The position numbers and the translations under genes were made by a program. A stretch of 64,000 nt of DNA from an uncultured Lachnospiraceae bacterium (GTDB taxonomy: Bacteria > Bacillota > Clostridia > Lachnospirales > Lachnospiraceae), in contig CAMUYQ010000002.1 of the NCBI GenBank assembly GCA_947165025.1, positions 186,001-250,000 of the forward strand, read 5' to 3'. The notes under the pieces were generated by a model, which had not been told where the DNA came from, did not search any database, and saw nothing but the letters and a program-made list of their open reading frames with translations. Numbering within the stretch: position 1 is the first letter of the stretch; every line of letters starts with the position of its first letter. This document shows, piece by piece, positions 1 to 64,000 of the stretch.

Positions 1-38
1 AAAGTGTTGATATAGATATTTAGAAAAGGGAAACCGTC

Positions 39-614
39 ATGAATGTAAAAAATCTTGCCCTCGGATTTATGGGCTTTATCATAAGAGCGTGCGTTCTTGC
101 CATAGCGATATGGCTTATCGTCAAGACCGGAAAGGCTGCATACGATTTCGGATTCAGGATATTTACCGAAGAGGCGATGAGCTCCGCTCCCGGACGTGAT
201 GTTGCTGTCACGATAGTAAAGGGAGACTCGACGATGGATGTCGGTAAGATGTTTGAAGAGAAGGGTCTTATCAGGGATCATTATCTGTTCTGGGTTCAGA
301 AGAAATGCTCGGTTTATGATAACGATATACAGCCGGGATTTTACACGCTGAATACGTCCATGACGGCAGATGACATGTTTGCGGTCATTGCCGGAAGGAA
401 AGAGGCCGAAGGCGAGGAAAATGAGGAGGATGGCGAGGATATCGACAGTGCGCCGCTTCCCGACGGAGCCGCCGAAGAGAGCGCACTCGACAAAGTCTCG
501 GGTGAATGGGAAGGCTCCGAGGAGACCGAAGAAGAGGCTGTTCACGACCCGTTTGAAGAAGGCGATGACGGTGAATCGCAGGGAGCAGCCGAAGGCGGAG
601 AAGAAGCACAGTGA
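39..614 (+). CDS. MltG/YceG-like membrane protein without the catalytic domain
   Basis: A 191-residue protein with one N-terminal membrane segment (about residues 9-30). It is followed by a region resembling the LysM-like first domain of MltG/YceG endolytic transglycosylases: a VTIVKGDSTMDVGKMFEEKG stretch and a PGFYTLN turn. MltG cleaves nascent peptidoglycan and is usually over 300 residues; the catalytic part with its glutamate is not present. The last 70 residues are instead highly acidic, rich in Glu and Asp. A GGGAAA stretch precedes the ATG. The stop overlaps the GTG start of the methyltransferase, so the two are probably coupled. Position matches Bacillus yrrL, next to yrrM. A wall-binding or regulatory role is inference; the family link is moderate. 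Confidence 0.6.
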   Translation: MNVKNLALGFMGFIIRACVLAIAIWLIVKTGKAAYDFGFRIFTEEAMSSAPGRDVAVTIVKGDSTMDVGKMFEEKGLIRDHYLFWVQKKCSVYDNDIQPGFYTLNTSMTADDMFAVIAGRKEAEGEENEEDGEDIDSAPLPDGAAEESALDKVSGEWEGSEETEEEAVHDPFEEGDDGESQGAAEGGEEAQ

Positions 615-1303
615 TCACAGACGAGAGATGTGCAAAATATATCGAGTCGCTCGACAGGCAGCTGACACCGTTACTTGCGGATATAGAAAAGCGGTCTGAA
701 GAAAGCGGTGTTCCGATAATCAGAAAGAGCGCACGAAGCCTGATCAGATTTGCGCTTTCGGATATACAGCCCGAGAACATACTGGAACTTGGAACGGCGG
801 TCGCGTTCTCGGCGATATTCATGGCAACATACGGACCAAAGAACGCTCACATAGATACGGTCGAAAACTACGATAAACGTATAGAAGAGGCAAAACGCAA
901 TATCTCTCTTGCGGGAATGGAAGAGAGAATCCGTCTTATCGAAGGCGATGCGCTTGAGGTTCTCGAAGAACTTGTTTCATCGCAAAAATCATATGACATG
1001 ATCTTTATCGATGCCGCAAAGGCACAGTATCCGAACTATCTGCCGCTGTGCCGCGATCTTTTAAGAGACGGCGGACTTCTCATATCGGACAATGTTCTGT
1101 TTGACGGAGATATAGTCCAGTCAAGATTTGCGGTCAGAAGAAGGGACAGGACGATACATTCGCGGATGAGGGAATACCTGCGTATGCTTTCGGAAGATGA
1201 GGAGTTTGTTACGACGATCCTTCCGATAGGAGACGGGATGACACTTTCCGTAAAGCATGGATCGGTCACACAGGTGAGAGATGATGGGCAACAGAAAGCC
1301 TGA
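611..1303 (+). CDS. trmR: SAM-dependent O-methyltransferase, TrmR-like
   Basis: A 230-residue class I methyltransferase of the small O-methyltransferase family. The SAM-binding motif ILELGTAVAFSA lies near residue 57, an acidic strand-2 end (DTVENYD) follows, and the FIDAAKAQYPNY motif near residue 134 supplies the conserved metal-site Asp. In Bacillus the homologue YrrM/TrmR methylates 5-hydroxyuridine at tRNA position 34 to 5-methoxyuridine, and its gene sits beside U32-family hydroxylase genes, as here. The start is GTG at 611, overlapping the upstream stop (GTGA). The 3' end overlaps the next gene by 23 bases. The methyltransferase family is certain; the tRNA substrate rests on family and context. 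Confidence 0.8.
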   Translation: MITDERCAKYIESLDRQLTPLLADIEKRSEESGVPIIRKSARSLIRFALSDIQPENILELGTAVAFSAIFMATYGPKNAHIDTVENYDKRIEEAKRNISLAGMEERIRLIEGDALEVLEELVSSQKSYDMIFIDAAKAQYPNYLPLCRDLLRDGGLLISDNVLFDGDIVQSRFAVRRRDRTIHSRMREYLRMLSEDEEFVTTILPIGDGMTLSVKHGSVTQVRDDGQQKA

Positions 1304-2540
1304 ACTGCTTGTTCCCGCAGGCAGTCTTGAAGTATTAAAAACAGCAGTCCTGTACGGAGCCGATGCGGTATATATCGGAGGAGAAGAGTTCAGCCTCAGG
1401 GCAAAAGCCAAAAACTTTTCCGATGAGGATATGGCAGAAGGGATCGCGTATGCGCATGATCATGGTATTAGGGTATTTGTTACCGCGAACATCTATGCGC
1501 ACAACAGGGATATGGAAGCGGCTGAAGAGTATTTTAAAAAGCTCGGAAACCTTAAGCCTGATGCGATACTTATTGCCGACCCGGGTCTGTTCATGATGGA
1601 GCGTCAGATATGCCCGCATATACCGGCTCATATCAGTACACAGGCAAACAATACAAATTACAAGACGTTTGAATTCTGGCACAAAGCGGGCGCACAGAGG
1701 GTGGTATGTGCAAGGGAACTGACGCTTGAGGAGATCAAAGAACTTCGAAAGACCATTCCCGAAGACATGGAGATAGAGTGCTTCGTTCACGGAGCAATGT
1801 GCATATCGTATTCGGGAAGATGTCTTCTGTCGGCATACATGACGGGAAGGAGCGCCAATCTCGGAGAGTGCACGCACCCGTGCAGGTGGAAGTATTCGGT
1901 GATGGAAGAAAAGCGCCCCGGAGAGTATTTTCCGGTTGAAGAGAACGACAGGGGTACTTTCATCTTTAACTCGAAGGATCTGTGTATGATAGATCATATC
2001 CCTGAAATGATCGAAGCCGGGATAGACAGCTTTAAGATAGAAGGCCGTATGAAGACGACGCTTTACGTTGCGACGGTTGCAAGGACATACCGTCGTGCGA
2101 TAGATGATCTTTTTGAAGACCGTGCACTGTATGAAAAGAATCTTGAATGGTACAGGGCAGAGATCGCAAAGTGTACTTACAGACAGTTCACGACAGGATT
2201 CTACTTCGGCAGGCCCGACGAGAGTGCACAGATATATGACAACAATACATACATTGTCGAGAGCATATATCTCGGGATCATCGAAGAAGTTTTGGATGAC
2301 GGCAGGATAAGGCTGACACAGAAGAACAAGTTCTGTGTGGGTGATGAGATAGAGATCATGAAACCGGATGGGACTGATCTGAAGATCCGTGTTGTCCGGA
2401 TAGAGAGCACTGACGGCATCAGCCAGGAGAGCGCACCGCACGCATGCCAGCCGCTGATCGTTACTCTTGAATATGTTAATAAAAACGAGACAGAAATAAA
2501 ACCGTGTGTCGGGGACGTTCTTCGTGCCGACGCAAAATGA
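1281..2540 (+). CDS. trhP: U32 family protein, TrhP-like tRNA U34 hydroxylase
   Basis: A 419-residue member of peptidase family U32. It opens with PELLVPAGSLE, then DAVYIGGEEFSLR, and shows the family signature around CFVHGAMCISYSGRCLLS and GECTHPCRW (about residues 163-205), whose four cysteines fit the iron-sulfur ligands described for this family. Members once called collagenases are now known as prephenate-dependent tRNA hydroxylases (TrhP, YrrN/YrrO) making 5-hydroxyuridine at U34. The neighbour TrmR would then methylate that product, so the two genes form one pathway. The start at 1281 has a GGTGAG site and lies inside the end of trmR. Bacillus carries two U32 copies here; only one is present in this window. 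Confidence 0.85.
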   Translation: MMGNRKPELLVPAGSLEVLKTAVLYGADAVYIGGEEFSLRAKAKNFSDEDMAEGIAYAHDHGIRVFVTANIYAHNRDMEAAEEYFKKLGNLKPDAILIADPGLFMMERQICPHIPAHISTQANNTNYKTFEFWHKAGAQRVVCARELTLEEIKELRKTIPEDMEIECFVHGAMCISYSGRCLLSAYMTGRSANLGECTHPCRWKYSVMEEKRPGEYFPVEENDRGTFIFNSKDLCMIDHIPEMIEAGIDSFKIEGRMKTTLYVATVARTYRRAIDDLFEDRALYEKNLEWYRAEIAKCTYRQFTTGFYFGRPDESAQIYDNNTYIVESIYLGIIEEVLDDGRIRLTQKNKFCVGDEIEIMKPDGTDLKIRVVRIESTDGISQESAPHACQPLIVTLEYVNKNETEIKPCVGDVLRADAK

Positions 2541-2561
2541 TCAGAGGTATCGGGAGAGATT

Positions 2562-3500
2562 ATGAGTTTATTATCGGTCATTGTTCCGTGCTATAACGAA
2601 GAAGTTGCCATACCGTTTTTTTACGATGCGATGAAAACGGTGAAAGACCGGTTTGCAACGGATCATCCGGAAGTTGATTTTGAATACATCTTTGTTGATG
2701 ACGGATCAACGGATAAAACCGCCGACGTTATCAAAAAACTGAGAGAAGATGACAAGTCGGTCCACTTCGTTTCTTTTTCGAGAAACTTCGGAAAGGAAGC
2801 GGCACTGTATGCCGGATTCAAAAAGGCAGCAGGCGATCTTGTCGTATGCATGGACGCGGATCTTCAGGATCCCCCTGCGCTCCTTGATGAGATGTACAGG
2901 GCGATCACCGAGGAAGGATATGATTCGGCAGCAACAAGGAGAGTCACGAGAAAGGGTGAGCCGAAGATAAGATCCGCCTTTGCAAGAATGTTCTACAGGA
3001 TCATGAACAGGATCAGTGACGTTGAATTTGTCGACGGGGCGAGAGATTACCGCATCATGACAAGAAAGATGGTCGATGCGATACTTGAACTCGGAGAGAA
3101 CAACAGGTTCACAAAAGGAATATACAGCTGGGTCGGGTTCAAAACAAAGTGGATAGAGTTTGAAAATGTCGAGAGGGTCGCCGGTGAGACGAAGTGGTCA
3201 TTCTTCGGCCTTCTCAGATACTCGTTCGAAGCGATACTCGGCTTTTCGACGGCTCCGCTCTCTTTTGTGATCACGCTCGGATTTATCGTGACAGCGATGG
3301 CATTTCTTCTGATCATATTTATCATAGTCAAGACGCTCATATACGGAGATCCGACAAGCGGATGGCCGTCCATGATATGTATCATAGTTTTCTTTGCGGG
3401 AACGCAGCTTCTTTGCACCGGTATAGTCGGTGCATATCTGGGCAAGACATATCTCGAGACCAAGAACAGGCCGATATTCATAACCAGGGAAGAGGAGTGA
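2562..3500 (+). CDS. Family 2 glycosyltransferase, DPM1/GtrB type, membrane anchored
   Basis: A 312-residue GT-A fold glycosyltransferase. It starts with a VPCYNEE nucleotide-binding strand, has DDGSTDKT, and carries the metal-binding acidic motif in MDADLQDPP (about residue 98). The C-terminal third has two membrane segments (about 230-258 and 268-290). This layout is typical of polyisoprenyl-phosphate glycosyltransferases such as GtrB, ArnC or YkoT, which load a sugar onto undecaprenyl phosphate at the inner face of the membrane. It begins a run of four glycosyltransferase genes, probably for a surface glycan or teichoic-acid decoration. The sugar cannot be told from sequence. Confidence 0.85.
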   Translation: MSLLSVIVPCYNEEVAIPFFYDAMKTVKDRFATDHPEVDFEYIFVDDGSTDKTADVIKKLREDDKSVHFVSFSRNFGKEAALYAGFKKAAGDLVVCMDADLQDPPALLDEMYRAITEEGYDSAATRRVTRKGEPKIRSAFARMFYRIMNRISDVEFVDGARDYRIMTRKMVDAILELGENNRFTKGIYSWVGFKTKWIEFENVERVAGETKWSFFGLLRYSFEAILGFSTAPLSFVITLGFIVTAMAFLLIIFIIVKTLIYGDPTSGWPSMICIIVFFAGTQLLCTGIVGAYLGKTYLETKNRPIFITREEE

Positions 3501-3504
3501 TACC

Positions 3505-4569
3505 ATGGCCAACACCAGGATGCTGTCGGTCATAGTTCCGGTATACAACGTAAAGAGAGAGTATCTTGATGAATGTATCGACAGTATACTCTCGCAGACT
3601 TTTACGGACTTTGAACTTATCATCGTCGATGACGGTGCGGATGGTGATACCGCCGGATATCTTGACAGTTTTGACCGGCGCGGCACTGATGTTAAGGTCA
3701 TTCATCAGAAGAACGCGGGTGTTGCCTGTGCAAGAAATGCGGGCCTTGATGTTGCAAACGGAAAGTATATCACTTTCGTTGATTCGGATGACACGATAGA
3801 AAAGGACTGCTTTGAAGGCATAGTAAACTTCGCCGAGGAGAACGGACTTGAAGTTCTGATGTGGGGTATCACAAGGGACTTCGGAAACAGAAAGAGTGAG
3901 TTCTCTCCTTATGTCTGCGATATTGCACACTTTACCGGTGATCAGAGAGAAGAAGTAAAGTTCAAATGCCTTGTCGGGATACTTCCGTTCTACAAATGTC
4001 CGCCCGCAAGTGCCGATGCAGCCGGAAGCGCATGCGCGAAACTGTACGCAAATGATCTTCTGAAAGAGAGGGGCCTTAAGTACATACCGGGTCTGAAACG
4101 TGCGGAGGATATGGAGTTTAACCTGAGGGTGTTTGATGCTGCACAGCATGTCGGATATCTGTACAGGTTTTATTACAACTACAGGCAGCTCGAAACGAGC
4201 GCGACATATACTTACAGGGAAAACGGGATAGAGGTCTTTAAGGATTCGCTTGCGGCGATAAAGGATCATCTTGTGTCGGCAAAAAGCTCCGACCTGTTCT
4301 TTCAGGTGTATTACATGAGATGCATGTTCTTCTTTCTTGAGAGCATGGATATGGACTACATGAATCCGAACAACCCGAAACCGTTCAGGGTGCGTATAGG
4401 AGAGCTTGCCGCAAAGGCTGATGAGGAGCCTTTTTGTGAAGCGATCAAAAATCTTCGCGGCGATCATCTGACGTTTGCCAGAAAGATCCCGCTCTTTCTC
4501 ATAAAGCATAAGATGTTCACAACACTTGCGCTGTTTTACGGCGTATACAGAAAGACACAGAATAAATGA
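3505..4569 (+). CDS. Family 2 glycosyltransferase
   Basis: A 354-residue soluble GT-A glycosyltransferase. VPVYNVKREYLDECIDSILS is the first Rossmann-like strand and helix, VDDGADGDT follows, and FVDSDDTIE carries the DXD-like sugar-nucleotide/metal motif near residue 94. No membrane segment is seen. The C-terminal half is typical of EpsJ/CpsI-like polysaccharide glycosyltransferases and is not informative on substrate. It begins 4 bases after the preceding gene and ends in a 4-base overlap (ATGA) with the next, so the group is almost certainly one operon. It probably adds one sugar of a repeat unit or linkage glycan. Confidence 0.85.
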   Translation: MANTRMLSVIVPVYNVKREYLDECIDSILSQTFTDFELIIVDDGADGDTAGYLDSFDRRGTDVKVIHQKNAGVACARNAGLDVANGKYITFVDSDDTIEKDCFEGIVNFAEENGLEVLMWGITRDFGNRKSEFSPYVCDIAHFTGDQREEVKFKCLVGILPFYKCPPASADAAGSACAKLYANDLLKERGLKYIPGLKRAEDMEFNLRVFDAAQHVGYLYRFYYNYRQLETSATYTYRENGIEVFKDSLAAIKDHLVSAKSSDLFFQVYYMRCMFFFLESMDMDYMNPNNPKPFRVRIGELAAKADEEPFCEAIKNLRGDHLTFARKIPLFLIKHKMFTTLALFYGVYRKTQNK

Positions 4570-5615
4570 CAAAGAACTCATCAACGGAAAAGCCGGCTAT
4601 ATCGATAATCATGCCGTGCTACAACACGGAAAAATATCTCAAGAAGACGATGGACAGCATTTTTGCCCAGACGTTTCGCGACTATGAGATCCTCATGGTC
4701 GATGACGGAAGCACCGATTCGACGCCGCAGCTTCTTGACAGATACGGTAATGAGTACCCCGATGTGATCCGGGTATTTCACAAGGAAAACGGAGGGCAGT
4801 CGACTGCAAGAAATCTTGCACTCGATCACGTGAAGGGAGAATACGTTCTCTTCTGGGACAGTGATGATTACGCAGAGGTTGATTATCTTGAGAAGCTGAT
4901 AACGGCTGCGCGTGAGAACGACAGCGAGATGGTTCTGTCGGGATCACATTATATCGACGAGAACGGCGTTGTCATAGAAAATCTCAATTATCCCGTTGAC
5001 CGTTTTCCGGATTACCCGTTAAGACGTCTGTCGCCGCACGGGAAACTTTACAGGCTTGATTTTCTGAACAGGCATAACATACGCTTTGCACCCGGAAAGC
5101 TTTACGAGGACAACCCGTTTAATTTCATGGCACTGTTTCTGTGCAAAAACCAGGTGATTCTTCCGTATACGGGACATTATCAGGTGGTTCACGGCGGAAG
5201 CTCAATGTCATCATCGGTGACGAGCGACAAGGTTCCGTACGATGCGATCGAGGAAGCACTCACATATATGAACGAGCACAGCGATGAGATAAACGACCGC
5301 GACGTTTATGAATTTACGGTGCTCAGTTTCCTTACGTACTTTATATTTCTCGGAAACCGCGAACATATGCAGGCGGCACTTCACAAATACAGAGGATGCA
5401 AATATGACAAGGCACTTGTGAAGGAACTCTGTGATTATGCGCAGAGGATAATTCCCGAAAAGCTTCCGAAGTATTACAAAAATCCGAGAGTCGGAATATT
5501 CAAAGAAAGAGCACTCCAGCTTCGTCACCGTGCAGGAGTATGGCTCTTTGTGAAACTGCTGCGCACGCATACACTCAAGGCGTTTGCGCTGCTGTATTAC
5601 ACGTTTGTCAGATAG
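4566..5615 (+). CDS. Family 2 glycosyltransferase
   Basis: A 349-residue GT-A glycosyltransferase with MPCYNTEKYLKKTMDSIFAQ at the N terminus, VDDGSTDSTP, and the acidic motif FWDSDDYAE near residue 98. The start ATG overlaps the stop of the preceding glycosyltransferase (ATGA), and no clear ribosome-binding site precedes it, which fits translational coupling. It resembles its upstream neighbour in overall plan and may be an old duplicate that now transfers a different sugar. No transmembrane segment is evident. Donor and acceptor are not predictable. Confidence 0.85.
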   Translation: MTKNSSTEKPAISIIMPCYNTEKYLKKTMDSIFAQTFRDYEILMVDDGSTDSTPQLLDRYGNEYPDVIRVFHKENGGQSTARNLALDHVKGEYVLFWDSDDYAEVDYLEKLITAARENDSEMVLSGSHYIDENGVVIENLNYPVDRFPDYPLRRLSPHGKLYRLDFLNRHNIRFAPGKLYEDNPFNFMALFLCKNQVILPYTGHYQVVHGGSSMSSSVTSDKVPYDAIEEALTYMNEHSDEINDRDVYEFTVLSFLTYFIFLGNREHMQAALHKYRGCKYDKALVKELCDYAQRIIPEKLPKYYKNPRVGIFKERALQLRHRAGVWLFVKLLRTHTLKAFALLYYTFVR

Positions 5616-5622
5616 AAATGCG

Positions 5623-6474
5623 ATGAGTATCAGGATCACTGTTATCACAATCTGCCGCAATGCTGCGGATGTTATTCCGCAAACGATCGAATCCGTGCTG
5701 GCACAGGATTGGAGCGATATTGAGTATGTCATCCAGGACGGAGCCTCTTCAGACGATACCCCCAAGATCATCGAGTCATACAGAGAAAAGGCTGAATCCC
5801 GCAATATCGGCTTCATTTACAACAGTGAGCCGGACGGGGGCATTTATGATGCGATGAATAAGGCTGCAGTACACGCGACAGGAGACTATATCAACTTCAT
5901 GAACGCAGGCGACTGCTTTTATTCAGCGGATGTGATCTCAAAGATAGCCGGCGTTGCCGAAAATCATTCCGGGCAGGATATGCCGTCAATGATCTACGGA
6001 GACTGTGCGGTATACGAATACGGCAGGTTTTACAGGTTTGCCAAGTCGATCGAAGATATTGAGGAGAAGATGCCGTTTTCGCATCAGTCGCTGTTTGCGC
6101 GAAGTGATTTTCTGCGTGAGCATCCGTTTAATTCGGAATACAGGTACAGCGCCGACTACGATCTTCTGCTGACTGCGCACGATCTGAACGAGACATTTGT
6201 CGATTCGGACCAGATCGTTTGTATCACGACCGCAGACGGAACGAGCAGTATCAATTATCATGATACGCTTATGGAAAGCGCACGGATACTGAAAGCGCAC
6301 GGAAAATATCATCACAGTGATGAGGAACTGGCGCGCCTTGAAAAGTCGCTGAAACTTAAGCAATTCGTACTCGACAGGTTCCCACTCTTTGTCAAAAGGT
6401 TCATTCGGAACCGTCAGATCGATTCAAGGGGACAGAATATTGAAGTAGATATACCAATCTGGTTCAAAAAATGA
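5623..6474 (+). CDS. Family 2 glycosyltransferase, WcaA-like
   Basis: A 283-residue glycosyltransferase. ITVITICRNAADVIPQTIES is the nucleotide-binding start, QDGASSDDT follows, and MNAGDCFY near residue 86 takes the place of the DXD motif, a form seen in the colanic-acid/amylovoran WcaA-like branch. I chose the ATG at 5623 rather than 5584 because the homologous sequence starts with MSIRITVIT and the upstream codons overlap the previous gene. There is no obvious Shine-Dalgarno site, so coupling to the preceding gene is likely. It is last of the four-gene glycosyltransferase run. Confidence 0.83.
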   Translation: MSIRITVITICRNAADVIPQTIESVLAQDWSDIEYVIQDGASSDDTPKIIESYREKAESRNIGFIYNSEPDGGIYDAMNKAAVHATGDYINFMNAGDCFYSADVISKIAGVAENHSGQDMPSMIYGDCAVYEYGRFYRFAKSIEDIEEKMPFSHQSLFARSDFLREHPFNSEYRYSADYDLLLTAHDLNETFVDSDQIVCITTADGTSSINYHDTLMESARILKAHGKYHHSDEELARLEKSLKLKQFVLDRFPLFVKRFIRNRQIDSRGQNIEVDIPIWFKK

Positions 6475-6480
6475 TATAAT
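6472..6480 (+). promoter_or_regulatory. Possible extended -10 promoter for the chemoreceptor gene
   Basis: TGATATAAT is an extended -10 element (TG-N-TATAAT) overlapping the stop of the last glycosyltransferase gene, about 65 bases before the chemoreceptor start. No good -35 box lies 17 bases upstream. The position and the change of function between the two genes make a new transcription start plausible, but this is sequence resemblance only. Confidence 0.4.
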
Positions 6481-6544
6481 TTTATCTAGTTTTCACACTA
6501 TTCCCGTATTATATTTTCAACATTGAAACGGAAGGATAAGAGAG

Positions 6545-8299
6545 ATGAAGAAAAAAGCAAAGATCAGTATCGTGTTAACCCTTATACTTGCCGGCGTGAT
6601 CCTTGTCGGAATGATCGCTGCGAGCGTGGCTTACTTTGGAACACAGCTGAAGACGGCGACGAAGGAAGATGAGGAGATCTACTTCGATCATCTGTATTCG
6701 ATCAGTGAGAAGCTCATCAATGCGGACAGGGATTTCTACCAGTCAATGATGGCCGGTATCCAGTTCAAAGATGTTTCGGATGCTCCCGCTGATATCCCGC
6801 CCGAGCAGCTTCAGCAGTTCCTTGATCAGTACTATGCTGACTATGAGGAGAACAAGCAGCAGGTCCTGGACCGTGTCAATGAGTCTCATGATATTGCCAG
6901 CAAAGAAGCGAGCCTGTATACGGGTACCGTTATCAATACAGAGAACTTTGACCAGCTGTACAACGATTTCATGAACAATTTCAATACATGGGAACAGTGT
7001 TATGATGTCAAGACAGGAACAGGAGATTACACACTGTTCATCCAGAACTTTGAAACAGCCAGGGACTCGATCTCCGAGATGACGGACATCACCGAAGAAT
7101 GGGCAAAGGCTGAGAAGGCTGCTCACGAAAAAGAGATAAGCGCGAGCATAGTTACAAGCGTTGTAATATTTGCCATCATCACTCTTGTGATACTTGCAGC
7201 AGCGATCATGGTGCTTCACAAGATGCGTATTTCCATCAAGTATGTTGTAGGCGCTGTTGACAATATGGCTTCGGGAGATTTTGTTACCGAAGTTGATCAG
7301 GAGAGTATGTTCACAGAATTCCATGAAGTCGAGCACTCTATGGAAAGCATGAGAAAGCATCTTCAGGATTCACTGTTAAGCGTTGTATCCGCTGCGGATT
7401 CGGTAAACAACAAAGCCGGGGATGCAAAGGACAGCATCGCACAGTCGGAAGAAAATACAGGAAATATCTCTATCGCGGTTGATGAACTTGCACAGGGTGC
7501 AATGTCCATGGCTGAGGATGTTCAGGTTACGGCCGGCATCACGGGAGAGATCGGTGACAGCATTGATAAGGTTCATACAGCGGCAAGCAATAACCTTGAA
7601 AGAGTAAGCGCCCTTTATGAAGAATCGATCGAGCTGCAGAAGCAGCTCAAAGAGATACAGAAGGCTGATGAGCAGACTAACGTGAAGGCAGGACAGGTTG
7701 CCGAATCGGTAGGTAAGACAGCTGAGGTTGTGGAAGAGATAAGCAAGGCAGCAGAGGGCATTATCTCGATCGCCAACCAGACAAACCTCCTTGCACTGAA
7801 CGCTTCGATCGAAGCAGCAAGAGCGGGAGAGGCCGGAAGAGGATTCTCGGTCGTTGCGGATAACATCAAGAACCTTGCCGAGGAGTCAAACCAGATGGCA
7901 GGCGAGATCACACAGATGCTCAGCACGATCACCCAGTATTCAAACGACAACCGTTCGCTTACAAACAGCATCAAGGAAGCAACGGTAAGCGAGGCAAAAG
8001 CGCTTGAAGAGATGACAGCAGCATTTGACAAGATGCTCCAGCTTCTCAATGAGACCGAGAGCGGCAACAAGGAGATCGCATCACTTGTCAATACGATGGC
8101 TGAAGGAAAGGATAAGATCCTCTCATCGGTTGAGTCGCTCTCAAGTATATCGCAGGAGTACGCAGCATCAACACAGGAGACAAATGCTTCGATCACGCAG
8201 CTTACCGCGAACATGTCAGACGTTGTTTCCGGAGCGGACGAGCTCAACAATATCTCGCTCCGGCTCAAGGATAACGTGGCATTCTTCAAGGTCAACTAA
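6545..8299 (+). CDS. Methyl-accepting chemotaxis protein
   Basis: A 584-residue chemoreceptor. Membrane segment 1 is about residues 7-30. An extracellular helical sensor of about 165 residues follows, resembling a four-helix-bundle type, then membrane segment 2 (about 200-226), a HAMP linker, and the signalling coiled coil. The hairpin tip [20 protein letters not shown] is the conserved site that contacts CheA and CheW. It senses an unknown extracellular ligand and controls the kinase CheA. No che or flagellar genes lie in this window, so the receptor stands alone. The start has a GGAAGGATAAG-type ribosome-binding site. Confidence 0.95.
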
Positions 8300-8331
8300 A
8301 AGGGATCGGATACAGAAGATAGTTTATCAAT

Positions 8332-8356
8332 GGGACTGTCGGATCTCGGCAGTCCC
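8332..8356 (+). terminator. Hairpin between the chemoreceptor and metY genes
   Basis: GGGACTG and CAGTCCC form a 7-bp stem around an 11-base loop, followed by TTGTATGT. This is about 33 bases after the chemoreceptor stop and reads as a Rho-independent terminator, though the following T run is short. It may allow partial read-through into the sulfhydrylase gene. Confidence 0.55.
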
Positions 8357-8380
8357 TTGTATGTAAGACAGGAGACAGAG

Positions 8381-9658
8381 ATGAGTACAAACATAGAGAC
8401 CAAGTGCCTTCATGAAGGATATGAACCCGGAAACGGAGAGCCCAGGCAGCTTCCGATCTGGCAGAGCACGACGTGGAAATACTCCACGAGTGATGATATG
8501 GGTGCGCTGTTTGATCTTGAGGCATCAGGATATTTCTATACGAGGCTGCAGAATCCGACAAACGATCATGCCGCTGCAAAGCTGACGGCACTTGAAGGCG
8601 GATATGCGGGAATGCTCACATCATCCGGACAGGCAGCCAATTTCTTCGCCGTGTTCAACATATGCGAAGCGGGAGATCACTTCATTGCATCTTCGGCGAT
8701 CTACGGCGGAACTTACAATCTGTTTCTTGTGACGATGGCAAAAATGGGCATTGAATGCACATTCGTTGATCAGACACTTCCGGAAGAGGAACTTGCAAAA
8801 TATTTCAAACCTAACACGAAGGCTGTGTTCGGTGAGACGATAACGAATCCGACATGTACGGTACTGGATATAGAAAAGTTTGCGCGTCTTGCACACAGTC
8901 ACGGAGTACCGCTTATCGTTGACAATACGTTTGCAACACCTGTAAACTGCAGACCGATCGAATGGGGTGCCGATATCGTCACACATTCGACGACAAAGTA
9001 TATCGACGGACATGCGGTCAGTGTCGGCGGTGCCATAGTCGACAGCGGAAACTTTGACTGGATGGCACATAAGGATAAGTTCCCCGGTCTTACCACACCC
9101 GATGAGAGCTACCACGGAATAGTATATGCCGAGAAGTTCGGAAAAGGTGCATATATCACAAAGGCAACGGCTCAGCTTATGCGCGATCTCGGATGCATAC
9201 AGTCACCGCAGAACGCTTTCTATGTGAATAACGGCCTTGAATCGCTTCATGTCCGTATGCAGCGTCATTGCGAGAACGCACTTAAGATCGCAACATACTT
9301 AAAGAACAATGACAAGGTCGCATGGGTACATTACCCCGATCTTCCCGACGACGAAAATCATGAACTCGCAAAAAAATATCTTCCGAGGGGAACGTGCGGT
9401 GTTCTCTGCTTTGCGATAAAAGGAGGAAGGGATAAGTCTATCGCATTCATGGATAAGCTCAAGCTTGCCACGATCGCGACCCATGTTGCGGATGCGAGAA
9501 CGTGTCTGCTTCATCCCGCCAGTCATACACACAGACAGCTGTCTGATGAACAGCTTGTCGAGGCCGGTATCTCTCCGGATCTTATAAGGTATTCGGTCGG
9601 ACTGGAAAACGCAGATGATCTTATAGACGACTTGAAGCAGGCGTTTGATTCAATATAA
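8381..9658 (+). CDS. metY: O-acetylhomoserine sulfhydrylase (PLP enzyme)
   Basis: A 425-residue PLP enzyme of the Cys/Met metabolism family. The cofactor lysine is K206 in HSTTKYIDGH, preceded by VDNTFATP. The following SVGGAIVDSGNFDW segment and the C-terminal HPASHTH region are typical of MetY-type O-acetylhomoserine (thiol)-lyases, which make homocysteine or methionine from O-acetylhomoserine and sulfide or methanethiol. A cystathionine or methionine gamma-lyase activity cannot be excluded. The start at 8381 has a GGAG site at 8371; an upstream in-frame ATG at 8330 falls inside the terminator hairpin and was rejected. Only 18 bases separate it from the following diguanylate cyclase gene. 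Confidence 0.85.
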   Translation: MSTNIETKCLHEGYEPGNGEPRQLPIWQSTTWKYSTSDDMGALFDLEASGYFYTRLQNPTNDHAAAKLTALEGGYAGMLTSSGQAANFFAVFNICEAGDHFIASSAIYGGTYNLFLVTMAKMGIECTFVDQTLPEEELAKYFKPNTKAVFGETITNPTCTVLDIEKFARLAHSHGVPLIVDNTFATPVNCRPIEWGADIVTHSTTKYIDGHAVSVGGAIVDSGNFDWMAHKDKFPGLTTPDESYHGIVYAEKFGKGAYITKATAQLMRDLGCIQSPQNAFYVNNGLESLHVRMQRHCENALKIATYLKNNDKVAWVHYPDLPDDENHELAKKYLPRGTCGVLCFAIKGGRDKSIAFMDKLKLATIATHVADARTCLLHPASHTHRQLSDEQLVEAGISPDLIRYSVGLENADDLIDDLKQAFDSI

Positions 9659-9676
9659 ATTTCAGGGAAAGTGTGA

Positions 9677-11704
9677 ATGCTCGAAGGAAACATTTACGCG
9701 GTAACTGGACTCGTAAGCGCTTTTGTGTGCCTTGCGATATACCGCTGCAACAACACCATATATGAAAAGGACAACAAGATCAGAAGTTACTTCTCGTTTC
9801 TTCTGATCAACTTCATTTTCTGTAATCTTATCGATGTTCTGTGGGGATTCATGAACACGAAGACTATCGATCCGGGTCGCGGAAGTTTTGTTGCCGTATC
9901 ATTTCTGATCCATCTGGATGTCATATTTGTCGCGGCATGCTGGTGCATTTTCCTGACATCTTATTTCGGCTACAAAGAGAACAGAGCGGTCATGATATTG
10001 CAGTGTTTTCCGCTTGCGATCGCGCTTGTTATTCTTGCCGGGCAGTTTGTGTCCAATACCGTCTTTGTGATCGATGAAAACGGTGCATATTCTTCGGGAC
10101 CGTTCAGGCTGTCGATGTTTTATATCCAGTACAGCTATTATGTTATCGCTTTCGTGAAGATAATATATTTTGTCATCAGAAACCGTCATGAAAGCACGTA
10201 CAGATATAAAACGCTCGTTATAGGCAGTTCGCTTATCCCGATCGCATTCGGGATACTCCAGTACCGGTATCCGGACGGCCCATATACGTCGCTCGGTTTT
10301 GTGCTCAGTTCGATCGTTGTGTTCAACGGTATGATGGTGATCGAAAAGAGCCGCAATTCCAAACGTTATGAGGTTATCTCAAAGGGAACGTACATGACGC
10401 TTGAAGCGGTCACGCAGGGCTTTGTGTCGGCGATCATGGTCGATCTGGTAAAGGGCAATTTCTCGGTCATCAAATCAACGCCTTATGCGGATGCACTTGT
10501 TGAGCGTGACAAACCTATCAGAGAAATGATCCTTAAGGTTTTCAGAAATGCTGTCAAACCGGAATTCCTTGATGAGATCATGGAATTCGCGGATATCGAC
10601 AAGCTCCCGGAGAAAATGGTCAACCGTCGCAGCATCAGCACTCAGTACTGCTCCGAAGGAATAGGCTGGTGTATAGCAAGTTTTATCGCCGTAGAACGTG
10701 ACGAGGAGAGAAACCTCAGGAAGGTTGTTCTTGTTGTTCAGTCGATAGATGAGTTCAAAAAGCGTGAACTTGAATATGAAAATGCTCTCTCAAGGGCATA
10801 CAAGAACGAGAATGCGATCCTTGCCGAGCTTATCAAGATGCAGGCCGTCGGAGTCCTTGCCTCCGACGAAAATCGCAGGATCCTCGTTGCAAATGATGCC
10901 CTGCTTGAGATGTTTGACAGGAAGGGTTCCGATCCGATAGGAATGAACGTTTTCAATTTCTGGAACGAGTCAAGACTGCCCGTTGATGAAGAAACAAGAG
11001 CCAGATATGACAGGATCGAAGCCGAGGGCGGAGAGTTTACATATGAGCTTGAGACAGGTGAGGGGGACGACGTTAGCTATCTGATGGCTGAGGCCAAGAG
11101 AGTAGATCTTCTTGATGGAACAAAGGTAATGGTATCGTGCTTTACCGATATCACCCAGGCCAAGATACTTGAGGAGAAGCTGCGTACCCTTTCCGAAACG
11201 GACGGTCTTACGAGGATCGCAAACAGGAGATGCGGTGAATCGCAGATCAATGTTCTGCTTCAGGAGGGTATCCCGGGAACCTACTGCCTGTTTGATGTTG
11301 ACGGGTTCAAGAAGATAAACGACACGTACGGCCACCAGACCGGTGATGATACGATCGTTGCCGTGGCAAATGCGATGAAAGCAAGCTTCAGATCAAATGA
11401 TATATTCATGCGACTTGGCGGCGATGAATTTGCCATATATATAAGGGGTGTTGTCACAACCGAACTTGCAAGGATCAAGATAGCAAGACTGTTTGAGAAC
11501 ATTGCCAGGATAGAACTTCCGAATGTTCCGAAGGGATCCATCAATATAAGTCTCGGTGCAGTCGTAGTAAAGGCAAAGGACGGAGTCATCATGGAAGATT
11601 ACGCATCCATCTATAAGCGTGCCGATACTCAGATGTACAAGTGCAAAGAAAAGACAGGATCAGTAATGTCGATAGAGGAAGGAAAACAAGATGAAGAATC
11701 CTAA
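9677..11704 (+). CDS. Diguanylate cyclase with membrane sensor, PAS and GGDEF domains
   Basis: A 675-residue protein. The N-terminal 220 residues hold about seven hydrophobic helices like the 7TM sensor of some histidine kinases. A linker and PAS-like region (about 390-500) follow, then a GGDEF domain. The active motif GGDEF is residues 581-585, and RSND at 572-575 fits the RxxD inhibitory site with the correct 5-residue spacing, so both synthesis of cyclic di-GMP and product feedback are expected. The gene starts 18 bases after metY, and its end overlaps the radical SAM gene by 14 bases, placing it in the same transcription unit. Why a cyclase is linked to that pair is unknown. Confidence 0.9.
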   Translation: MLEGNIYAVTGLVSAFVCLAIYRCNNTIYEKDNKIRSYFSFLLINFIFCNLIDVLWGFMNTKTIDPGRGSFVAVSFLIHLDVIFVAACWCIFLTSYFGYKENRAVMILQCFPLAIALVILAGQFVSNTVFVIDENGAYSSGPFRLSMFYIQYSYYVIAFVKIIYFVIRNRHESTYRYKTLVIGSSLIPIAFGILQYRYPDGPYTSLGFVLSSIVVFNGMMVIEKSRNSKRYEVISKGTYMTLEAVTQGFVSAIMVDLVKGNFSVIKSTPYADALVERDKPIREMILKVFRNAVKPEFLDEIMEFADIDKLPEKMVNRRSISTQYCSEGIGWCIASFIAVERDEERNLRKVVLVVQSIDEFKKRELEYENALSRAYKNENAILAELIKMQAVGVLASDENRRILVANDALLEMFDRKGSDPIGMNVFNFWNESRLPVDEETRARYDRIEAEGGEFTYELETGEGDDVSYLMAEAKRVDLLDGTKVMVSCFTDITQAKILEEKLRTLSETDGLTRIANRRCGESQINVLLQEGIPGTYCLFDVDGFKKINDTYGHQTGDDTIVAVANAMKASFRSNDIFMRLGGDEFAIYIRGVVTTELARIKIARLFENIARIELPNVPKGSINISLGAVVVKAKDGVIMEDYASIYKRADTQMYKCKEKTGSVMSIEEGKQDEES

Positions 11705-13082
11705 ACGCGTGTTAACCTACATCAGGGAAAATATGGGAGAGGTAAAACACACGACGCTGAACCCCGAGGGGCCCGGCGTTGTCCGCATTCATATGGTGCC
11801 TCCGAAATATGACGGTCCCGAACCTGTAGGAAGTGTTGTCATTTTAAACGGTCAGGACATCATACCTATAGGAGTATCATGGGCAGTGCTTCTGTCACTT
11901 CTCATAGATTCGATCAACGAGTATCACGGAAGACCCATATCCGAAGAAGATACAAAGAAGATCGTTGACAGCACTGTTATCGCTGCACGTCACATATACC
12001 GTTTTCTGCCGAAGTTCCTGATCAGAAGGGATATCTTCAGGATAATGAACACATTCAAGCAGATCGCATACGGCGAGAAGCCCGATGAGGAGATACAGTA
12101 TATCAATATAAGCGAGTATGCCGACAGCATGAGGGCACCTCACAGGATGGATCTTCTCGTATCTGCGATGGAGAAGGAGAGCAGATGGAACTGCAACCAG
12201 AAGTGTGTTCACTGTTATGCCGCGGGGCAGGCCGAAGCGTCGGAAGAGGAACTTTCAACCGATGAGTGGAAACAGATAATAGACAAGTGCAGGGTCTGCT
12301 GCATCCCGCAGGTGACTTTCACCGGAGGTGAGCCCACGATGAGAGATGATCTTGTCGAACTCATCAATCATGCGAGATGGTTTGTGACAAGGCTTAACAC
12401 GAACGGTATCAACCTTACGAAGGAATATTGCAAAGAACTGTTTAATGCATCACTCGACAGCTGTCAGATAACGTTCTATTCATACGATAAAGATATACAC
12501 AACGAACTTGTCGGCGCACCGATGTACGATAAGACTCTCGAAGGGATAAAGAATGCGATAGAAGCAGGGCTGAACATCAGCATAAATACACCGCTGTGCA
12601 CGAAGAACAGAGACTATGTTGAAACGCTTAAGTTCCTTCATGGTCTTGGAGTTTCATATGTCACATGTTCGGGACTGATCATGACCGGAAATGCTACTCT
12701 TCCCGAATCGGAAAATCTCCAGTTGTCAAAGGATGAGATCAAAAAGATACTTCAGGATGCCGTGGACTACGCATATGCAAACGACATGGAGATAAGCTTC
12801 ACATCGCCCGGATGGATCGATGATGATGAGTTCTTTGAGAGGAACGGACTTAACAAACCGACTTGCGGTGCATGCCTTTCAAACATGGCCATCACGCCGG
12901 GCGGAAACGTTGTTCCGTGTCAGAGCTGGCTGACAGAAGGAAATCTCGGAAACTTCCTTGAGACGGACTGGCAGAAGATATGGCACAGCGGAAAGTGCGA
13001 GAACAGAAGATATTACTCGGCGATGATGACCGGACTGTGTCCGCTTCGCAAGATGGAGGAAGGAGGCTCATATGAGAAATAA
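11691..13082 (+). CDS. Radical SAM/SPASM enzyme, RiPP-maturase-like
   Basis: A 463-residue enzyme. C168, C172 and C175 form the CxxxCxxC ligand set of the radical SAM iron-sulfur cluster (WNCNQKCVHCY), and TFTGGEPTMRDD is the GGE motif for SAM. The C-terminal part has cysteines C392, C395, C410, C436 and C450 spaced like a SPASM auxiliary-cluster domain. Residues about 36-115 precede the core and could be a PqqD-like peptide-binding region; this is tentative. Proteins of this plan usually modify peptides. The stop lies 11 bases inside the next gene, whose product has a Cys-Ala repeat tail and is the obvious substrate candidate. No experiment is known to me for this pair. Confidence 0.85.
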   Translation: MKNPKRVLTYIRENMGEVKHTTLNPEGPGVVRIHMVPPKYDGPEPVGSVVILNGQDIIPIGVSWAVLLSLLIDSINEYHGRPISEEDTKKIVDSTVIAARHIYRFLPKFLIRRDIFRIMNTFKQIAYGEKPDEEIQYINISEYADSMRAPHRMDLLVSAMEKESRWNCNQKCVHCYAAGQAEASEEELSTDEWKQIIDKCRVCCIPQVTFTGGEPTMRDDLVELINHARWFVTRLNTNGINLTKEYCKELFNASLDSCQITFYSYDKDIHNELVGAPMYDKTLEGIKNAIEAGLNISINTPLCTKNRDYVETLKFLHGLGVSYVTCSGLIMTGNATLPESENLQLSKDEIKKILQDAVDYAYANDMEISFTSPGWIDDDEFFERNGLNKPTCGACLSNMAITPGGNVVPCQSWLTEGNLGNFLETDWQKIWHSGKCENRRYYSAMMTGLCPLRKMEEGGSYEK

Positions 13083-14280
13083 GATCAGACTTTTCGTACT
13101 CAGTCTCCTGACATTTATCATGATGTTTGCCGTTCCTGTAATGGCGGATACGGATGAGATACTCAACTATACGATCACGGTAGATGTCAATGATGATGCG
13201 ACACTTAACCTTAATTATCATATCGACTGGAAGGTGCTTGACTCCGGATCGGGAATAGGTCCGCTTTCGTGGATGAAGATAGGTATCCCGAACAGACATG
13301 TAGTATCGGCTGTCGGAAAGAGTGACACAGTCAGCCGCATCAGTCTGTCGGGCAACTATGCAGAGGTATATCTTGACAGGGACTACTATCAGGGTGAGAT
13401 TGCGAGCGTTGATTTTCTCGTGGTACAGGATTACATGTACCAGGTTGACAAGCTCAAGGAAGGTGAGACCGTCTACTCGTTCACGCCCGGATGGTTTGAC
13501 GACATCAAGGTTGATGAACTTGAGATCAGATGGAACAACAATAAGGCAGTTGCGTTCACTCCCGACTGTCTGATGGACGGTGACTACAATGTGTGGAACA
13601 CAAGTCTGAAAAAGGGCGGTAAGTATACGGTCACCATGACATATCCGAATGATGCATTCGGATTCGATCTGTCAAAGAGTGCCGAAGAGGACGACAGCAG
13701 TACTTTAGGTGATACGATCGCGACGATCATCGCCATGATCTTTGGGATGATCATGATCGGTGCATTCATAATGATACCGGTTCTTATCGGATACCTGTTT
13801 AATGCCGGATTCTCGGCCCTGAACAAACCGACGATCAACAAGACGACGAGAACGAAGGTTACGTATTTTGATTCCTGCCCCGGCTGCGGAGCGCCGCGAA
13901 AAGAGGGAGCGAAGTTCTGCGAGTACTGCGGAAAATCACTTGTAAAGAGTGAGGAGACGATCACCGAGGAACAGCTAAAGAAAGAGGAAAAAGCTGCAGC
14001 GGCATTTACGAAGAACGGGGAATACAGATACGGTTCTTCGCCCAATACGTTCATAAGGGTAAGCTCGGTAAGTGTACCGAATCCCAGATACCGTGCTCCT
14101 TCTTCAAGAAGCAGCGGCGGCAGTCACCATTCATCATGTGCTCACAGCTCGTGTGCATGTGCGTGCGCATGTGCATGTGCAGGCGGCGGAAGAGCGGGCT
14201 GCACTATGAAGGACTTCTACAATACGGATCTTAAGTTAGCGGCCATAGCAAAAGCGACCGGTATGGAGAAAAAGCATTGA
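13072..14280 (+). CDS. Membrane protein with zinc ribbon and C-terminal Cys-Ala repeat tail
   Basis: A 402-residue protein. A signal peptide (1-25, ending in VMA) leads to an extracytoplasmic beta-rich domain (about 26-210) resembling the N-terminal domain of DUF2207-type proteins. A long hydrophobic segment follows (about 211-245), then a cytoplasmic zinc ribbon (CPGCG...CEYCG, about 269-289), a Ser/Arg-rich linker, and a tail with Cys at 356, 361, 363, 365, 367, 369 and 377 (SCACACACACAGGG, then RAGC). The predicted topology puts the tail in the cytoplasm, where the radical SAM enzyme encoded just upstream could reach it. The next gene starts inside the stop codon. A modified-peptide or metal-binding role for the tail is inference; the repeat codons are mostly TGT GCA. 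Confidence 0.8.
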   Translation: MRNKIRLFVLSLLTFIMMFAVPVMADTDEILNYTITVDVNDDATLNLNYHIDWKVLDSGSGIGPLSWMKIGIPNRHVVSAVGKSDTVSRISLSGNYAEVYLDRDYYQGEIASVDFLVVQDYMYQVDKLKEGETVYSFTPGWFDDIKVDELEIRWNNNKAVAFTPDCLMDGDYNVWNTSLKKGGKYTVTMTYPNDAFGFDLSKSAEEDDSSTLGDTIATIIAMIFGMIMIGAFIMIPVLIGYLFNAGFSALNKPTINKTTRTKVTYFDSCPGCGAPRKEGAKFCEYCGKSLVKSEETITEEQLKKEEKAAAAFTKNGEYRYGSSPNTFIRVSSVSVPNPRYRAPSSRSSGGSHHSSCAHSSCACACACACAGGGRAGCTMKDFYNTDLKLAAIAKATGMEKKH

Positions 14281-15206
14281 AGACTGCCGACATTCCAGAG
14301 AAAACAAAAAAGATCGATGAAGTGATCGAAAGATACCTTCCCAAAGAGGAGAGTATGGCATCTGCTGTGATGAAGGCCATGAACTACAGCATCCACGTGG
14401 GCGGAAAAAGACTTCGTCCGATGTTCATGATGCTGACATATGAGATGTTTGACGGAAAGCATCCTGAGGAGGAACTGTATCCGTTCATGGCTGCGATAGA
14501 GATGATACATACGTATTCTCTCTGCCATGATGACCTTCCGGCAATGGACAATGATATGATGAGGCGAGGAAAGCCGAGCACTCATGCAAAGTTCGGTGAA
14601 GCGATGGGGATACTGGCCGGGGACGGACTACTGAATTATGCGTTTGAAACGGCACTTACTGCATTTGATCACCTGCCGGAGCAGGAAGATCAAACTGTGC
14701 GAATGAAGAATATCGCAAAGGCGCTCCGGATACTTGCAAAGAAGGCAGGGATATACGGTATGATCGGCGGTCAGGTGGCCGACATCGAAGCGGAAAACGA
14801 TCCGGAAAATGTTACGCTTGATACGGTAATGTTCATACATGAGAACAAGACAGCGGCCATGATAGAGTCTTCGATGATGATCGGGGCCGCACTTGCAGGT
14901 GCCGATGATGAGATGATATCCCTTATGGAAAAGATCGCATCGGATGTCGGTACGGCATTTCAGATCCGGGACGATATACTGGATATTACAGGCGATGAGA
15001 AGAAGCTTGGAAAGCCTGTCGGATCGGATGTAAGAAACGGCAAGGCAACATATGTTTCACTGAAAGGGCTTGATAAGGCAAAAGAGGATGTCAGAGCATT
15101 GTCTGACAGAGCTGTATCCGCTCTTGAAAGTATTGACGAAAGCCGCACAGGATCAGGGATTTTCCTGAGGCAGCTCATTGAAAGCCTTACCTGCAGGGAC
15201 AGGTAG
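14277..15206 (+). CDS. Polyprenyl diphosphate synthase (FPP/GGPP synthase type)
   Basis: A 309-residue trans-prenyltransferase. The first aspartate-rich motif DDLPAMD is at residues 85-91, and the second is FQIRDDILDITGD; GKRLRP near residue 42 binds diphosphate. The enzyme condenses isopentenyl diphosphate with an allylic diphosphate to give farnesyl or geranylgeranyl diphosphate. The start is a TTG overlapping the stop of the Cys-tail gene (TTGA), with GGAG 9 bases upstream; the next ATG would cut 26 conserved residues. It is not beside xseB or dxs as ispA often is, but coupled to the radical SAM/Cys-tail pair, so a dedicated lipid-linked role is possible. Chain length cannot be read. Confidence 0.88.
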   Translation: MKTADIPEKTKKIDEVIERYLPKEESMASAVMKAMNYSIHVGGKRLRPMFMMLTYEMFDGKHPEEELYPFMAAIEMIHTYSLCHDDLPAMDNDMMRRGKPSTHAKFGEAMGILAGDGLLNYAFETALTAFDHLPEQEDQTVRMKNIAKALRILAKKAGIYGMIGGQVADIEAENDPENVTLDTVMFIHENKTAAMIESSMMIGAALAGADDEMISLMEKIASDVGTAFQIRDDILDITGDEKKLGKPVGSDVRNGKATYVSLKGLDKAKEDVRALSDRAVSALESIDESRTGSGIFLRQLIESLTCRDR

Positions 15207-15212
15207 AACACC

Positions 15213-15241
15213 TTGAGAGTAAGGGCATGATATGGTATATT
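15213..15241 (+). promoter_or_regulatory. Promoter for the sensor-GGDEF operon
   Basis: TTGAGA (15213-15218) and TATATT (15236-15241) are 17 bases apart, a good housekeeping sigma match, about 39 bases before the start codon at 15280. A short AAGGTT/AACCTT hairpin lies just downstream in the leader. Confidence 0.6.
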
Positions 15242-15279
15242 TATAAGGTTAAAACCTTAAGATACCAAGGAGAGATAAA

Positions 15280-17193
15280 ATGCCCAAGAAGATAGCACTT
15301 TTCTCGTGCGGATGGGCCTTTGACCTGTTACATGACTATTCGAAGGGTGTTGTAAAGCGTATGCATGGCCTGGATGTGGACCTGTATATGTTTGTCTGCT
15401 ACCCGCCTTATGTTGAAGAGGATTCTATTAAGGCAGGAGAACTTAATATATTCAATCTTCCGTATATGGAGGATTTTGACGGTGTACTGGTACTCGGAAA
15501 TGCCATAGATCATGTGGGAGTATTCGAGTCGATCATAAAAAGGTGCAAGGATGCAAATGTTCCGGTCGTAACTACAGGGCGTAAAGATGAATATGCATAT
15601 TTTGTCGGAAGCGACAATTATGACGGTGCGAAGAACCTGTACACTCATATCGTAGAGACACACGGGATCAGTCATCCGGTGTTCATAGCAGGTAATCCCA
15701 ATAATGATGATTCCAACATGAGACTTGAGACGCTGTGCGAGGTCATGAAGGATCACGGTCTTGCCACTGCTGACATAGAAGTGTTCTACAGCCAGTGGGA
15801 ACCGAAGCTGACGGTTGATTACATCCATGAACGTTTTGAAGACAGGAACGTGCCTCTTCCGGATGCGTTCGTATGCGCCAATGACACGCTTGCCATAGCG
15901 GTGTGCATTGCGCTCGAAGAGATCGGATATGAAGTCCCGAGTGATACGATAGTCACCGGATTTGACAATGATTACACGGCGGAGATATACAGCCCTTCGA
16001 TAACCAGTGCCGACCAGAGATATAACGATCTGGGAGGATACGCGCTCAGGATGCTTCTTGATGTTATAGACGGCAACAAGCGTAACCGAGAGGTATATAT
16101 TGGTTGTGAACTGTTCGAGAGTGAAAGCTGCGGGTGTAAATGCCTTCGGGATCTTGATTTTCTCAGAAGGATGCAGAGCAAGAACGTGTTCTATAACCGA
16201 ATGATGAATACGATCTTCGAACGTAATGTCACGATGATAGAAAGCGAGATCCTCGCAGGTGTGACATACGAGGAATTCGAAGCGAATCTCAGGCGTGCGT
16301 TTTCAGCGGACAGGACCTTTATAGGAGAATCCTTTCATCTGGTGCTTGAACCGGGATTTCGCAAGGCGATGTCCAACTTTGATACGATATTCAGAAAAAA
16401 GGGCTACAGCCGCAGAATGAATGTCGTCTTCTCGATGGAAAAGGGTGAGATAAAGGATGTTCCGGATTTCGAATCAAGAAAGCTGGTACCCTATATCGAT
16501 CCGTCGATCAAAAACAGGGTGTTCGTGTTTGTGCCTATACATGAGATAATGGACAACTACGGATACATGGTATTCTGTGATAACGTTGATATAATCGGAA
16601 ACGGTAACCATCTGTTTGAGTTCACCACGAGAATGAACACGATGATGTCAAAGGTCAGACAGAACATCAGTCTGAGAGTTCTTAACAAGAGACTTGTGGA
16701 ACTTACCGAGACCGATACGCTGACCAGTGTCAAGAACCGTCAGGCATACGCCACAAAAGAGGCTGAGCTTAATTCGATAATAAGATCGGGATCAAGACTG
16801 TCTTTTGCGGTCGGGCTGTTTGATATTAATGATCTCAAGAAGATAAACGACGGACTCGGACACGAAGCCGGTGATACATACATAGTCAACTGTTGTACGT
16901 TGCTTTGCAAGGTATTCAGGAGCAGCCCGGTATACCGTATCGGCGGTGACGAGTTTGCGATCATCCTTCAGGACGATGATTACAAAAAACGCAACGATCT
17001 TCTGGCATCGGTCAAGACAAAGATGGAGGAGATAGCTGCAACGGATCCGGAGCCCGAGGGCCTTGTATCAATAGCAGGCGGTATCGGTGTGTATGAGCCG
17101 GCAAAAGACGACAAAGTGGCGGATGTATTTGCAAGAGCTGATGCAGCCATGTACGAGGATAAGATGATAATGAAGAAGGAGAAAGGGTTATGA
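15280..17193 (+). CDS. Diguanylate cyclase with LacI-type ligand-binding domain
   Basis: A 637-residue protein without signal peptide or membrane segment. Residues 1-285 form a periplasmic-binding-protein-like sensor of the LacI/GalR effector-domain kind (KKIALFSCGWAFD at the start, FVCANDTLAIAV, then IVTGFDND), but the DNA-binding headpiece of LacI is absent. A middle region of about 150 residues leads to a GGDEF domain with the active motif intact at 555-559. The RxxD inhibitory site is not present (FRSS at the matching position). It probably makes cyclic di-GMP in response to a small cytoplasmic ligand, perhaps a sugar. The stop overlaps the next start by 4 bases (ATGA). Confidence 0.88.
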   Translation: MPKKIALFSCGWAFDLLHDYSKGVVKRMHGLDVDLYMFVCYPPYVEEDSIKAGELNIFNLPYMEDFDGVLVLGNAIDHVGVFESIIKRCKDANVPVVTTGRKDEYAYFVGSDNYDGAKNLYTHIVETHGISHPVFIAGNPNNDDSNMRLETLCEVMKDHGLATADIEVFYSQWEPKLTVDYIHERFEDRNVPLPDAFVCANDTLAIAVCIALEEIGYEVPSDTIVTGFDNDYTAEIYSPSITSADQRYNDLGGYALRMLLDVIDGNKRNREVYIGCELFESESCGCKCLRDLDFLRRMQSKNVFYNRMMNTIFERNVTMIESEILAGVTYEEFEANLRRAFSADRTFIGESFHLVLEPGFRKAMSNFDTIFRKKGYSRRMNVVFSMEKGEIKDVPDFESRKLVPYIDPSIKNRVFVFVPIHEIMDNYGYMVFCDNVDIIGNGNHLFEFTTRMNTMMSKVRQNISLRVLNKRLVELTETDTLTSVKNRQAYATKEAELNSIIRSGSRLSFAVGLFDINDLKKINDGLGHEAGDTYIVNCCTLLCKVFRSSPVYRIGGDEFAIILQDDDYKKRNDLLASVKTKMEEIAATDPEPEGLVSIAGGIGVYEPAKDDKVADVFARADAAMYEDKMIMKKEKGL

Positions 17194-18104
17194 GGTTAAT
17201 TACGAGATCAGATTTTGACGGACTTGCATGCGGAGCGCTTCTTCTTGAGGCGGGCGTTGTAGACAACTGGAAGTTTGCGCATCCGAAGGATCTTCAGGAC
17301 GGACAGGTCGAGATAACAAGTGACGACTGTCTTGCAAATGTTCCGTTCGTTGAAGGATGCGGACTGTGGTTCGATCATCATTCGAGCGAAGAAGAGCGTA
17401 ACGAGCTTGCCGGAAAATATAAAGGAAAATGCGACATCGCTGCTCCGAGCTGTGCAAGAGTCATTTATGAATACTACGGCGGAAAAGAGAAGTTCCCCCA
17501 GTTTGACGATCTTATGGAAGCTGTCGACAAGGTTGACTCGGGTAACCTTACGATAGATGAGATACAGAATCCCAAGGGATGGATACTTGTCGGATTCCTG
17601 ATGGATCCGAGAACGGGTCTCGGTAGATTCCGTAACTTCACGATCAGTAACTACCAGCTTATGGAAAAGCTTCTCGTTGCATGTGCGCAGCTTTCTACAG
17701 CCGAGATACTTGCTCTTCCCGATGTTGTCGAGAGAATTGAGCTTTATGAGGATCAGACAAGGAAGTTCAAAGAAATGGTGACCGAGCATACGGAAGTATT
17801 CGGAAACCTCATTGTATCTGATCTTCGCGGCGTTGAGACTATTTATACAGGTAACAGATTCCTTATTTACAGCATGTATCCCGACCAGAACATCTCTGTA
17901 TGGATGACTCCCGGCAAGGGCGGTCAGGGACTTGCATGTGCGATCGGATATTCGATCCTCAACAAGACGGCGACTCTTGATGTCGGAAGCCTCTGCCTTA
18001 AGTATGGTGGCGGCGGTCACGAAAAGGTCGGAACATGTCAGTTCGCCTCGTACGAGGATGCATGCGTGATGCTGGAGGAACTGAAGAAGCTCGCGAATGC
18101 ATAA
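17190..18104 (+). CDS. DHH/DHHA1 family phosphoesterase
   Basis: A 304-residue cytoplasmic protein. The N terminus has the metal-binding TRSDFDGLACGA motif, FDHH (residues 61-64) is the family-naming DHH signature, VDKVDSG supplies a further Asp, and the C-terminal GGGGHEKVGTC is the DHHA1 substrate loop. The family includes NrnA nanoRNase/pAp phosphatases, cyclic-dinucleotide phosphodiesterases, and proteins often labelled exopolyphosphatase. It is translationally coupled to an upstream diguanylate cyclase, so hydrolysis of a cyclic-di-GMP product such as pGpG is an attractive but unproven role. No sensor or membrane domain is fused. Confidence 0.85.
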   Translation: MRLITRSDFDGLACGALLLEAGVVDNWKFAHPKDLQDGQVEITSDDCLANVPFVEGCGLWFDHHSSEEERNELAGKYKGKCDIAAPSCARVIYEYYGGKEKFPQFDDLMEAVDKVDSGNLTIDEIQNPKGWILVGFLMDPRTGLGRFRNFTISNYQLMEKLLVACAQLSTAEILALPDVVERIELYEDQTRKFKEMVTEHTEVFGNLIVSDLRGVETIYTGNRFLIYSMYPDQNISVWMTPGKGGQGLACAIGYSILNKTATLDVGSLCLKYGGGGHEKVGTCQFASYEDACVMLEELKKLANA

Positions 18105-18125
18105 TTGATGCAACAGGGGGACAAA

Positions 18126-18626
18126 ATGGGAGAAGTCGGAAAACTTGTCAGATTACCCGAAGGCACAACGATCCTGGCCGAGGGTGAACTCAATCTTGAT
18201 ATGTACAAGATCATAAGCGGTCATGCCGAGGTATATATGGGATACGGGACAGAGAGGGAGACGCTTATCGGTATAATAGGGCCTCAGAGCTGTTTCGGCG
18301 AGTTCGGTATGCTCCTTCAGAAACCTGCGATCTATACCGTGGTCTCATACTCCGAGATACTGTTGATGAGGGTAACATTTAGCGAACTGGGAGACTTCGT
18401 CCAGCAGAACCACAAGAACATCATCGATATCATGCAGAATATGGCCCACACGATGATGACGATGCGTACACAGATCGATCTGCTCATCAACGATATCAAC
18501 AACGGAATCAAACCTGATGAGAAAGAGGTTCACGAGATGGAGAAGGCCATGAGTACCTTTACAGTCTACAGGAACCGTGCGATGTCCGGAAAATTCCATA
18601 CGTTAGACATGATCAGGAACCGGTAA
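18126..18626 (+). CDS. Cyclic nucleotide-binding domain protein without DNA-binding domain
   Basis: A 166-residue protein. Residues 1-115 form a cNMP-binding beta roll like that of CRP/FNR proteins (KLVRLPEGTTILAEGE, then GEFGML), followed by a long helix. The helix-turn-helix of CRP is missing, so it is not a classical transcription factor. The phosphate-binding cassette of true cAMP binders is not clearly conserved, leaving the ligand open. I chose ATG 18126 because AGGGGG sits 6 bases upstream; starts at 18105 or 18108 would add about six residues. It is third in the GGDEF-DHH operon, which suggests a nucleotide-signalling effector, but this is context only. Confidence 0.75.
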   Translation: MGEVGKLVRLPEGTTILAEGELNLDMYKIISGHAEVYMGYGTERETLIGIIGPQSCFGEFGMLLQKPAIYTVVSYSEILLMRVTFSELGDFVQQNHKNIIDIMQNMAHTMMTMRTQIDLLINDINNGIKPDEKEVHEMEKAMSTFTVYRNRAMSGKFHTLDMIRNR

Positions 18627-18675
18627 TCTCTGATACTTTGTTGTATTCTTTTGACGAAGTAAGGAGGTAGAGAAT

Positions 18676-19065
18676 ATGTCAGAGATTAAAGAATTCAGAG
18701 ATGAAATGGTAACGATGTTCACGGACCTGCGAGAGGACATCGGAGATGAAATGGTAACGATGTTCACGGATCTTCGAAGGGACATGAACCAGCGGTTTGA
18801 TGCAATGGACCGGCGGTTTGACAGTCTGATGGATGATATCGTGAAAGAAAACCGCGAGAATATGGGAATAATCTGTGAAATGATAAATACAAACCAGGAA
18901 GAAAACAACCGGCGGTTTGACAGGATCGAAGATCGACTGTTGAAAGTTGAGCATACCGTAACGTCTTCTAAAGAGCTTCTGGAAAGGATGGATGTTGCGG
19001 AAAAGGCAATTAAGCATAATTCCATACTGATCTCTGAATTCTGTGGAAACAAGAATAATAAATAA
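18676..19065 (+). CDS. Small coiled-coil protein with an internal 15-residue duplication
   Basis: A 129-residue, highly charged, predicted coiled-coil protein with no membrane segment. Residues 8-37 hold two copies of the unit DEMVTMFTDLR, and a related heptad pattern (QRFDAMDRRFDS, then NRRFDRIEDRL) continues. It resembles generic helical hairpin proteins sometimes found with phage or chemotaxis genes; I do not recognise a family with confidence. AAGGAGG lies 9 bases upstream. It follows the cyclic-nucleotide-binding gene by 49 bases and is followed by a terminator, so it is probably the last gene of that operon. Function unknown. Confidence 0.65.
   Translation: MSEIKEFRDEMVTMFTDLREDIGDEMVTMFTDLRRDMNQRFDAMDRRFDSLMDDIVKENRENMGIICEMINTNQEENNRRFDRIEDRLLKVEHTVTSSKELLERMDVAEKAIKHNSILISEFCGNKNNK
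18698..18770 (+). repeat. In-frame 45-base tandem duplication
   Basis: A 28-base sequence at 18698-18725 recurs identically at 18743-18770, a period of 45 bases or 15 codons. The bases between the two copies have drifted. The nucleotide identity suggests a recent duplication that lengthened the coiled coil without breaking the frame. Confidence 0.9.
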
Positions 19066-19100
19066 GGGAAAACATATAGACTGTAATTATGATATTTCAG

Positions 19101-19131
19101 ACCCCGGGAGAAAATCATCTGCCGGGGTTTA
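19101..19131 (+). terminator. Rho-independent terminator after the coiled-coil gene
   Basis: ACCCCGG (19101-19107) pairs with CCGGGGT (19122-19128) around a 14-base loop and is followed by TTATGTTTA. It lies 35 bases after the stop at 19065 and separates the signalling operon from the surface-protein promoter. The 305-base gap from 19066 to 19370 holds only this terminator, the promoter at 19213 and a short leader with two small hairpins (19292-19307 and 19325-19340). Confidence 0.75.
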
Positions 19132-19212
19132 TGTTTACCTATTTGATCGCGAAGAGAGTTACAAAGCACAATATATAGTGGTTTGAAAGATAACATGTAC
19201 TATAAAAAGCGG

Positions 19213-19241
19213 TTGTCATAATATTTATTATTATGTATAAT
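19213..19241 (+). promoter_or_regulatory. Strong housekeeping promoter for the surface protein and sortase
   Basis: TTGTCA (19213-19218) and a perfect TATAAT (19236-19241) are exactly 17 bases apart. The start would be near 19248, giving a leader of about 120 bases before the ATG at 19371. No known riboswitch core was recognised in that leader. Confidence 0.8.
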
Positions 19242-19370
19242 GCCTATGTAGGTGTATGACTATGCCTATGTACAATATATTGATTTTTTCTAAGACTGGG
19301 GAGTCTTGAAATAATTTAGAAAATCATGGAATAAACCATGATGTCCACGAATAAGGGGAGGACAGAAAAA

Positions 19371-21866
19371 ATGAAGGGAATCAGAAAACTATTCTTAGGA
19401 CTTGTCTTTTTGGCACTTGTCGGTGTCGGATTCACGGTCAATGCAAAAGCAGCGGATGAAAATGCCGTTGGTCTTACTACTGATAAGGGAGGTGCAACCT
19501 GGCAGAGCGATGCAACAAAACTTATCGGTTCATTTAAGGTGTCGCAATTGACCAATCTGTTTCCTAGTGACCCCGGAGATTACTATGAGTATAGTTTCAC
19601 AGTTACAGACCCTACAGGTACAGTAACCGTTACAGATGTTTATACAGCAACAAGAGTATCTGACACCGTTACGACGTGGGAAAAAAATGGTGCTGTGGAA
19701 CCAGTGCCGGATGAAGTTGAGCTGTTTACGCTAACGAGAGCCGATTTGATAGCAGCATTTAATGATACAGCTGGATGGGAAAAGGAATTCCAGTTAAATC
19801 TGAAGAAGAGTGCAAATGGAGGTACTTCTTTCACGATCGCCACGAAGACTTTTACCGCAAGAGGGTATTATTTGGAACCGAAGGCGACTTATAAGAAAGC
19901 TGCAGCAGGTGCACCTGCTATAGGTTTTGTTCCGGACAAATGGTTTATGATGGAAAACGAATCCAAAAAGTTTACCACCATTGGTTCGGCCGGAAAAGGA
20001 TATTCATTTGACGGATGGTATTTTGGAGATACCAAACTTTCGGGAAGTGAATCAGAATGTACAGTTTCAATTAGTAATGCTTCACCGGATTCTGAACTTA
20101 TTTCAAACTATGATATGAGAACAGGCCTTGGTCTTGAATACACAGATAAGGCTCTTGCGGATGCCGTAATAGCCAAGGGAGGTAAAGTTACAAGAAAATT
20201 CAAATTTGTTCCCAGCGGATGCGGGTATACGGCAAGTGATATCGACACTACAGCAGCACATGTAATTGTTAACCCGGGTACAGCTTCTGCTACAACACAT
20301 GCGGTAACGATCAATTCCGTAACAGGTGGGGAAAGCGGAACAATAACTTTCACCTTCCCTAACGTATCGTCATCTTCCCCTGTGGAATTTGTTGTGGCTA
20401 CAAAGGATGGTATAGAGTTTCCGGTTCAATTAAGTCTGATTGATCCTTCGGCTGTTGAGTTTTCGATAACTCCCAATACTACACAGACAATTGAAGTCGG
20501 AGAAAAGATCACATATGTGCCTACGCTTACTCCGGACTTTGATAATGCAGAGTTTACATATCCTCTTGCTGCAACAGATAAGGATTGTATTTCAACAACC
20601 AAAGATGCGGGAGGAAACCTTTATGTTACCGGTGCAAAAGTGACAACAACCGGAGCAAGCTTCACACCTACCGTTAAGTATACGGTTGAAGGAGCAGATA
20701 CAATAGAAAAAACATTGGCTCCGCTTACTGTCAAGGTTACAAGCCCTTCACTTGTGTTCACAAGCGACATCATGGTTAACGAAGGCCTATCCGCTCCGTT
20801 ATCAAGATTTGTCAAGAACGAGAACACATACGTTGCAAAGGCTGAGGCGAAGAGTTCATCATATATCACGGTAAGTCCCGCGACCGGTGTTGCAAGAAGC
20901 ATCGAGATCAAAGGTAAGAGTGCTACAAAGAAAGTAAGCGGTGAATTCACGGCTGATGGTCAGACGGCTGCAGTAACCGTATATCCTAAGCCTACCCTTT
21001 CGCTTGATAAGAGCGGATCGGGATCGAGCCTTAAGTACACATTCAAGGTAACGATGCCTTGGAACGTATACCACGGAAGTACTGTTATCAAGGACCTTTC
21101 AAAGGCTAAGATCCAGTTCAAGGGTGAGAAGGATACATACACACTCGATTCATTCTCACTTGAGAAGGATACAGAGGATTATACAAAGAAGAATAAGGAT
21201 ACCGTTTCAGTTGACATCAAGAAGATGGGCGAGATTCTTAACAAGATCTGTAAGAACGACAAGGAAGAGATCGAGATAACCGCTTATGCTGACGGTGACA
21301 AGGATGTCATTTCCGACAAGCAGACACTCAAGGTTTACAAGATCAAGGTTGACGGTTCTTCAGGTGCAGATTACAAGGTCAACGGCGAAACAGTAAGCGA
21401 CTACTTCTACGCTATAGACGGTGTTTCATATGAAGTATCCACAACTCCGAAGTCAGGTTATTCGGGAACTCCTGAGAAGTGGGACGGAACTTCATTCGGA
21501 ACGAACTCAAACGGAACCGTATCGTTCAGTGAGTCCAAGACTATTAAGGCTTACTACAAGGGCGGAACATCATCACCGAGCACTTCAGGCAGAAACAGCG
21601 GAGCAGCCGGTGACGGAACAGGTGAAGGATATGATGACGTTCCCAAGACCGGTGAGTCCAAGACGGATATATGGATCCTCTGGTCGGTACTCTTCATCTC
21701 GATCCTTGGTGCAGGCTTCATGATCTGGAAGAGATTCGGTCTGGCAAGAGCCATCGCTGAGGCAGACCAGCAGGTAGCCATCGCTGAGCATGAAGAGATG
21801 GTTAAGGCTGAAGAGAAGGAAAAGAAAGACAAACTCGATATGTTGAAGGGTCTTCGAAATCTTTAA
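19371..21866 (+). CDS. Large cell-surface protein with sortase-type anchor and long charged tail
   Basis: An 831-residue secreted protein. The signal peptide is about 1-29 (a KGIRKLF start, cleavage near AKA-A). The ectodomain looks like tandem beta-sandwich, Ig-like or Listeria-Bacteroides-like repeats rich in Thr and Ser. Near the C terminus a Gly/Ser linker leads to VPKTG (residues 757-761), a membrane segment (about 769-789), and then, unusually, about 42 charged residues rather than the normal few positive ones. Sortase substrates in C. difficile use SPKTG/PPKTG-like signals for a class B sortase, and a class B sortase gene follows 21 bases downstream. ATG 19371 is preferred over 19338 because GGGGAGGA lies 8 bases upstream. 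Codon use in the last third is more biased than at the start. Confidence 0.8.
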   Translation: MKGIRKLFLGLVFLALVGVGFTVNAKAADENAVGLTTDKGGATWQSDATKLIGSFKVSQLTNLFPSDPGDYYEYSFTVTDPTGTVTVTDVYTATRVSDTVTTWEKNGAVEPVPDEVELFTLTRADLIAAFNDTAGWEKEFQLNLKKSANGGTSFTIATKTFTARGYYLEPKATYKKAAAGAPAIGFVPDKWFMMENESKKFTTIGSAGKGYSFDGWYFGDTKLSGSESECTVSISNASPDSELISNYDMRTGLGLEYTDKALADAVIAKGGKVTRKFKFVPSGCGYTASDIDTTAAHVIVNPGTASATTHAVTINSVTGGESGTITFTFPNVSSSSPVEFVVATKDGIEFPVQLSLIDPSAVEFSITPNTTQTIEVGEKITYVPTLTPDFDNAEFTYPLAATDKDCISTTKDAGGNLYVTGAKVTTTGASFTPTVKYTVEGADTIEKTLAPLTVKVTSPSLVFTSDIMVNEGLSAPLSRFVKNENTYVAKAEAKSSSYITVSPATGVARSIEIKGKSATKKVSGEFTADGQTAAVTVYPKPTLSLDKSGSGSSLKYTFKVTMPWNVYHGSTVIKDLSKAKIQFKGEKDTYTLDSFSLEKDTEDYTKKNKDTVSVDIKKMGEILNKICKNDKEEIEITAYADGDKDVISDKQTLKVYKIKVDGSSGADYKVNGETVSDYFYAIDGVSYEVSTTPKSGYSGTPEKWDGTSFGTNSNGTVSFSESKTIKAYYKGGTSSPSTSGRNSGAAGDGTGEGYDDVPKTGESKTDIWILWSVLFISILGAGFMIWKRFGLARAIAEADQQVAIAEHEEMVKAEEKEKKDKLDMLKGLRNL

Positions 21867-21887
21867 AAAGTATTAAGTACGGAAACT

Positions 21888-22808
21888 ATGGGGAAAAGAG
21901 ATATTGATTCGATAAGGGGTCGAAGACAATTCTTAGAAAACTACAGGGTGGAGCTTACGGAGTGGGCTCCACCTGTTTCCGTTGCATTTCTTGTAGTGCT
22001 CATCTTCCTCTCCGCAATGATCCAGTACCGTGTGGGCTTCATGGGAAGCAATTATATCGCAACAAGGGATAACCTTACCGAAGCGCTCCAGAACATAGGG
22101 CCTGAGGTTGAGAATGAGACCGATGAAGGAAAGAAGGATGTTGCAAAGCCTTCGTCAGATGGTATAACCGTACCGGTACAGACAGCCCAGAAGACACAGA
22201 AGATGGCCGAGGTCTATACTATAAACGATGACTCGGCGGGATGGATCAAGATAGACGGTACAGTTATAGACTACCCTGTAATGCAGACTCCCGGGGATGA
22301 GCAGTATTACCTGAACCGTGATTTTGACGGAAGGTACAGTGCTTACGGATGTATCATAGCTGATACCGATTCTACTATAGGTACGGGAACTGCAGCTGAG
22401 GACTATACGGATGGAACACGCCCGGGTACGAACATCATACTTCACGGACATAACATGAAGAACGGTACGATGTTCGGAAGTCTTGATAAGTACAGAACAC
22501 AGTCATATGAGAAGAGCCACTCGAGGATCAAGTTCTCGAGCCTTTATGAGGACAGGGAATATGAGATATGTGCCGTGTTCTTAAGCCAGGTCTACAAGAA
22601 AAACCAGACCGACGTGTTTAAATACTATCAGTTCTTTAATGCGGAAAATGAAGATGAATTCAATGATTTTTACGATAATATCAAGAAACTGTCGATGTAC
22701 GATACCGGGGTAACGGCTGAGTACGGAGACGAATTCATAACTCTTTCTGTGTGTGCATATCATGTTGACAACGGAAGACTCGTTGTTGTCGGAAAACGCA
22801 TTAAGTAG
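21888..22808 (+). CDS. srtB: Class B sortase
   Basis: A 306-residue membrane transpeptidase. The N-terminal cytoplasmic part has a membrane anchor (about 28-50). The catalytic domain has DYPVMQ, the histidine at about 188 in LHGHNM, the nucleophile C289 in TLSVCAY, and an Arg around 298 in DNGRLVVVGKR, all as in class B sortases. It should cleave a sorting signal between Thr and Gly and join the protein to the cell wall. It lies 21 bases after the gene for a protein ending in a VPKTG signal, so the two are a likely enzyme-substrate pair. No pilin-like genes are nearby, so single-protein anchoring is more likely than pilus assembly. Confidence 0.9.
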   Translation: MGKRDIDSIRGRRQFLENYRVELTEWAPPVSVAFLVVLIFLSAMIQYRVGFMGSNYIATRDNLTEALQNIGPEVENETDEGKKDVAKPSSDGITVPVQTAQKTQKMAEVYTINDDSAGWIKIDGTVIDYPVMQTPGDEQYYLNRDFDGRYSAYGCIIADTDSTIGTGTAAEDYTDGTRPGTNIILHGHNMKNGTMFGSLDKYRTQSYEKSHSRIKFSSLYEDREYEICAVFLSQVYKKNQTDVFKYYQFFNAENEDEFNDFYDNIKKLSMYDTGVTAEYGDEFITLSVCAYHVDNGRLVVVGKRIK

Positions 22809-22814
22809 TACAAT
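22786..22814 (+). promoter_or_regulatory. Candidate promoter giving a leaderless kinase mRNA
   Basis: TTGTCG (22786-22791) and TACAAT (22809-22814) are 17 bases apart. The -10 ends six bases before the ATG at 22821, so transcription would begin at the start codon itself. No Shine-Dalgarno sequence precedes this gene, which fits a leaderless transcript. The -35 lies inside the end of the sortase gene. Confidence 0.5.
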
Positions 22815-22820
22815 TACTAC

Positions 22821-24671
22821 ATGAATTTCATCAGAAAATACTTCGGATATTTCTTCAGAAGTGAATTAACGATAAAGCATAAGCTTGTGAACGTGATACT
22901 GGGATGTGCGCTTCTCGTGCAGATCCCCTCTATTATTTTGACGATCGCAGTCGGGACGAATATATGGGGTATAATCATACAGTTCCTGATGGCGGTCTTT
23001 ATCGCAGCCATTCTGTATCTGACGAACCGTTTCCCGGATTCGCTCGTTCCCTCGATACTCATAGCAACAGTAGCCAATATGATCGGATTTCCGCTCATGT
23101 ATTTCATGTGCGGTGGCTACAGGACCGGTATTGTCATATGGATGCTGTTCGGTGCCATATTCACGTGGCTACTTGTTGACGTCAAGTGGAGCGTTGTCAT
23201 TTCCGTGATCGTGTTCTGCCTGCTGAACGGATGCCTTCGTTTTGAGGAGCATTATCCTCAGTACGTGTCGTTTCTTGATACACGTAATGACGAGATACTT
23301 GACACGGGTATCGCATTCATATTCGTAACGGTCATATTCGGACTGATATTCAAATACCAGACATATGCATACGAGAAGCAGGCCAGGACGCTAAAAGAAA
23401 ACGATGAGGAACTTCGTAAGCTTAACGAAGAACTTGCCGAGGCTAATACAAGACTTGAGAGTGCAAGTGCAGCCAAATCAAGCTTTCTGGCAAACATGTC
23501 GCACGAGATCAGGACGCCTATCAATGCCGTGCTCGGTATGGATGAGATGATCCTAAGAGAGTGTAAGGACAAGCAGATACTCGAATACGCAAACGATATC
23601 GACAGTGCAGGACACCAGCTGCTGTCGCTTGTAAATGACATACTTGATTTTTCGAAGATCGAGTCGGGCAAGATGGAGCTGCACCCTGTTGAATACGAGC
23701 TGTTCTCTGTTATGAATGACTGCTATAACATGATCTTCATGAGGGCAAAGAGAAAAGAGCTTGAGTTCATTGTCGAGAACGATCCCGAGATCCCGGCATT
23801 TCTGTACGGAGACGAGGTCAGGATACGTCAGGTCATCATGAACCTTCTGACAAATGCGGTCAAATACACGAAGGACGGTTCGGTAAGACTGATCTTTAAT
23901 TATGAGAAGATAGATGATGACAACATAAAGCTCATCGTATCGGTCAAGGATACGGGTATCGGTATATCCGGGGAGAACCAGAAGTACCTGTTCGATTCGT
24001 TCAGGCGCGTGGATGAGAAAGCGAACCGCAACATTGAGGGAACCGGACTTGGCCTTTCGATCACCAAGAAGTTTACCGAGATGATGGGAGGTACGGTAGG
24101 TGTAGAGTCCGTGCTTTATGAAGGATCGACATTTACCGTACAGATACCGCAGAAGATCGCCGACAGGGCGACAGTAGGACCGTTTGCGGAAAGGCTCAAT
24201 CATAAGGCTGCCCAGGCCGAAGAGGATGCAGATAAGGCAAGGGAAGAGGAGAAGAAGGACAGGTTTACCGCGCCGCGCGCAAGGATACTTGTTGTTGATG
24301 ACGTCAAGATGAATCTGAACGTCGTAAGGCTGCTTCTGAAGAATACCGGAATGCAGATAGATCTGGCATCGAGCGGTGAGGAATGCCTTAAGTATACGCT
24401 CGTCAAGAGATACGACATCATTCTCATGGATCATATGATGCCGATAATGGATGGAATAGAAGCACTTCACAAGATAAGGGAACAGGCGGACGGCCTCAAT
24501 GCCGACACACCTGTTGTGGCCCTTACCGCGAACGCACTTGTTGGTGCCCAGGAGATGTACCTCGATGAAGGATTCGTGTCATATATAAGCAAGCCGGTCA
24601 AGAGCATCGATCTTGAGGCGGCGCTTGTTAAGCTCCTTCCGAAGGATAAGATAGTTAGAGAAAATGGCTGA
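22821..24671 (+). CDS. Hybrid sensor histidine kinase with receiver domain
   Basis: A 616-residue membrane kinase. Five or six membrane helices (about residues 22-178) form the sensor. A short coiled coil follows, then the phosphoacceptor H228 in NMSHEIRTP, an ATP-binding domain (N box near MNLLTNAVKYT; G boxes DTGIGI and GTGLGL), and a C-terminal receiver with DD in VVDDVKMN and the phosphorylated D537 in ILMDHMMP. The system passes phosphate within the protein; no partner regulator or HPt gene is adjacent. It is closely related in plan to the kinase at 61240-63510. No ribosome-binding site is visible (see the promoter at 22786). The end overlaps the CPBP gene by 8 bases. Confidence 0.93.
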   Translation: MNFIRKYFGYFFRSELTIKHKLVNVILGCALLVQIPSIILTIAVGTNIWGIIIQFLMAVFIAAILYLTNRFPDSLVPSILIATVANMIGFPLMYFMCGGYRTGIVIWMLFGAIFTWLLVDVKWSVVISVIVFCLLNGCLRFEEHYPQYVSFLDTRNDEILDTGIAFIFVTVIFGLIFKYQTYAYEKQARTLKENDEELRKLNEELAEANTRLESASAAKSSFLANMSHEIRTPINAVLGMDEMILRECKDKQILEYANDIDSAGHQLLSLVNDILDFSKIESGKMELHPVEYELFSVMNDCYNMIFMRAKRKELEFIVENDPEIPAFLYGDEVRIRQVIMNLLTNAVKYTKDGSVRLIFNYEKIDDDNIKLIVSVKDTGIGISGENQKYLFDSFRRVDEKANRNIEGTGLGLSITKKFTEMMGGTVGVESVLYEGSTFTVQIPQKIADRATVGPFAERLNHKAAQAEEDADKAREEEKKDRFTAPRARILVVDDVKMNLNVVRLLLKNTGMQIDLASSGEECLKYTLVKRYDIILMDHMMPIMDGIEALHKIREQADGLNADTPVVALTANALVGAQEMYLDEGFVSYISKPVKSIDLEAALVKLLPKDKIVRENG

Positions 24672-25374
24672 TACGATAATGGAAAAAAGAAACCGGATGT
24701 GGCCTGCCATAAATATCATAACTTTTGTGGTGTTGGCACTCATCCTTCAGACAGGCGGCGCTTACCTCGTAAACGCCGCTATCGCTATTATGGGAGAAGG
24801 CGCCGCGCCTGCAGCACAGTACTCTGATTATATGTCGAGAATACGTGAACTTGAACTGCGCCAGATGATACACGCCGTATTTGTCGGACCGCTGCTCGAA
24901 GAGCTGGTGTTCCGCCTTATATTTCTGCGCACCGCCAAAAAGTTTCTGCCGTTCTGGGCGGCAAACCTCATTCAGGCAGTGCTGTTTTCGGTATATCACA
25001 CCTATACGATACAGCGCGTGTATGTGTTCTTCCTGGCACTTATGATAGGATGTGTATTCTACTATATTCCCATAATCATCAAGAAGAGTCTCGGTCCGGA
25101 CAGTAATTCGGGTATTGCAGAGCTGCCCTGTTCACTTATCGGGGTGGCCCTGACGTTTATCCTTCATATGATCATCAATGCATCGGGGGTTTATCTGACG
25201 AAGTACCTGCCGGCAGATCTGTCTGTTTCAATACAGGTATCCATCGGGTTTGCTGCAGCGGCGATAGCGGGTGCAACAGCATATGTGCTGTATCGCCAGC
25301 ATCTGTCAGAGAACGGTCATTTTGATATGTTCAAACAGCGCATCGGTAATGTTGATGCCGGTCGCCTCCAATAG
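24664..25374 (+). CDS. CPBP family intramembrane protease
   Basis: A 236-residue multi-pass membrane protein. The family motifs are present: EELVFR (EExxxR, about residues 79-84), F-S-V-Y-H (FxxxH, about 107), and HMIIN (HxxxN, about 168). These side chains form the active site of Rce1/Abi-type glutamic or metal-linked intramembrane proteases. Bacterial CPBP proteins process or protect small peptides such as bacteriocins, but the substrate here is unknown. The start overlaps the kinase gene by 8 bases. The last 69 bases overlap the convergent ATP-grasp gene on the other strand. Confidence 0.85.
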   Translation: MADTIMEKRNRMWPAINIITFVVLALILQTGGAYLVNAAIAIMGEGAAPAAQYSDYMSRIRELELRQMIHAVFVGPLLEELVFRLIFLRTAKKFLPFWAANLIQAVLFSVYHTYTIQRVYVFFLALMIGCVFYYIPIIIKKSLGPDSNSGIAELPCSLIGVALTFILHMIINASGVYLTKYLPADLSVSIQVSIGFAAAAIAGATAYVLYRQHLSENGHFDMFKQRIGNVDAGRLQ

Positions 25375-26193
25375 GCCTCTGAACTGGGCATTTGAATTGA
25401 CTTCGCAAAGCAGCGGCCCGTCGTCGGAGAACAGTATATCCACTCCCGCAAAATCAAGTCCGAGTCCCTTTACGGCAGCGACAGCCATCTGTTCCTGCTC
25501 TTTTTTTATGTCGTATTTTATAGCGCTTCCGCCACCTGTTATATTGGAGCGAAAATCATCCGCGTTGTTTCTTTCCATCGCCGCGACAACCCTGTCGCCG
25601 ACAACGTATGCACGAAGATCGCGCCCTGAGCTTTCCCTGATGTACTGCTGCGCAAGGCAGTCCTTACCCTCGATCATCTTAAGTATCTCGCGTGCTTTAT
25701 CGGATGAGTCGGCAAGATAGACCTGGCCGCCGTAGGAGCCGAGGCATTCCTTAATGATATACGGATAGCCGAGCTCTTTTCCTATATGTTCTTCAAATGA
25801 AAGATCATCATAACCGATCGTGTTAAATGTCATCGGGATCTTTACGGTTCTTGGCATGGCACAGATACCCTGGAGCATCTCAGATGTGAGAGCCTTGCTG
25901 TCGCACGCTTCTATGGCGTCCGCACTGTTAAACAGCCTGTAGCCCATGCGCTCGAGTGCGCGTCCTAAGAAGACATCTTTGTTCCAGAACAGGATGAAGC
26001 CTGTATCCTTCATGTCATTTTCGGGAAGTGCCTTGACAAGACCTGTATCAAGACTGACAAAGAAATCGGCATTGGTCGTAAGGCGCAGATCTATACCGGC
26101 ACGTTTTGCTCCGTCAAGAAGCAGTTCATACGTGTCGTCAGTCTGTTTCGATCTTAAAAATGCGTTTACGATGAGAATACCTTTTAATGCCAT
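25306..26193 (-). CDS. ATP-grasp ligase, RimK-like
   Basis: A 295-residue ATP-grasp enzyme of the RimK/LysX group. It starts GILIVNAFLRS, has the ATP-binding loop in YIIKECLGSYGGQVYL, and ends with the metal-binding DFAGVDILF and CEVNSNAQ motifs. Such enzymes join an amino acid, often glutamate, to a carboxylate of a protein, peptide or cofactor. I placed the start at 26193 because the family sequence begins there; longer frames to 26211 or 26328 add residues with no family resemblance. No Shine-Dalgarno site precedes it, and the promoter spacing points to a leaderless mRNA. Its 3' end overlaps the CPBP gene by 69 bases. Substrate unknown. Confidence 0.85.
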   Translation of the reverse strand: MALKGILIVNAFLRSKQTDDTYELLLDGAKRAGIDLRLTTNADFFVSLDTGLVKALPENDMKDTGFILFWNKDVFLGRALERMGYRLFNSADAIEACDSKALTSEMLQGICAMPRTVKIPMTFNTIGYDDLSFEEHIGKELGYPYIIKECLGSYGGQVYLADSSDKAREILKMIEGKDCLAQQYIRESSGRDLRAYVVGDRVVAAMERNNADDFRSNITGGGSAIKYDIKKEQEQMAVAAVKGLGLDFAGVDILFSDDGPLLCEVNSNAQFRGLLEATGINITDALFEHIKMTVL

Positions 26194-26199
26194 GCAGAC

Positions 26200-26228
26200 A
26201 TTGTATACCATATGATTTTTGCTTGCAA
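26200..26228 (-). promoter_or_regulatory. Minus-strand promoter of the ATP-grasp gene
   Basis: Read on the minus strand, TTGCAA (26228-26223) and TACAAT (26205-26200) are 17 bases apart. The -10 ends six bases before the ATG at 26193, so the mRNA would be leaderless. TTGCAA is its own reverse complement and is also the -35 box of the divergent promoter. Confidence 0.55.
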
Positions 26229-26251
26229 TCAGGGCTGTGATACTATATAAT
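26223..26251 (+). promoter_or_regulatory. Plus-strand promoter of the DUF4190 gene run
   Basis: TTGCAA (26223-26228) and a perfect TATAAT (26246-26251) with a 17-base spacer. The -35 hexamer is shared with the divergent ATP-grasp promoter, so polymerase can bind in only one direction at a time. The start near 26258 gives a leader of about 50 bases with a small GCGC/GCGT hairpin and an AGGGAGGAAA ribosome-binding site. Confidence 0.75.
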
Positions 26252-26308
26252 TCCAAGTGTGTCGCGCGCTTTAGCGTGGTAAACCGATAATACAGGGAGG
26301 AAATATTA

Positions 26309-26707
26309 ATGAGCGAGTATGACAACAATTACGAAGATGCTACGGTTGAGAGTGTAGAGACCGATAACGATAATACAGAATATGAAGAGCAGACTGTTTA
26401 TCAGGCTTATGAGCCAGAAGGCAATGGAAAAGCATTTGCAATTGTATCTCTTGTATGTGGTATAGCTTCTGTGATTTTGTGCTGGTGTTATTATCTGGTA
26501 TTTATCCTTGCTATTACTTCGTTAGTATTTGGAATTCTTTCGATTAAAAAGAATGAGAGTGGAAGAGGGATGGCTATTGCCGGTATCATCTGCTCGTCAT
26601 TTGCACTTTTGTCGGGTATTGTGATTACGATACTGCTTTTTTCTGCCGGTAGCTTAGCAAGTGATCCGGACTTTATTCTGAAGTTTAAGAATGCATTTGA
26701 ATATTAA
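26309..26707 (+). CDS. DUF4190-type small membrane protein
   Basis: A 132-residue protein. An acidic N-terminal tail of about 45 residues rich in Asp, Glu, Asn and Tyr precedes two membrane segments (about 42-75 and 88-115) joined by a short loop with ISIKKNESGRGMAIAGII, which matches the DUF4190 pattern. No catalytic motif is visible. The gene has a strong promoter and ribosome-binding site. Its end overlaps the next gene by 17 bases, so the two small membrane proteins are made together. Function unknown. Confidence 0.75.
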   Translation: MSEYDNNYEDATVESVETDNDNTEYEEQTVYQAYEPEGNGKAFAIVSLVCGIASVILCWCYYLVFILAITSLVFGILSIKKNESGRGMAIAGIICSSFALLSGIVITILLFSAGSLASDPDFILKFKNAFEY

Positions 26708-27131
26708 GAACCGACTGGGGGAGACGGATAACGTTTTATACATTATGTGTTTAGTGGCACTGGGCATGGGAATTGCCGCAGTGCTGCTTTACTATTGCAC
26801 AGGTATCAATGTGTTAAATGTTGGATATCCTTGTTTGTTCAACAAGTTGACGCATCTGTGCTGTCCGGGATGCGGGGGAACGAGATCGTTCCGTGCACTT
26901 CTTCGGGGAGATATACTGACCTGTCTGTATGATTACCCGCCACTTCTGTACGGTGTCATCGTGTATGTCATCTTTATGGTACGGTGCACGCTCTATGTGT
27001 TGTTCGGCGTGAAGAAGTCAAAGAACGGTGCCGTGGTCAAGTACCTCTGGGTACTTGTGGCGTTGATGGTACTCCAGTGGATAGTGAAGCTGGTGGCACA
27101 GATATTTTTTGATTATTATTGGTTCGCGTAA
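26691..27131 (+). CDS. DUF2752 membrane protein
   Basis: A 146-residue protein with three membrane segments (about 15-35, 80-102, 115-140). The loop CCPGCGGTRSFRALLRGD followed by YPP is the DUF2752 signature: two close cysteines, GGTR, a GD pair and a Pro. The family is widespread in Firmicutes and Bacteroidota and has no assigned role. The start lies inside the end of the DUF4190 gene, and its stop is one base before the methyltransferase ATG. Here the N-terminal hydrophilic part is short. Confidence 0.85.
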   Translation: MHLNIKNRLGETDNVLYIMCLVALGMGIAAVLLYYCTGINVLNVGYPCLFNKLTHLCCPGCGGTRSFRALLRGDILTCLYDYPPLLYGVIVYVIFMVRCTLYVLFGVKKSKNGAVVKYLWVLVALMVLQWIVKLVAQIFFDYYWFA

Positions 27132-27132
27132 A

Positions 27133-28008
27133 ATGTTTCTTGCAGATAACTGGAAAGATTATGAAGTTATAGATACGAGCGGTGGAGAGAAGCTTGAGAG
27201 ATGGGGAGAATATTATCTTGTCCGTCCCGATCCGCAGGTCATCTGGGATACTCCGAAGGAGGATAAGCACTGGAAGCGGCCGAACGGACATTATCACCGT
27301 TCCAATAAGGGAGGCGGTGAATGGGAGTTCTTTGATCTTCCGGACGAGTGGTCGATAAGCTACAATGACCTTACATTCTGCCTCAAGCCGTTCGCGTTCA
27401 AGCATACGGGACTGTTTCCGGAGCAGGCGGCGAACTGGGACTGGTTCTCTTCTATTATAAGAAAAGAAAAGAAGAAGAACCCGGGACGTGAGATAAATGT
27501 GCTCAACCTGTTTGCCTATACGGGCGGTGCAACCGTTGCTGCCGCAGCAGCAGGCGCGAAGGTTACACATGTGGATGCAGCAAAGGGAATGGTAGGCTGG
27601 GCCAAGGAGAACGCAAAGGCGAGCGGCCTTGAGAATGCCCCGGTTCGATGGCTCGTTGACGACTGTGTCAAGTTTGTGGAGCGTGAGATTAGGCGCGGCA
27701 ACAAATACGATGCGATAATAATGGATCCGCCTTCATACGGAAGAGGACCCAAGGGCGAGATCTGGAAGATAGAAGAGAGCGTGTTTCCTCTTATAGAAAA
27801 GACTGCAGACATTCTTGCGGATCATCCGCTGTTCGTTCTTGTCAATTCTTACACTACGGGGTTGCAGCCTGCGGTTCTTTCGTATATGATGAACACGGTG
27901 TTTGTAAAGAGATTCGGCGGGAAGGTTGAAGCCGACGAGGTCGGACTTCCCGTTAAAGGAAACGGACTGGTACTCCCATGCGGAGCTTCGGGACGATATA
28001 CATCGTAA
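27133..28008 (+). CDS. Class I SAM methyltransferase, RlmI/RlmK-like
   Basis: A 291-residue methyltransferase. NLFAYTGGATVAAAAAGA (about residue 125) is the SAM-binding loop, THVDAAKGMVGWAKEN the second acidic strand, and IIMDPPSYGRGPKGE the DPP-Y catalytic motif of RNA 5-methylcytosine and related enzymes (COG1092-like). The N-terminal PUA domain of RlmI is not evident; residues 1-100 look like the shorter S-adenosylmethionine-dependent form. It probably methylates ribosomal RNA. ATG 27133 is one base after the upstream stop; a TTG at 27109 would overlap more. No Shine-Dalgarno site is seen, so coupling is likely. Confidence 0.75.
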   Translation: MFLADNWKDYEVIDTSGGEKLERWGEYYLVRPDPQVIWDTPKEDKHWKRPNGHYHRSNKGGGEWEFFDLPDEWSISYNDLTFCLKPFAFKHTGLFPEQAANWDWFSSIIRKEKKKNPGREINVLNLFAYTGGATVAAAAAGAKVTHVDAAKGMVGWAKENAKASGLENAPVRWLVDDCVKFVEREIRRGNKYDAIIMDPPSYGRGPKGEIWKIEESVFPLIEKTADILADHPLFVLVNSYTTGLQPAVLSYMMNTVFVKRFGGKVEADEVGLPVKGNGLVLPCGASGRYTS

Positions 28009-28023
28009 AAAGGAGGAAAAAAT

Positions 28024-29550
28024 ATGTCTACATCTTCACTTGTCATGATCATGCTTGCGATCGCGATCTACCTTCTGGTGATGATCTTCATTGGCGCTAT
28101 GTTCATGAAGAAGAACAACAACTCGGAAGATTACTTCCTGGGAGGCCGTTCTCTTAACGGATTCGTAGCGGCTCTGTCAGCCGGTGCTTCCGACATGAGC
28201 GGATGGATGCTTATGGGACTTCCCGGAAGTATCTACGCTCTCGGAACAGGACAGGTATGGATCGGTATCGGTCTTACACTCGGTACGATCGCAAACTGGC
28301 TGTTTGTTGCGGGTCCGCTTCGTAAGTATACGATCAAGGCCAACAACTCACTGACGCTTCCTGAGTTCTTCGTTAACCGTTACCGTGATGAGAAGAAGGT
28401 ACTTCTCGGAGTATCGTCTGCGGTAATAGTTATATTCTTCGTGGTATATACCGCGTCGGCATTCGCCTCAGGCGGAAAGCTTTTCAATTCGGTATTCGGA
28501 ATGGATTATCATCTTGCACTCATAATCGGTGCGATGGTCATCCTTGTTTATACGTTCATGGGAGGATTCCTTGCCGTATGTACAACAGACTTCATACAGG
28601 GTCTTCTCATGCTGATCGCTGTTCTTACGGTTCCGATCGTTGCACTTCTTATCATGGGCGGTGACAACTTCACGGCAAACCTTGTATCAACAGGCGTTGA
28701 TCCTTCATCGTTCTTTGATCCGATGCAGGAAGGCGGTACAAAGATATCAGCAGTATCGATCCTCTCATCACTTGCATGGGGTCTCGGATATTTCGGAATG
28801 CCTCACATACTTGTCAGATTCATGGCTATCAAGGACAAGTCTGAACTTAAGAAGAGTAAATCGATAGCTATCCTCTGGGTAGTTCTTGGACTCGGCTTTG
28901 CATGCTTTATCGGTATTCTCGGAAGAGCATACCTTGCAACGAAGCTCGGAGTAATGGATGATCCTGAGAAGGTCTTCATTGAAATGATCAAGAAAGTGTT
29001 CACGGAAGATACAAACATTGCGCTCCTGGCAGGACTGTTCATCGCAGCAATCCTTGCAGCCATCATGTCAACTGCTGACTCACAGCTCCTTGTTGCATCA
29101 TCGGCCATTTCCGAGGACCTTTACAAAGGAATAATCAAGAAGGATGCTGACGAGACAAGCGTGCTTACTGTAGGACGTGCCGCAACGATCATCGTTGCCA
29201 TCGTTGCACTTGTCATCGCATGGAATCCCGACAGTTCGGTCATGAAGCTCGTTTCCGATGCCTGGGCAGGATTCGGTGCCGCATTCGGACCTCTCGTACT
29301 GTGCTCACTCTTCTGGAAGAGAACAAACTTTGCCGGTGCATTTGCAGGTATTATCGTAGGTGCGGTCACGGTCATCATCTGGGACTACATCCCGTTCACC
29401 GGAGTTACGATCGGAGAATCAACCGGACTGTACTCACTCCTTCCGGGATTCGTATTAAGCCTTGTTGCGATCATCATCGTATCGCTCTGCACTAAGGCAC
29501 CCTCGGCTGAGATAGTCAAGGAATTCGAAGAAGTCAAAGAAGAGAAGTAA
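28024..29550 (+). CDS. putP: Sodium/proline symporter
   Basis: A 508-residue member of the sodium:solute symporter family with about 13 membrane helices. Signatures include EDYFLGGRSLNGFVAALSAG, ASDMSGWMLMGLPG in helix 2 (sodium and proline site in PutP), YTFMGGFLAVCTTDFIQG in helix 6, and ILAAIMSTADSQLLVASS in helix 9. These match PutP closely. The C terminus is short and acidic. A strong AAAGGAGG site precedes the ATG, and a clear terminator follows the stop. It lies 15 bases after the methyltransferase gene and could be transcribed with it. Confidence 0.93.
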   Translation: MSTSSLVMIMLAIAIYLLVMIFIGAMFMKKNNNSEDYFLGGRSLNGFVAALSAGASDMSGWMLMGLPGSIYALGTGQVWIGIGLTLGTIANWLFVAGPLRKYTIKANNSLTLPEFFVNRYRDEKKVLLGVSSAVIVIFFVVYTASAFASGGKLFNSVFGMDYHLALIIGAMVILVYTFMGGFLAVCTTDFIQGLLMLIAVLTVPIVALLIMGGDNFTANLVSTGVDPSSFFDPMQEGGTKISAVSILSSLAWGLGYFGMPHILVRFMAIKDKSELKKSKSIAILWVVLGLGFACFIGILGRAYLATKLGVMDDPEKVFIEMIKKVFTEDTNIALLAGLFIAAILAAIMSTADSQLLVASSAISEDLYKGIIKKDADETSVLTVGRAATIIVAIVALVIAWNPDSSVMKLVSDAWAGFGAAFGPLVLCSLFWKRTNFAGAFAGIIVGAVTVIIWDYIPFTGVTIGESTGLYSLLPGFVLSLVAIIIVSLCTKAPSAEIVKEFEEVKEEK

Positions 29551-29616
29551 TACGTGACCTACAGCCTCTATGATACAGAGGCAGGGTATAGATTTGTTCT
29601 GAGAAAACCTTGTGAA

Positions 29617-29645
29617 GACGCCGGTACTTAGCCGGCGTCTTTTTG
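29617..29645 (+). terminator. Rho-independent terminator after putP
   Basis: GACGCCGG (29617-29624) pairs with CCGGCGTC (29632-29639) around a 7-base loop and is followed by TTTTT. It is 66 bases after the putP stop and isolates the ribosomal operon promoter downstream. Confidence 0.93.
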
Positions 29646-29720
29646 ACGGCTTATGTACCGCTGCGTCGGAACAGGAGCGCAAGCGCGTTTTCGAAGAATA
29701 AATCTATACGCTGCCGTATC

Positions 29721-29736
29721 ATACAATATATTGTAT
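29721..29736. promoter_or_regulatory. Perfect 16-base palindrome upstream of the ribosomal promoter
   Basis: ATACAATATATTGTAT is a perfect inverted repeat with no spacer, about 80 bases before the -35 box at 29816. In the 545-base gap from 29551 to 30095 this is the only symmetric element outside the terminator and leader hairpins. It could be a binding site for a dimeric regulator; no regulator is known. Confidence 0.3.
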
Positions 29737-29815
29737 CCTCAGTAATTCGCACACCATTGTACCCGAAAAAATACAATTTTCGCATATGATTTTCGCGAAT
29801 TCGCAAAAAAAGTCC

Positions 29816-29845
29816 TTGCAATCCCCCTGTCCCCTGTTATATACT
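29816..29845 (+). promoter_or_regulatory. Main promoter of the S10-spc-alpha superoperon
   Basis: TTGCAA (29816-29821) and TATACT (29840-29845) are 18 bases apart; an overlapping TATATA at 29838 gives 16. An A-rich stretch upstream (GCAAAAAAAGTCC) could act as an UP element. The start would be near 29852, leaving a leader of about 245 bases before rpsJ. Confidence 0.7.
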
Positions 29846-29886
29846 CGTTCTTGCTGTGGCATTGATAGCTATGAAGCGTGAGGTTA

Positions 29887-30053
29887 CCGGATGCCCTAGA
29901 TCCGGATAGTTCCGTGGAGCGAATGTCAAGTTAGAAAACTGGCGACAAGTCACTGTACTATAGCAAGTCTACTTACAGGTAGAAACGACGTGTGAAGATT
30001 CCGAATGTGATCATTCAGGACACACACGGGAGAGTGTACAGTCACCGCTTGTC
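29887..30053 (+). ncRNA. Structured leader of the S10 operon, candidate ribosomal-protein leader
   Basis: The leader folds by eye into a CCGGAT/ATCCGG hairpin (29887-29905) and a branched domain. The branched domain is closed by GACAAG (29944-29949) with CTTGTC (30048-30053), extended by CTGTA (29953-29957) with TACAG (30037-30041). It encloses a TCTAC/GTAGA hairpin (29968-29983) and a long arm with GTGTG/CACAC and GAATG/CATTC (29990-30027). The ribosome-binding site lies just outside. A closed multi-branch domain ahead of rpsJ is what an autogenous r-protein binding site would look like. The regulator, if any, is unknown. Confidence 0.5.
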
Positions 30054-30095
30054 CGACTTTCATTAAGAAAGCGTGAAAAGGAGGCGACTTTTTTT

Positions 30096-30413
30096 ATGGC
30101 AACACAGGTAATGAGAATCACATTGAAGGCATACGATCATGTCCTCATCGATGACGCTGCAAAGAAGATCATCGAGACTGTCAAGAAGAACGGATCAGAG
30201 GTTTCAGGACCGGTACCCCTTCCTACTAAGAAGGAAGTTGTTACGATCATCCGTGCCGTTCATAAGTATAAGGACAGCCGTGAGCAGTTCGAGCAGAGAA
30301 CACACAAGCGTCTGATCGACATCCTCACACCGACCCAGAAGACGGTAGATTCCCTGTCAAGGCTTGAGATGCCTGCAGGTGTTTATATCGACATCAAAAT
30401 GAAGAACAAATAA
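30096..30413 (+). CDS. rpsJ: 30S ribosomal protein S10 (NusE)
   Basis: 105 residues, the normal length. [20 protein letters not shown] and [11 protein letters not shown] are the S10 signatures. S10 sits in the 30S head and doubles as NusE, which links NusG-bound polymerase to the ribosome and to antitermination. First gene of the operon, with a GGAGG ribosome-binding site followed by a T-rich spacer. A 149-base structured gap separates it from rplC. Confidence 0.98.
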
Positions 30414-30419
30414 ACCTTC

Positions 30420-30520
30420 TACTAGTAAGAATTTGCTTGGAGGCTCGCCCGTTTGGAATCGACTTTGTCGATGAGGGCCCGCTGTGCAGTAAGGGATATT
30501 CCCGCTGCGTGGTCCCCTCC
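30420..30520 (+). promoter_or_regulatory. Structured intergenic RNA between rpsJ and rplC
   Basis: A small hairpin ATCGAC-TTT-GTCGAT (30458-30472) is followed directly by a long imperfect stem: GAGGG (30473-30477) with CCCTC (30515-30519), CC with GG, GCAG (30486-30489) with CTGC (30505-30508), and a GGGA-TAT-TCCC tip (30493-30503). Most r-protein genes here are 0-35 bases apart, so this insertion is exceptional. It may be a regulatory element or a dispersed repeat. Confidence 0.55.
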
Positions 30521-30562
30521 TTAAAGCATATTCCTCTGTAGAAAAAAAGAAGGAGGAAAGAA

Positions 30563-31246
30563 ATGAAGAAAGCGATTTTGGCAACAAAGATCGGAATGAC
30601 TCAGATCTTCAACGAAGACGGCGTGCTCGTTCCGGTTACAGTGCTTGAGGCAGGCCCCTGCGTGGTCACTCAGGTCAAGACAGAAGAGAACGACGGCTAC
30701 AAAGCAGTTCAGGTAGGTTTCGTCGACAAGAAGGACCGCATCGTTAACAAGGATGCAAAGGGAAAGAAAGAGATCGTTCACAGAAACGGTGTCAACAAGC
30801 CCCTTAAAGGTCACTTCGATAAGGCAGGAGTTTCATCAAAGAGATTCGTAAGGGAATTCCGCTTTGATAACAGTGAAGAATATCAGGTAGCCCAGGAAAT
30901 CAAGGCAGACATCTTCGCGGTAGGCGACAAGATCGATGCTTCGGCTATCTCAAAAGGTAAAGGTTTCCAGGGTACGATCAAGAGACTCGGCCAGCACAGA
31001 GGCCCCATGAAGCACGGTTCAAAGTTCCACCGTCATCAGGGATCAAACGGTGCATGTTCCTCACCTTCAAGAGTATTCAAAGGAAAAGGAATGCCCGGTC
31101 AGATGGGCGGCGTTAAGGTAACGGTTCAGAACCTCGAAGTTGTTCGCGTTGATGCTGAAAAGAACCTGTTACTCGTTAAGGGAGCCGTTCCCGGACCCAA
31201 GAAGGCACTGATCACTATCAAGGAAAGCGTTAAGGTCGCTGAATAA
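30563..31246 (+). CDS. rplC: 50S ribosomal protein L3
   Basis: 227 residues, slightly longer than the usual 205-215. [15 protein letters not shown] opens the protein, and [15 protein letters not shown] forms the loop that reaches toward the peptidyl transferase centre. L3 is one of the first proteins to bind 23S rRNA. Extra length lies mainly in the middle barrel. AGGAGG precedes the ATG by 7 bases. Spaced 30 bases from rplD. Confidence 0.98.
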
Positions 31247-31276
31247 CGCGGACCTTTGGAAAGGAGGAACATACAG

Positions 31277-31897
31277 ATGGCTAACGTATCTGTTTACAAT
31301 ATGGAAGGAAAAGAAGTTGGCAAGATGGATCTTTCCGATTCCGTATTCGGAGTAGAGATCAACGAACATCTCGTTCACATGGCTGTAGTACAGCAGCTTG
31401 CCAATAACCGTCAGGGCACACAGAAGGCCAAGACACGCGGTGAGGTTTCCGGAGGAGGAAGAAAGCCCTGGAGACAGAAAGGAACAGGTCATGCAAGACA
31501 GGGTTCCACAAGATCACCCCAGTGGAAGGGCGGCGGAGTTGTATTTGCTCCGGTACCGAGAGATTATTCATTCAAGATGAATAAGAAGGAAAAGAGAGCT
31601 GCTCTTAAGAGCGCGCTCACATCAAGAGTTCAGGAGGACAAGTTCCTTGTACTTGACGAGCTCAAGCTTGACGAGATCAAGACAAAGAAGTTCAACGAGG
31701 TTCTTAACAACCTTAAGGTTTCAAAGGCGATCGTTGTTCTTGCGGATGAGGATCAGAATGTTGTTCTTTCTGCAAGGAACATCCCGGATGTCATCACTGC
31801 TTCCGTTTCAACGATCAACACCTATGACATAATGAAGTACAATACGGTCATCGCAACAAAGGATGCCGTGGCAAAGATCGAGGAGGTGTACGCATAA
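31277..31897 (+). CDS. rplD: 50S ribosomal protein L4
   Basis: 206 residues. The extended loop [21 protein letters not shown] lines the exit tunnel, and [16 protein letters not shown] is conserved. In enteric bacteria L4 represses its own S10 operon; whether it reads the leader at 29887 here is untested. ATG 31277 has AAGGAGG at 31261. The rplW ATG overlaps its stop (TAATG). Confidence 0.98.
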
Positions 31898-32196
31898 TGG
31901 CAGCCATAAATTACTATGACGTTATCCTTAAGCCCGTTGTGACTGAGAAGAGCATGGCAGGCATGGGAGAGAAAAAGTACACATTTCTTGTTCATCCCGA
32001 AGCAAACAAGACGATGATCAAGGAAGCCGTTGAGAAGATGTTCGACGGCACAAAGGTCAAGAATGTTAACACAATGAATCTTGACGGTAAGAAGAAGCGC
32101 CGCGGGCTCGTTTACGGCAGGACCGCAAAGAGCAAAAAGGCGATCGTAACACTTACCGAGGACAGCAAAGATATCGAGCTGTTTACAGGACTGTAG
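31897..32196 (+). CDS. rplW: 50S ribosomal protein L23
   Basis: 99 residues, normal length. [15 protein letters not shown] at the N terminus and the [19 protein letters not shown]-terminal part are typical. L23 lies at the tunnel exit and docks trigger factor and SRP. Start overlaps the rplD stop by one base. Its stop codon is at the base of the hairpin beginning at 32195. Confidence 0.97.
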
Positions 32197-32270
32197 GAAG
32201 GAGGGACCCACGAAGTGGGAGGATTCCTTACTACACCGCAAGGCCTCATCGCGAAGCGGTTCTGATGGCC
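32195..32270 (+). promoter_or_regulatory. Structured intergenic RNA between rplW and rplB
   Basis: Two hairpins occupy most of a 128-base gap. The first is AGGAA (32195-32199) with TTCCT (32224-32228), capped by CCCAC-GAA-GTGGG (32207-32219). The second is GGCC-T-CATC (32242-32250) with GATGGCC (32264-32270), containing a CGC-GAA-GCG sub-hairpin. The rest to 32324 is A-rich and ends in an AAGGAG ribosome-binding site. No promoter-like hexamer pair was convincing. Confidence 0.5.
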
Positions 32271-32324
32271 GAGCGACCTATAGGATAATAACCTGATAAG
32301 TATATTTAAGAAGGAGACAAAATC

Positions 32325-33167
32325 ATGGGAATCAAAAAATACAACCCATATACACCGTCCAGAAGACAGATGACATGTTCTGATTTTGCCGAGATCACAA
32401 AGAAGGAACCGGAAAAATCACTTTGCACATCTCTTAAGAAGAACGCAGGACGTAATAACCAGGGTAAGATCACAGTCCGTCATCGCGGAGGCGGAAACAG
32501 AAGAAAATACAGGATCATCGATTTTAAGCGCCAGAAGGACGGAATCCCCGCAACTGTTATCGGCATCGAGTATGATCCTAACAGAACAGCAAACATCGCA
32601 CTTATCTGCTATGCAGACGGCGAGAAGGCATACATCCTCGCACCCGAGGGACTGACAGACGGAATGAAGGTCATGAACGGCCCCGATGCCGAGATCAGAG
32701 TAGGTAACTGCTTACCGCTTTCAGAGATCCCCGTTGGTACGATGGTACACAACATCGAGCTTTATCCCGGAAAGGGCGGACAGCTTGTAAGGTCTGCCGG
32801 TAACGGAGCACAGCTCATGGCTAAGGAAGGTAAGTATGCAACGCTTCGTCTTCCTTCGGGCGAGATGAGAATGGTTCCCATCATCGCAAGAGCATCGATC
32901 GGTGTTATCGGAAACGGTGATCACAACCTTGTTAACATCGGTAAGGCAGGACGTAAGCGCCACATGGGCATCAGGCCTACAGTCAGAGGTTCGGTCATGA
33001 ACCCCAACGACCATCCGCATGGTGGTGGTGAAGGTAAGACAAGTATCGGTCGTCCCGGTCCCTGCACACCTTGGGGTAAGCCCGCTCTCGGCCTGAAGAC
33101 GAGAAAGAAGAATTCAAGATCTAATAAACTTATCGTAAGACGCCGTGACGGCAGCACCATTAAGTAA
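32325..33167 (+). CDS. rplB: 50S ribosomal protein L2
   Basis: 280 residues. [21 protein letters not shown] in the N half and [19 protein letters not shown] near the C terminus are the L2 signatures; the loop histidine lies close to the peptidyl transferase centre. L2 is needed for joining of the subunits. AAGGAG precedes the ATG. 16 bases before rpsS. Confidence 0.98.
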
Positions 33168-33183
33168 GAGGAGGAAATAAGAA

Positions 33184-33465
33184 ATGGCTAGATCATTAAA
33201 AAAAGGCCCGTTCGCCGATGAGAGCTTACTTAAGAAAGTTGATGCCATGAACGAGTCAAACAATAAGCAGGTCATCAAGACATGGTCAAGAAGATCCACG
33301 ATCTTCCCTTCATTTGTGGGACACACGATCGCGGTTCATGACGGAAGAAAGCATGTTCCCGTATACATCACGGAAGACATGGTCGGACATAAGCTTGGCG
33401 AGTTCGTAAGTACAAGAACTTACAGAGGCCATGGCAAGGACGAAAAGAAGTCAAAGGTTAAATAA
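33184..33465 (+). CDS. rpsS: 30S ribosomal protein S19
   Basis: 93 residues. [16 protein letters not shown] and the core [21 protein letters not shown] are diagnostic. S19 pairs with S13 in the 30S head near the A-site finger bridge. AGGAGG ribosome-binding site. Followed by rplV after 31 bases. Length and sequence are ordinary. Confidence 0.98.
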
Positions 33466-33496
33466 GACAGGATAGTTTGAAAGGAGGTACTTCCAA

Positions 33497-33883
33497 ATGG
33501 CAAAAGGACACAGAAGCCAGATCAAAAGAGAAAGAAATGCGAACAAGGATACCAGACCGTCAGCTAAGCTGTCTTATGCAAGAGTATCTGTTCAGAAAGC
33601 ATGTTTCGTATTGGACGCCATCAGAGGCAAGGATGTTACAACAGCACTTGGTATTCTGACATACAATCCCAGATATGCGTCCGCACTTATCAAAAAATTA
33701 TTGGAATCAGCGATTGCCAATGCCGAGAACAACAACGGTATGAACCGTGAAAATCTCTACGTTGCAGAGTGCTTTGCAAACAAGGGACCTACAATGAAGA
33801 GAGTTCAGCCTCGTGCACAGGGTCGTGCGTATCGTATCGAGAAGCGTATGAGCCATATTACAGTCGTGCTGGATGAGAAATAA
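33497..33883 (+). CDS. rplV: 50S ribosomal protein L22
   Basis: 128 residues, a little longer than E. coli L22 at the N terminus. [24 protein letters not shown] and the hairpin tip [15 protein letters not shown] line the exit tunnel, near the macrolide site. Its AAAGGAGG site lies 8 bases before the ATG. Only 11 bases separate it from rpsC. Confidence 0.98.
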
Positions 33884-33894
33884 GGAGGAAGAGC

Positions 33895-34548
33895 ATGGGA
33901 CAGAAAGTTAATCCCCACGGATTGAGAGTCGGTGTTATCAAGGATTGGGATTCAAGATGGTATGCCGAGAAGGATTTCGCTGATTTCCTTGTAGAAGATC
34001 ATGAGATCAGGGAATTCTTAAAGAAAAAGTTATACAGCGCAGGTATCTCGAAGATCGAGATCGAACGTGCTTCGGACCGTGTAAAGGTCATCATATTTAC
34101 GGCTAAGCCCGGTGTGATCATCGGTAAGGGTGGTGCTGACATAGAGAAGCTTAAAGCTGATCTTGCAAAGCTCACCGACAAGAAGCTTGTTGTAGATATC
34201 AAGGAGATCAAGAGACCCGACCGTGAGGCTCAGCTCGTTGCAGAGAACATCGCACAGCAGCTTGAGAATCGTGTGTCATTCAGAAGGGCTATGAAATCCA
34301 CAATGGGCAGAACCTTAAAGGCAGGAGCCCTCGGTATCAAGACAGCCGTTTCAGGAAGACTCGGTGGAGCGGATATCGCCCGTACCGAATTCTACAGCGA
34401 GGGAACGATCCCTCTTCAGACACTTCGTGCAGATATCGACTATGGTTTTGCTGAGGCAGACACCACATACGGAAAGCTTGGCGTTAAGGTATGGATCTAC
34501 AAAGGCGAAGTTCTTCCCAAAAAAGCAAAAGAAGGGAGTGAGCAGTAA
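33895..34548 (+). CDS. rpsC: 30S ribosomal protein S3
   Basis: 217 residues. The KH domain motif [14 protein letters not shown] (about residues 77-90) binds mRNA at the entry channel, and the C-terminal domain has [18 protein letters not shown]3 helps unwind mRNA at the entry site. ATG 33895 follows AGGAGG. Its stop overlaps the rplP start by one base (TAATG). Confidence 0.98.
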
Positions 34549-34985
34549 TGTTAATGCCGAAAAGAGTAAAGCATCGTAAGCAGTTCCGCGGAACGATGAG
34601 AGGAAAAGCCCTCAGAGGAAACGTTATTTCATACGGTGAATTCGGACTTGTGGCTGCAGAGCCCTGCTGGATCACATCAAACCAGATAGAGGCAGCCCGT
34701 ATCGCGATGACGCGTTACATCAAGCGTGGCGGTAAGGTTTGGATCAAGATATTCCCGGATAAGCCCGTTACGGCAAAGCCTGCCGAGACACGTATGGGTT
34801 CCGGTAAAGGTGCGGTAGAGTACTGGGTAGCAGTAGTTAAGCCCGGACGTGTAATGTTTGAGATCGCAGGAGTACCGGAAGAGACAGCAAGAGAAGCTCT
34901 GCGTCTCGCAATGCACAAACTCCCCTGCAAGTGCAAGATCGCTGCAAAGGCAGACCTGGAAGGCGGTGTGGCAAATGAAAAATAG
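34548..34985 (+). CDS. rplP: 50S ribosomal protein L16
   Basis: 145 residues. [15 protein letters not shown] and [19 protein letters not shown] are typical; L16 organises the A site of the 50S subunit. Start shares a base with the rpsC stop. The rpmC start lies 11 bases inside its end, so the two are coupled. Confidence 0.98.
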
Positions 34986-35178
34986 TAAATATGTTGAAGA
35001 TTTAAAGGCTAAGTCTGTTAACGAACTTTCCGAGGATCTCGTTGCAGCAAAGAAAGAGCTTTTTAACTTAAGATTTCAGAACGCAACAAACCAGTTGGAT
35101 AACACAGCTAGGATCAAGGACGTACGCAGAAACATCGCCCGTATCCAGACGGTTATGACTGAGAAGTCAAAGGCATAA
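34975..35178 (+). CDS. rpmC: 50S ribosomal protein L29
   Basis: 67 residues, two helices. [20 protein letters not shown] is the L29 signature. It sits near the tunnel exit beside L23. I chose ATG 34975, preceded by GGCGGTG, since the longer in-frame extension lies entirely within rplP. 13 bases before rpsQ. Confidence 0.96.
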
Positions 35179-35191
35179 GAGGAGGATGACG

Positions 35192-35446
35192 ATGGAAAGA
35201 AATTTAAGAAAAACCCGTACGGGCAAGGTTGTGAGCAATAAAATGGATAAGACCATTGTTGTGGCAGTTGTTAACCACGTTAAGCATCCGCTGTATAAGA
35301 AGATCGTTAAGAGAACTTATAAGCTGAAGGCACATGATGAGAATAACGAATGCAACATTGGCGATACCGTTAAGGTAATGGAGACAAGGAGACTGTCCAA
35401 GGATAAGAGATGGAGACTTGTCGAGATCGTTGAGAAGGCTAAGTAA
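35192..35446 (+). CDS. rpsQ: 30S ribosomal protein S17
   Basis: 84 residues. [21 protein letters not shown] is the characteristic N half of this OB-fold protein, which is a primary binder of the 16S 5' domain. ATG 35192 follows GGAGGATGAC; the preceding ACG/ATG at 35186 overlaps the ribosome-binding site. Ordinary in length. Confidence 0.97.
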
Positions 35447-35474
35447 TTATTGTTAGTGTGCGGAGGTAAATAGC

Positions 35475-35843
35475 ATGATACAGCAGGAAAGCAGACTTAA
35501 GGTTGCTGATAACACCGGCGCAAAAGAAATCCTGTGCATTCGCGTTATGGGCGGATCGACAAGAAGATATGCGAACATCGGTGACGTTATCGTTGCGACC
35601 GTTAAAGATGCAACACCCGGCGGTGTTGTAAAAAAAGGTGAAGTAGTCAAGGCTGTTGTAGTTCGTACCGTCAAAGGTGCACGTCGTAAAGACGGTTCCT
35701 ATATCCGTTTCGATGAGAATGCAGCAGTTATTATCAAGGATGACAATACACCGAGAGGAACACGTATTTTCGGACCCGTAGCAAGAGAGCTTCGTGAAAA
35801 GCAGTTCATGAAGATCGTATCCCTCGCTCCGGAAGTATTATAG
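35475..35843 (+). CDS. rplN: 50S ribosomal protein L14
   Basis: 122 residues. [19 protein letters not shown] and [14 protein letters not shown] are diagnostic. L14 forms the intersubunit bridge B8 and contacts RsfS during ribosome silencing. AGGTAAAT is a weaker ribosome-binding site than for its neighbours. 12 bases before rplX. Confidence 0.98.
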
Positions 35844-35855
35844 GAGGTGCGCGAG

Positions 35856-36167
35856 ATGTCAATGGCAAAGATCAAAAAGGGTGACACTGTTAAGGTCATC
35901 GCAGGAAAAGATGTTGGCGCTGAAGGGAAGGTTCTCTCGGTCGACAAAAAGAAGAACAGGCTTATTGTTGAAGGCGTGAACATTGTAAAGAAACATACAA
36001 AGCCCTCCATGGCTAATCAGAATGGTGGAATAATCGAGCAGGAAGCTGCCATCGATGCTTCAAATGTTATGTATGTTCATAAGGGCAAACCCACCAGAAT
36101 AGGCTTTTCGGTTGAAGGCGACAAGAAGGTCCGTATTGCCAAGTCAACCGGCGAAGTGATCGATTAA
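35856..36167 (+). CDS. rplX: 50S ribosomal protein L24
   Basis: 103 residues. [20 protein letters not shown] is the KOW motif. L24 initiates 50S assembly at the 5' end of 23S rRNA. ATG 35856 is preferred because TAGGAGGT ends 7 bases upstream; ATG 35862 is an alternative two codons in. It is followed after 13 bases by rplE. Confidence 0.97.
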
Positions 36168-36180
36168 GGAGGGACAAAAG

Positions 36181-36720
36181 TTGAGTAGATACAAAGATCT
36201 GTATAATAACCAGGTTAAGGATGCCATGACCAAGAAGTTCGAATACAAGAACGTCATGGAGATCCCCAAGATCGACAAGATCGTTTTAAATATGGGCGTT
36301 GGCGAAGCCAAGGAAAATGCAAAACTTCTTGAAGCTGCAATCGGAGACCTTGAGACGATCACAGGACAGAAGGCTGTTATCACAAGAGCAAAGAATTCTG
36401 TGGCAAACTTCAAGATCAGAGAGGGAATGGCTATCGGCGCAAAGGTTACACTTCGTGGTGAGAAGATGTACGAGTTTCTTGACAGACTTGTAAATCTTGC
36501 ACTTCCCCGAGTAAGGGACTTCAGAGGTGTCAATCCCAATGCGTTTGACGGAAGAGGAAACTATGCTCTCGGTATCAAGGAACAGCTCATTTTCCCTGAA
36601 ATTGAGTATGACAAGGTTGATAAGATAAGAGGTATGGATATCATTATCGTAACAACCGCCAAGACTGACGAAGAGGCAAGAGAACTGCTCACACAGTTCG
36701 GTATGCCGTTTGCAAGATAA
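36181..36720 (+). CDS. rplE: 50S ribosomal protein L5 (TTG start)
   Basis: 179 residues, the standard length, with [19 protein letters not shown] and [20 protein letters not shown]5 holds 5S rRNA and contacts the P-site tRNA. The start is TTG at 36181 after a strong AAGGAGGGAC site; it aligns with the normal L5 N terminus. A rare start codon in a highly expressed gene may tune output. 18 bases before rpsZ. Confidence 0.97.
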
Positions 36721-36738
36721 GTAAGGAGGAAACATTTC

Positions 36739-36924
36739 ATGGCAAAAACGTCAATGAAGGTTAAACAGCAGCGTAAGCCTAAATTCTCTACAAGAGAGTA
36801 TACGCGTTGCAGGATCTGCGGTCGTCCACATGCTTATTTGAGAAAATACGGAATCTGCAGAATATGCTTCCGTGAATTGGCATACAAAGGACAGATACCC
36901 GGTGTGAAGAAAGCATCTTGGTAG
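36739..36924 (+). CDS. rpsZ: 30S ribosomal protein S14, zinc type
   Basis: 61 residues, the short form. [20 protein letters not shown] gives the four zinc-binding cysteines that mark the type Z S14; the long zinc-free RpsN form is not in the window. GTAAGGAGG ribosome-binding site. 20 bases before rpsH. Confidence 0.98.
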
Positions 36925-36944
36925 TGGTAAGGAGGTATTAACAA

Positions 36945-37346
36945 ATGACAATGAGTGATCCCATTGCAGATATGCTTACGAGAATCCGTAATGCAAATAC
37001 TGCAAAGCACGATACGGTTAATGTTCCTTCATCAAAGATGAAACTTGCGATCGCAGAGATTCTTTTGAAGGAAGGTTACATCAAGAAATACGATGTAGTT
37101 GATGAAGGCTCTTTTAAGACAATCAATATCACACTTAAGTACGGTGAGGACAAGGATGAGAAGATCATCACGGGACTTAAGAGGATATCAAAGCCGGGTC
37201 TCAGAGTATATGCCGGCAAGGATGAGCTCCCCAAAGTTCTCGGTGGACTCGGAATCGCCATCATCTCTACAAACAACGGTGTGCTTACTGACAAGGAAGC
37301 ACGCAAGGCAGGTGTAGGCGGCGAAGTTCTCGCATTTGTCTGGTAG
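36945..37346 (+). CDS. rpsH: 30S ribosomal protein S8
   Basis: 133 residues. [16 protein letters not shown] and [20 protein letters not shown] are diagnostic. In E. coli S8 binds spc mRNA near rplE and represses the operon; no clear S8-like site was identified here by eye. TAAGGAGG site. 33 bases before rplF. Confidence 0.98.
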
Positions 37347-37379
37347 TTAAAGGTTTACGAATATATAGGAGGTACGGGC

Positions 37380-37922
37380 ATGTCACGTATAGGAAAAATG
37401 CCAATCGCGATACCCGCAGGTGTAACTGTGGATGTTGCAGAAAATAATAAAGTGACTGTAAAGGGTCCCAAAGGAACACTTGAGCGTGTTATGGCTCCCG
37501 AAATGGAGATCAAGGTTGATGATGGTCAGATAACTGTTTCTCGCCCCAATGATCTTAAGAGAAACAAGTCACTTCACGGACTTACAAGAACACTCATCAA
37601 TAACATGGTCACAGGTGTTACTGACGGATACGAAAAGAAACTGGAAGTAAACGGTGTCGGTTACAGGGCTGCAAAGCAGGGCAAGAAGCTCGTTCTTAAC
37701 CTTGGATATTCACATCCCGTTGAGATGGAAGATCCCGAAGGTGTTGAGACTGTAGTCGAAGGTCAGAACGTGATCTTCGTAAAGGGCATCGATAAAGAAA
37801 AGATCGGACAATATGCGGCTGAGATCAGGGACAAGAGAAGACCTGAGCCTTACAAGGGTAAAGGTATCAAGTACGCTGAGGAACACATCAGACGTAAAGT
37901 CGGTAAGACCGGTAAGAAGTAA
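37380..37922 (+). CDS. rplF: 50S ribosomal protein L6
   Basis: 180 residues. [15 protein letters not shown] at the start and [16 protein letters not shown] near the end are the L6 signatures. It sits near the sarcin-ricin loop and the factor site. TAGGAGG ribosome-binding site. 18 bases before rplR. Normal length. Confidence 0.98.
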
Positions 37923-37940
37923 AGAAGGAGGGAGAAAAGA

Positions 37941-38309
37941 ATGGTTAGCAAAAAATCAAGAGCAGAAGTTCGTACAAAAAAGCACAGCAGAATGCGTAAC
38001 CGTTTTTCCGGCACAGCCGAAAGACCCCGCCTTTCTGTATTTCGCAGTAACAATCATATGTATGCCCAGGTCATCGACGATACGGCAGGCAATACACTCG
38101 TGAGCGCATCAACACTTGAGAAGGATGTAGCAAAGGAACTCGAGAAGACAAACAACGTTGAAGCAGCAGCATACTTGGGAACCGTTATCGCAAAGCGTGC
38201 CCTTGAAAAGGGTATCGAGACGGTTGTCTTTGACAGAGGCGGCTTTATATATCAGGGCAAGATTGCGGCACTCGCTGAGGCGGCAAGAGAAGCCGGCCTT
38301 AAATTCTAG
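37941..38309 (+). CDS. rplR: 50S ribosomal protein L18
   Basis: 122 residues. [19 protein letters not shown] and [20 protein letters not shown] are typical; L18 brings 5S rRNA into the particle together with L5. The stop TAG overlaps the ribosome-binding site of rpsE (TAGGAGGG), so translation of the pair may be linked. Confidence 0.98.
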
Positions 38310-38323
38310 GAGGGAGCATACAC

Positions 38324-38833
38324 ATGAAACGTCAGATAATTGATCCAAACAGTTTGGAATTAAGTGATAAGGTTGTTACCATCAAGCGTGTAACAAAGGT
38401 TGTAAAGGGTGGACGTAACATGCGCTTTACTGCACTTGTTGTAGTAGGCGACGAAAACGGACACGTTGGTGCAGGCCTTGGAAAAGCAGCCGAGATACCC
38501 GAAGCTATCCGCAAGGGAAAAGAGGATGCAATGAAGAACCTTATCGAGGTTCCCCTGGATGAAAACAAGAGTATCACACATGATTTTATCGGAAAATTCG
38601 GTGGCGCTAACGTTCTCATTAAGAGAGCTCCCGAAGGTACCGGTGTTATCGCAGGCGGTCCTGCCAGAAACGTATGTGAGATGGCAGGTATCAAGAACAT
38701 TCGTACAAAGTCTCTGGGCTCAAACAACAAGCAGAACGTCGTTCTTGCTACGATCGATGCACTCCGTCAGCTCAAGACCCCCGAAGAGGTAGCCCGTCTT
38801 CGCGGAAAATCAGTAGATGAGATAATCGGCTAA
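38324..38833 (+). CDS. rpsE: 30S ribosomal protein S5
   Basis: 169 residues. [19 protein letters not shown] and the second-domain [16 protein letters not shown] are diagnostic. S5 affects decoding accuracy and lines the mRNA entry with S3 and S4. 13 bases before rpmD. Ordinary length. Confidence 0.98.
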
Positions 38834-38846
38834 GGAGGTTGGCAAA

Positions 38847-39041
38847 ATGGCTGGTAAAAAGAGTAAGACAATAAAGGTTACCCTGGTAAAATCACCTATC
38901 GGTGCCATTCCCAAGCACAAAGCCACAGTAGAGGCCCTCGGTCTTCATAAGCTCGGAAGCAGCAATGAGCTTCCCGACAACGAGGCTGTTCGCGGTATGT
39001 GCAAGCAGGTATGTCATTTAGTTAAGGTTGAAGAGGCATAA
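38847..39041 (+). CDS. rpmD: 50S ribosomal protein L30
   Basis: 64 residues, slightly longer than the common 59-60. [25 protein letters not shown] is the L30 fold. AAGGAGG ribosome-binding site overlapping the rpsE stop region. 23 bases before rplO. L30 is absent in some lineages but present here. Confidence 0.97.
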
Positions 39042-39064
39042 TTAGGAAAGAAGGAGGTCTCGCA

Positions 39065-39505
39065 ATGGAATTATCCAATTTAAAGCCTGCTGAAGGCTCA
39101 AAGCAAAGCGATAATTTTAGAAGAGGACGTGGACACGGCTCAGGAAACGGAAAGACTGCCGGTAAGGGACATAAAGGTCAGAAGGCAAGATCCGGAGCAC
39201 CGAGAATCGGTTTCGAAGGTGGTCAGATGCCGTTATACAGAAGAATCCCTAAGAGGGGATTCCTCAACAGAAATACAAAGGATATCGTAGCCATCAATAT
39301 GTCCAGACTCGAGGTATTCGAGGACGGAGCAACTGTTACGATCGACGCAATGAAGGAAGTGGGTATCATCAAGAACCCCAAAGACGGCGTTAAGATACTT
39401 GGAAACGGAGAACTTACCAAGAAGCTTACAGTCCAGGCAAATGCGTTCTCGGCAACTGCAAAGGAAAAGATTGAAAGCCTTGGTGGAAAAGCAGAGGTGA
39501 TCTAA
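39065..39505 (+). CDS. rplO: 50S ribosomal protein L15
   Basis: 146 residues. The Gly/Arg-rich N terminus ([20 protein letters not shown]) and [15 protein letters not shown] are diagnostic. L15 is a late assembly protein in the 50S core. GAAGGAGG precedes the ATG, and its stop overlaps the secY start by one base (TAATG). Confidence 0.98.
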
Positions 39506-40848
39506 TGCTGGAAACAGTTAAAAATGCCTTTAAGATCAAGGATATCAGAAGCAAACTCATATTCACGCTTCTTATGCTTGTAGTAGTAAGGCTTGGTTGT
39601 GAACTCCCTGTTCCAGGCATAGACAGCAAGGTATTTTCGGACTTTATCGCTAGCCAGATGAACACCGATACAACAAAAAATGCGTTCAGCCTTGTTGATG
39701 CCTTCACGGGCGGTTCATTCATGAACATGTCGGTATTTGCGCTCAACATCACACCGTACATCACTTCATCGATCATCATGCAGCTTCTGACGATCGCTAT
39801 CCCGAAGCTCGAAGAGATGCAGCGTGAAGGTGAGGACGGAAGAAAGAAGATCGCATCGATCACACGTTACGTGACCGTAGGTCTTGCGCTTATCGAATCA
39901 TCCGCAATGGCAATTGGTTTCGGACGTACCGGAAAGCTCGGAGCGGATTTCGGAACACTCGACATCATTACCGTTATCGCAGCACTTACCGCAGGAAGTG
40001 CATTCATCATGTGGATCGGGGAGAGGATCACCGAGAACGGTGTAGGAAACGGTATATCGATCGTACTTACGATCAACATCATATCGAGGATCCCCGAGGA
40101 CCTTCGATCTCTGTGGAGACAGTTTGTAACTCCGCAGTTCCAGGCCAAAGAGTATGGTGATGGAACAATTGCGATGTTACTTATTGCAGTCATTATTATC
40201 CTGACAGTTATCCTGACAGTCATACTTAACGGTGCGGAGAGACGTATCCCCGTACAGTATGCGAAGAAGGTCCAGGGCCGTAAGATGGTCGGCGGACAGT
40301 CATCCCATATTCCTCTTAAGGTAAATACGGGCGGCGTTATCCCCATCATCTTTGCATCAAGCTTACTGCAGCTTCCCGGTGTCATCTCTTCATTCTTCGG
40401 AAGCGGAAGTGCTACCGGATGGCAGAAGTTCCTGGCATTCCTTAACTCAGGAAGCTGGTTCAGGAAAGGTGCATGGGTATATTCGTGGGGCGCACTGTTC
40501 TATGTTGTACTTGTTGTGTTCTTCGCATATTTCTATACATCCATCACATTCAATCCGATGGAGGTTGCGGAAAACATGAAGAAGTCCGGCGGATTCATCC
40601 CGGGTACACGTCCCGGCAAGCCTACCCAGGACTATCTTAACAAGGTTCTTAATTACATCGTGTTCATCGGTGCGGTAGGACTCATCATCGTGGCACTCAT
40701 CCCGATATTCTTTAACGGAGTGTTCGGTGCAAGCGTATCATTCGGCGGAACGAGTCTTATCATCATCGTAGGTGTAATACTTGAGACGATGAAAGCTATC
40801 GAATCCCAGATGCTCGTAAGAAATTACAAGGGATTTTTGACAGACTGA
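39505..40848 (+). CDS. secY: Preprotein translocase subunit SecY
   Basis: 447 residues with ten membrane helices. GGSFMNMSVFALNITPYITSS forms the plug/first helices, and GTRPGKPTQDYL lies in the large cytoplasmic loop that contacts the ribosome and SecA. SecY is the channel of the Sec export system with SecE and SecG, which are not in the window. Coupled to rplO. A strong hairpin follows the gene at 40871. Confidence 0.98.
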   Translation: MLETVKNAFKIKDIRSKLIFTLLMLVVVRLGCELPVPGIDSKVFSDFIASQMNTDTTKNAFSLVDAFTGGSFMNMSVFALNITPYITSSIIMQLLTIAIPKLEEMQREGEDGRKKIASITRYVTVGLALIESSAMAIGFGRTGKLGADFGTLDIITVIAALTAGSAFIMWIGERITENGVGNGISIVLTINIISRIPEDLRSLWRQFVTPQFQAKEYGDGTIAMLLIAVIIILTVILTVILNGAERRIPVQYAKKVQGRKMVGGQSSHIPLKVNTGGVIPIIFASSLLQLPGVISSFFGSGSATGWQKFLAFLNSGSWFRKGAWVYSWGALFYVVLVVFFAYFYTSITFNPMEVAENMKKSGGFIPGTRPGKPTQDYLNKVLNYIVFIGAVGLIIVALIPIFFNGVFGASVSFGGTSLIIIVGVILETMKAIESQMLVRNYKGFLTD

Positions 40849-40870
40849 ACGAAATGTTTTTCGCCTATAA

Positions 40871-40896
40871 GACAAGGCTCGGCGAGCCTTGTCTTT
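40871..40896 (+). terminator. Perfect 10-bp hairpin between secY and adk
   Basis: GACAAGGCTC and GAGCCTTGTC form a perfect 10-bp stem with a GGC loop, followed by TTTGGGC. The T run is only three bases, so it is probably a partial terminator or an RNA-processing stop that lowers expression of adk and later genes relative to the ribosomal genes. Confidence 0.6.
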
Positions 40897-40922
40897 GGGC
40901 GTGTATAAAGGAAGACTAAAAA

Positions 40923-41567
40923 ATGAAGATCATAATGCTCGGAGCACCCGGTGCCGGAAAAGGCACACAGGCAAAGCTTATCGCCGAGAAGTTCGGCATT
41001 CCCCATATCTCGACCGGAGACATTTTCAGGGCGAACATCAAAGAGGGGACCGACCTTGGCAAGGAAGCAAAAGAATATATGGACAAGGGCCAGCTCGTTC
41101 CCGATGAGCTGACGGTCAGGATACTTCTTGACAGGGTTTCAAAGGATGACTGCAAGGACGGATATGTACTTGACGGATTCCCGAGAACGATACCCCAGGC
41201 TGAGGTTCTTGATTCGGAAGTTGCAAAGATGGGCGACAAGATCGATTTCGCTATCGATGTCGATGTTCCCGATGAGAATATAATCCGCAGGATGGGAGGA
41301 AGACGCGCATGCCTTAAGTGCGGTGCAACCTACCATATCGAACATGTTCCTCCCAAGAAGGAAGGCATATGTGATACTTGCGGAAGCGAGCTTGTACTTC
41401 GCGACGACGACAAGCCCGAAACGGTCAAGAACCGTCTCGAGGTTTATCATAAACAGACACAGCCGCTGATCGATCATTACAGCAGACTCAACATTCTGCG
41501 TACGGTCGACGGAACACAGGATGTCAAAGTTGTGTTTGACAACATTGTAAAACTGCTGGAGGCATAA
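40923..41567 (+). CDS. adk: Adenylate kinase, zinc type
   Basis: 214 residues. [11 protein letters not shown] (about 7-17) is the P loop. The LID domain has CLKCG and CDTCG, the four cysteines of Gram-positive zinc-containing adenylate kinases. It interconverts ATP and AMP with two ADP. The gene order secY-adk-map-infA is standard for Firmicutes. Ribosome-binding site AAAGGAAG. Two bases separate the stop from the map ATG. Confidence 0.98.
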
Positions 41568-41569
41568 AA

Positions 41570-42325
41570 ATGGCTGTTACGATCAAATCCGAACGAGAGA
41601 TCGAACTGATGAGACAGTCGTGTAAGCTTCTTGAAGAGGTTCACGATGAACTGGGCAGATTCATCAAGCCGGGAATATCCACGTGGGATATCGATCACTA
41701 CGGTGAAGAGCTTATTAGAGAGAGGGGCGGGATCCCCAATTTCCTTAACTACAACGGTTATCCGGCCAGCATTTGCGTTTCCGTCAACGAGGAGGTCGTA
41801 CACGGCATCCCGAGAAAAGACAGAAAACTGCGTGACGGTGACATTGTCAGCCTTGATGCGGGCCTTATATACAAAGGTTATCATTCGGATGCCGCAAGAA
41901 CATATCCGGTCGGCGAGGTTGCACCGGAGGTTCAGCAGCTTATCGATGTGACGAAGCAGTCATTCTTCGAAGGAATCAAGATGGCGCGTGCGGGTAATCA
42001 CCTGTATGACATATCAAATGCCATTGATGCGTTTATAAAGCCCTACGGATACGGGATCGTGCGTGATCTTGTCGGACACGGGATAGGTACTTCGCTCCAT
42101 GAAGACCCGCAGATACCTAACTTCGCACAGCACCGCAGAGGGCTGAAACTTCAGGCGGGCATGACGCTTGCCGTTGAGCCGATGATAAATCTCGGCACAT
42201 ATGAAGTTGAATGGCTTGACGACGACTGGACGGTCGTTGCGATAGACGGACTTCCGTCGGCACACTATGAGAACACGATCCTGATAACGGACGGTGATCC
42301 CGAGATACTCACACTCTCACATTAA
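41570..42325 (+). CDS. map: Methionine aminopeptidase, type I
   Basis: 251 residues. The five metal ligands are visible: Asp in SLDAG, Asp in HSDAARTY, His in GHGIG, Glu in AVEPM, and Glu in HYENTILIT. It removes the initiator Met from nascent proteins at the tunnel exit. Type I because no 60-residue insert is present. Immediately follows adk. No KOW-domain (L14e-like) gene lies between map and infA, unlike in some Clostridia. Confidence 0.97.
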   Translation: MAVTIKSEREIELMRQSCKLLEEVHDELGRFIKPGISTWDIDHYGEELIRERGGIPNFLNYNGYPASICVSVNEEVVHGIPRKDRKLRDGDIVSLDAGLIYKGYHSDAARTYPVGEVAPEVQQLIDVTKQSFFEGIKMARAGNHLYDISNAIDAFIKPYGYGIVRDLVGHGIGTSLHEDPQIPNFAQHRRGLKLQAGMTLAVEPMINLGTYEVEWLDDDWTVVAIDGLPSAHYENTILITDGDPEILTLSH

Positions 42326-42338
42326 CGGAGGATTTTGA

Positions 42339-42557
42339 ATGTCAAAAGCAGATGTTATCGAGCTTGAAGGTACTGTAGTTGAAAAACTGCCCAATGCTAT
42401 GTTTCGGGTCAAACTCGAAAACGACCACGAAGTTATCGCGCATATCAGCGGAAAGCTTCGCATGAATTTCATACGTATCCTGCCCGGTGATAAGGTTACG
42501 CTTGAAATGTCGCCGTATGATCTTTCCAAAGGACGCATTATCTGGAGAGACAAATAG
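42339..42557 (+). CDS. infA: Translation initiation factor IF-1
   Basis: 72 residues, the standard length. [30 protein letters not shown] is the OB fold, which blocks the ribosomal A site during initiation. GGAGG precedes the ATG. A promoter follows at 42591, so infA may end one transcription unit while the alpha part has its own start. Confidence 0.98.
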
Positions 42558-42590
42558 GCTTCATACAACATGTAGTAGTTAAGAAATTTG

Positions 42591-42619
42591 TTGAATTTTA
42601 GCACCTCTGGTGGTAAAAT
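42591..42619 (+). promoter_or_regulatory. Internal promoter for rpmJ and the alpha genes
   Basis: TTGAAT (42591-42596) and TAAAAT (42614-42619) with a 17-base spacer. The start would be near 42626, about 53 bases before rpmJ. It allows expression of rpmJ-rpsM-rpsK-rpsD-rpoA-rplQ apart from the main promoter at 29816. Confidence 0.75.
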
Positions 42620-42678
42620 ATATAGCGGTCTGTTTTCGGACAGACATGTTGCAAAGGTTGTAAGAAGGAGGAAGAAAG

Positions 42679-42792
42679 ATGAAAGTTAGATCTTCTGTAA
42701 AACCGATCTGCGACAAGTGCAAAGTTATCAAGAGAAAGGGAAAGATCAGGATCATCTGTGAAAATCCCAAGCACAAGCAGAGACAGGGCTAA
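42679..42792 (+). CDS. rpmJ: 50S ribosomal protein L36, zinc type
   Basis: 37 residues. [20 protein letters not shown] holds the first CxxC, and the second zinc half is C27/H32-like ([12 protein letters not shown]), the C+ form. AAGGAGGAAG lies just upstream. It is the smallest gene in the operon and is followed by a 268-base structured gap before rpsM. Confidence 0.97.
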
Positions 42793-42803
42793 AGCCCTAA
42801 TGA

Positions 42804-43034
42804 TAGATAGATTTTTGGACTAACCCACCGAAGAGCTATCTACGATTGAAACCGGCAAAAGGCCGGGCAAATCCAAGGAAACTTGGATGGATATTTAGAG
42901 ATTGAGCGTACCGTTGGATAACGGGATTTGCACGCGTTTAAAATCGCCTTCGGCGATGGGCGTGCAAAGAGCAGAACATCTGCTACGCAGATATCCTGCA
43001 TATCCCATTCAATTAGTAACGGGGCGATACGCCC
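42804..43034 (+). ncRNA. Multi-hairpin RNA between rpmJ and rpsM, candidate S4-type leader
   Basis: At least seven stems are visible: TAGATAG/CTATCTA (42804-42842); CCGGC/GCCGG (42852-42866); a 7-bp stem capped by a GAAA tetraloop (42871-42888); CCGTT/AACGG (42911-42924); an 8-bp TTGCACGC/GCGTGCAA stem (42928-42967) enclosing ATCGC-CTTCG-GCGAT; the overlapping pair GCAGA/TCTGC (42971-42983) and ATCTGC/GCAGAT (42978-42992), which cannot form together; and GGGCG/CGCCC (43022-43034) just before the ribosome-binding site. The position ahead of rpsM, with rpsD downstream, matches the S4-regulated alpha leader of E. coli, though the sequence is different. Regulation is inferred. Confidence 0.55.
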
Positions 43035-43060
43035 GCAGAAAGAGAAAAGAGGTAAAAAGT

Positions 43061-43429
43061 ATGGCTCGTATTTCCGGTGTGGATTTACCAAGAGACAAGC
43101 GTGTAGAGATCGGACTTACTTATGTGTACGGTATAGGAAGACCTACAGCAACAAAGATCCTTGAAAAGGCAAAAGTCAATCCTGACACCCGTTGCCGTGA
43201 TCTCACGGACGATGAGGTCAAGAAGATCAGTGACATCATTGACACTGATTACATGGTGGAAGGTGATCTCAAGAGAGAAGTTGCTCTTAACATCAAGAGA
43301 CTTCAGGAGATCGGATGCTACAGAGGTATCCGTCACAGAAAGGGACTTCCCGTTCGCGGACAGAATACCAAGAACAACGCAAGAACCCGTAAAGGTCCCA
43401 AGCGTACAGTAGCAGGCAAGAAAAAGTGA
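43061..43429 (+). CDS. rpsM: 30S ribosomal protein S13
   Basis: 122 residues. [19 protein letters not shown], then [15 protein letters not shown] and the basic tail are diagnostic. S13 contacts the 50S subunit and P-site tRNA. The reading frame stays open for 159 bases upstream, but ATG 43061 with GAGGT is the true start because the family begins there. First gene after the structured leader. 24 bases before rpsK. Confidence 0.98.
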
Positions 43430-43453
43430 TTTTAGGAAAGTAGGTTAGTTTAA

Positions 43454-43846
43454 ATGGCAAAGACAACAAAGAAAGCAGTAAAAAAGCGTGTCAAGAAAAA
43501 CGTTGAACGTGGACAGGCACATATCCAGGCATCTTTCAACAATACGATCGTGACGTTAACTGATCCCGAAGGAAACGCACTTTCGTGGGCAAGTGCCGGT
43601 GGCCTTGGTTTCAGAGGTTCAAGGAAATCTACTCCTTATGCGGCACAGGTGGCAGCAGAGACAGCAACAAAGGCAGCACTTGTTCATGGCCTTAAGTATG
43701 TTGATGTTTTCGTAAAAGGTCCCGGCTCGGGGCGTGAGGCTGCAATTCGTGCGCTTCAGGCAGCAGGTTTGGAAGTTGTTTCCATCAAGGACGTTACACC
43801 CGTTCCTCATAACGGATGCCGCCCGCCCAAGCGCAGACGTGTTTGA
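43454..43846 (+). CDS. rpsK: 30S ribosomal protein S11
   Basis: 130 residues. [28 protein letters not shown] and [16 protein letters not shown] are diagnostic. S11 lies on the platform next to the mRNA exit. Its ribosome-binding site (AGGAAAGTAGG) is modest. 35 bases before rpsD. Confidence 0.98.
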
Positions 43847-43881
43847 TCGTTTCCATTGGATGATTTTAGGAGGAATAATAA

Positions 43882-44475
43882 ATGGCAGTCAACAGAGTAC
43901 CTGTATTGAAAAGATGCAGATCCCTCGGTCTTGAACCGGCGGTTTTGGGATATGATAAGAAGTCAAAGAGATCTTTGACAAGATCCAACAGAAAAGTAAG
44001 TGAATACGGACTTCAGCTTCGTGAGAAGCAGAAGGCAAAGTTCATCTACGGTGTGCTTGAGAAGCCTTTCCGTAACTACTACGAGAAGGCCGACAGACAG
44101 AAGGGCATGACCGGTGAGAACCTTATGATCATGCTTGAATCAAGGCTTGACAACGTTATCTTCAGACTTGCTTTTGCAAGAACAAGAAGAGAAGCACGTC
44201 AGATCGTTGATCACAAGCAGGTTACGGTAAACGGCAAGGTTGTGAACATTCCTTCATACCTTGTTAAGGCAGGCGATGTTATCGAAATCAGAGAGAGCAA
44301 GAAGGACTCTGTAAGATACAAGGAGATCATCGAGACAGCTGGCGGAAGGATCGTTCCCGCATGGCTCGATTGTGACCAGGAAAACTTGAAAGGAACCGTT
44401 AAGGCACTTCCCACACGTGAAGAGATTGATGTTCCCGTTGATGAGATGCTTATAGTCGAGTTGTATTCAAAGTAA
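43882..44475 (+). CDS. rpsD: 30S ribosomal protein S4, zinc-free type
   Basis: 197 residues. The N-terminal zinc cysteines of the C+ form are missing (one Cys only), so this is the C- form. The S4 RNA-binding domain spans about 88-150 ([26 protein letters not shown]). S4 starts 30S assembly and in several bacteria represses its own operon; the structured RNA at 42804 is the natural place to look. AGGAGG ribosome-binding site. Confidence 0.98.
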
Positions 44476-44503
44476 TCAGTATCAATAAGAGAGGAGATAC
44501 TTT

Positions 44504-45463
44504 ATGTTCGATTTTGAAAAGCCGAGAATTGAAATTGCAGAGATTTCCGAAGATAAGAGATACGGCAGATTTGTTGTTGAGCCTCTTGAGAGAGGTTACG
44601 GAACAACTCTTGGTAACTCTCTTCGCAGGATCATGCTTTCATCTCTTCCGGGTGCTGCAGTTTCGCAGATCAAGATAGAAGGTGTTTTGCATGAGTTCTC
44701 ATCCATACCCGGCGTTAAGGAAGATGTCACAGAGATCATCATGAACATCAAGAGCCTTGCGATCCGTAACAATTCTTCGTCAAACGACCCTAAGACACTC
44801 ATCCTCGAGTACGAAGGTGAGGGCGTTGTGACAGCAGCGGACATCAGACTCGATCAGGACATCGAGATCCTTAATCCCGAAATAAAGATCGCCACACTTA
44901 ACGGTGGCGCAAACAGCAAGCTCTACATGGAACTGACGGTCACAAAGGGCCGCGGATATGTAGGCGCTGACAAGAACAAAAATGACGAACTGCCCATCGG
45001 CGTTATCGCTGTAGACAGTATCTATACACCAATCGAGCGTGTCAACATGACAGTCCAGAACACACGTGTAGGCCAGGTAACAGACTATGACAAGCTTACA
45101 CTTGATGTTTACACGAACGGAACACTCGGTCCCGATGAGGGCGTGAGCCTTGCTGCAAAGGTGCTTTCAGAGCATCTCGCACAGTTCATCAACCTTTCGG
45201 AGAGTGCACGCGAAGTATCCGTCATGATCGACAAGGAGCCTGAAGGAAAAGAAAAGAAGCTTGACATGAACATCGATGAACTCGAGTTATCGGTTCGTTC
45301 CTACAACTGTCTGAAGCGTGCAGGCATCAATACGGTGGCTGAACTCATCAACAGGACTCCCGATGAGATGATGAAAGTACGTAACCTTGGCAGAAAATCA
45401 CTCGAGGAAGTACTTGCGAAACTGAAAGAATTAGGTCTTCAGCTGAACGAAGGAGAGGATTAA
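44504..45463 (+). CDS. rpoA: RNA polymerase subunit alpha
   Basis: 319 residues. The N-terminal dimerisation domain includes [22 protein letters not shown]. The C-terminal domain with [14 protein letters not shown] and [12 protein letters not shown] binds UP elements and activators. GAGGAG precedes the ATG, and the stop is one base before the rplQ start. Normal length, no missing part. Confidence 0.98.
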
Positions 45464-45464
45464 G

Positions 45465-46001
45465 ATGGCAAAATACAGAAAGCTGGGAAAGACATCCAGC
45501 CAGAGAAAAGCATTAATGAGAAATCAGGTTACACAGCTGATCTATCATGGAAAGATAACCACAACCGAAGCCAGAGCCAAGGAGATCCGCAAGGTAGCGG
45601 AAAGCCTTATTGCTCTTGCTGTTAAGGAACGCGACAACTACGAGACGATCGAAGTCGATGCAAAGATCCCTTTAAAGGACAAGGACGGAAAGCGCGTTAA
45701 GGAAGTTGTTGACGGTAAGAAGGTAACACAGTACGAGACGATCAAGAAGTCTGTCAAGAAGGATTCACCTTCAAGACTTCATGCAAGAAGACAGATGCTC
45801 AAGGTTCTCTACCCTGTTGTTGAGGTACCCGAGGCTGCTGCAGGCAGAAAGCGCAATACCAAGAACGTTGATCTTGTTGCAAAGCTCTTTGAGGACATCG
45901 CTCCCAAGTATGCAGATCGTAACGGCGGTTACACAAGGATCATAAAGGTTGGTCCCCGTAAGGGCGACGCTGCCATGGAAGTTGTTATCGAGCTTGTTTG
46001 A
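45465..46001 (+). CDS. rplQ: 50S ribosomal protein L17 with lineage-specific insertion
   Basis: 178 residues, against about 115-130 in most bacteria. [18 protein letters not shown] opens the normal fold. Residues about 62-100 are a charged Lys/Asp-rich insert ([19 protein letters not shown]), and a further stretch around 120-140 is extended. The C-terminal [20 protein letters not shown] is normal. L17 lies at the bottom of the 50S near the tunnel exit. Longer L17 forms occur in Lachnospiraceae. Terminated by the hairpin at 46030. Confidence 0.96.
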
Positions 46002-46029
46002 TAAAAACTGCATAATCTGTTAATCTTAT

Positions 46030-46058
46030 GGGAGTCGTGTATACGGCTCCCTTATTTT
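46030..46058 (+). terminator. Terminator of the ribosomal superoperon
   Basis: GGGAG-T-CGT and ACG-G-CTCCC pair with one T-G wobble around a GTAT loop (46030-46051), followed by TTATTTT. It lies 28 bases after rplQ, and the T tract runs up to 5 bases before the ecfA1 start, so ecfA1 translation signals overlap the terminator. Confidence 0.8.
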
Positions 46059-46062
46059 GACC

Positions 46063-46911
46063 ATGGACCTTATAAAAGCAAAAGAACTGATATTTGAATA
46101 TGTCCGCCGTGACAAGAACGGCGAAGTTGACGGATTTAAGCGTGCGATCGACGGGATCAGCCTGAGTATCAAACAGGGTGATTTTATTGCCGTTCTCGGA
46201 GCCAACGGCTCCGGAAAATCAACGCTCGCAAAACATCTCAACAGCCTTCTGCATCCGACGGAGGGTGTTGTTTTCGTTGACGGAAACGATACAGCCGATG
46301 CCGACAAGGTCTGGGACATCAGGAAAGCTGTCGGAATGGTGTTCCAGAATCCCGAAAATCAGATGATAGGCACTATCGTTGAAGAGGACGTCGCATTCGC
46401 GCCCGAAAATCTCGGGATAGAGAGCGACAGGATTAAGGAACGCGTCAAGGAAAGCCTTGATATAGTCGAGATGTACGAATACAGAAGATCCACGCCTTCA
46501 AAACTGTCCGGAGGACAGAAGCAGCGTATCGCGATAGCGGGAGTTCTTGCGATGCATCCGAAATGTATCGTTCTCGACGAGCCGACCGCCATGCTCGATC
46601 CCGAAGGAAGACGTGATGTCATCCGCGCGATAAGGGCACTTAACGACGTTGAGAATATCACGATCATACTGATCACGCATAACATGGAAGAAGCCATATA
46701 TGCCAACAGGATATATGTTATGGACAGCGGCCGTATAGTGATGCAGGGTACACCGAGAGAGGTGTTCTCCCATGTGGAAGAGCTTGAGCAGTACCGCCTG
46801 TCCGTACCGCAGGTGACACGTCTTGCATATGATCTGAGAAACGCAGGTCTTGACATCCCGCCGGGGATACTTACACGAAAGGAGCTATGCGAAGCCTTAT
46901 GTCGATCATAG
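46063..46911 (+). CDS. ecfA1: Energy-coupling factor transporter ATPase 1
   Basis: 282 residues. Walker A GANGSGKSTLA (about 47-57), Q loop QNPENQ, signature LSGGQKQR, Walker B CIVLDEPTAMLD. EcfA1 with EcfA2 powers the shared EcfT module that serves vitamin and metal S components. ATG 46063 is used; there is no Shine-Dalgarno site, and an in-frame TTG lies at 46057. The gene begins directly after the operon terminator, so its expression may depend on read-through or a poorly defined promoter. Overlaps ecfA2 by 25 bases. Confidence 0.93.
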   Translation: MDLIKAKELIFEYVRRDKNGEVDGFKRAIDGISLSIKQGDFIAVLGANGSGKSTLAKHLNSLLHPTEGVVFVDGNDTADADKVWDIRKAVGMVFQNPENQMIGTIVEEDVAFAPENLGIESDRIKERVKESLDIVEMYEYRRSTPSKLSGGQKQRIAIAGVLAMHPKCIVLDEPTAMLDPEGRRDVIRAIRALNDVENITIILITHNMEEAIYANRIYVMDSGRIVMQGTPREVFSHVEELEQYRLSVPQVTRLAYDLRNAGLDIPPGILTRKELCEALCRS

Positions 46912-47747
46912 TCAATCATCTTGATCACGTGTTCAGCCCCGGAACGGTCTTCGAGAAAAAAGCTCTCAGCGATGTATCGTTTAAGGTTGAAAACGGAGAA
47001 TATATCGGGCTTGTAGGTCATACCGGGTCCGGAAAATCAACGCTCGTGGCTCATCTCAATGCACTATTGGAACCGACGGGCGGGGGGATATATTATGACG
47101 GAGTTGATATTTTCTCCGAAGGGTATGACAGAAAAGCGCTCAGGGGAAAAGTCGGTCTGGTATTCCAGTATCCGGAGCATCAGCTGTTTGAAGAAGATGT
47201 CTTCTCGGACGTCTGTTTCGGGCCGAAAAATCTGGGGCTTGACAGATCAGAGGTTGAACTTAGGGCATATGATGCATTAAAGGCCGTGGGCGTGAAGGAT
47301 GAGCATTTTTATGTATCCCCGTTTGACATTTCCGGCGGGGAAAAGCGGCGTGTGGCTATAGCCGGCGTTCTTGCGATGAAACCGGAAGTACTCATACTTG
47401 ATGAGCCATGCGCAGGACTTGATCCAAAGGGCAGGGAGGAGATACTTTCGCTCGTTGATGATCTGCACGATAATCTCGGCATAAGCGTCATACTTGTATC
47501 TCATTCGATGGATGATCTGGCTGAGCATGTTCACAGAATACTCGTTATTGACGGGGGAAAACTTGTAATGGACGGTGAGCCGCGTGAGGTGTTCAGGCAC
47601 AGACCGGAGCTTGACGCAATGGGACTGACTGTTCCCGAAGCTACCGCGATCATGTCCGATCTGAAGAGGATGGGACTTGCTGTCCGCGATGATCTTATCA
47701 CGGTTGAAGAAGCAAAGAGAGAGATATTGAGAGTGTTCGGAAGATGA
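46887..47747 (+). CDS. ecfA2: Energy-coupling factor transporter ATPase 2
   Basis: 286 residues. Walker A GHTGSGKSTLV, Q loop QYPEHQLFEEDV, signature ISGGEKRR, Walker B VLILDEPCAGLD. QLFEEDV is typical for EcfA2. The first ATG at 46887 is only 2 bases from GGAG; ATG 46899 (MSIIVNH) has wider spacing and could be used instead. Starts inside ecfA1, and its stop overlaps ecfT by 4 bases. Confidence 0.93.
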   Translation: MRSLMSIIVNHLDHVFSPGTVFEKKALSDVSFKVENGEYIGLVGHTGSGKSTLVAHLNALLEPTGGGIYYDGVDIFSEGYDRKALRGKVGLVFQYPEHQLFEEDVFSDVCFGPKNLGLDRSEVELRAYDALKAVGVKDEHFYVSPFDISGGEKRRVAIAGVLAMKPEVLILDEPCAGLDPKGREEILSLVDDLHDNLGISVILVSHSMDDLAEHVHRILVIDGGKLVMDGEPREVFRHRPELDAMGLTVPEATAIMSDLKRMGLAVRDDLITVEEAKREILRVFGR

Positions 47748-48544
47748 TAAGGGATATAACACTTGGACAATTTTATCCGGCAGATTCCGTGCTGCACAGG
47801 CTCGATCCCAGGGTCAAGCTTACCGGGACGCTTGTTTACGTTATCTCGCTGTTCCTGTTTCAGAGCTATATCGGGTATCTGGTCGCGACGGCCTTTCTCG
47901 TATCGATGATCGTGCTGTCCCGTGTTCCTGTTTCGTTTATGTTCAAAGGACTGAAGGCGGTGTTCATACTAATTCTTGTCACTGGTCTTCTCAATGTGTT
48001 CCTGACGCCCGGAAGAGAACTGGTGACATTCTGGAAGATCACTATCACAATAGAAGGACTCAGGATGGCCGGTTTCATGGTGCTCCGCATTGTATATCTC
48101 ATTGTGGGATCATCGATCATGACGCTTACAACGACACCGTCAAGCCTTACGGACGGGCTTGAGAAGGGCCTTGGATGGCTGAAGTTTCTGAAAGTGCCGG
48201 TACATGAGATAGCGATGATGATGTCGATCGCCTTAACGTTTATTCCTGTTCTCCTTGAGGAGACTGACCGTATCATAAAAGCCCAGCAGGCAAGAGGAGC
48301 GGATTTTGAGAGCGGCAATCTTATCCGCCGCATAAAGGCACTCGTGCCGATACTTGTGCCGCTTTTTGTTTCCGCATTCAGACGCGCCAATGACCTTGCG
48401 ATCGCAATGGAATCAAGATGCTACCGCGGCGGTGAAGGGAGAACGAAGCTTTATCCGCTGAGGTATCAGGGACGTGATGTTGCAGCGTATATCGTGCTTG
48501 CCGTGTATCTTGCAGGTACAATATGCGTGGGGATACTGTTCTGA
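47744..48544 (+). CDS. ecfT: Energy-coupling factor transmembrane protein
   Basis: 266 residues, five or six membrane helices. ADSVLHRLDPRVKL opens the protein. The coupling helices carry QQARGADF (ARG motif) and AMESRCYRGG, which insert into the two ATPases. Together with EcfA1A2 it serves S components encoded elsewhere; none lies in this window. The stop overlaps the truA start (TGATG). Confidence 0.93.
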   Translation: MIRDITLGQFYPADSVLHRLDPRVKLTGTLVYVISLFLFQSYIGYLVATAFLVSMIVLSRVPVSFMFKGLKAVFILILVTGLLNVFLTPGRELVTFWKITITIEGLRMAGFMVLRIVYLIVGSSIMTLTTTPSSLTDGLEKGLGWLKFLKVPVHEIAMMMSIALTFIPVLLEETDRIIKAQQARGADFESGNLIRRIKALVPILVPLFVSAFRRANDLAIAMESRCYRGGEGRTKLYPLRYQGRDVAAYIVLAVYLAGTICVGILF

Positions 48545-49323
48545 TGAAAAGACGCATCATGCTCACAATCGCATATGACGGTACCGATTACAACGGCTGG
48601 CAGATCCAGCCCGGCGTTCCGACGATAGAGGGGGTTCTGAATGAGGAACTCTCAAGGCTTCTTGATGAGAATATCAAGGTTATAGGAGCATCGAGAACGG
48701 ATGCCGGAGTACATGCAAAGGGAGCGGTGGCGGTATTTGATACTGAATCGAACATACCCGCCGAAAAGTTCTCTTTTGCCATCAATCAGAGCCTTCCGGA
48801 AGATATAGTTGTGCGAAGGTCAGAAGAGGTGGCGCCTGATTTTCACCCGAGAAAAGTCGACTGCCGCAAGACATATCGCTACAGCATTTATCATGATGTG
48901 TTCCCCGATCCGACAAAAAGCAGGTATTCACACTGTTTTCATTATCCGCTTGATATTGATGCGATGGAAAAGGCTGCGGGATACTTTGAGGGTGAACATG
49001 ATTTTGCGGCATTCTGCAGCGCGGCTGCGGATGTTGAATCGACTGTCAGAACGCTATACGATGTTACCGTGATCTGTCATGATGACCCGACGGTCATCGG
49101 AGAACGCGAATATTTCGGAGATATCGATATATATGTAACCGGAAACGGCTTTTTGTACAACATGGTCAGGATCATAGCCGGCACGCTCATCGATGTCGGA
49201 ACGGGTAAGATAAAGCCCGAAGATGTCCCCGGTATCATTGAGTCAAAAGACCGAACGCGGGCCGGGAATACGGCACCTGCGAAGGGACTGACGCTGATGG
49301 GGTACGAGTTTGCGTCTCTCTGA
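48544..49323 (+). CDS. truA: tRNA pseudouridine synthase A
   Basis: 259 residues. The catalytic Asp lies in GASRTDAGVHAKG (about residue 53), with YDGTDYNGWQ at the start and FLYNMVRIIAGTL near the C terminus. It makes pseudouridine at tRNA 38-40. The ecfT-truA order is standard in Firmicutes; rplM and rpsI, which often follow, are not here. The start at 48544 shares a base with the ecfT stop. Confidence 0.95.
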   Translation: MKRRIMLTIAYDGTDYNGWQIQPGVPTIEGVLNEELSRLLDENIKVIGASRTDAGVHAKGAVAVFDTESNIPAEKFSFAINQSLPEDIVVRRSEEVAPDFHPRKVDCRKTYRYSIYHDVFPDPTKSRYSHCFHYPLDIDAMEKAAGYFEGEHDFAAFCSAAADVESTVRTLYDVTVICHDDPTVIGEREYFGDIDIYVTGNGFLYNMVRIIAGTLIDVGTGKIKPEDVPGIIESKDRTRAGNTAPAKGLTLMGYEFASL

Positions 49324-49346
49324 TACCACCACCGCTGTAATATTTT

Positions 49347-50642
49347 ATGGAAAAAGATGATAAGGACAACAGAATACAGGATCTTGCCGACAGAGTGCTG
49401 AGTCTGGCAAGAGACAGCATAATAGTAAGATTCCGGTTCTTTGACAGAGTACTTGCGAGAATAGAGATAACGGCGGATGAGACAAAGTCAGGGTATTTGA
49501 GTGATGCCGGAAAGCTTACGTACAACCCGGTAAGACTTCTTCGTGACTGCCGTGATGATCAAAACTTCGCGGTAAGGCTTCTTCTGCATGTCATATTCCA
49601 TAATATCTTCATGCATCACCTGAGGGATGACAAATCAAACAGAAAATACTGGGACATTGCATGCGACATCGCGGTCGAGAATACGGTATTGGCGGTATGC
49701 GACAGCTTTTCGCGTCTGAATGACACGGATGCGAAGATCGTTCTGTCGAAGCTGAACAAGTGGATCCCGCACCTTACGGCTGAGCAGATATACGCCAAGT
49801 TCATTGTCGGCGGTATATCGGAAGATTCGGCGGCCGAGTACGAAAGGCTCTTCTCGATGGATATCCATCAGACGGATGAAACATCCGATAAGGAGGAGAT
49901 CATAATATCGCAGCAGGAGTGGGAGAAGATCGCAAGGAGGGTATCCGCTGAGCTGAAATCCTTCTCAAAGGATATCCGCGGATCCGATACGATCATTTTA
50001 AACCTCGGAGAGGGTGTGCGAAAGCGTTATGATTATGATGACATCGTGCGAAGGTTTGCTGTGATGAACGAAGAGATAAAGGTCAATCCGGATGAATTTG
50101 ACTATATCTATTACATGTACGGCTTGACCGAGTATGAGAACATGCCGCTGGTTGAACCTCTCGAATACACGGATGAGAAGATAATAAAAGAATTTGTGAT
50201 CGCTGTCGACACTTCAGCCTCAGTCAGGGGGAAGACCGTGAAGTCGTTTCTTGAAAGAACGTATGACCTTCTGGCGTCATCGACATCTTTTTCCGAATCG
50301 ATGAAAGTTCACATCATTCAGTGTGACAGCGACGTGACCGCGGATGTTATAATAAAGGACAGAGCCTCTCTTAAGGAAGCTGCTGAAAGGATGCAGGTAA
50401 AGGGGTTCGGCGCAACGGACTACAGACCCGTATTTGAGTACGTAAGGCAGCTTCGGGAAAAAAGGGAGCTTGCGGCATTGAAGGGCCTGATCTATTTTAC
50501 GGACGGGTACGGCATTTACCCTGCACAGCCACCGGGATATGACGTAATGTTCGCATTCGACGGTCAGGATGATTTCAGACCGCCATGTCCTGCATGGGCA
50601 ATGGCCGTGACGCTCGATAATGACAGCAGGAGCAGATCATAA
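49347..50642 (+). CDS. VWA-like DUF2201 protein with degenerate metallopeptidase motif
   Basis: 431 residues. The N-terminal part follows the putative metallopeptidase domain found with VWA-like DUF2201 proteins: NPVRLL, then LLLHVIFHNIFMHHL, then WDIACDIAVEN. The expected HExxH is HVIFH (81-85), so the catalytic Glu is Val and the zinc protease activity is probably lost. The C-terminal part is VWA-like: FVIAVDTSASV gives a metal-site DTSAS (288-292), and LIYFTDGYG a later Asp. The stop overlaps the MoxR-like gene by a base. Such VWA/MoxR pairs act as metal-dependent chaperones or remodellers; the target is unknown. No Shine-Dalgarno site is visible. Confidence 0.75.
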   Translation: MEKDDKDNRIQDLADRVLSLARDSIIVRFRFFDRVLARIEITADETKSGYLSDAGKLTYNPVRLLRDCRDDQNFAVRLLLHVIFHNIFMHHLRDDKSNRKYWDIACDIAVENTVLAVCDSFSRLNDTDAKIVLSKLNKWIPHLTAEQIYAKFIVGGISEDSAAEYERLFSMDIHQTDETSDKEEIIISQQEWEKIARRVSAELKSFSKDIRGSDTIILNLGEGVRKRYDYDDIVRRFAVMNEEIKVNPDEFDYIYYMYGLTEYENMPLVEPLEYTDEKIIKEFVIAVDTSASVRGKTVKSFLERTYDLLASSTSFSESMKVHIIQCDSDVTADVIIKDRASLKEAAERMQVKGFGATDYRPVFEYVRQLREKRELAALKGLIYFTDGYGIYPAQPPGYDVMFAFDGQDDFRPPCPAWAMAVTLDNDSRSRS

Positions 50643-52123
50643 TGAACATCAAAGAAGCAAAAGAATACATCAAGGATACGGTAAGTGCTTATCTGAAGAA
50701 GGATGAGTTCGGTGATTACAGGATAAGCGTCGAGAAGCAGCGCCCGATCTTCCTGATCGGAGCACCCGGTATCGGAAAGACTGCTATAATGAGCCAGATC
50801 GCAGAAGAACTCCAAATTGCACTTGTGAGTTATTCTATGACCCATCATACGAGACAGTCGGCATTGGGCCTGCCGTTTATCAGCAAAAAATCATATGACG
50901 GGGCTGAGGTCAGCGTGTCCGAGTACACGATGAGCGAGATCATCGCGAGTATATATGACACGATGGAGGAATCCGGTGTAAAGGAGGGTATATTGTTCCT
51001 TGACGAGATAAACTGTGTGTCCGAAACACTCTATCCGTCAATGCTCCAGTTCCTTCAGTATAAGGTGTTCGGAAAGCACAGTGTTCCCCGGGGATGGATC
51101 ATAGTAACCGCGGGTAATCCTCCGGAGTATAACAGGGCGGTAAGGGAATTCGATGTTGTCACGCTTGACCGTATGAAGGTGATCCCTGTTGATGTCGATT
51201 ACCCTGCATGGAAGGCATATGCCGAAAAACGCGGTGTTCACGGTGCGATACAGGGCTTTCTCGAGAGCAACAGGGACAGTTTCTATAAGATCGAAACGAC
51301 AGCATACGGCAAGACATATGTTACCGCGCGCGGCTGGGAAGACATGTCGGACATGATAAAGCTTTACGAGGAGGACGGCAAGACCGTCAATGAGTCTCTG
51401 GTATGTCAATACATCACGGATGAGAAGATATCCAAAGATTTCTGTGCTTACTATGATCTGTACAACAAGTATAAAAGGCAGATAAACGCCGAGGAGATAT
51501 TTGAAGGACAGCTTTCCGAGAAGACGAGGAAGACTGCATCAGCGGCCTCTGTGGATGAAAGGCTTGCACTGACAGGCCTCCTTGCGGATACGGTCAAGTC
51601 AGAGACAAGGGATATTCTTTCCGTTTACCGTGTGCTGACAAAGATCCGTCCCGCGGTATCATCCGTGGCCGATCTGGACAACACGCAGGCCATTGAAAAA
51701 CTTGACGCTTTCATTGATTCGGTAAAGAACGCCATGGCGCGTAGATCACGTGCGGGCTCGCTGTCGGCCGAGGAGCGTACCGGCAGTAAAAGGATAATTA
51801 AATTCTACACGGATGCGAAGAAAGCAATCGGATCGGGGAAAAACATCAAAGAGATATACAACGGACAACTGACGTCTCTTAAGGAGCGTGCTACACGCGA
51901 GAGTAGCCGTATTGACTGTCTGTTTGCGGGTATGGATGAGATGTTCGGGCGCGAGAGCAACGAAGTTCTCGTTCTTGTGACTGAGCTTACCCTCAGCCCG
52001 GATACAGCAGAATTCCTGTCGGTGTTTAAAAGCAAGGCGTATGATGAGCATAACAGCGTGCTTCTTGTAAATGACAGGGCAAAGCAGCTGCAGGATGAGA
52101 TCAGGGAGCTGAATGAACTTTAA
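50642..52123 (+). CDS. MoxR-type AAA+ ATPase
   Basis: 493 residues. Walker A GAPGIGKTA (K46), Walker B ILFLDEINC, sensor 1 in VTAGNPPEYN and an Arg-rich stretch near VVTLDRMKV place it in the MoxR/RavA-like AAA+ group. The part after about residue 270 is helical without a recognised domain. MoxR proteins usually work with a VWA partner encoded beside them, as here, to insert cofactors or remodel proteins. It overlaps both neighbours (start with DUF2201, stop with the LRR gene), so three subunits are made in a fixed order. Confidence 0.85.
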   Translation: MNIKEAKEYIKDTVSAYLKKDEFGDYRISVEKQRPIFLIGAPGIGKTAIMSQIAEELQIALVSYSMTHHTRQSALGLPFISKKSYDGAEVSVSEYTMSEIIASIYDTMEESGVKEGILFLDEINCVSETLYPSMLQFLQYKVFGKHSVPRGWIIVTAGNPPEYNRAVREFDVVTLDRMKVIPVDVDYPAWKAYAEKRGVHGAIQGFLESNRDSFYKIETTAYGKTYVTARGWEDMSDMIKLYEEDGKTVNESLVCQYITDEKISKDFCAYYDLYNKYKRQINAEEIFEGQLSEKTRKTASAASVDERLALTGLLADTVKSETRDILSVYRVLTKIRPAVSSVADLDNTQAIEKLDAFIDSVKNAMARRSRAGSLSAEERTGSKRIIKFYTDAKKAIGSGKNIKEIYNGQLTSLKERATRESSRIDCLFAGMDEMFGRESNEVLVLVTELTLSPDTAEFLSVFKSKAYDEHNSVLLVNDRAKQLQDEIRELNEL

Positions 52124-52965
52124 TGAACATAAACGGTTTTGAAGTAAAAGACGGGATCCTCGATCTGTCCGGTACATCAGTAACGGTCATTGAAAACAAG
52201 GCATTCTGGGCCGCAAGGGCCATCAGGGAAGTACTTCTTCCCGGCGGAATGGAACATATCGGTGACTGGGCTTTTGCTAAATGTTCGAATCTGGAGAGAG
52301 TAACGTTTCCGGATGATTTTCGCCCTGATCTGTTCGGGCGCGATGTGTTCAAGGGATGCGACAGGCTGAAGCATATAGGCTTTAACGATTCGGATGATGT
52401 GACAGCGCATTTTCTGGCGCTTTGTGCCAACAGACTCGGATTTGACAGACTGATCCAGAGCGATGATATCGGAAAAAAGAGCTGGTACGAAAAGTGGGAT
52501 ATCTGCCTTGCAACAAGGATAAAAAGCGATGATGCCGAGGCCAGGATGAGTGCTGCGCTGTGCGGAGAAGAGGATATCTCTTATGACGGGATCGGTTCTG
52601 TTGACGGAGAGATGAGCGGCGAGAGTGAGGATTTTGTGTCAGCCGCTGCCTACAACAGGAGCATTCTCTGCTATGTACGGCTGATAAACGACAGGTATCT
52701 TTCGGATGATATGCGTCATCTTTTGGAGAAGCATATATCTGACAACAGGTTCGGCGAAGGGTACGGAAGCAGTTTTTATGCGATATTTGAAGAGTGCGGG
52801 GGAGACCTTGGATTACTTCAGAAATACCTTGATATCGTAAAGCCTGACAGGAAGATGCTTCTTGAGATGACATCCGCACTTTCCGCGTCTGAGGTTGCCG
52901 CAAAATCATATCTTATAGGCCGGCCCGACCGGGGTGAGGATCCGCTGGCCGATCTTCTTCTGTGA
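52123..52965 (+). CDS. LRR (BspA-like) protein of the MoxR cluster
   Basis: 280 residues, no signal peptide or membrane segment. Residues about 10-95 form three or four BspA-like leucine-rich repeats (VIENKAFWAARAIREVLLPG, IGDWAFAKCSNLERVTFP, FGRDVFKGCDRLKHIGF). The remaining 180 residues are helical and unfamiliar. Although this LRR type is mostly found on surface proteins, this one looks cytoplasmic. Coupling to the MoxR-like gene (TAATG) suggests it is a target-binding or adaptor subunit of that complex, but no such role is established. Confidence 0.7.
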   Translation: MNINGFEVKDGILDLSGTSVTVIENKAFWAARAIREVLLPGGMEHIGDWAFAKCSNLERVTFPDDFRPDLFGRDVFKGCDRLKHIGFNDSDDVTAHFLALCANRLGFDRLIQSDDIGKKSWYEKWDICLATRIKSDDAEARMSAALCGEEDISYDGIGSVDGEMSGESEDFVSAAAYNRSILCYVRLINDRYLSDDMRHLLEKHISDNRFGEGYGSSFYAIFEECGGDLGLLQKYLDIVKPDRKMLLEMTSALSASEVAAKSYLIGRPDRGEDPLADLLL

Positions 52966-52976
52966 AGAAAAATCCC

Positions 52977-53005
52977 TTGATTAAGATAATTTGTGCATAT
53001 AAAAT
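52977..53005 (+). promoter_or_regulatory. Promoter for the arabinofuranosidase gene
   Basis: TTGATT (52977-52982) and TAAAAT (53000-53005) separated by 17 bases; the start would be near 53012, giving a 45-base leader that ends in AAGGAGG. No obvious operator repeat overlaps the promoter. Confidence 0.75.
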
Positions 53006-53056
53006 GAACGTATCGCGTGTTTTAACGATATTATCCGTCTGTATAAGGAGGCTTTA

Positions 53057-54562
53057 ATGGCAAAGCTGTTCATCAATGAAAAAGAGATAAAAGGACACAT
53101 AAATCCCGAGATATACGGTCATTTTTCCGAGCACCTCGGAAGATGTATCTATGAAGGACTGTATGTCGGGGAGGATTCGGATATTCCCAACGTTAATGGT
53201 ATGCGAAAGGATGTCGTTGAGGCTCTCAAAGAGATGCAGATACCGCTGCTTCGCTGGCCGGGCGGATGTTTTGCCGATGAGTATCACTGGAAGGACGGTA
53301 TCGGCCCGAAAGAGGGACGTAAAAAGATGATCAACACGCACTGGGGCGGTGTCGTTGAGGACAACAGCTTCGGTACACATGAATTTTTCGAACTGTGCGA
53401 GCAGCTCGGATGCAAGACGTACGTTAACGGAAACGTCGGATCGGGAACCGTTCAGGAGATGAGTGAATGGGTTGAGTACATGACCTTTGACGGAGTATCT
53501 CCAATGGCTGATCTTCGCAGAAAGAACGGACGCGAAAAGCCCTGGAGAGTCGACTATTTCGGTGTCGGAAACGAGAACTGGGGATGCGGCGGAAACATGA
53601 CGCCCGACCATTACGCGAACCTTTACAGGAATTATCAGACATATATCAGGCACTATGACAACAGCGCGCCGATCAAGAAGATATGCGGCGGCGCCGATAC
53701 GGAAGACATCAACTGGACGAAGAAGGTCCTTGAGACATGCTTTGCAAGCCCTCACAAGAAGGAAAATCATGGCTTCATGGATGAACTCAGCCTCCACTAT
53801 TATACAGTTCCCGGAGTGTGGGAACACAAAGGTTCGGCTACTGATTTTACGGATGATGAGTGGTATGTAACGCTTAAGAAGGCATACCGTATGGATGATC
53901 TTCTCAACAAGCATTTCGCGATAATGGATCAGTACGATCCCGACAAGGAGATCGGAATGTCCGTTGATGAATGGGGATGCTGGTTTGACGTTGAACCGGG
54001 CACGAATCCGGGATTCCTGTATCAGCAGAATACGATAAGGGATGCGCTCGTTGCGTGCATAAATCTCAATATCTTCAACAAGAAATGCGACAGGGTGCAG
54101 CTTGCCTGCATCGCTCAGATGGTAAATGTTCTGCAGGCGGTCATTCTGACCGAAGGCGAAAAGATGGTAAAGACACCGACGTATCATGTCTTCCACATGT
54201 ACAAATACCATCAGGATGCAGATCTTGTTGCAAGCGTTATGACGGGAAACAGGGAAATAGGGACAGAGAATGACAAGGTCCCGATGCTCTCAGAATCCGT
54301 ATCGTTAAGCTCTGACGGTACGATAAACGTAACGATCGGAAATCTGTCGATAGAAGAAGATGCTCCGATCGAGATAGCACTTGCCGAGAAGAAGATTTCG
54401 TCGGTTACGGCATCGATCCTTACCGGCAGGAAGGATGCGTACAACACGTTTGATGATCCGGAAAACGTTACGGAAAAAGAATTTACCGATCACACCGTTA
54501 AGGATGGTCTCATATCGTTCACGCTTCCGAAAAACAGCGTGATACTGCTCAGGATCAGATAA
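53057..54562 (+). CDS. abfA: Alpha-L-arabinofuranosidase, GH51
   Basis: 501 residues, the usual size for intracellular GH51 enzymes. [20 protein letters not shown] and [19 protein letters not shown] are family signatures; the acid/base is E173 in GVGNENWG and the nucleophile E305 in VDEWGCW. It releases terminal arabinofuranose from arabinan or arabinoxylan oligosaccharides. No signal peptide, so it works on imported oligomers. No transporter or sugar regulator gene is adjacent, so the enzyme stands alone with its own promoter. Fits a plant-polymer-using gut or rumen lifestyle. Confidence 0.96.
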
Positions 54563-54817
54563 ATGGCATCAGCAAAAAGATGCAAAAAATGCCTTCTGGC
54601 CGAACTTGATAACGAAAAGCTCCTTGCCGACGTAAGAGAAGCGATAGCCCGTCTTGGCACGGAGCTTAAAGTTTCCGATGAAACATATCATGCAAGGCTT
54701 GAAGTATGCAAAGAGTGCGATTATCTGAACGAAGGCACCTGTAACGCCTGCGGCTGCTATGTGGAGCTTCGGGCCGCGACAAAGGCGGGAAAGTGTCCCT
54801 ACAAAAAGTGGCGGTAG
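54563..54817 (+). CDS. Small Cys-rich protein, DUF6171-like
   Basis: 84 residues. CKKC near residue 7, then CKECDYLNEGTCNACGCYVE and a final CPYKKW give eight cysteines in CxxC-like pairs, suggesting a zinc or iron-sulfur site. The middle is a helix. The pattern resembles DUF6171 proteins of Clostridia, which lack a known role. The ATG immediately follows the abfA stop (TAAATG), so it may be translated by coupling. It probably ends this transcription unit. Confidence 0.7.
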   Translation: MASAKRCKKCLLAELDNEKLLADVREAIARLGTELKVSDETYHARLEVCKECDYLNEGTCNACGCYVELRAATKAGKCPYKKWR

Positions 54818-54826
54818 CTGCGGTGC

Positions 54827-54856
54827 TTGTAAAGGTAACCACGGCTGTGTTAAAAT
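54827..54856 (+). promoter_or_regulatory. Promoter for tRNA-Gly
   Basis: TTGTAA (54827-54832) and TAAAAT (54851-54856), 18-base spacer, about 18 bases before the mature tRNA 5' end. The motif CTTGTAAAG at its -35 recurs at 59022 and 59074, around the decayed tRNA copy. Confidence 0.55.
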
Positions 54857-54873
54857 ATCAAAAGCTTCGGCAT

Positions 54874-54944
54874 GCAGGATTAGTACATCGGTAGTACATC
54901 GGCTTCCCAAGCCGAGGAGGCGGGTCCGACTCCCGTATCCTGCT
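54874..54944 (+). tRNA. tRNA-Gly (CCC), atypical T loop
   Basis: 71 bases. Acceptor stem GCAGGAT/ATCCTGC with U73; D arm GTAC-ATCGGTA-GTAC; anticodon arm TCGGC-TTCCCAA-GCCGA with anticodon CCC; 4-base variable loop GGAG; T arm GCGGG-TCCGACT-CCCGT. CCA is not encoded. Two oddities: the T loop has C instead of the near-universal T (pseudouridine) at position 55, and the 15-48 tertiary pair reads T15-G48 rather than the usual purine-pyrimidine. G18 and G19 are kept. It may be a specialised or decaying isoacceptor. A partial copy of its 3' end lies at 59048-59076. Confidence 0.88.
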
Positions 54945-54974
54945 TACAGGTTAATATTCGGAGAAAGCGGAAAT

Positions 54975-55020
54975 AAAAAGACCGGATCTCATGCTTGCAT
55001 GAATGATCCGGTCTTTTTAT
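54975..55020. terminator. Bidirectional terminator after tRNA-Gly
   Basis: A long hairpin, AAAAAGACCGGATC pairing with GATCCGGTCTTTTT and capped by CATGC/GCATG, with A and T tracts on both sides, so it can stop transcription from the tRNA and, in the other direction, from the minus-strand cyclase gene. Confidence 0.9.
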
Positions 55021-55027
55021 TTACGAT

Positions 55028-55152
55028 GTTACTGCGAAGCAGTAACCGCACATGCATGAGCAATCTTTGATTGCGAATGCGTGGGCGTTCTCCGAAGGAT
55101 CGCGAATGCATGTGTGTCCTACAAATAGTAGTTCTATGCGTGGGCGTTCTCC
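55028..55152. repeat. Small hairpin cluster and 17-base direct repeat
   Basis: GTTACTGC-GAA-GCAGTAAC (55028-55046), GCAATC-TTT-GATTGC (55060-55074) and CACATGCAT/ATGCATGTG (55049-55057, 55106-55114) are inverted repeats. A 17-base direct repeat, ATGCGTGGGCGTTCTCC, occurs at 55077 and 55136, the second copy ending at the stop of the cyclase gene. The 334 bases from 54818 to 55151 hold only the tRNA, its promoter, the terminator and these repeats. Confidence 0.7.
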
Positions 55153-57320
55153 TAATTATCATCCTTTGTTCCGCGCCTGTCATTGGCATCGCGATAGAAT
55201 CTCCTCTTTTCATCATACATTCTCTGATCCGCTTCCATCTTACGAGAAGTATAATCCTTGTCTCCGTATTGAGCGAATGATCCGCCCATAGCCACATGAA
55301 TACCCTGCTGTTCAACCATATCCCTTACTTTTTCGATCTTGCTCTCGAACGTCTGCCTGTAATCTTCATAAGTGTATACGGCGAATTCATCACCACCCAG
55401 TCGATAGACGTTATCGCGGCCGAACACTTCCGAAAGTGCTAAGGCCACTTTTTTTATCATCGCATCTCCTGCTTCATGCCCTTCCTTATCGTTCACTATC
55501 TTAAGTCCGTTGACATCACACATGATGAATCCGTACGGTTTTGAAGTATCAAGGCTGTCTCTCTCATATTCACGGAGAGCCCGCCTGTTGCCGACTTCGG
55601 TAAGCGCATCATGGTAGCTGTAATCTACAAGGCGTCTCTGATTATCTCTTGTTGCTACAAGCTCGGACAGGAAGAACATGAGAAGTTTTATGATCTCGGA
55701 GATCTCTTCCATCATTTTGACCGGCGGATTGTCCATACCAAAGAATCCTATATATGAACCGTTAAGTATGAGCGGTCCCGTAACCAGTGTTTGGATGCCT
55801 TGCGGTTTTAAGACCTGATACATGTTTTCACTGACTTCACGGTATTTTTCCAGGTCATATATCAGGACATGACCGCCTCTTTTATACTCCTCATACCACG
55901 TATCAATGATGCCTGTATACTTCACTCCCTTGAGGTTATCTATCTCCGGCGTAACGCCTTCGGCACAGTATTCATAAGTATTATCAAAGGTCCCGTCGCC
56001 CATGTCTTCAAAAATATATGCACGGTCGGCGTGAAGTTCACTGCAAAGATACTCAAGCACTTTATCGATCTTATCGTCCGGATCCATCGATCCCATGATG
56101 TACTGAAGCAGATGATTGACAAAACGGTCTCTTTCAAGGGACGTCTTTTCCCTTGCCCACCAGTCAAATATCTGGAAGCCCATGAACAGGAAGAAGAGCA
56201 CAAGCCCGAACCTGAACCAGCTCCCGTGCCATATAGATCCTCTCTTGGCTGCCATATATCTTCCCATGTCAATAAACGATGTGGCTACAAAAACAGCCGC
56301 GCCGATATAGAAAAACTTCATGTAAGAAGAAATAGATCTTCTGTGGCAGTATCGCTCGTTGTCTATCAGCATTATGATCAGCCATATCAACTGGGTGGCA
56401 TATGAAAAATAGATCACCGCTACCATCCGGTGCATGTCAATATTGTAGACGAATCTTGCCGTAAGCAGACACATTAAACATGCGACCGTAAACGCAAAAG
56501 AAAGATATGGATATATTTTCTTCTGTTGTTTTGTTTTGGAATTTACGAAATAGATCATCGGAAAGCCTGCCAGATGCAGGATCAGGTACACGATCTCACG
56601 CGATGCATATGTACTGCCTGTCAGAAGCTGCGGCAGACCCGTATCACACAGGCTCCACAATCCGAAAAGGATGGCAGAAAGACCCAGTGCCCACAGTGAA
56701 CGCATCATAGGGTTTTTGTAGGACATTCCGAAATAGAATGCAATAATGACCACTCCGAATATGATCATCAAGATGGACAGATTCATTCCCGTGACATTAC
56801 GCCTCATAATGGCGTATCGGTACAGTTCTTCAGCTCCTAACTGCATCTCGTTGATCTGTCCGCCATGTCTGTCACCAAAAGCCGTCTCGGCTTCTATCCG
56901 GACCACAGCGTTCTCGTCCTTGGTCCCCAGTCCTATCATATGATAGGAAATACCGTCTCCGGTACCTGTCAGGTTTTCCGTGGTATTGAAGGAATAAAGC
57001 TCTTTGTCATTCACATATAAGGTAAAATTAAGATTACTTGTTGAAAAATATATTGAATCCGATTCTTCCATCTTTGCGGGCAGAGTCTTTGTCGCTGTAA
57101 AGCTACCCCCGAGTTTGCCCGCGGTGATCACGTCGATCTTGACGGTTTCGCCCGAATCAAGGATCCAGTCACCGGTAAAATCCTGAGTGGCAGCTTCCTT
57201 ATCAGCATGCATGAACTCCTGCATATCGGTATAAAAAAAGACATGCCCCAGGGTCAGAATAAGTATGATGAAATAAACGAGCACACAGGCTTTCATCAGC
57301 CTGCCTAAGTTTGATCTCAT
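55152..57320 (-). CDS. Diguanylate cyclase with 7TM-DISM sensor, GAF and GGDEF domains
   Basis: 722 residues. One N-terminal membrane helix, an extracellular beta-rich domain (about 40-170, 7TMR-DISM extracellular type), about seven membrane helices (about 185-390), a GAF-like region (about 415-560), and a C-terminal GGDEF domain with the active motif at 642-646. The inhibitory RxxD is not present (FGRD at that position lacks the Arg). It should make cyclic di-GMP in response to an extracellular signal. I chose ATG 57320 with GAGGTG 5 bases upstream; the ATG at 57332 overlaps that site. It lies between tRNA-Gly and its decayed copy, so it may sit on a relic island. Confidence 0.88.
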   Translation of the reverse strand: MRSNLGRLMKACVLVYFIILILTLGHVFFYTDMQEFMHADKEAATQDFTGDWILDSGETVKIDVITAGKLGGSFTATKTLPAKMEESDSIYFSTSNLNFTLYVNDKELYSFNTTENLTGTGDGISYHMIGLGTKDENAVVRIEAETAFGDRHGGQINEMQLGAEELYRYAIMRRNVTGMNLSILMIIFGVVIIAFYFGMSYKNPMMRSLWALGLSAILFGLWSLCDTGLPQLLTGSTYASREIVYLILHLAGFPMIYFVNSKTKQQKKIYPYLSFAFTVACLMCLLTARFVYNIDMHRMVAVIYFSYATQLIWLIIMLIDNERYCHRRSISSYMKFFYIGAAVFVATSFIDMGRYMAAKRGSIWHGSWFRFGLVLFFLFMGFQIFDWWAREKTSLERDRFVNHLLQYIMGSMDPDDKIDKVLEYLCSELHADRAYIFEDMGDGTFDNTYEYCAEGVTPEIDNLKGVKYTGIIDTWYEEYKRGGHVLIYDLEKYREVSENMYQVLKPQGIQTLVTGPLILNGSYIGFFGMDNPPVKMMEEISEIIKLLMFFLSELVATRDNQRRLVDYSYHDALTEVGNRRALREYERDSLDTSKPYGFIMCDVNGLKIVNDKEGHEAGDAMIKKVALALSEVFGRDNVYRLGGDEFAVYTYEDYRQTFESKIEKVRDMVEQQGIHVAMGGSFAQYGDKDYTSRKMEADQRMYDEKRRFYRDANDRRGTKDDN

Positions 57321-57351
57321 AAAGCACCTCATACGTCTTTGTATATATATA

Positions 57352-57381
57352 ATCCTATCTTGTTGTTTTGCCCTCAGTCAA
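57352..57381 (-). promoter_or_regulatory. Promoter of the 7TM cyclase gene
   Basis: On the minus strand, TTGACT (57381-57376) and TAGGAT (57357-57352), spacer 18. The start near 57345 leaves a leader of about 25 bases with the GAGGTG ribosome-binding site. Confidence 0.45.
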
Positions 57382-57522
57382 TATTTTTCTGGCAGTGTCA
57401 GTTATCCTTTTCTGGATGAGGGATTTGAGATGAACATGGATCTTCCGGAGCGTCTTGAGAAGTACACATATTCCTACGTGATCGATAATTCATCGCTGGA
57501 TGTCAGACTTCCGCTGAAATGA
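57370..57522 (+). pseudogene. Possible 3' remnant of a lost gene
   Basis: An open stretch of 50 codons ends at TGA 57520-57522 and encodes protein-like sequence (SYPFLDEGFEMNMDLPERLE, ending SSLDVRLPLK) with the codon choice of the neighbouring genes. It has no plausible start and is cut where the minus-strand cyclase gene begins. I read it as the 3' end of a gene lost when the cyclase or its island arrived. It could also be a chance frame. The rest of the 300-base gap to 57632 holds a weak AAAAGC/GCTTTT hairpin at 57545-57561. Confidence 0.35.
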
Positions 57523-57627
57523 TGATTTATACAACGGATACTACAAAAGCGCTGTGCTTTTAGCATAGCCCTTTGTGTTGAATGGGAGAACAACAACGCC
57601 TGTCCAGGGTAATTTTTTGGATTGAAG

Positions 57628-57643
57628 TAAATCTATAGATTTA
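57628..57643. repeat. Perfect 16-base palindrome at the DUF4143 gene stop
   Basis: TAAATCTATAGATTTA is a perfect inverted repeat that overlaps the stop codon at 57633. It is too short and loop-less for an RNA hairpin. It might be a protein site; base composition makes chance possible. Confidence 0.35.
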
Positions 57644-58886
57644 GGCTATTCTCATCTAACAGGAAGTTACAAATTCCAATCGTTACGATCCCCATATTAT
57701 TCCTACGAGCTTTGACATTATCCCGCACTACTATGATTTTCTTGAAGGAATCGCCAATGACGTTCAAAGGTCGCTCCTCTTGTTCCTGTTTGATTGGGGT
57801 GTCCATCGTAAAAGCAGACTGAATATAGTACTTTTCACTACCACGCGTCACGACGAAGTCCACTTCCAACTGCTTTTTTGTGGTTTTGTTGTCGCAATTT
57901 TTACCGAACTGTTCAATAAGTCCTACATCCACATGATAGCCACGTATGCGCAACTCATTATAGATGATGTTCTCCATGATGTGATTTTCTTCCATCTGCC
58001 TGAAGTTCAATCTTGCATTGCGCAGTCCCACGTCCTCAAAGTAGAATTTGGCCGGGGAACCGATATACTTTCGCCCTTTGATATCGTATCGGACAGCCTT
58101 ACTCACCAGGAAAGCATCCAACAGATAATCAATATATTTTTTCAGCGTTTTATCGCTGATGGTCTTTTTTTTGACGGTTTTGAAGGTGTTCGCAAGCTTC
58201 AGCGGGTTAGTCAACGAACCTACAGCAGAAGCAAGAATATCCACCAATTCATCCAGTTCTTCACGGTTACGCACTTTATGTCGGTCAACGATATCACTAA
58301 GATACACCTTATGGAACAGTGACATGAGATATTCAGCCTTTTCCTCCGGTGTTTTGCGAGAAAGGATCAACGGCAGCCCCCCATAGGTGAAATAATCATC
58401 CCACGCTTCATCAACACTGCCTTCGTAGACCGAGTAGTATTCACGAAAGGAAAGCGGGTAGATTCGAATCTCGTCTCCGCGCCCACGAAACTCCGTTACT
58501 AAATCAGATGATAGAAATTTGGAATTGCTACCTGTCACATAAACATCCGCATTACAGATATGCAGCAAACTATTAAGTACGTCCTCGAACTCAGCGAGCA
58601 GCTGCACTTCGTCCAAAATAACATAGTAGGTATTCCTATCACGGATCCGTTCTTTTACATATTTCAACATATTGTCAGGGTCTCGTAATTCTTTGTTACT
58701 GCGATCGTCCAGAGCAACTTCGATGATATGATCTTTTTGAACTCCATTGTCCAGAAGATAATTATGGAACAGGTTGAACAAAAGGTATGACTTCCCACAA
58801 CGTCGAACTCCCGTTACAACCTTGATCAATCCGTTCTTTTCCCGTCGAATCAACCGATTTAAATATAGATCCCGCTTAATTTCCAT
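57633..58886 (-). CDS. AAA ATPase with DUF4143 domain
   Basis: 417 residues. The N-terminal AAA_14-type ATPase has Walker A GVRRCGKS (K32) and Walker B YYVILDEVQ, with VTGSNSK as sensor. The C-terminal DUF4143 part has the restriction-nuclease-like core EVDFVV...YYIQ. The family is abundant and often near mobile DNA; defence or stress roles have been guessed but not shown. The start at 58886 has GGAGGG 4 bases upstream; the ATG at 58898 overlaps the site. The promoter is covered by a palindrome. The gene is AT-richer than most of the window. Confidence 0.85.
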   Translation of the reverse strand: MEIKRDLYLNRLIRREKNGLIKVVTGVRRCGKSYLLFNLFHNYLLDNGVQKDHIIEVALDDRSNKELRDPDNMLKYVKERIRDRNTYYVILDEVQLLAEFEDVLNSLLHICNADVYVTGSNSKFLSSDLVTEFRGRGDEIRIYPLSFREYYSVYEGSVDEAWDDYFTYGGLPLILSRKTPEEKAEYLMSLFHKVYLSDIVDRHKVRNREELDELVDILASAVGSLTNPLKLANTFKTVKKKTISDKTLKKYIDYLLDAFLVSKAVRYDIKGRKYIGSPAKFYFEDVGLRNARLNFRQMEENHIMENIIYNELRIRGYHVDVGLIEQFGKNCDNKTTKKQLEVDFVVTRGSEKYYIQSAFTMDTPIKQEQEERPLNVIGDSFKKIIVVRDNVKARRNNMGIVTIGICNFLLDENSLNL

Positions 58887-58932
58887 GACGCCCTCCATTT
58901 CTCAAATAGTTGTCTACACACCTTTTTTCGTA

Positions 58933-58969
58933 ATAATAAAAGATACTACTGAACTAGTCAAGTAGTATC
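58933..58969 (-). promoter_or_regulatory. Promoter with palindromic operator for the AAA/DUF4143 gene
   Basis: Minus strand: TTGACT (58961-58956), 17-base spacer, TATTAT (58938-58933). A 28-base inverted repeat with 9-base arms GATACTACT (58942-58950) and AGTAGTATC (58961-58969), and an ACTAGT centre, covers the -35 box and half of the spacer. A dimeric repressor bound there would block polymerase. No regulator gene is adjacent, so self-regulation or an unlinked regulator is possible. Confidence 0.65.
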
Positions 58970-59047
58970 CTTTATTCCGATGACGTTTCGTTATCCTTTC
59001 TTAGTATAATTCGTTTTAGGACTTGTAAAGTGCGCAAATATGGCATC

Positions 59048-59076
59048 GGAAACAGTCTGATTCCTGTATCCTGCTT
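59048..59076 (+). pseudogene. Decayed 3' end of tRNA-Gly
   Basis: Aligned to bases 54923-54945 of the tRNA, the last 22 bases match at 19 positions, and all three differences are C to T. The final 11 bases (GTATCCTGCTT) are identical. Further upstream the match continues with G-to-A changes and one missing base. The copy lacks D and anticodon arms. CTTGTAAAG, found at the tRNA promoter, flanks it on both sides (59022 and 59074). It looks like one end of an old integration or duplication at the tRNA gene. Confidence 0.6.
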
Positions 59077-59145
59077 GTAAAGAACAATCCTCAAAAGTGA
59101 ATAAATAAAGGCTTTCAGAAAATATAAATAGCAATTTGAAAATAA

Positions 59146-59979
59146 TCAAGAATTAAGTCTTACCAACACGGATTTTTGGTTTGGTGTTTTCATAAATCTT
59201 ACTGAACCTTGCTTTTCGAGAACCAAGTTATAAAAAAGCCATCCCACAGCAAACGCATCTGCTAATGCACTATGGGCTTGCGCTATGTCGTGGTCAAAAT
59301 AATAACATAAGGTTTCAAGAGAATAATCATCTACTTCAGATTTTTTGATTAGTTTATGTGCTTGTTCAAGGGTATCTATATATTCTCGTTTGGTATCTAA
59401 CACTTTGCTGCCTGAATAGTACATGAATTTCAAGTCAAAATCGAGATTATGGGCTATTAGTGTAGAATTGCCAATAAATTTATCAAATGAAGGGAGTATT
59501 TGCCCAATAGTAGGCGCATCACATACCATTTCGTCTGTTATATGGTTTATTTTTGTGGCATCTTCCGGTATATGCCTTTCTGGATTTACATAGGAATGAA
59601 ACTTCTCGATAGGCTCCCCGTCAAGGTATCGAATTGCACCTATTTCAATTATTCTATCTTTACTTGGAGATAGCCCGGTTGTTTCGGTATCAAAAGTAAC
59701 TATATCACCATTATATTTTCCTTTTGGTGTTATGTTTGAAAATGAAAACTCTTCATAGCCGTGTTGCCTCTTACACGGAGTATCTGATAATTCAATTTCA
59801 TGGGTTGGTAAACTATCAATCCAAGAGATAATACTTTGTCTATTTTCTTCGTGCTGCTTTAACTGTTGTTCCAGTTGCACTTTCGCCTGTTGCATTCGAA
59901 TTGAGCAATCGGTGCAGTAACCGTTGGAATCAAATTTCGCAAAAAAGAATTTTCGACCGCATAAAGCACATTTTGCCAT
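59146..59979 (-). CDS. DEDDh 3'-5' exonuclease with N-terminal zinc finger
   Basis: 277 residues. C4, C7, C22 and C25 form a small zinc finger. A coiled segment follows (about 28-52), then a DnaQ/PolC-like exonuclease domain with D97 and E99 in DTETTG, D182 in AHNLDFD, and H236/D241 in AHSALAD, so all catalytic residues are present. It degrades DNA or RNA 3' ends, but the target is unknown. GGAG lies 7 bases before the ATG. Its AT-rich codons stand out from neighbours, suggesting transfer. It lies just outside the decayed tRNA copy. Confidence 0.88.
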   Translation of the reverse strand: MAKCALCGRKFFFAKFDSNGYCTDCSIRMQQAKVQLEQQLKQHEENRQSIISWIDSLPTHEIELSDTPCKRQHGYEEFSFSNITPKGKYNGDIVTFDTETTGLSPSKDRIIEIGAIRYLDGEPIEKFHSYVNPERHIPEDATKINHITDEMVCDAPTIGQILPSFDKFIGNSTLIAHNLDFDLKFMYYSGSKVLDTKREYIDTLEQAHKLIKKSEVDDYSLETLCYYFDHDIAQAHSALADAFAVGWLFYNLVLEKQGSVRFMKTPNQKSVLVRLNS

Positions 59980-59996
59980 AATAATCTCCGTTCTCT

Positions 59997-61223
59997 TTAT
60001 CTAGCATTTTTTTCAAAAAAGGTGCGTTTTATAAAACTGTTAAGCGCGTGGTAAAAAAGCGCCAGGATTATAGTTGCCGCAAACACACATATTACAAAGA
60101 GCACTCTTCCAAGCAGCGCATTCTTAACCACCCTTCCGGGAAAATCAAGGAACACGGGTCTGAATATCAGAAGCGGCATCAGATTCATCATGTATGTATC
60201 AAGAGAGTATCTGCCGAAGAACGATGTCACCGGGTTGACGGTGCGGATCTTCATCGTGAACATCATTATGAATACGGTGAAGAAGATCACATGCGGCAGC
60301 TGTGTAAAGTAGCATATGATCTTATCACCTATGGCGGGACCGTTTCCTGCAAATTCCGACCAGTAGCCGAACGCAGCCTGTGTATATGAAGTCAGGATTT
60401 GTGATGCATATGTCAGAACTATGACGATCGCAAGCTTCAGCGGGTACATCTTCTGTAAAAATGCCGTCAGCTTTTCTTCATGTGTTTCCCAGATCATACC
60501 GAGCAGGAATGCAATTGCCGAATTGACCCACCATTCTCCGGACAGCCAGAAAACCTTTTGCTGCATGTACCATTTTTCCGACACTTCCGAGAACGGGTTC
60601 ATCCACCAGTTAGGTTCGCCTGCCCACCAAAGGAAGTGACCGTTAACACAGAAGATCATTCCGAGTGCGATGATGATAATGAACATATATATGAACTTAC
60701 GAGTCCTTGGCGATTCTTTTCTGAACATGAGATAGAACGCGATATAAAGTATCGTCAGTATGACGGGATACCACGCGTACTCGTTCATCATCGTTACACC
60801 GATGATGTTTGTGACCCACTGCAGCGGCTCGAGATGATTGCCGGCGATGACGTTGTATATACCGTAAAACAGTATGCTCGTGTAGTAAGGGATGATCACA
60901 ACAGGAAGACGCTTTTTCAAAAAAGTCTTCAGATAATCGGGCCTTGTATCCAGACTCTTTAAGAGGCCGTAACCTGAGCAAAAGAAAAAGATCGCCACAT
61001 ACTGGTAGCCCGCCGAAACAAACATGCTTATCTCACCGGCTGACTGAAACACTTCCTCCTGGGAAATATGATGCAGGATGACACCGATCGCCACGAAACC
61101 ACGAAGGGACATGGTGACATCCCGTGACAGATAGTCTGTATGATATTTCCCGCGTCCTGCAAATGAAATGCCCCACAGGAACAGAAGCAGGCATAACGCG
61201 TAGATGGTGTAGGTAAGGTACAT
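59997..61223 (-). CDS. Acyltransferase 3 family membrane protein
   Basis: 408 residues, about ten membrane helices. SLRGFVAIGVILHHISQ near residue 39 is the Arg...His motif of acyltransferase 3 (OafA/OatA-like) enzymes, which move acetyl or other acyl groups onto glycans at the outer face. No fused SGNH domain is present. Substrate may be peptidoglycan, a polysaccharide or a teichoic acid. It follows the hybrid kinase gene by 16 bases on the same strand, so the two may be co-transcribed. Confidence 0.82.
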   Translation of the reverse strand: MYLTYTIYALCLLLFLWGISFAGRGKYHTDYLSRDVTMSLRGFVAIGVILHHISQEEVFQSAGEISMFVSAGYQYVAIFFFCSGYGLLKSLDTRPDYLKTFLKKRLPVVIIPYYTSILFYGIYNVIAGNHLEPLQWVTNIIGVTMMNEYAWYPVILTILYIAFYLMFRKESPRTRKFIYMFIIIIALGMIFCVNGHFLWWAGEPNWWMNPFSEVSEKWYMQQKVFWLSGEWWVNSAIAFLLGMIWETHEEKLTAFLQKMYPLKLAIVIVLTYASQILTSYTQAAFGYWSEFAGNGPAIGDKIICYFTQLPHVIFFTVFIMMFTMKIRTVNPVTSFFGRYSLDTYMMNLMPLLIFRPVFLDFPGRVVKNALLGRVLFVICVFAATIILALFYHALNSFIKRTFFEKNAR

Positions 61224-61239
61224 GGGGGGTCTCCGTATT

Positions 61240-63510
61240 TTATAAGGACTTTGTTTTCGCCTCGGGCAGGTGCTTTAAGAGCATCTGCTCCAGATCAAGA
61301 CTCTTGACAGGCTTTGAGAGATAATCATCAAAACCGGATTCAAGATACTTCTCTTTTGAGCCGATTATGGCATCGGCGGTCATGCAGATGACAGGAGTTG
61401 AGGTATTCAGACCGTTCTGCTGGGAACGGATGCTGTGCATGGTTTCGGTTCCGTCCATATTCGGCATACGCTGGTCCATGAGTATCAGATCGTATTTCTT
61501 CTTTTCCGTAAGCTCGATCGCTTTACTTCCGCTGTCCGCAGTTTCAATGACAAGCCCCGTGTCCCTTAGAAGTGCTTTTGCGACACGCAGATTGACGATG
61601 GAGTCATCGACGATAAGTATAACGGCATCTGATGCCGAGAATGAAACCTTGTACGGTTTTCTTGTGTTGTCGTTGCTCTCGGCACGTGTACTGACGGCAC
61701 CGACAGGCTCGGTTGATGTGATCTTTTGCGGTATCGTGATAATGAACGTGGAGCCTGAACCGTATTCGCTTTCAACTTTTATATTTCCGCCCATCATTGA
61801 TGCCAGATGGCGTGATATGGACAGTCCCAGACCTGTTCCTTCGATCGTGCTGTTGCGTTTGAGCTCCAGTCGTTCGAATGAACCAAACAGTTTATCCATA
61901 TCTTCCGGCCGTATGCCGATGCCGGTGTCTTTGACAGTGATGGTAAGGTTCAGGGTATTTCCTGCCTCGATCGTATCGTTTTCCTGCTTGCGGACTATGA
62001 GCCTCACATTTCCTTTGTCGGTGTATTTCACGGCATTTGTAAGTATGTTCGTTATTATCTGCCTGACGCGGACCATGTCACCAAACAGCTTGTCGGGAAG
62101 AGATTCATCCACGTCAACTATGAATTCAAGTTCCTTTTCCCTGGCCCGGAAAGATATCATTCCGATTATGTCTCTGATGATCGATCTTAATGAGTAATCT
62201 CTGTTTACCAGATCCATCTTTCCGGCTTCTATCTTGGACAGGTCCAGTATGTCATTTATTATGGACAGAAGGTTGTTTCCGGCCCCCTCAATGTTTGACG
62301 AAAACGTTGAGATGTTTTCAAAAGATTCGGAAATGACGGGACTTTTCTTCTCGTCCGTATCCCTTACTTTTTCGCACTCCCTCGATATCATCTCGTTAAA
62401 CCCGAGAACCGCATTTATTGGTGTACGTATCTCGTGGGACATGTTGGCAAGAAACTGTGATTTTGCCTCGTTTGCATTGTCGGCGATCTCTTTCTGCTTG
62501 CGGAGCTCGTCCATATACCTGTAGTGGTCGCTGTCGTCGGAGAGCGAATAAAGCGTTCCTATACGCGTTCCGTCTTCAGTAAGCTGATTGGCACGCGGAG
62601 TATATATCCTTCCGTCTATACGTAGGGGCTCTCCGGAATCTATTGATGAGTTAAAATCATTCAGCAGCTTCTTTATCGCACCCCCTGAACTTTCGGTTTC
62701 TTCAAGTTCCGGGAAAAGTTTCTCAGCCGGTTTGTTGAAATAACTGACTTCATCTTCGCTGTTAACAACGATGATACCTTCGGACAGCTCATCAACAACG
62801 TAGTTCTTTGCGGCAGCGGTCGTATCGAGCATACGGTATTTGACTATGGCGATAAGCATAAACGCCGTACAGACCGCATAACCGATGATCATCACGTCAA
62901 ATATGCGTGCCAGTTCTATAAGCTTCAGGAAATAAATAATAAAGGATGCCACGAGAGCGGTTATGCTGAACACCATGAACAGATTACGTTTTTTGGCGAT
63001 GGTGTTTTTCTCACGGATGTATGCTCTTACTATCAGATATACGCACAGTATCGCGTAAAAAAGGTTTAATAAAGTGTACACATAATAGACAGGACCACCG
63101 GAGTGCGGAAGTGTCGGGAAATCCCCGACCATTTTGAATTCCATATGTTTGTAATAGAGGTGATTACGCTCGAGATTAAGAATGAAGAAATAGACGATCA
63201 TGTTGAAGATTCCGGCGATCGCTTTTACAGCTGTGGGATAGAGTTTGCCGCACAGTTCGGCCACAAAAAGCGTCATGGCCAGTCCTACCCACAGGCGGCC
63301 GAAGTACCCGATCTTCAATGCCGCGACGTATGTTTCCTGATTGGTGGAATGAAGAATGACAATATAGGCTATATCATATACAAGATTGGCTACACAATAG
63401 AAGAAGAGATATGTATGAAGCATGCCTCCCCATTTTGTCAGAGTAAAGATGCATACCGCAAAAAGAGCGATTATCGTTATGTAAAGGACATATATGACAA
63501 ACTGGTACAT
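61240..63510 (-). CDS. Hybrid sensor histidine kinase, 7TM-PAS-HK-receiver
   Basis: 756 residues. About seven membrane helices (1-225) form the histidine-kinase 7TM sensor, followed by a PAS-like domain (about 235-335), the phosphoacceptor H359 in NMSHEIRTP, an ATPase domain (ILTNAVKYTD, DTGIGI, GTGLGL), and a receiver with DD in LIVDDSIVN and phosphorylated D679 in ILMDQRMP. It is an orphan hybrid kinase, similar in plan to the one at 22821. GAGGAG precedes the ATG. Signal and output partner unknown. Confidence 0.93.
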   Translation of the reverse strand: MYQFVIYVLYITIIALFAVCIFTLTKWGGMLHTYLFFYCVANLVYDIAYIVILHSTNQETYVAALKIGYFGRLWVGLAMTLFVAELCGKLYPTAVKAIAGIFNMIVYFFILNLERNHLYYKHMEFKMVGDFPTLPHSGGPVYYVYTLLNLFYAILCVYLIVRAYIREKNTIAKKRNLFMVFSITALVASFIIYFLKLIELARIFDVMIIGYAVCTAFMLIAIVKYRMLDTTAAAKNYVVDELSEGIIVVNSEDEVSYFNKPAEKLFPELEETESSGGAIKKLLNDFNSSIDSGEPLRIDGRIYTPRANQLTEDGTRIGTLYSLSDDSDHYRYMDELRKQKEIADNANEAKSQFLANMSHEIRTPINAVLGFNEMISRECEKVRDTDEKKSPVISESFENISTFSSNIEGAGNNLLSIINDILDLSKIEAGKMDLVNRDYSLRSIIRDIIGMISFRAREKELEFIVDVDESLPDKLFGDMVRVRQIITNILTNAVKYTDKGNVRLIVRKQENDTIEAGNTLNLTITVKDTGIGIRPEDMDKLFGSFERLELKRNSTIEGTGLGLSISRHLASMMGGNIKVESEYGSGSTFIITIPQKITSTEPVGAVSTRAESNDNTRKPYKVSFSASDAVILIVDDSIVNLRVAKALLRDTGLVIETADSGSKAIELTEKKKYDLILMDQRMPNMDGTETMHSIRSQQNGLNTSTPVICMTADAIIGSKEKYLESGFDDYLSKPVKSLDLEQMLLKHLPEAKTKSL

Positions 63511-63535
63511 ATTCTCTCCTCTTTAAAGAACATAT

Positions 63536-64000
63536 TTACAAAAGTGTTACCGGGAATTCGAAATATGTGTCCGGATAAGGCTCGTCTTTCAGGGTGAAAT
63601 GCCACCACTCGCAGTCGATCGGAACGAAACCGTTCTGCATCATGAGATCGCGAAGGACCCTCCTGTTGTTGTACTGTTCCTCGGTTATCCCCCTGTAATC
63701 CGGATGGGACACTTCCGAGAAATAGTCAAACGGACTGCCCATATCGAGCTCTTTGCCTGTACTCATATCAAGAAGAGTAAGGTCTACCGTGCTGCCGCGG
63801 CTGTGGCTCGACTGGCTGGCGATATATCCTTCGGAAAAGAGGGCCTCTTTTTCGAGGTCGGGATAAAAGAATGTTTTCATCCTCTGATCCAGATCTTCTA
63901 TGCCCCAGAGAACAAAATGCCTTACGGCACATGCCGGTCTGTACGCATCGAATACTTTCAGCCTGTATCCCATCACGTTGGCACGGTTACTCACGGCTTT
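63536..64000 (-). CDS. D-Ala-D-Ala dipeptidase, VanX type (5' end cut by window)
   Basis: At least 154 residues, with the start beyond the window end. LKVFDAYRP, then SSHSRGSTVDLTL (zinc His and Asp of the SxHxxGxAxD motif) and EWWHF (catalytic Glu and last zinc His) identify a VanX/DdpX-type M15D dipeptidase. It hydrolyses D-Ala-D-Ala and can be part of vancomycin resistance or of peptidoglycan turnover. No vanH or vanA is visible, so turnover is likelier. The reading frame is open to position 64000, with no clear start in view. Confidence 0.85.
   Translation of the reverse strand, partial: KAVSNRANVMGYRLKVFDAYRPACAVRHFVLWGIEDLDQRMKTFFYPDLEKEALFSEGYIASQSSHSRGSTVDLTLLDMSTGKELDMGSPFDYFSEVSHPDYRGITEEQYNNRRVLRDLMMQNGFVPIDCEWWHFTLKDEPYPDTYFEFPVTLL

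Follow-up and report, generated by a model that had tools for sequence, protein, structure and literature searches.

Two overlapping genes in the window, by which we mean the whole 64,000-nucleotide stretch of DNA that was analysed, encode a radical SAM enzyme and a membrane protein whose tail is built from Cys-Ala dipeptides. The two genes occur together and their products vary together across homologues; the conserved unit of the tail is the Cys-Ala dipeptide, and the predicted fold of the enzyme resembles that of peptide maturases. The dedication of the enzyme to the tail is well supported. Taken together, the two genes probably form a maturation module, with a maturase dedicated to the tail and introducing thioether links at its Cys-Ala units. 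The data suggest that the enzyme chemically modifies the tail, a kind of protein modification that we did not find described.

The two-gene locus

The window enzyme belongs to the radical SAM superfamily, as seen from its CxxxCxxC motif, its match to PF04055 (E 1e-20) and the barrel found in the structure model and in its PDB matches. The model (pLDDT 86.7) comprises an RRE-like domain, a radical SAM barrel and a twitch-like domain. Its closest PDB structures are SkfB and SuiB, with SkfB ranking top both by sequence profile and by Foldseek, and both alignments begin at model residue 19-31. The RRE region of the window enzyme gave no Pfam match; among four sister enzymes scanned, two have N-terminal pieces that resemble AlbA (E 1.2e-4 and 2.4e-5), with alignments that reach the beginning of the radical SAM domain. 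PF13186 was matched with 29.5 bits (cut-off 21.5), covering just profile positions 1-52 of 67. The protein keeps C392, C410 and C450 but lacks the CxxCxxxxxCxxxC block found in the sister enzymes. The sequence-only reading had named a radical SAM/SPASM enzyme: the radical SAM assignment holds, but the full seven-Cys SPASM motif is absent from the window enzyme and the domain appears to be a shortened one of the twitch type. No named NCBIfam radical SAM family scored above its curated cut-off, the top of the best 25 of 58 being TIGR04055 with 107 bits versus 500, and NCBIfam and Pfam together returned for the enzyme and its sisters general radical SAM/SPASM matches and no known named family.

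Features of the two-gene locus, in positions of the window
Feature	Position	Strand	Basis
Radical SAM enzyme of 463 aa with twitch-like (shortened SPASM) domain	11691..13082	+	ORF, PF04055, PF13186, structure model
RRE-like N-terminal domain (predicted), residues 19-126, four strands then three helices	11745..12068	+	model; SuiB/SkfB alignments; AlbA matches in sisters
Radical SAM cluster motif CNQKCVHC (C168, C172, C175)	12192..12215	+	invariant in 22 aligned enzymes
Twitch region with C392, C410, C450; putative auxiliary Fe-S cluster	12864..13040	+	invariant Cys in 22 aligned enzymes, present in sister groups too
Gene overlap, enzyme/tail protein, 11 bases	13072..13082	+	both ORFs
Membrane protein with Cys-Ala tail, 402 aa	13072..14280	+	ORF, Zn-ribbon PF13240, homologues
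Signal peptide (predicted), residues 1-25	13072..13146	+	hydrophobic stretch 3-27; model helix 2-19
Transmembrane helix, residues 209-244	13696..13803	+	hydropathy peak 219-237; model helix 209-244
Zinc ribbon CxxC...CxxC (C269, C272, C283, C286)	13876..13929	+	PF13240, alignment
Cys-Ala tail CAHSSCACACACACAGGGRAGC, residues 356-377	14137..14202	+	core invariant in 26 aligned proteins
Conserved segment after tail, TMKDFYNTDLKL...	14203..14277	+	26-protein alignment

The membrane protein consists of an N-terminal hydrophobic stretch, a folded domain, a single transmembrane helix, a zinc ribbon (PF13240, 25.8 bits; cut-off 25) and the tail, in this order. A signal peptide followed by one transmembrane helix would place the tail in the cytoplasm; some relatives have a charged start and an apparent first transmembrane helix in place of the signal peptide, which gives the same tail side. 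The seven tail cysteines that had been noted, five of them alternating with Ala and followed by GGGRAGC, are indeed present, at residues 356, 361, 363, 365, 367, 369 and 377, and six of the seven lie on one tryptic peptide of the window protein, SSGGSHHSSCAHSSCACACACACAGGGR. Because 22 of the 26 aligned membrane proteins were picked via the tail motif, the invariance of the tail core is largely by construction. Some tails in the wider list of 122 deviate in the segment after GGGRAGC. Two of five relatives scanned gave weak matches to DUF2207 (PF09972; E 0.01 and 0.058), below the cut-off. In one locus (L036, 116-1969) a further membrane protein, DUF2207-like by eye and with a Gly-rich tail devoid of a Cys-Ala run, lies near the enzyme-tail pair.

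The overlap between the two genes, also part of the sequence-only reading, was recovered in both open reading frames. A gene for a GGDEF protein with a PAS domain and a hydrophobic N-terminal half (9677-11704) overlaps the start of the enzyme gene by 14 bases at its 3' end, so the pair lies here within a tightly packed gene row; this neighbour is absent from the 25 largest neighbour clusters of the 119 loci listed. On the other side, a farnesyl diphosphate synthase-like gene (NF045485; 14277-15206) starts 4 bases inside the tail gene and has a similar gene in 6 of the 119 loci. It is followed by a LacI-type ligand-binding domain fused directly to GGDEF (15280-17193; PF13377, PF00990) that has no evident signal peptide; similar genes were found in 7 of these loci. 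Clustering the neighbouring frames of the 119 loci by blast revealed no widely shared third gene: beside the enzyme, the largest clusters comprised opposite-strand frames (15 loci and 9 loci) and a single gene family (12 loci).

Co-occurrence and co-variation of enzyme and tail

The pair is present in many gut and rumen bacteria. A DNA scan for stretches coding for CACAGGGRAGC, carried out over a collection with one genome for each of 84,980 species, yielded at least 119 stretches, and those listed hold 122 tails, 121 of them distinct. The carriers among the 80 matches listed are mostly Lachnospiraceae, Oscillospiraceae and other Clostridia; a few are Bacilli (Acholeplasmatales, Anaeroplasma), and two are assemblies of Eggerthellaceae. 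The cultured strain Gemmiger formicilis ATCC 27749 is one of the tail carriers (L051). A profile built from seven enzymes and run over every frame found the enzyme in the same fetched locus for 97 of the 122 tails listed. For 91 of them it lies no more than 300 bases away on the same strand, and for 6 more it lies elsewhere in the locus, in cases where the tail gene is a second one, the copy is divergent, the frame is shifted or the script-set start lies too far upstream. The fetched DNA of the other 25 tails held no enzyme, and in 24 of these cases it extended less than 330 bases upstream of the tail frame. When the whole genomes of these 25 tail-only loci were searched, the enzyme was found in 21, and the tail adjoins it at 19 of the 21 enzyme loci obtained in this way. 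Frequent tails without the enzyme, named in the sequence-only reading as a result that would refute its interpretation, were not observed: four of the 122 tails listed have none, three being tail genes at contig ends (L068, L101, L104). The fourth, L062, is a remnant, a 5'-truncated tail gene that has lost its start and signal peptide and stands shortly behind another gene.

Four loci (L041, L099, L124, L184) carry two different tail genes and a single enzyme gene each. A mobile element was considered and rejected, with no tail stretch in viral contigs and no plasmid match at 1e-50. A 7.4-kb unverified record from human faeces labelled "Bacteriophage sp." (MT837216.1) carries the pair and is probably a mislabelled bacterial contig.

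Starting from the enzyme led to the same picture. It was detected in 10 of 391 genomes of the class (E 1e-80), and the looser pattern CACACAG in 16, of which 10 have true tails. Nine genomes share enzyme and true tail, one has the enzyme, one the tail and 380 neither (Fisher p 1.9e-16), which bears out the genome co-occurrence that had been proposed as a check. In the tail-only genome the tail is adjoined by an enzyme fragment cut at a contig end (G639); the enzyme-only genome has a divergent enzyme and no tail (G599). Up to four candidates were scored per genome in this search, so an enzyme may have been missed. The six remaining CACACAG matches were rejected as tails, used as a control and left out of the tail count: one is a chance frame and five are the same stretch, VACACACAGM, of a large membrane transporter. 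In these five (L170, L173, L174, L175, L176) the repeat occurs in an unrelated context, as part of a long membrane protein that is probably a TRAP transporter.

Of 295 genomes sampled from the order, 7 have the enzyme (E 1e-60), and exactly these 7 have a clear homologue of the tail protein (E 4.4e-19 or better). Tail-protein matches at E 0.001 occurred in 24 of the 295 genomes, and the other 17, mostly zinc-ribbon matches, were dropped as weak; a single match in the folded domain (L029) looked unrelated and was likewise discarded. A sample of 398 genomes of the phylum added 14 more distant enzymes outside the class. In the resulting enzyme-first set of 29 (10 from the class, 5 further and 14 from the phylum), a Cys-Ala tail is adjacent to the enzyme in 25 genomes, two of these tails being cut by the DNA end. 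As for the remaining four, the tail is on another contig of the genome in L159 and L162, it is masked by N in L211, and L163, the divergent enzyme of G599, has none.

Two enzyme groups that are more distant and have full SPASM domains lie next to their own versions of the tail. Enzymes of the first group (f155/f217; 317-346 bits, full SPASM end) are followed by a gene for a homologous membrane protein (hhalign 99.9%, four of ten used) with the typical ending GCACVSCACACVSCACACACAGGGGAGC. In the second group (f114/f119; 211-223 bits) the partner gene precedes the enzyme gene and encodes a more distant membrane protein (hhalign 92%, E 6e-7) with SSCACACACACASSGGCT or SCACACACACAGGGGCT as its last residues. 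The ends of the sister-group tails read GGGGAGCARKF, or GGCT at the C-terminus with no conserved end, and the Cys-Ala run persists. A divergent branch inside the class, seen in two genomes, has GGGRVGCSERG. Enzyme and partner distances correlate with a Spearman coefficient of 0.81 across 68 pairs, a value calculated for the two genes alone, to which species descent may contribute. The proposed co-variation of tail and enzyme is found across enzyme groups; of the enzyme-tail interpretation as a whole, it is the co-occurrence and co-variation part that the data confirm.

The Cys-Ala unit and its proposed modification

In the pattern-first set, where the search pattern itself fixes two Cys-Ala per tail, Ala follows 782 of the 811 non-final tail cysteines. 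The enzyme-first set is free of this bias: the residue after the 171 non-final cysteines is Ala in 149 cases, Val in 19, His in 2 and Tyr in 1, so that Ala or Val follows 168 of them. The residue before is more varied (Ala 119, Ser 34, Gly 15, His 2, Tyr 1). Among 148 runs unconstrained by the pattern (103 + 45), the first residue is Cys in 147, and the last is Ala in 117 and Cys in 31; in the enzyme-first set 15 of the 16 runs ending in Cys have Val next (counted by eye). The units are separated by the spacers HSS, S, SS and HS. These run starts, run ends and spacers indicate that it is the Cys-Ala dipeptide, not alternation as such, that is kept. At the DNA level the codons of the (CA)n runs are mixed, with 83 identical adjacent hexamers among 514 versus 99.6 expected if independent, which points to selection on the protein level. 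Chance, low complexity or a DNA microsatellite as the origin of the repeat is ruled out by the mixed codons and by identical adjacent hexamers not exceeding expectation.

By analogy with freyrasin, in which Cys pairs with Asp, conservation of Cys-Ala would be expected if each Cys pairs with the residue that follows it. Thioether crosslinking is plausible from the modelled fold, shared with SkfB, SuiB and CteB, together with the Cys-Ala unit; among the known reactions of this fold group a Cys thioether fits best, with the following Ala as the likely acceptor. In the proposed mechanism, the folded domain of the membrane protein would lie outside the cell, whereas the Cys-Ala tail, flexible and rich in Gly/Ser, would reach into the cytoplasm, where the RRE-like domain of the enzyme would bind the protein. 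A 5'-deoxyadenosyl radical would abstract hydrogen from the backbone carbon of the residue paired with a given Cys; the most likely partner is the Ala (or Val) that immediately follows. The auxiliary cluster would accept an electron and the Cys sulfur would close the thioether, at a cost of 2 Da per link. That the tail is the substrate, that the bond is S-C and which carbon is used are inferences. In a more specific version, each Cys-Ala pair would form a ring of its own through a bond between the Cys sulfur and C-alpha of the following residue, so that the window protein would carry up to six consecutive six-membered rings (1,3-thiazinan-4-ones); we regard it as doubtful. If it were true, the tail would be hardened ring by ring on the inner face of the membrane, by an enzyme group found in several bacterial lineages; this protein feature has no counterpart in the literature searched. 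As to what the modified tail does, a part in metal or redox handling, or in signalling as a rigid element at the membrane, would be a guess.

Other readings of the pair were weighed against the same data. CxC repeats are typical of metal-binding proteins, and the window protein also has a zinc ribbon; both would suit an unmodified, thiol-rich metal or redox tail, with the enzyme acting on the tail indirectly or on another part of the protein. This reading is unlikely, since such a tail needs no dedicated radical enzyme, yet enzyme-less tails are almost absent, and 17 of the 26 aligned proteins keep the tail but, judged by eye, have no zinc ribbon. A metal-binding tail, which the sequence-only reading had called the simpler option, may be right in itself, yet alone it leaves the enzyme unexplained. 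Epimerisation of Ala from L to D within the run, which would produce an alternating L/D chain with its thiols on one side and no crosslinks, is rather improbable. The epimerase EpeE falls well below SuiB and SkfB in the structure ranking, and spacers of one to three residues interrupt the alternation. EpeE-type epimerases use a hydrogen-donor Cys; C303 and C326 of the window enzyme are not kept in the sister enzymes, so a universal donor of this type is not seen, and beyond the presumed cluster ligands no Cys is common to all enzyme groups.

Outside the searched motif, the 26 aligned proteins all share K380, and nearly all share F382 and Y383. These residues could point to modification of another residue at the tail end (Arg of GGGR or Lys, Phe or Tyr of KDFY), the cysteines serving another role, but we consider this very unlikely because in the sister groups the end differs or is absent and the Cys-Ala run persists. 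Least probable is a reading in which the tail is not a substrate but keeps the enzyme at the membrane as a partner, for instance supplying it with electrons or sulfur. The near one-to-one pairing and the overlapping genes would fit such a complex as well, but the predicted RRE-like domain, the best matches to peptide maturases and the four loci with two tail genes for one enzyme gene argue against it. Thioether formation on the Cys-Ala units by a dedicated maturase is the reading we prefer.

Relation to known systems

If thioether maturation of the tail is correct, radical-made crosslinks would no longer be confined to small exported peptides but would also occur in membrane proteins that stay in the cell, on their tails. 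The repeated Cys-Ala unit would be a clean substrate for studying how one enzyme makes many successive links, and the reaction lends itself to a direct test, given how tightly the genes are paired, that the layout comprises just two genes and that the repeated unit is simple. No description of a radical SAM maturase for a (Cys-Ala)n membrane-protein tail was found in the open-licence literature (titles and abstract openings) or in family libraries; as the search covered open-licence papers, a prior description may exist elsewhere.

The sactisynthases SkfB, AlbA and CteB, which form S-C-alpha thioethers, resemble the window enzyme in their radical SAM barrel, SPASM or twitch domain and putative RRE-like N-terminal domain, and in the adjacency of a gene for a Cys-rich candidate substrate. 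They differ in that the presumed substrate here is the end of a membrane protein of about 400 residues instead of the small leader-bearing precursor of sactipeptides. No protease or exporter is conserved beside the pair in the 119 loci listed. To our knowledge, (Cys-Ala)n is no known sactipeptide pattern. An Asp/Glu acceptor at fixed spacing, as in ranthipeptides, was not found within the Cys-Ala runs of the tails listed when acidic acceptors only were considered; two listed tail zones hold Asp/Glu merely by including a lone Cys further upstream.

The remaining comparisons draw on excerpts of the cited papers. QhpD is a radical SAM enzyme that forms several Cys thioethers on a protein subunit, QhpC (PMC7876137, PMC8172795), and thus shares with the present case a protein substrate with multiple cysteines; as described there, however, it links Cys to Asp/Glu, whereas the Cys-Ala run here is without Asp/Glu and the substrate is membrane-bound. 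Freyrasin, made by PapB, contains six Cys-Asp thioethers (PMC8172795) and is likewise a series of Cys-plus-acceptor units, but in the present tail the recurring partner is not Asp; it is the Ala that comes right after the Cys. For enteropeptin, the excerpt describes a thioether between neighbouring residues in a six-membered ring, with the acceptor N-methylornithine preceding Cys (PMC12395415); adjacent residues are joined as proposed here, whereas the acceptor lies before the Cys and the product is a small peptide with one ring. A similar layout is that of MNIO enzymes with TIGR04222 membrane proteins, whose Ser/Gly/Cys-rich C-terminal region was proposed as the substrate; the Cys-rich end is predicted to be extracellular, and 490 of 1372 genomes are without MNIO genes (PMC12452194). 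Common to both systems is a membrane protein with a Cys-rich end beside a metalloenzyme, but there, going by the excerpt, the enzyme class is another one, the Cys-rich end is predicted to lie outside the cell and the association is looser than here. The membrane protein itself gave no match to TIGR04222 up to E 0.1, and its neighbour is a radical SAM enzyme, not an MNIO. The combination as such was not found described; each of its ingredients has a known relative, in the sactisynthases, in QhpD acting on a protein, and in MNIO enzymes paired with TIGR04222 proteins.
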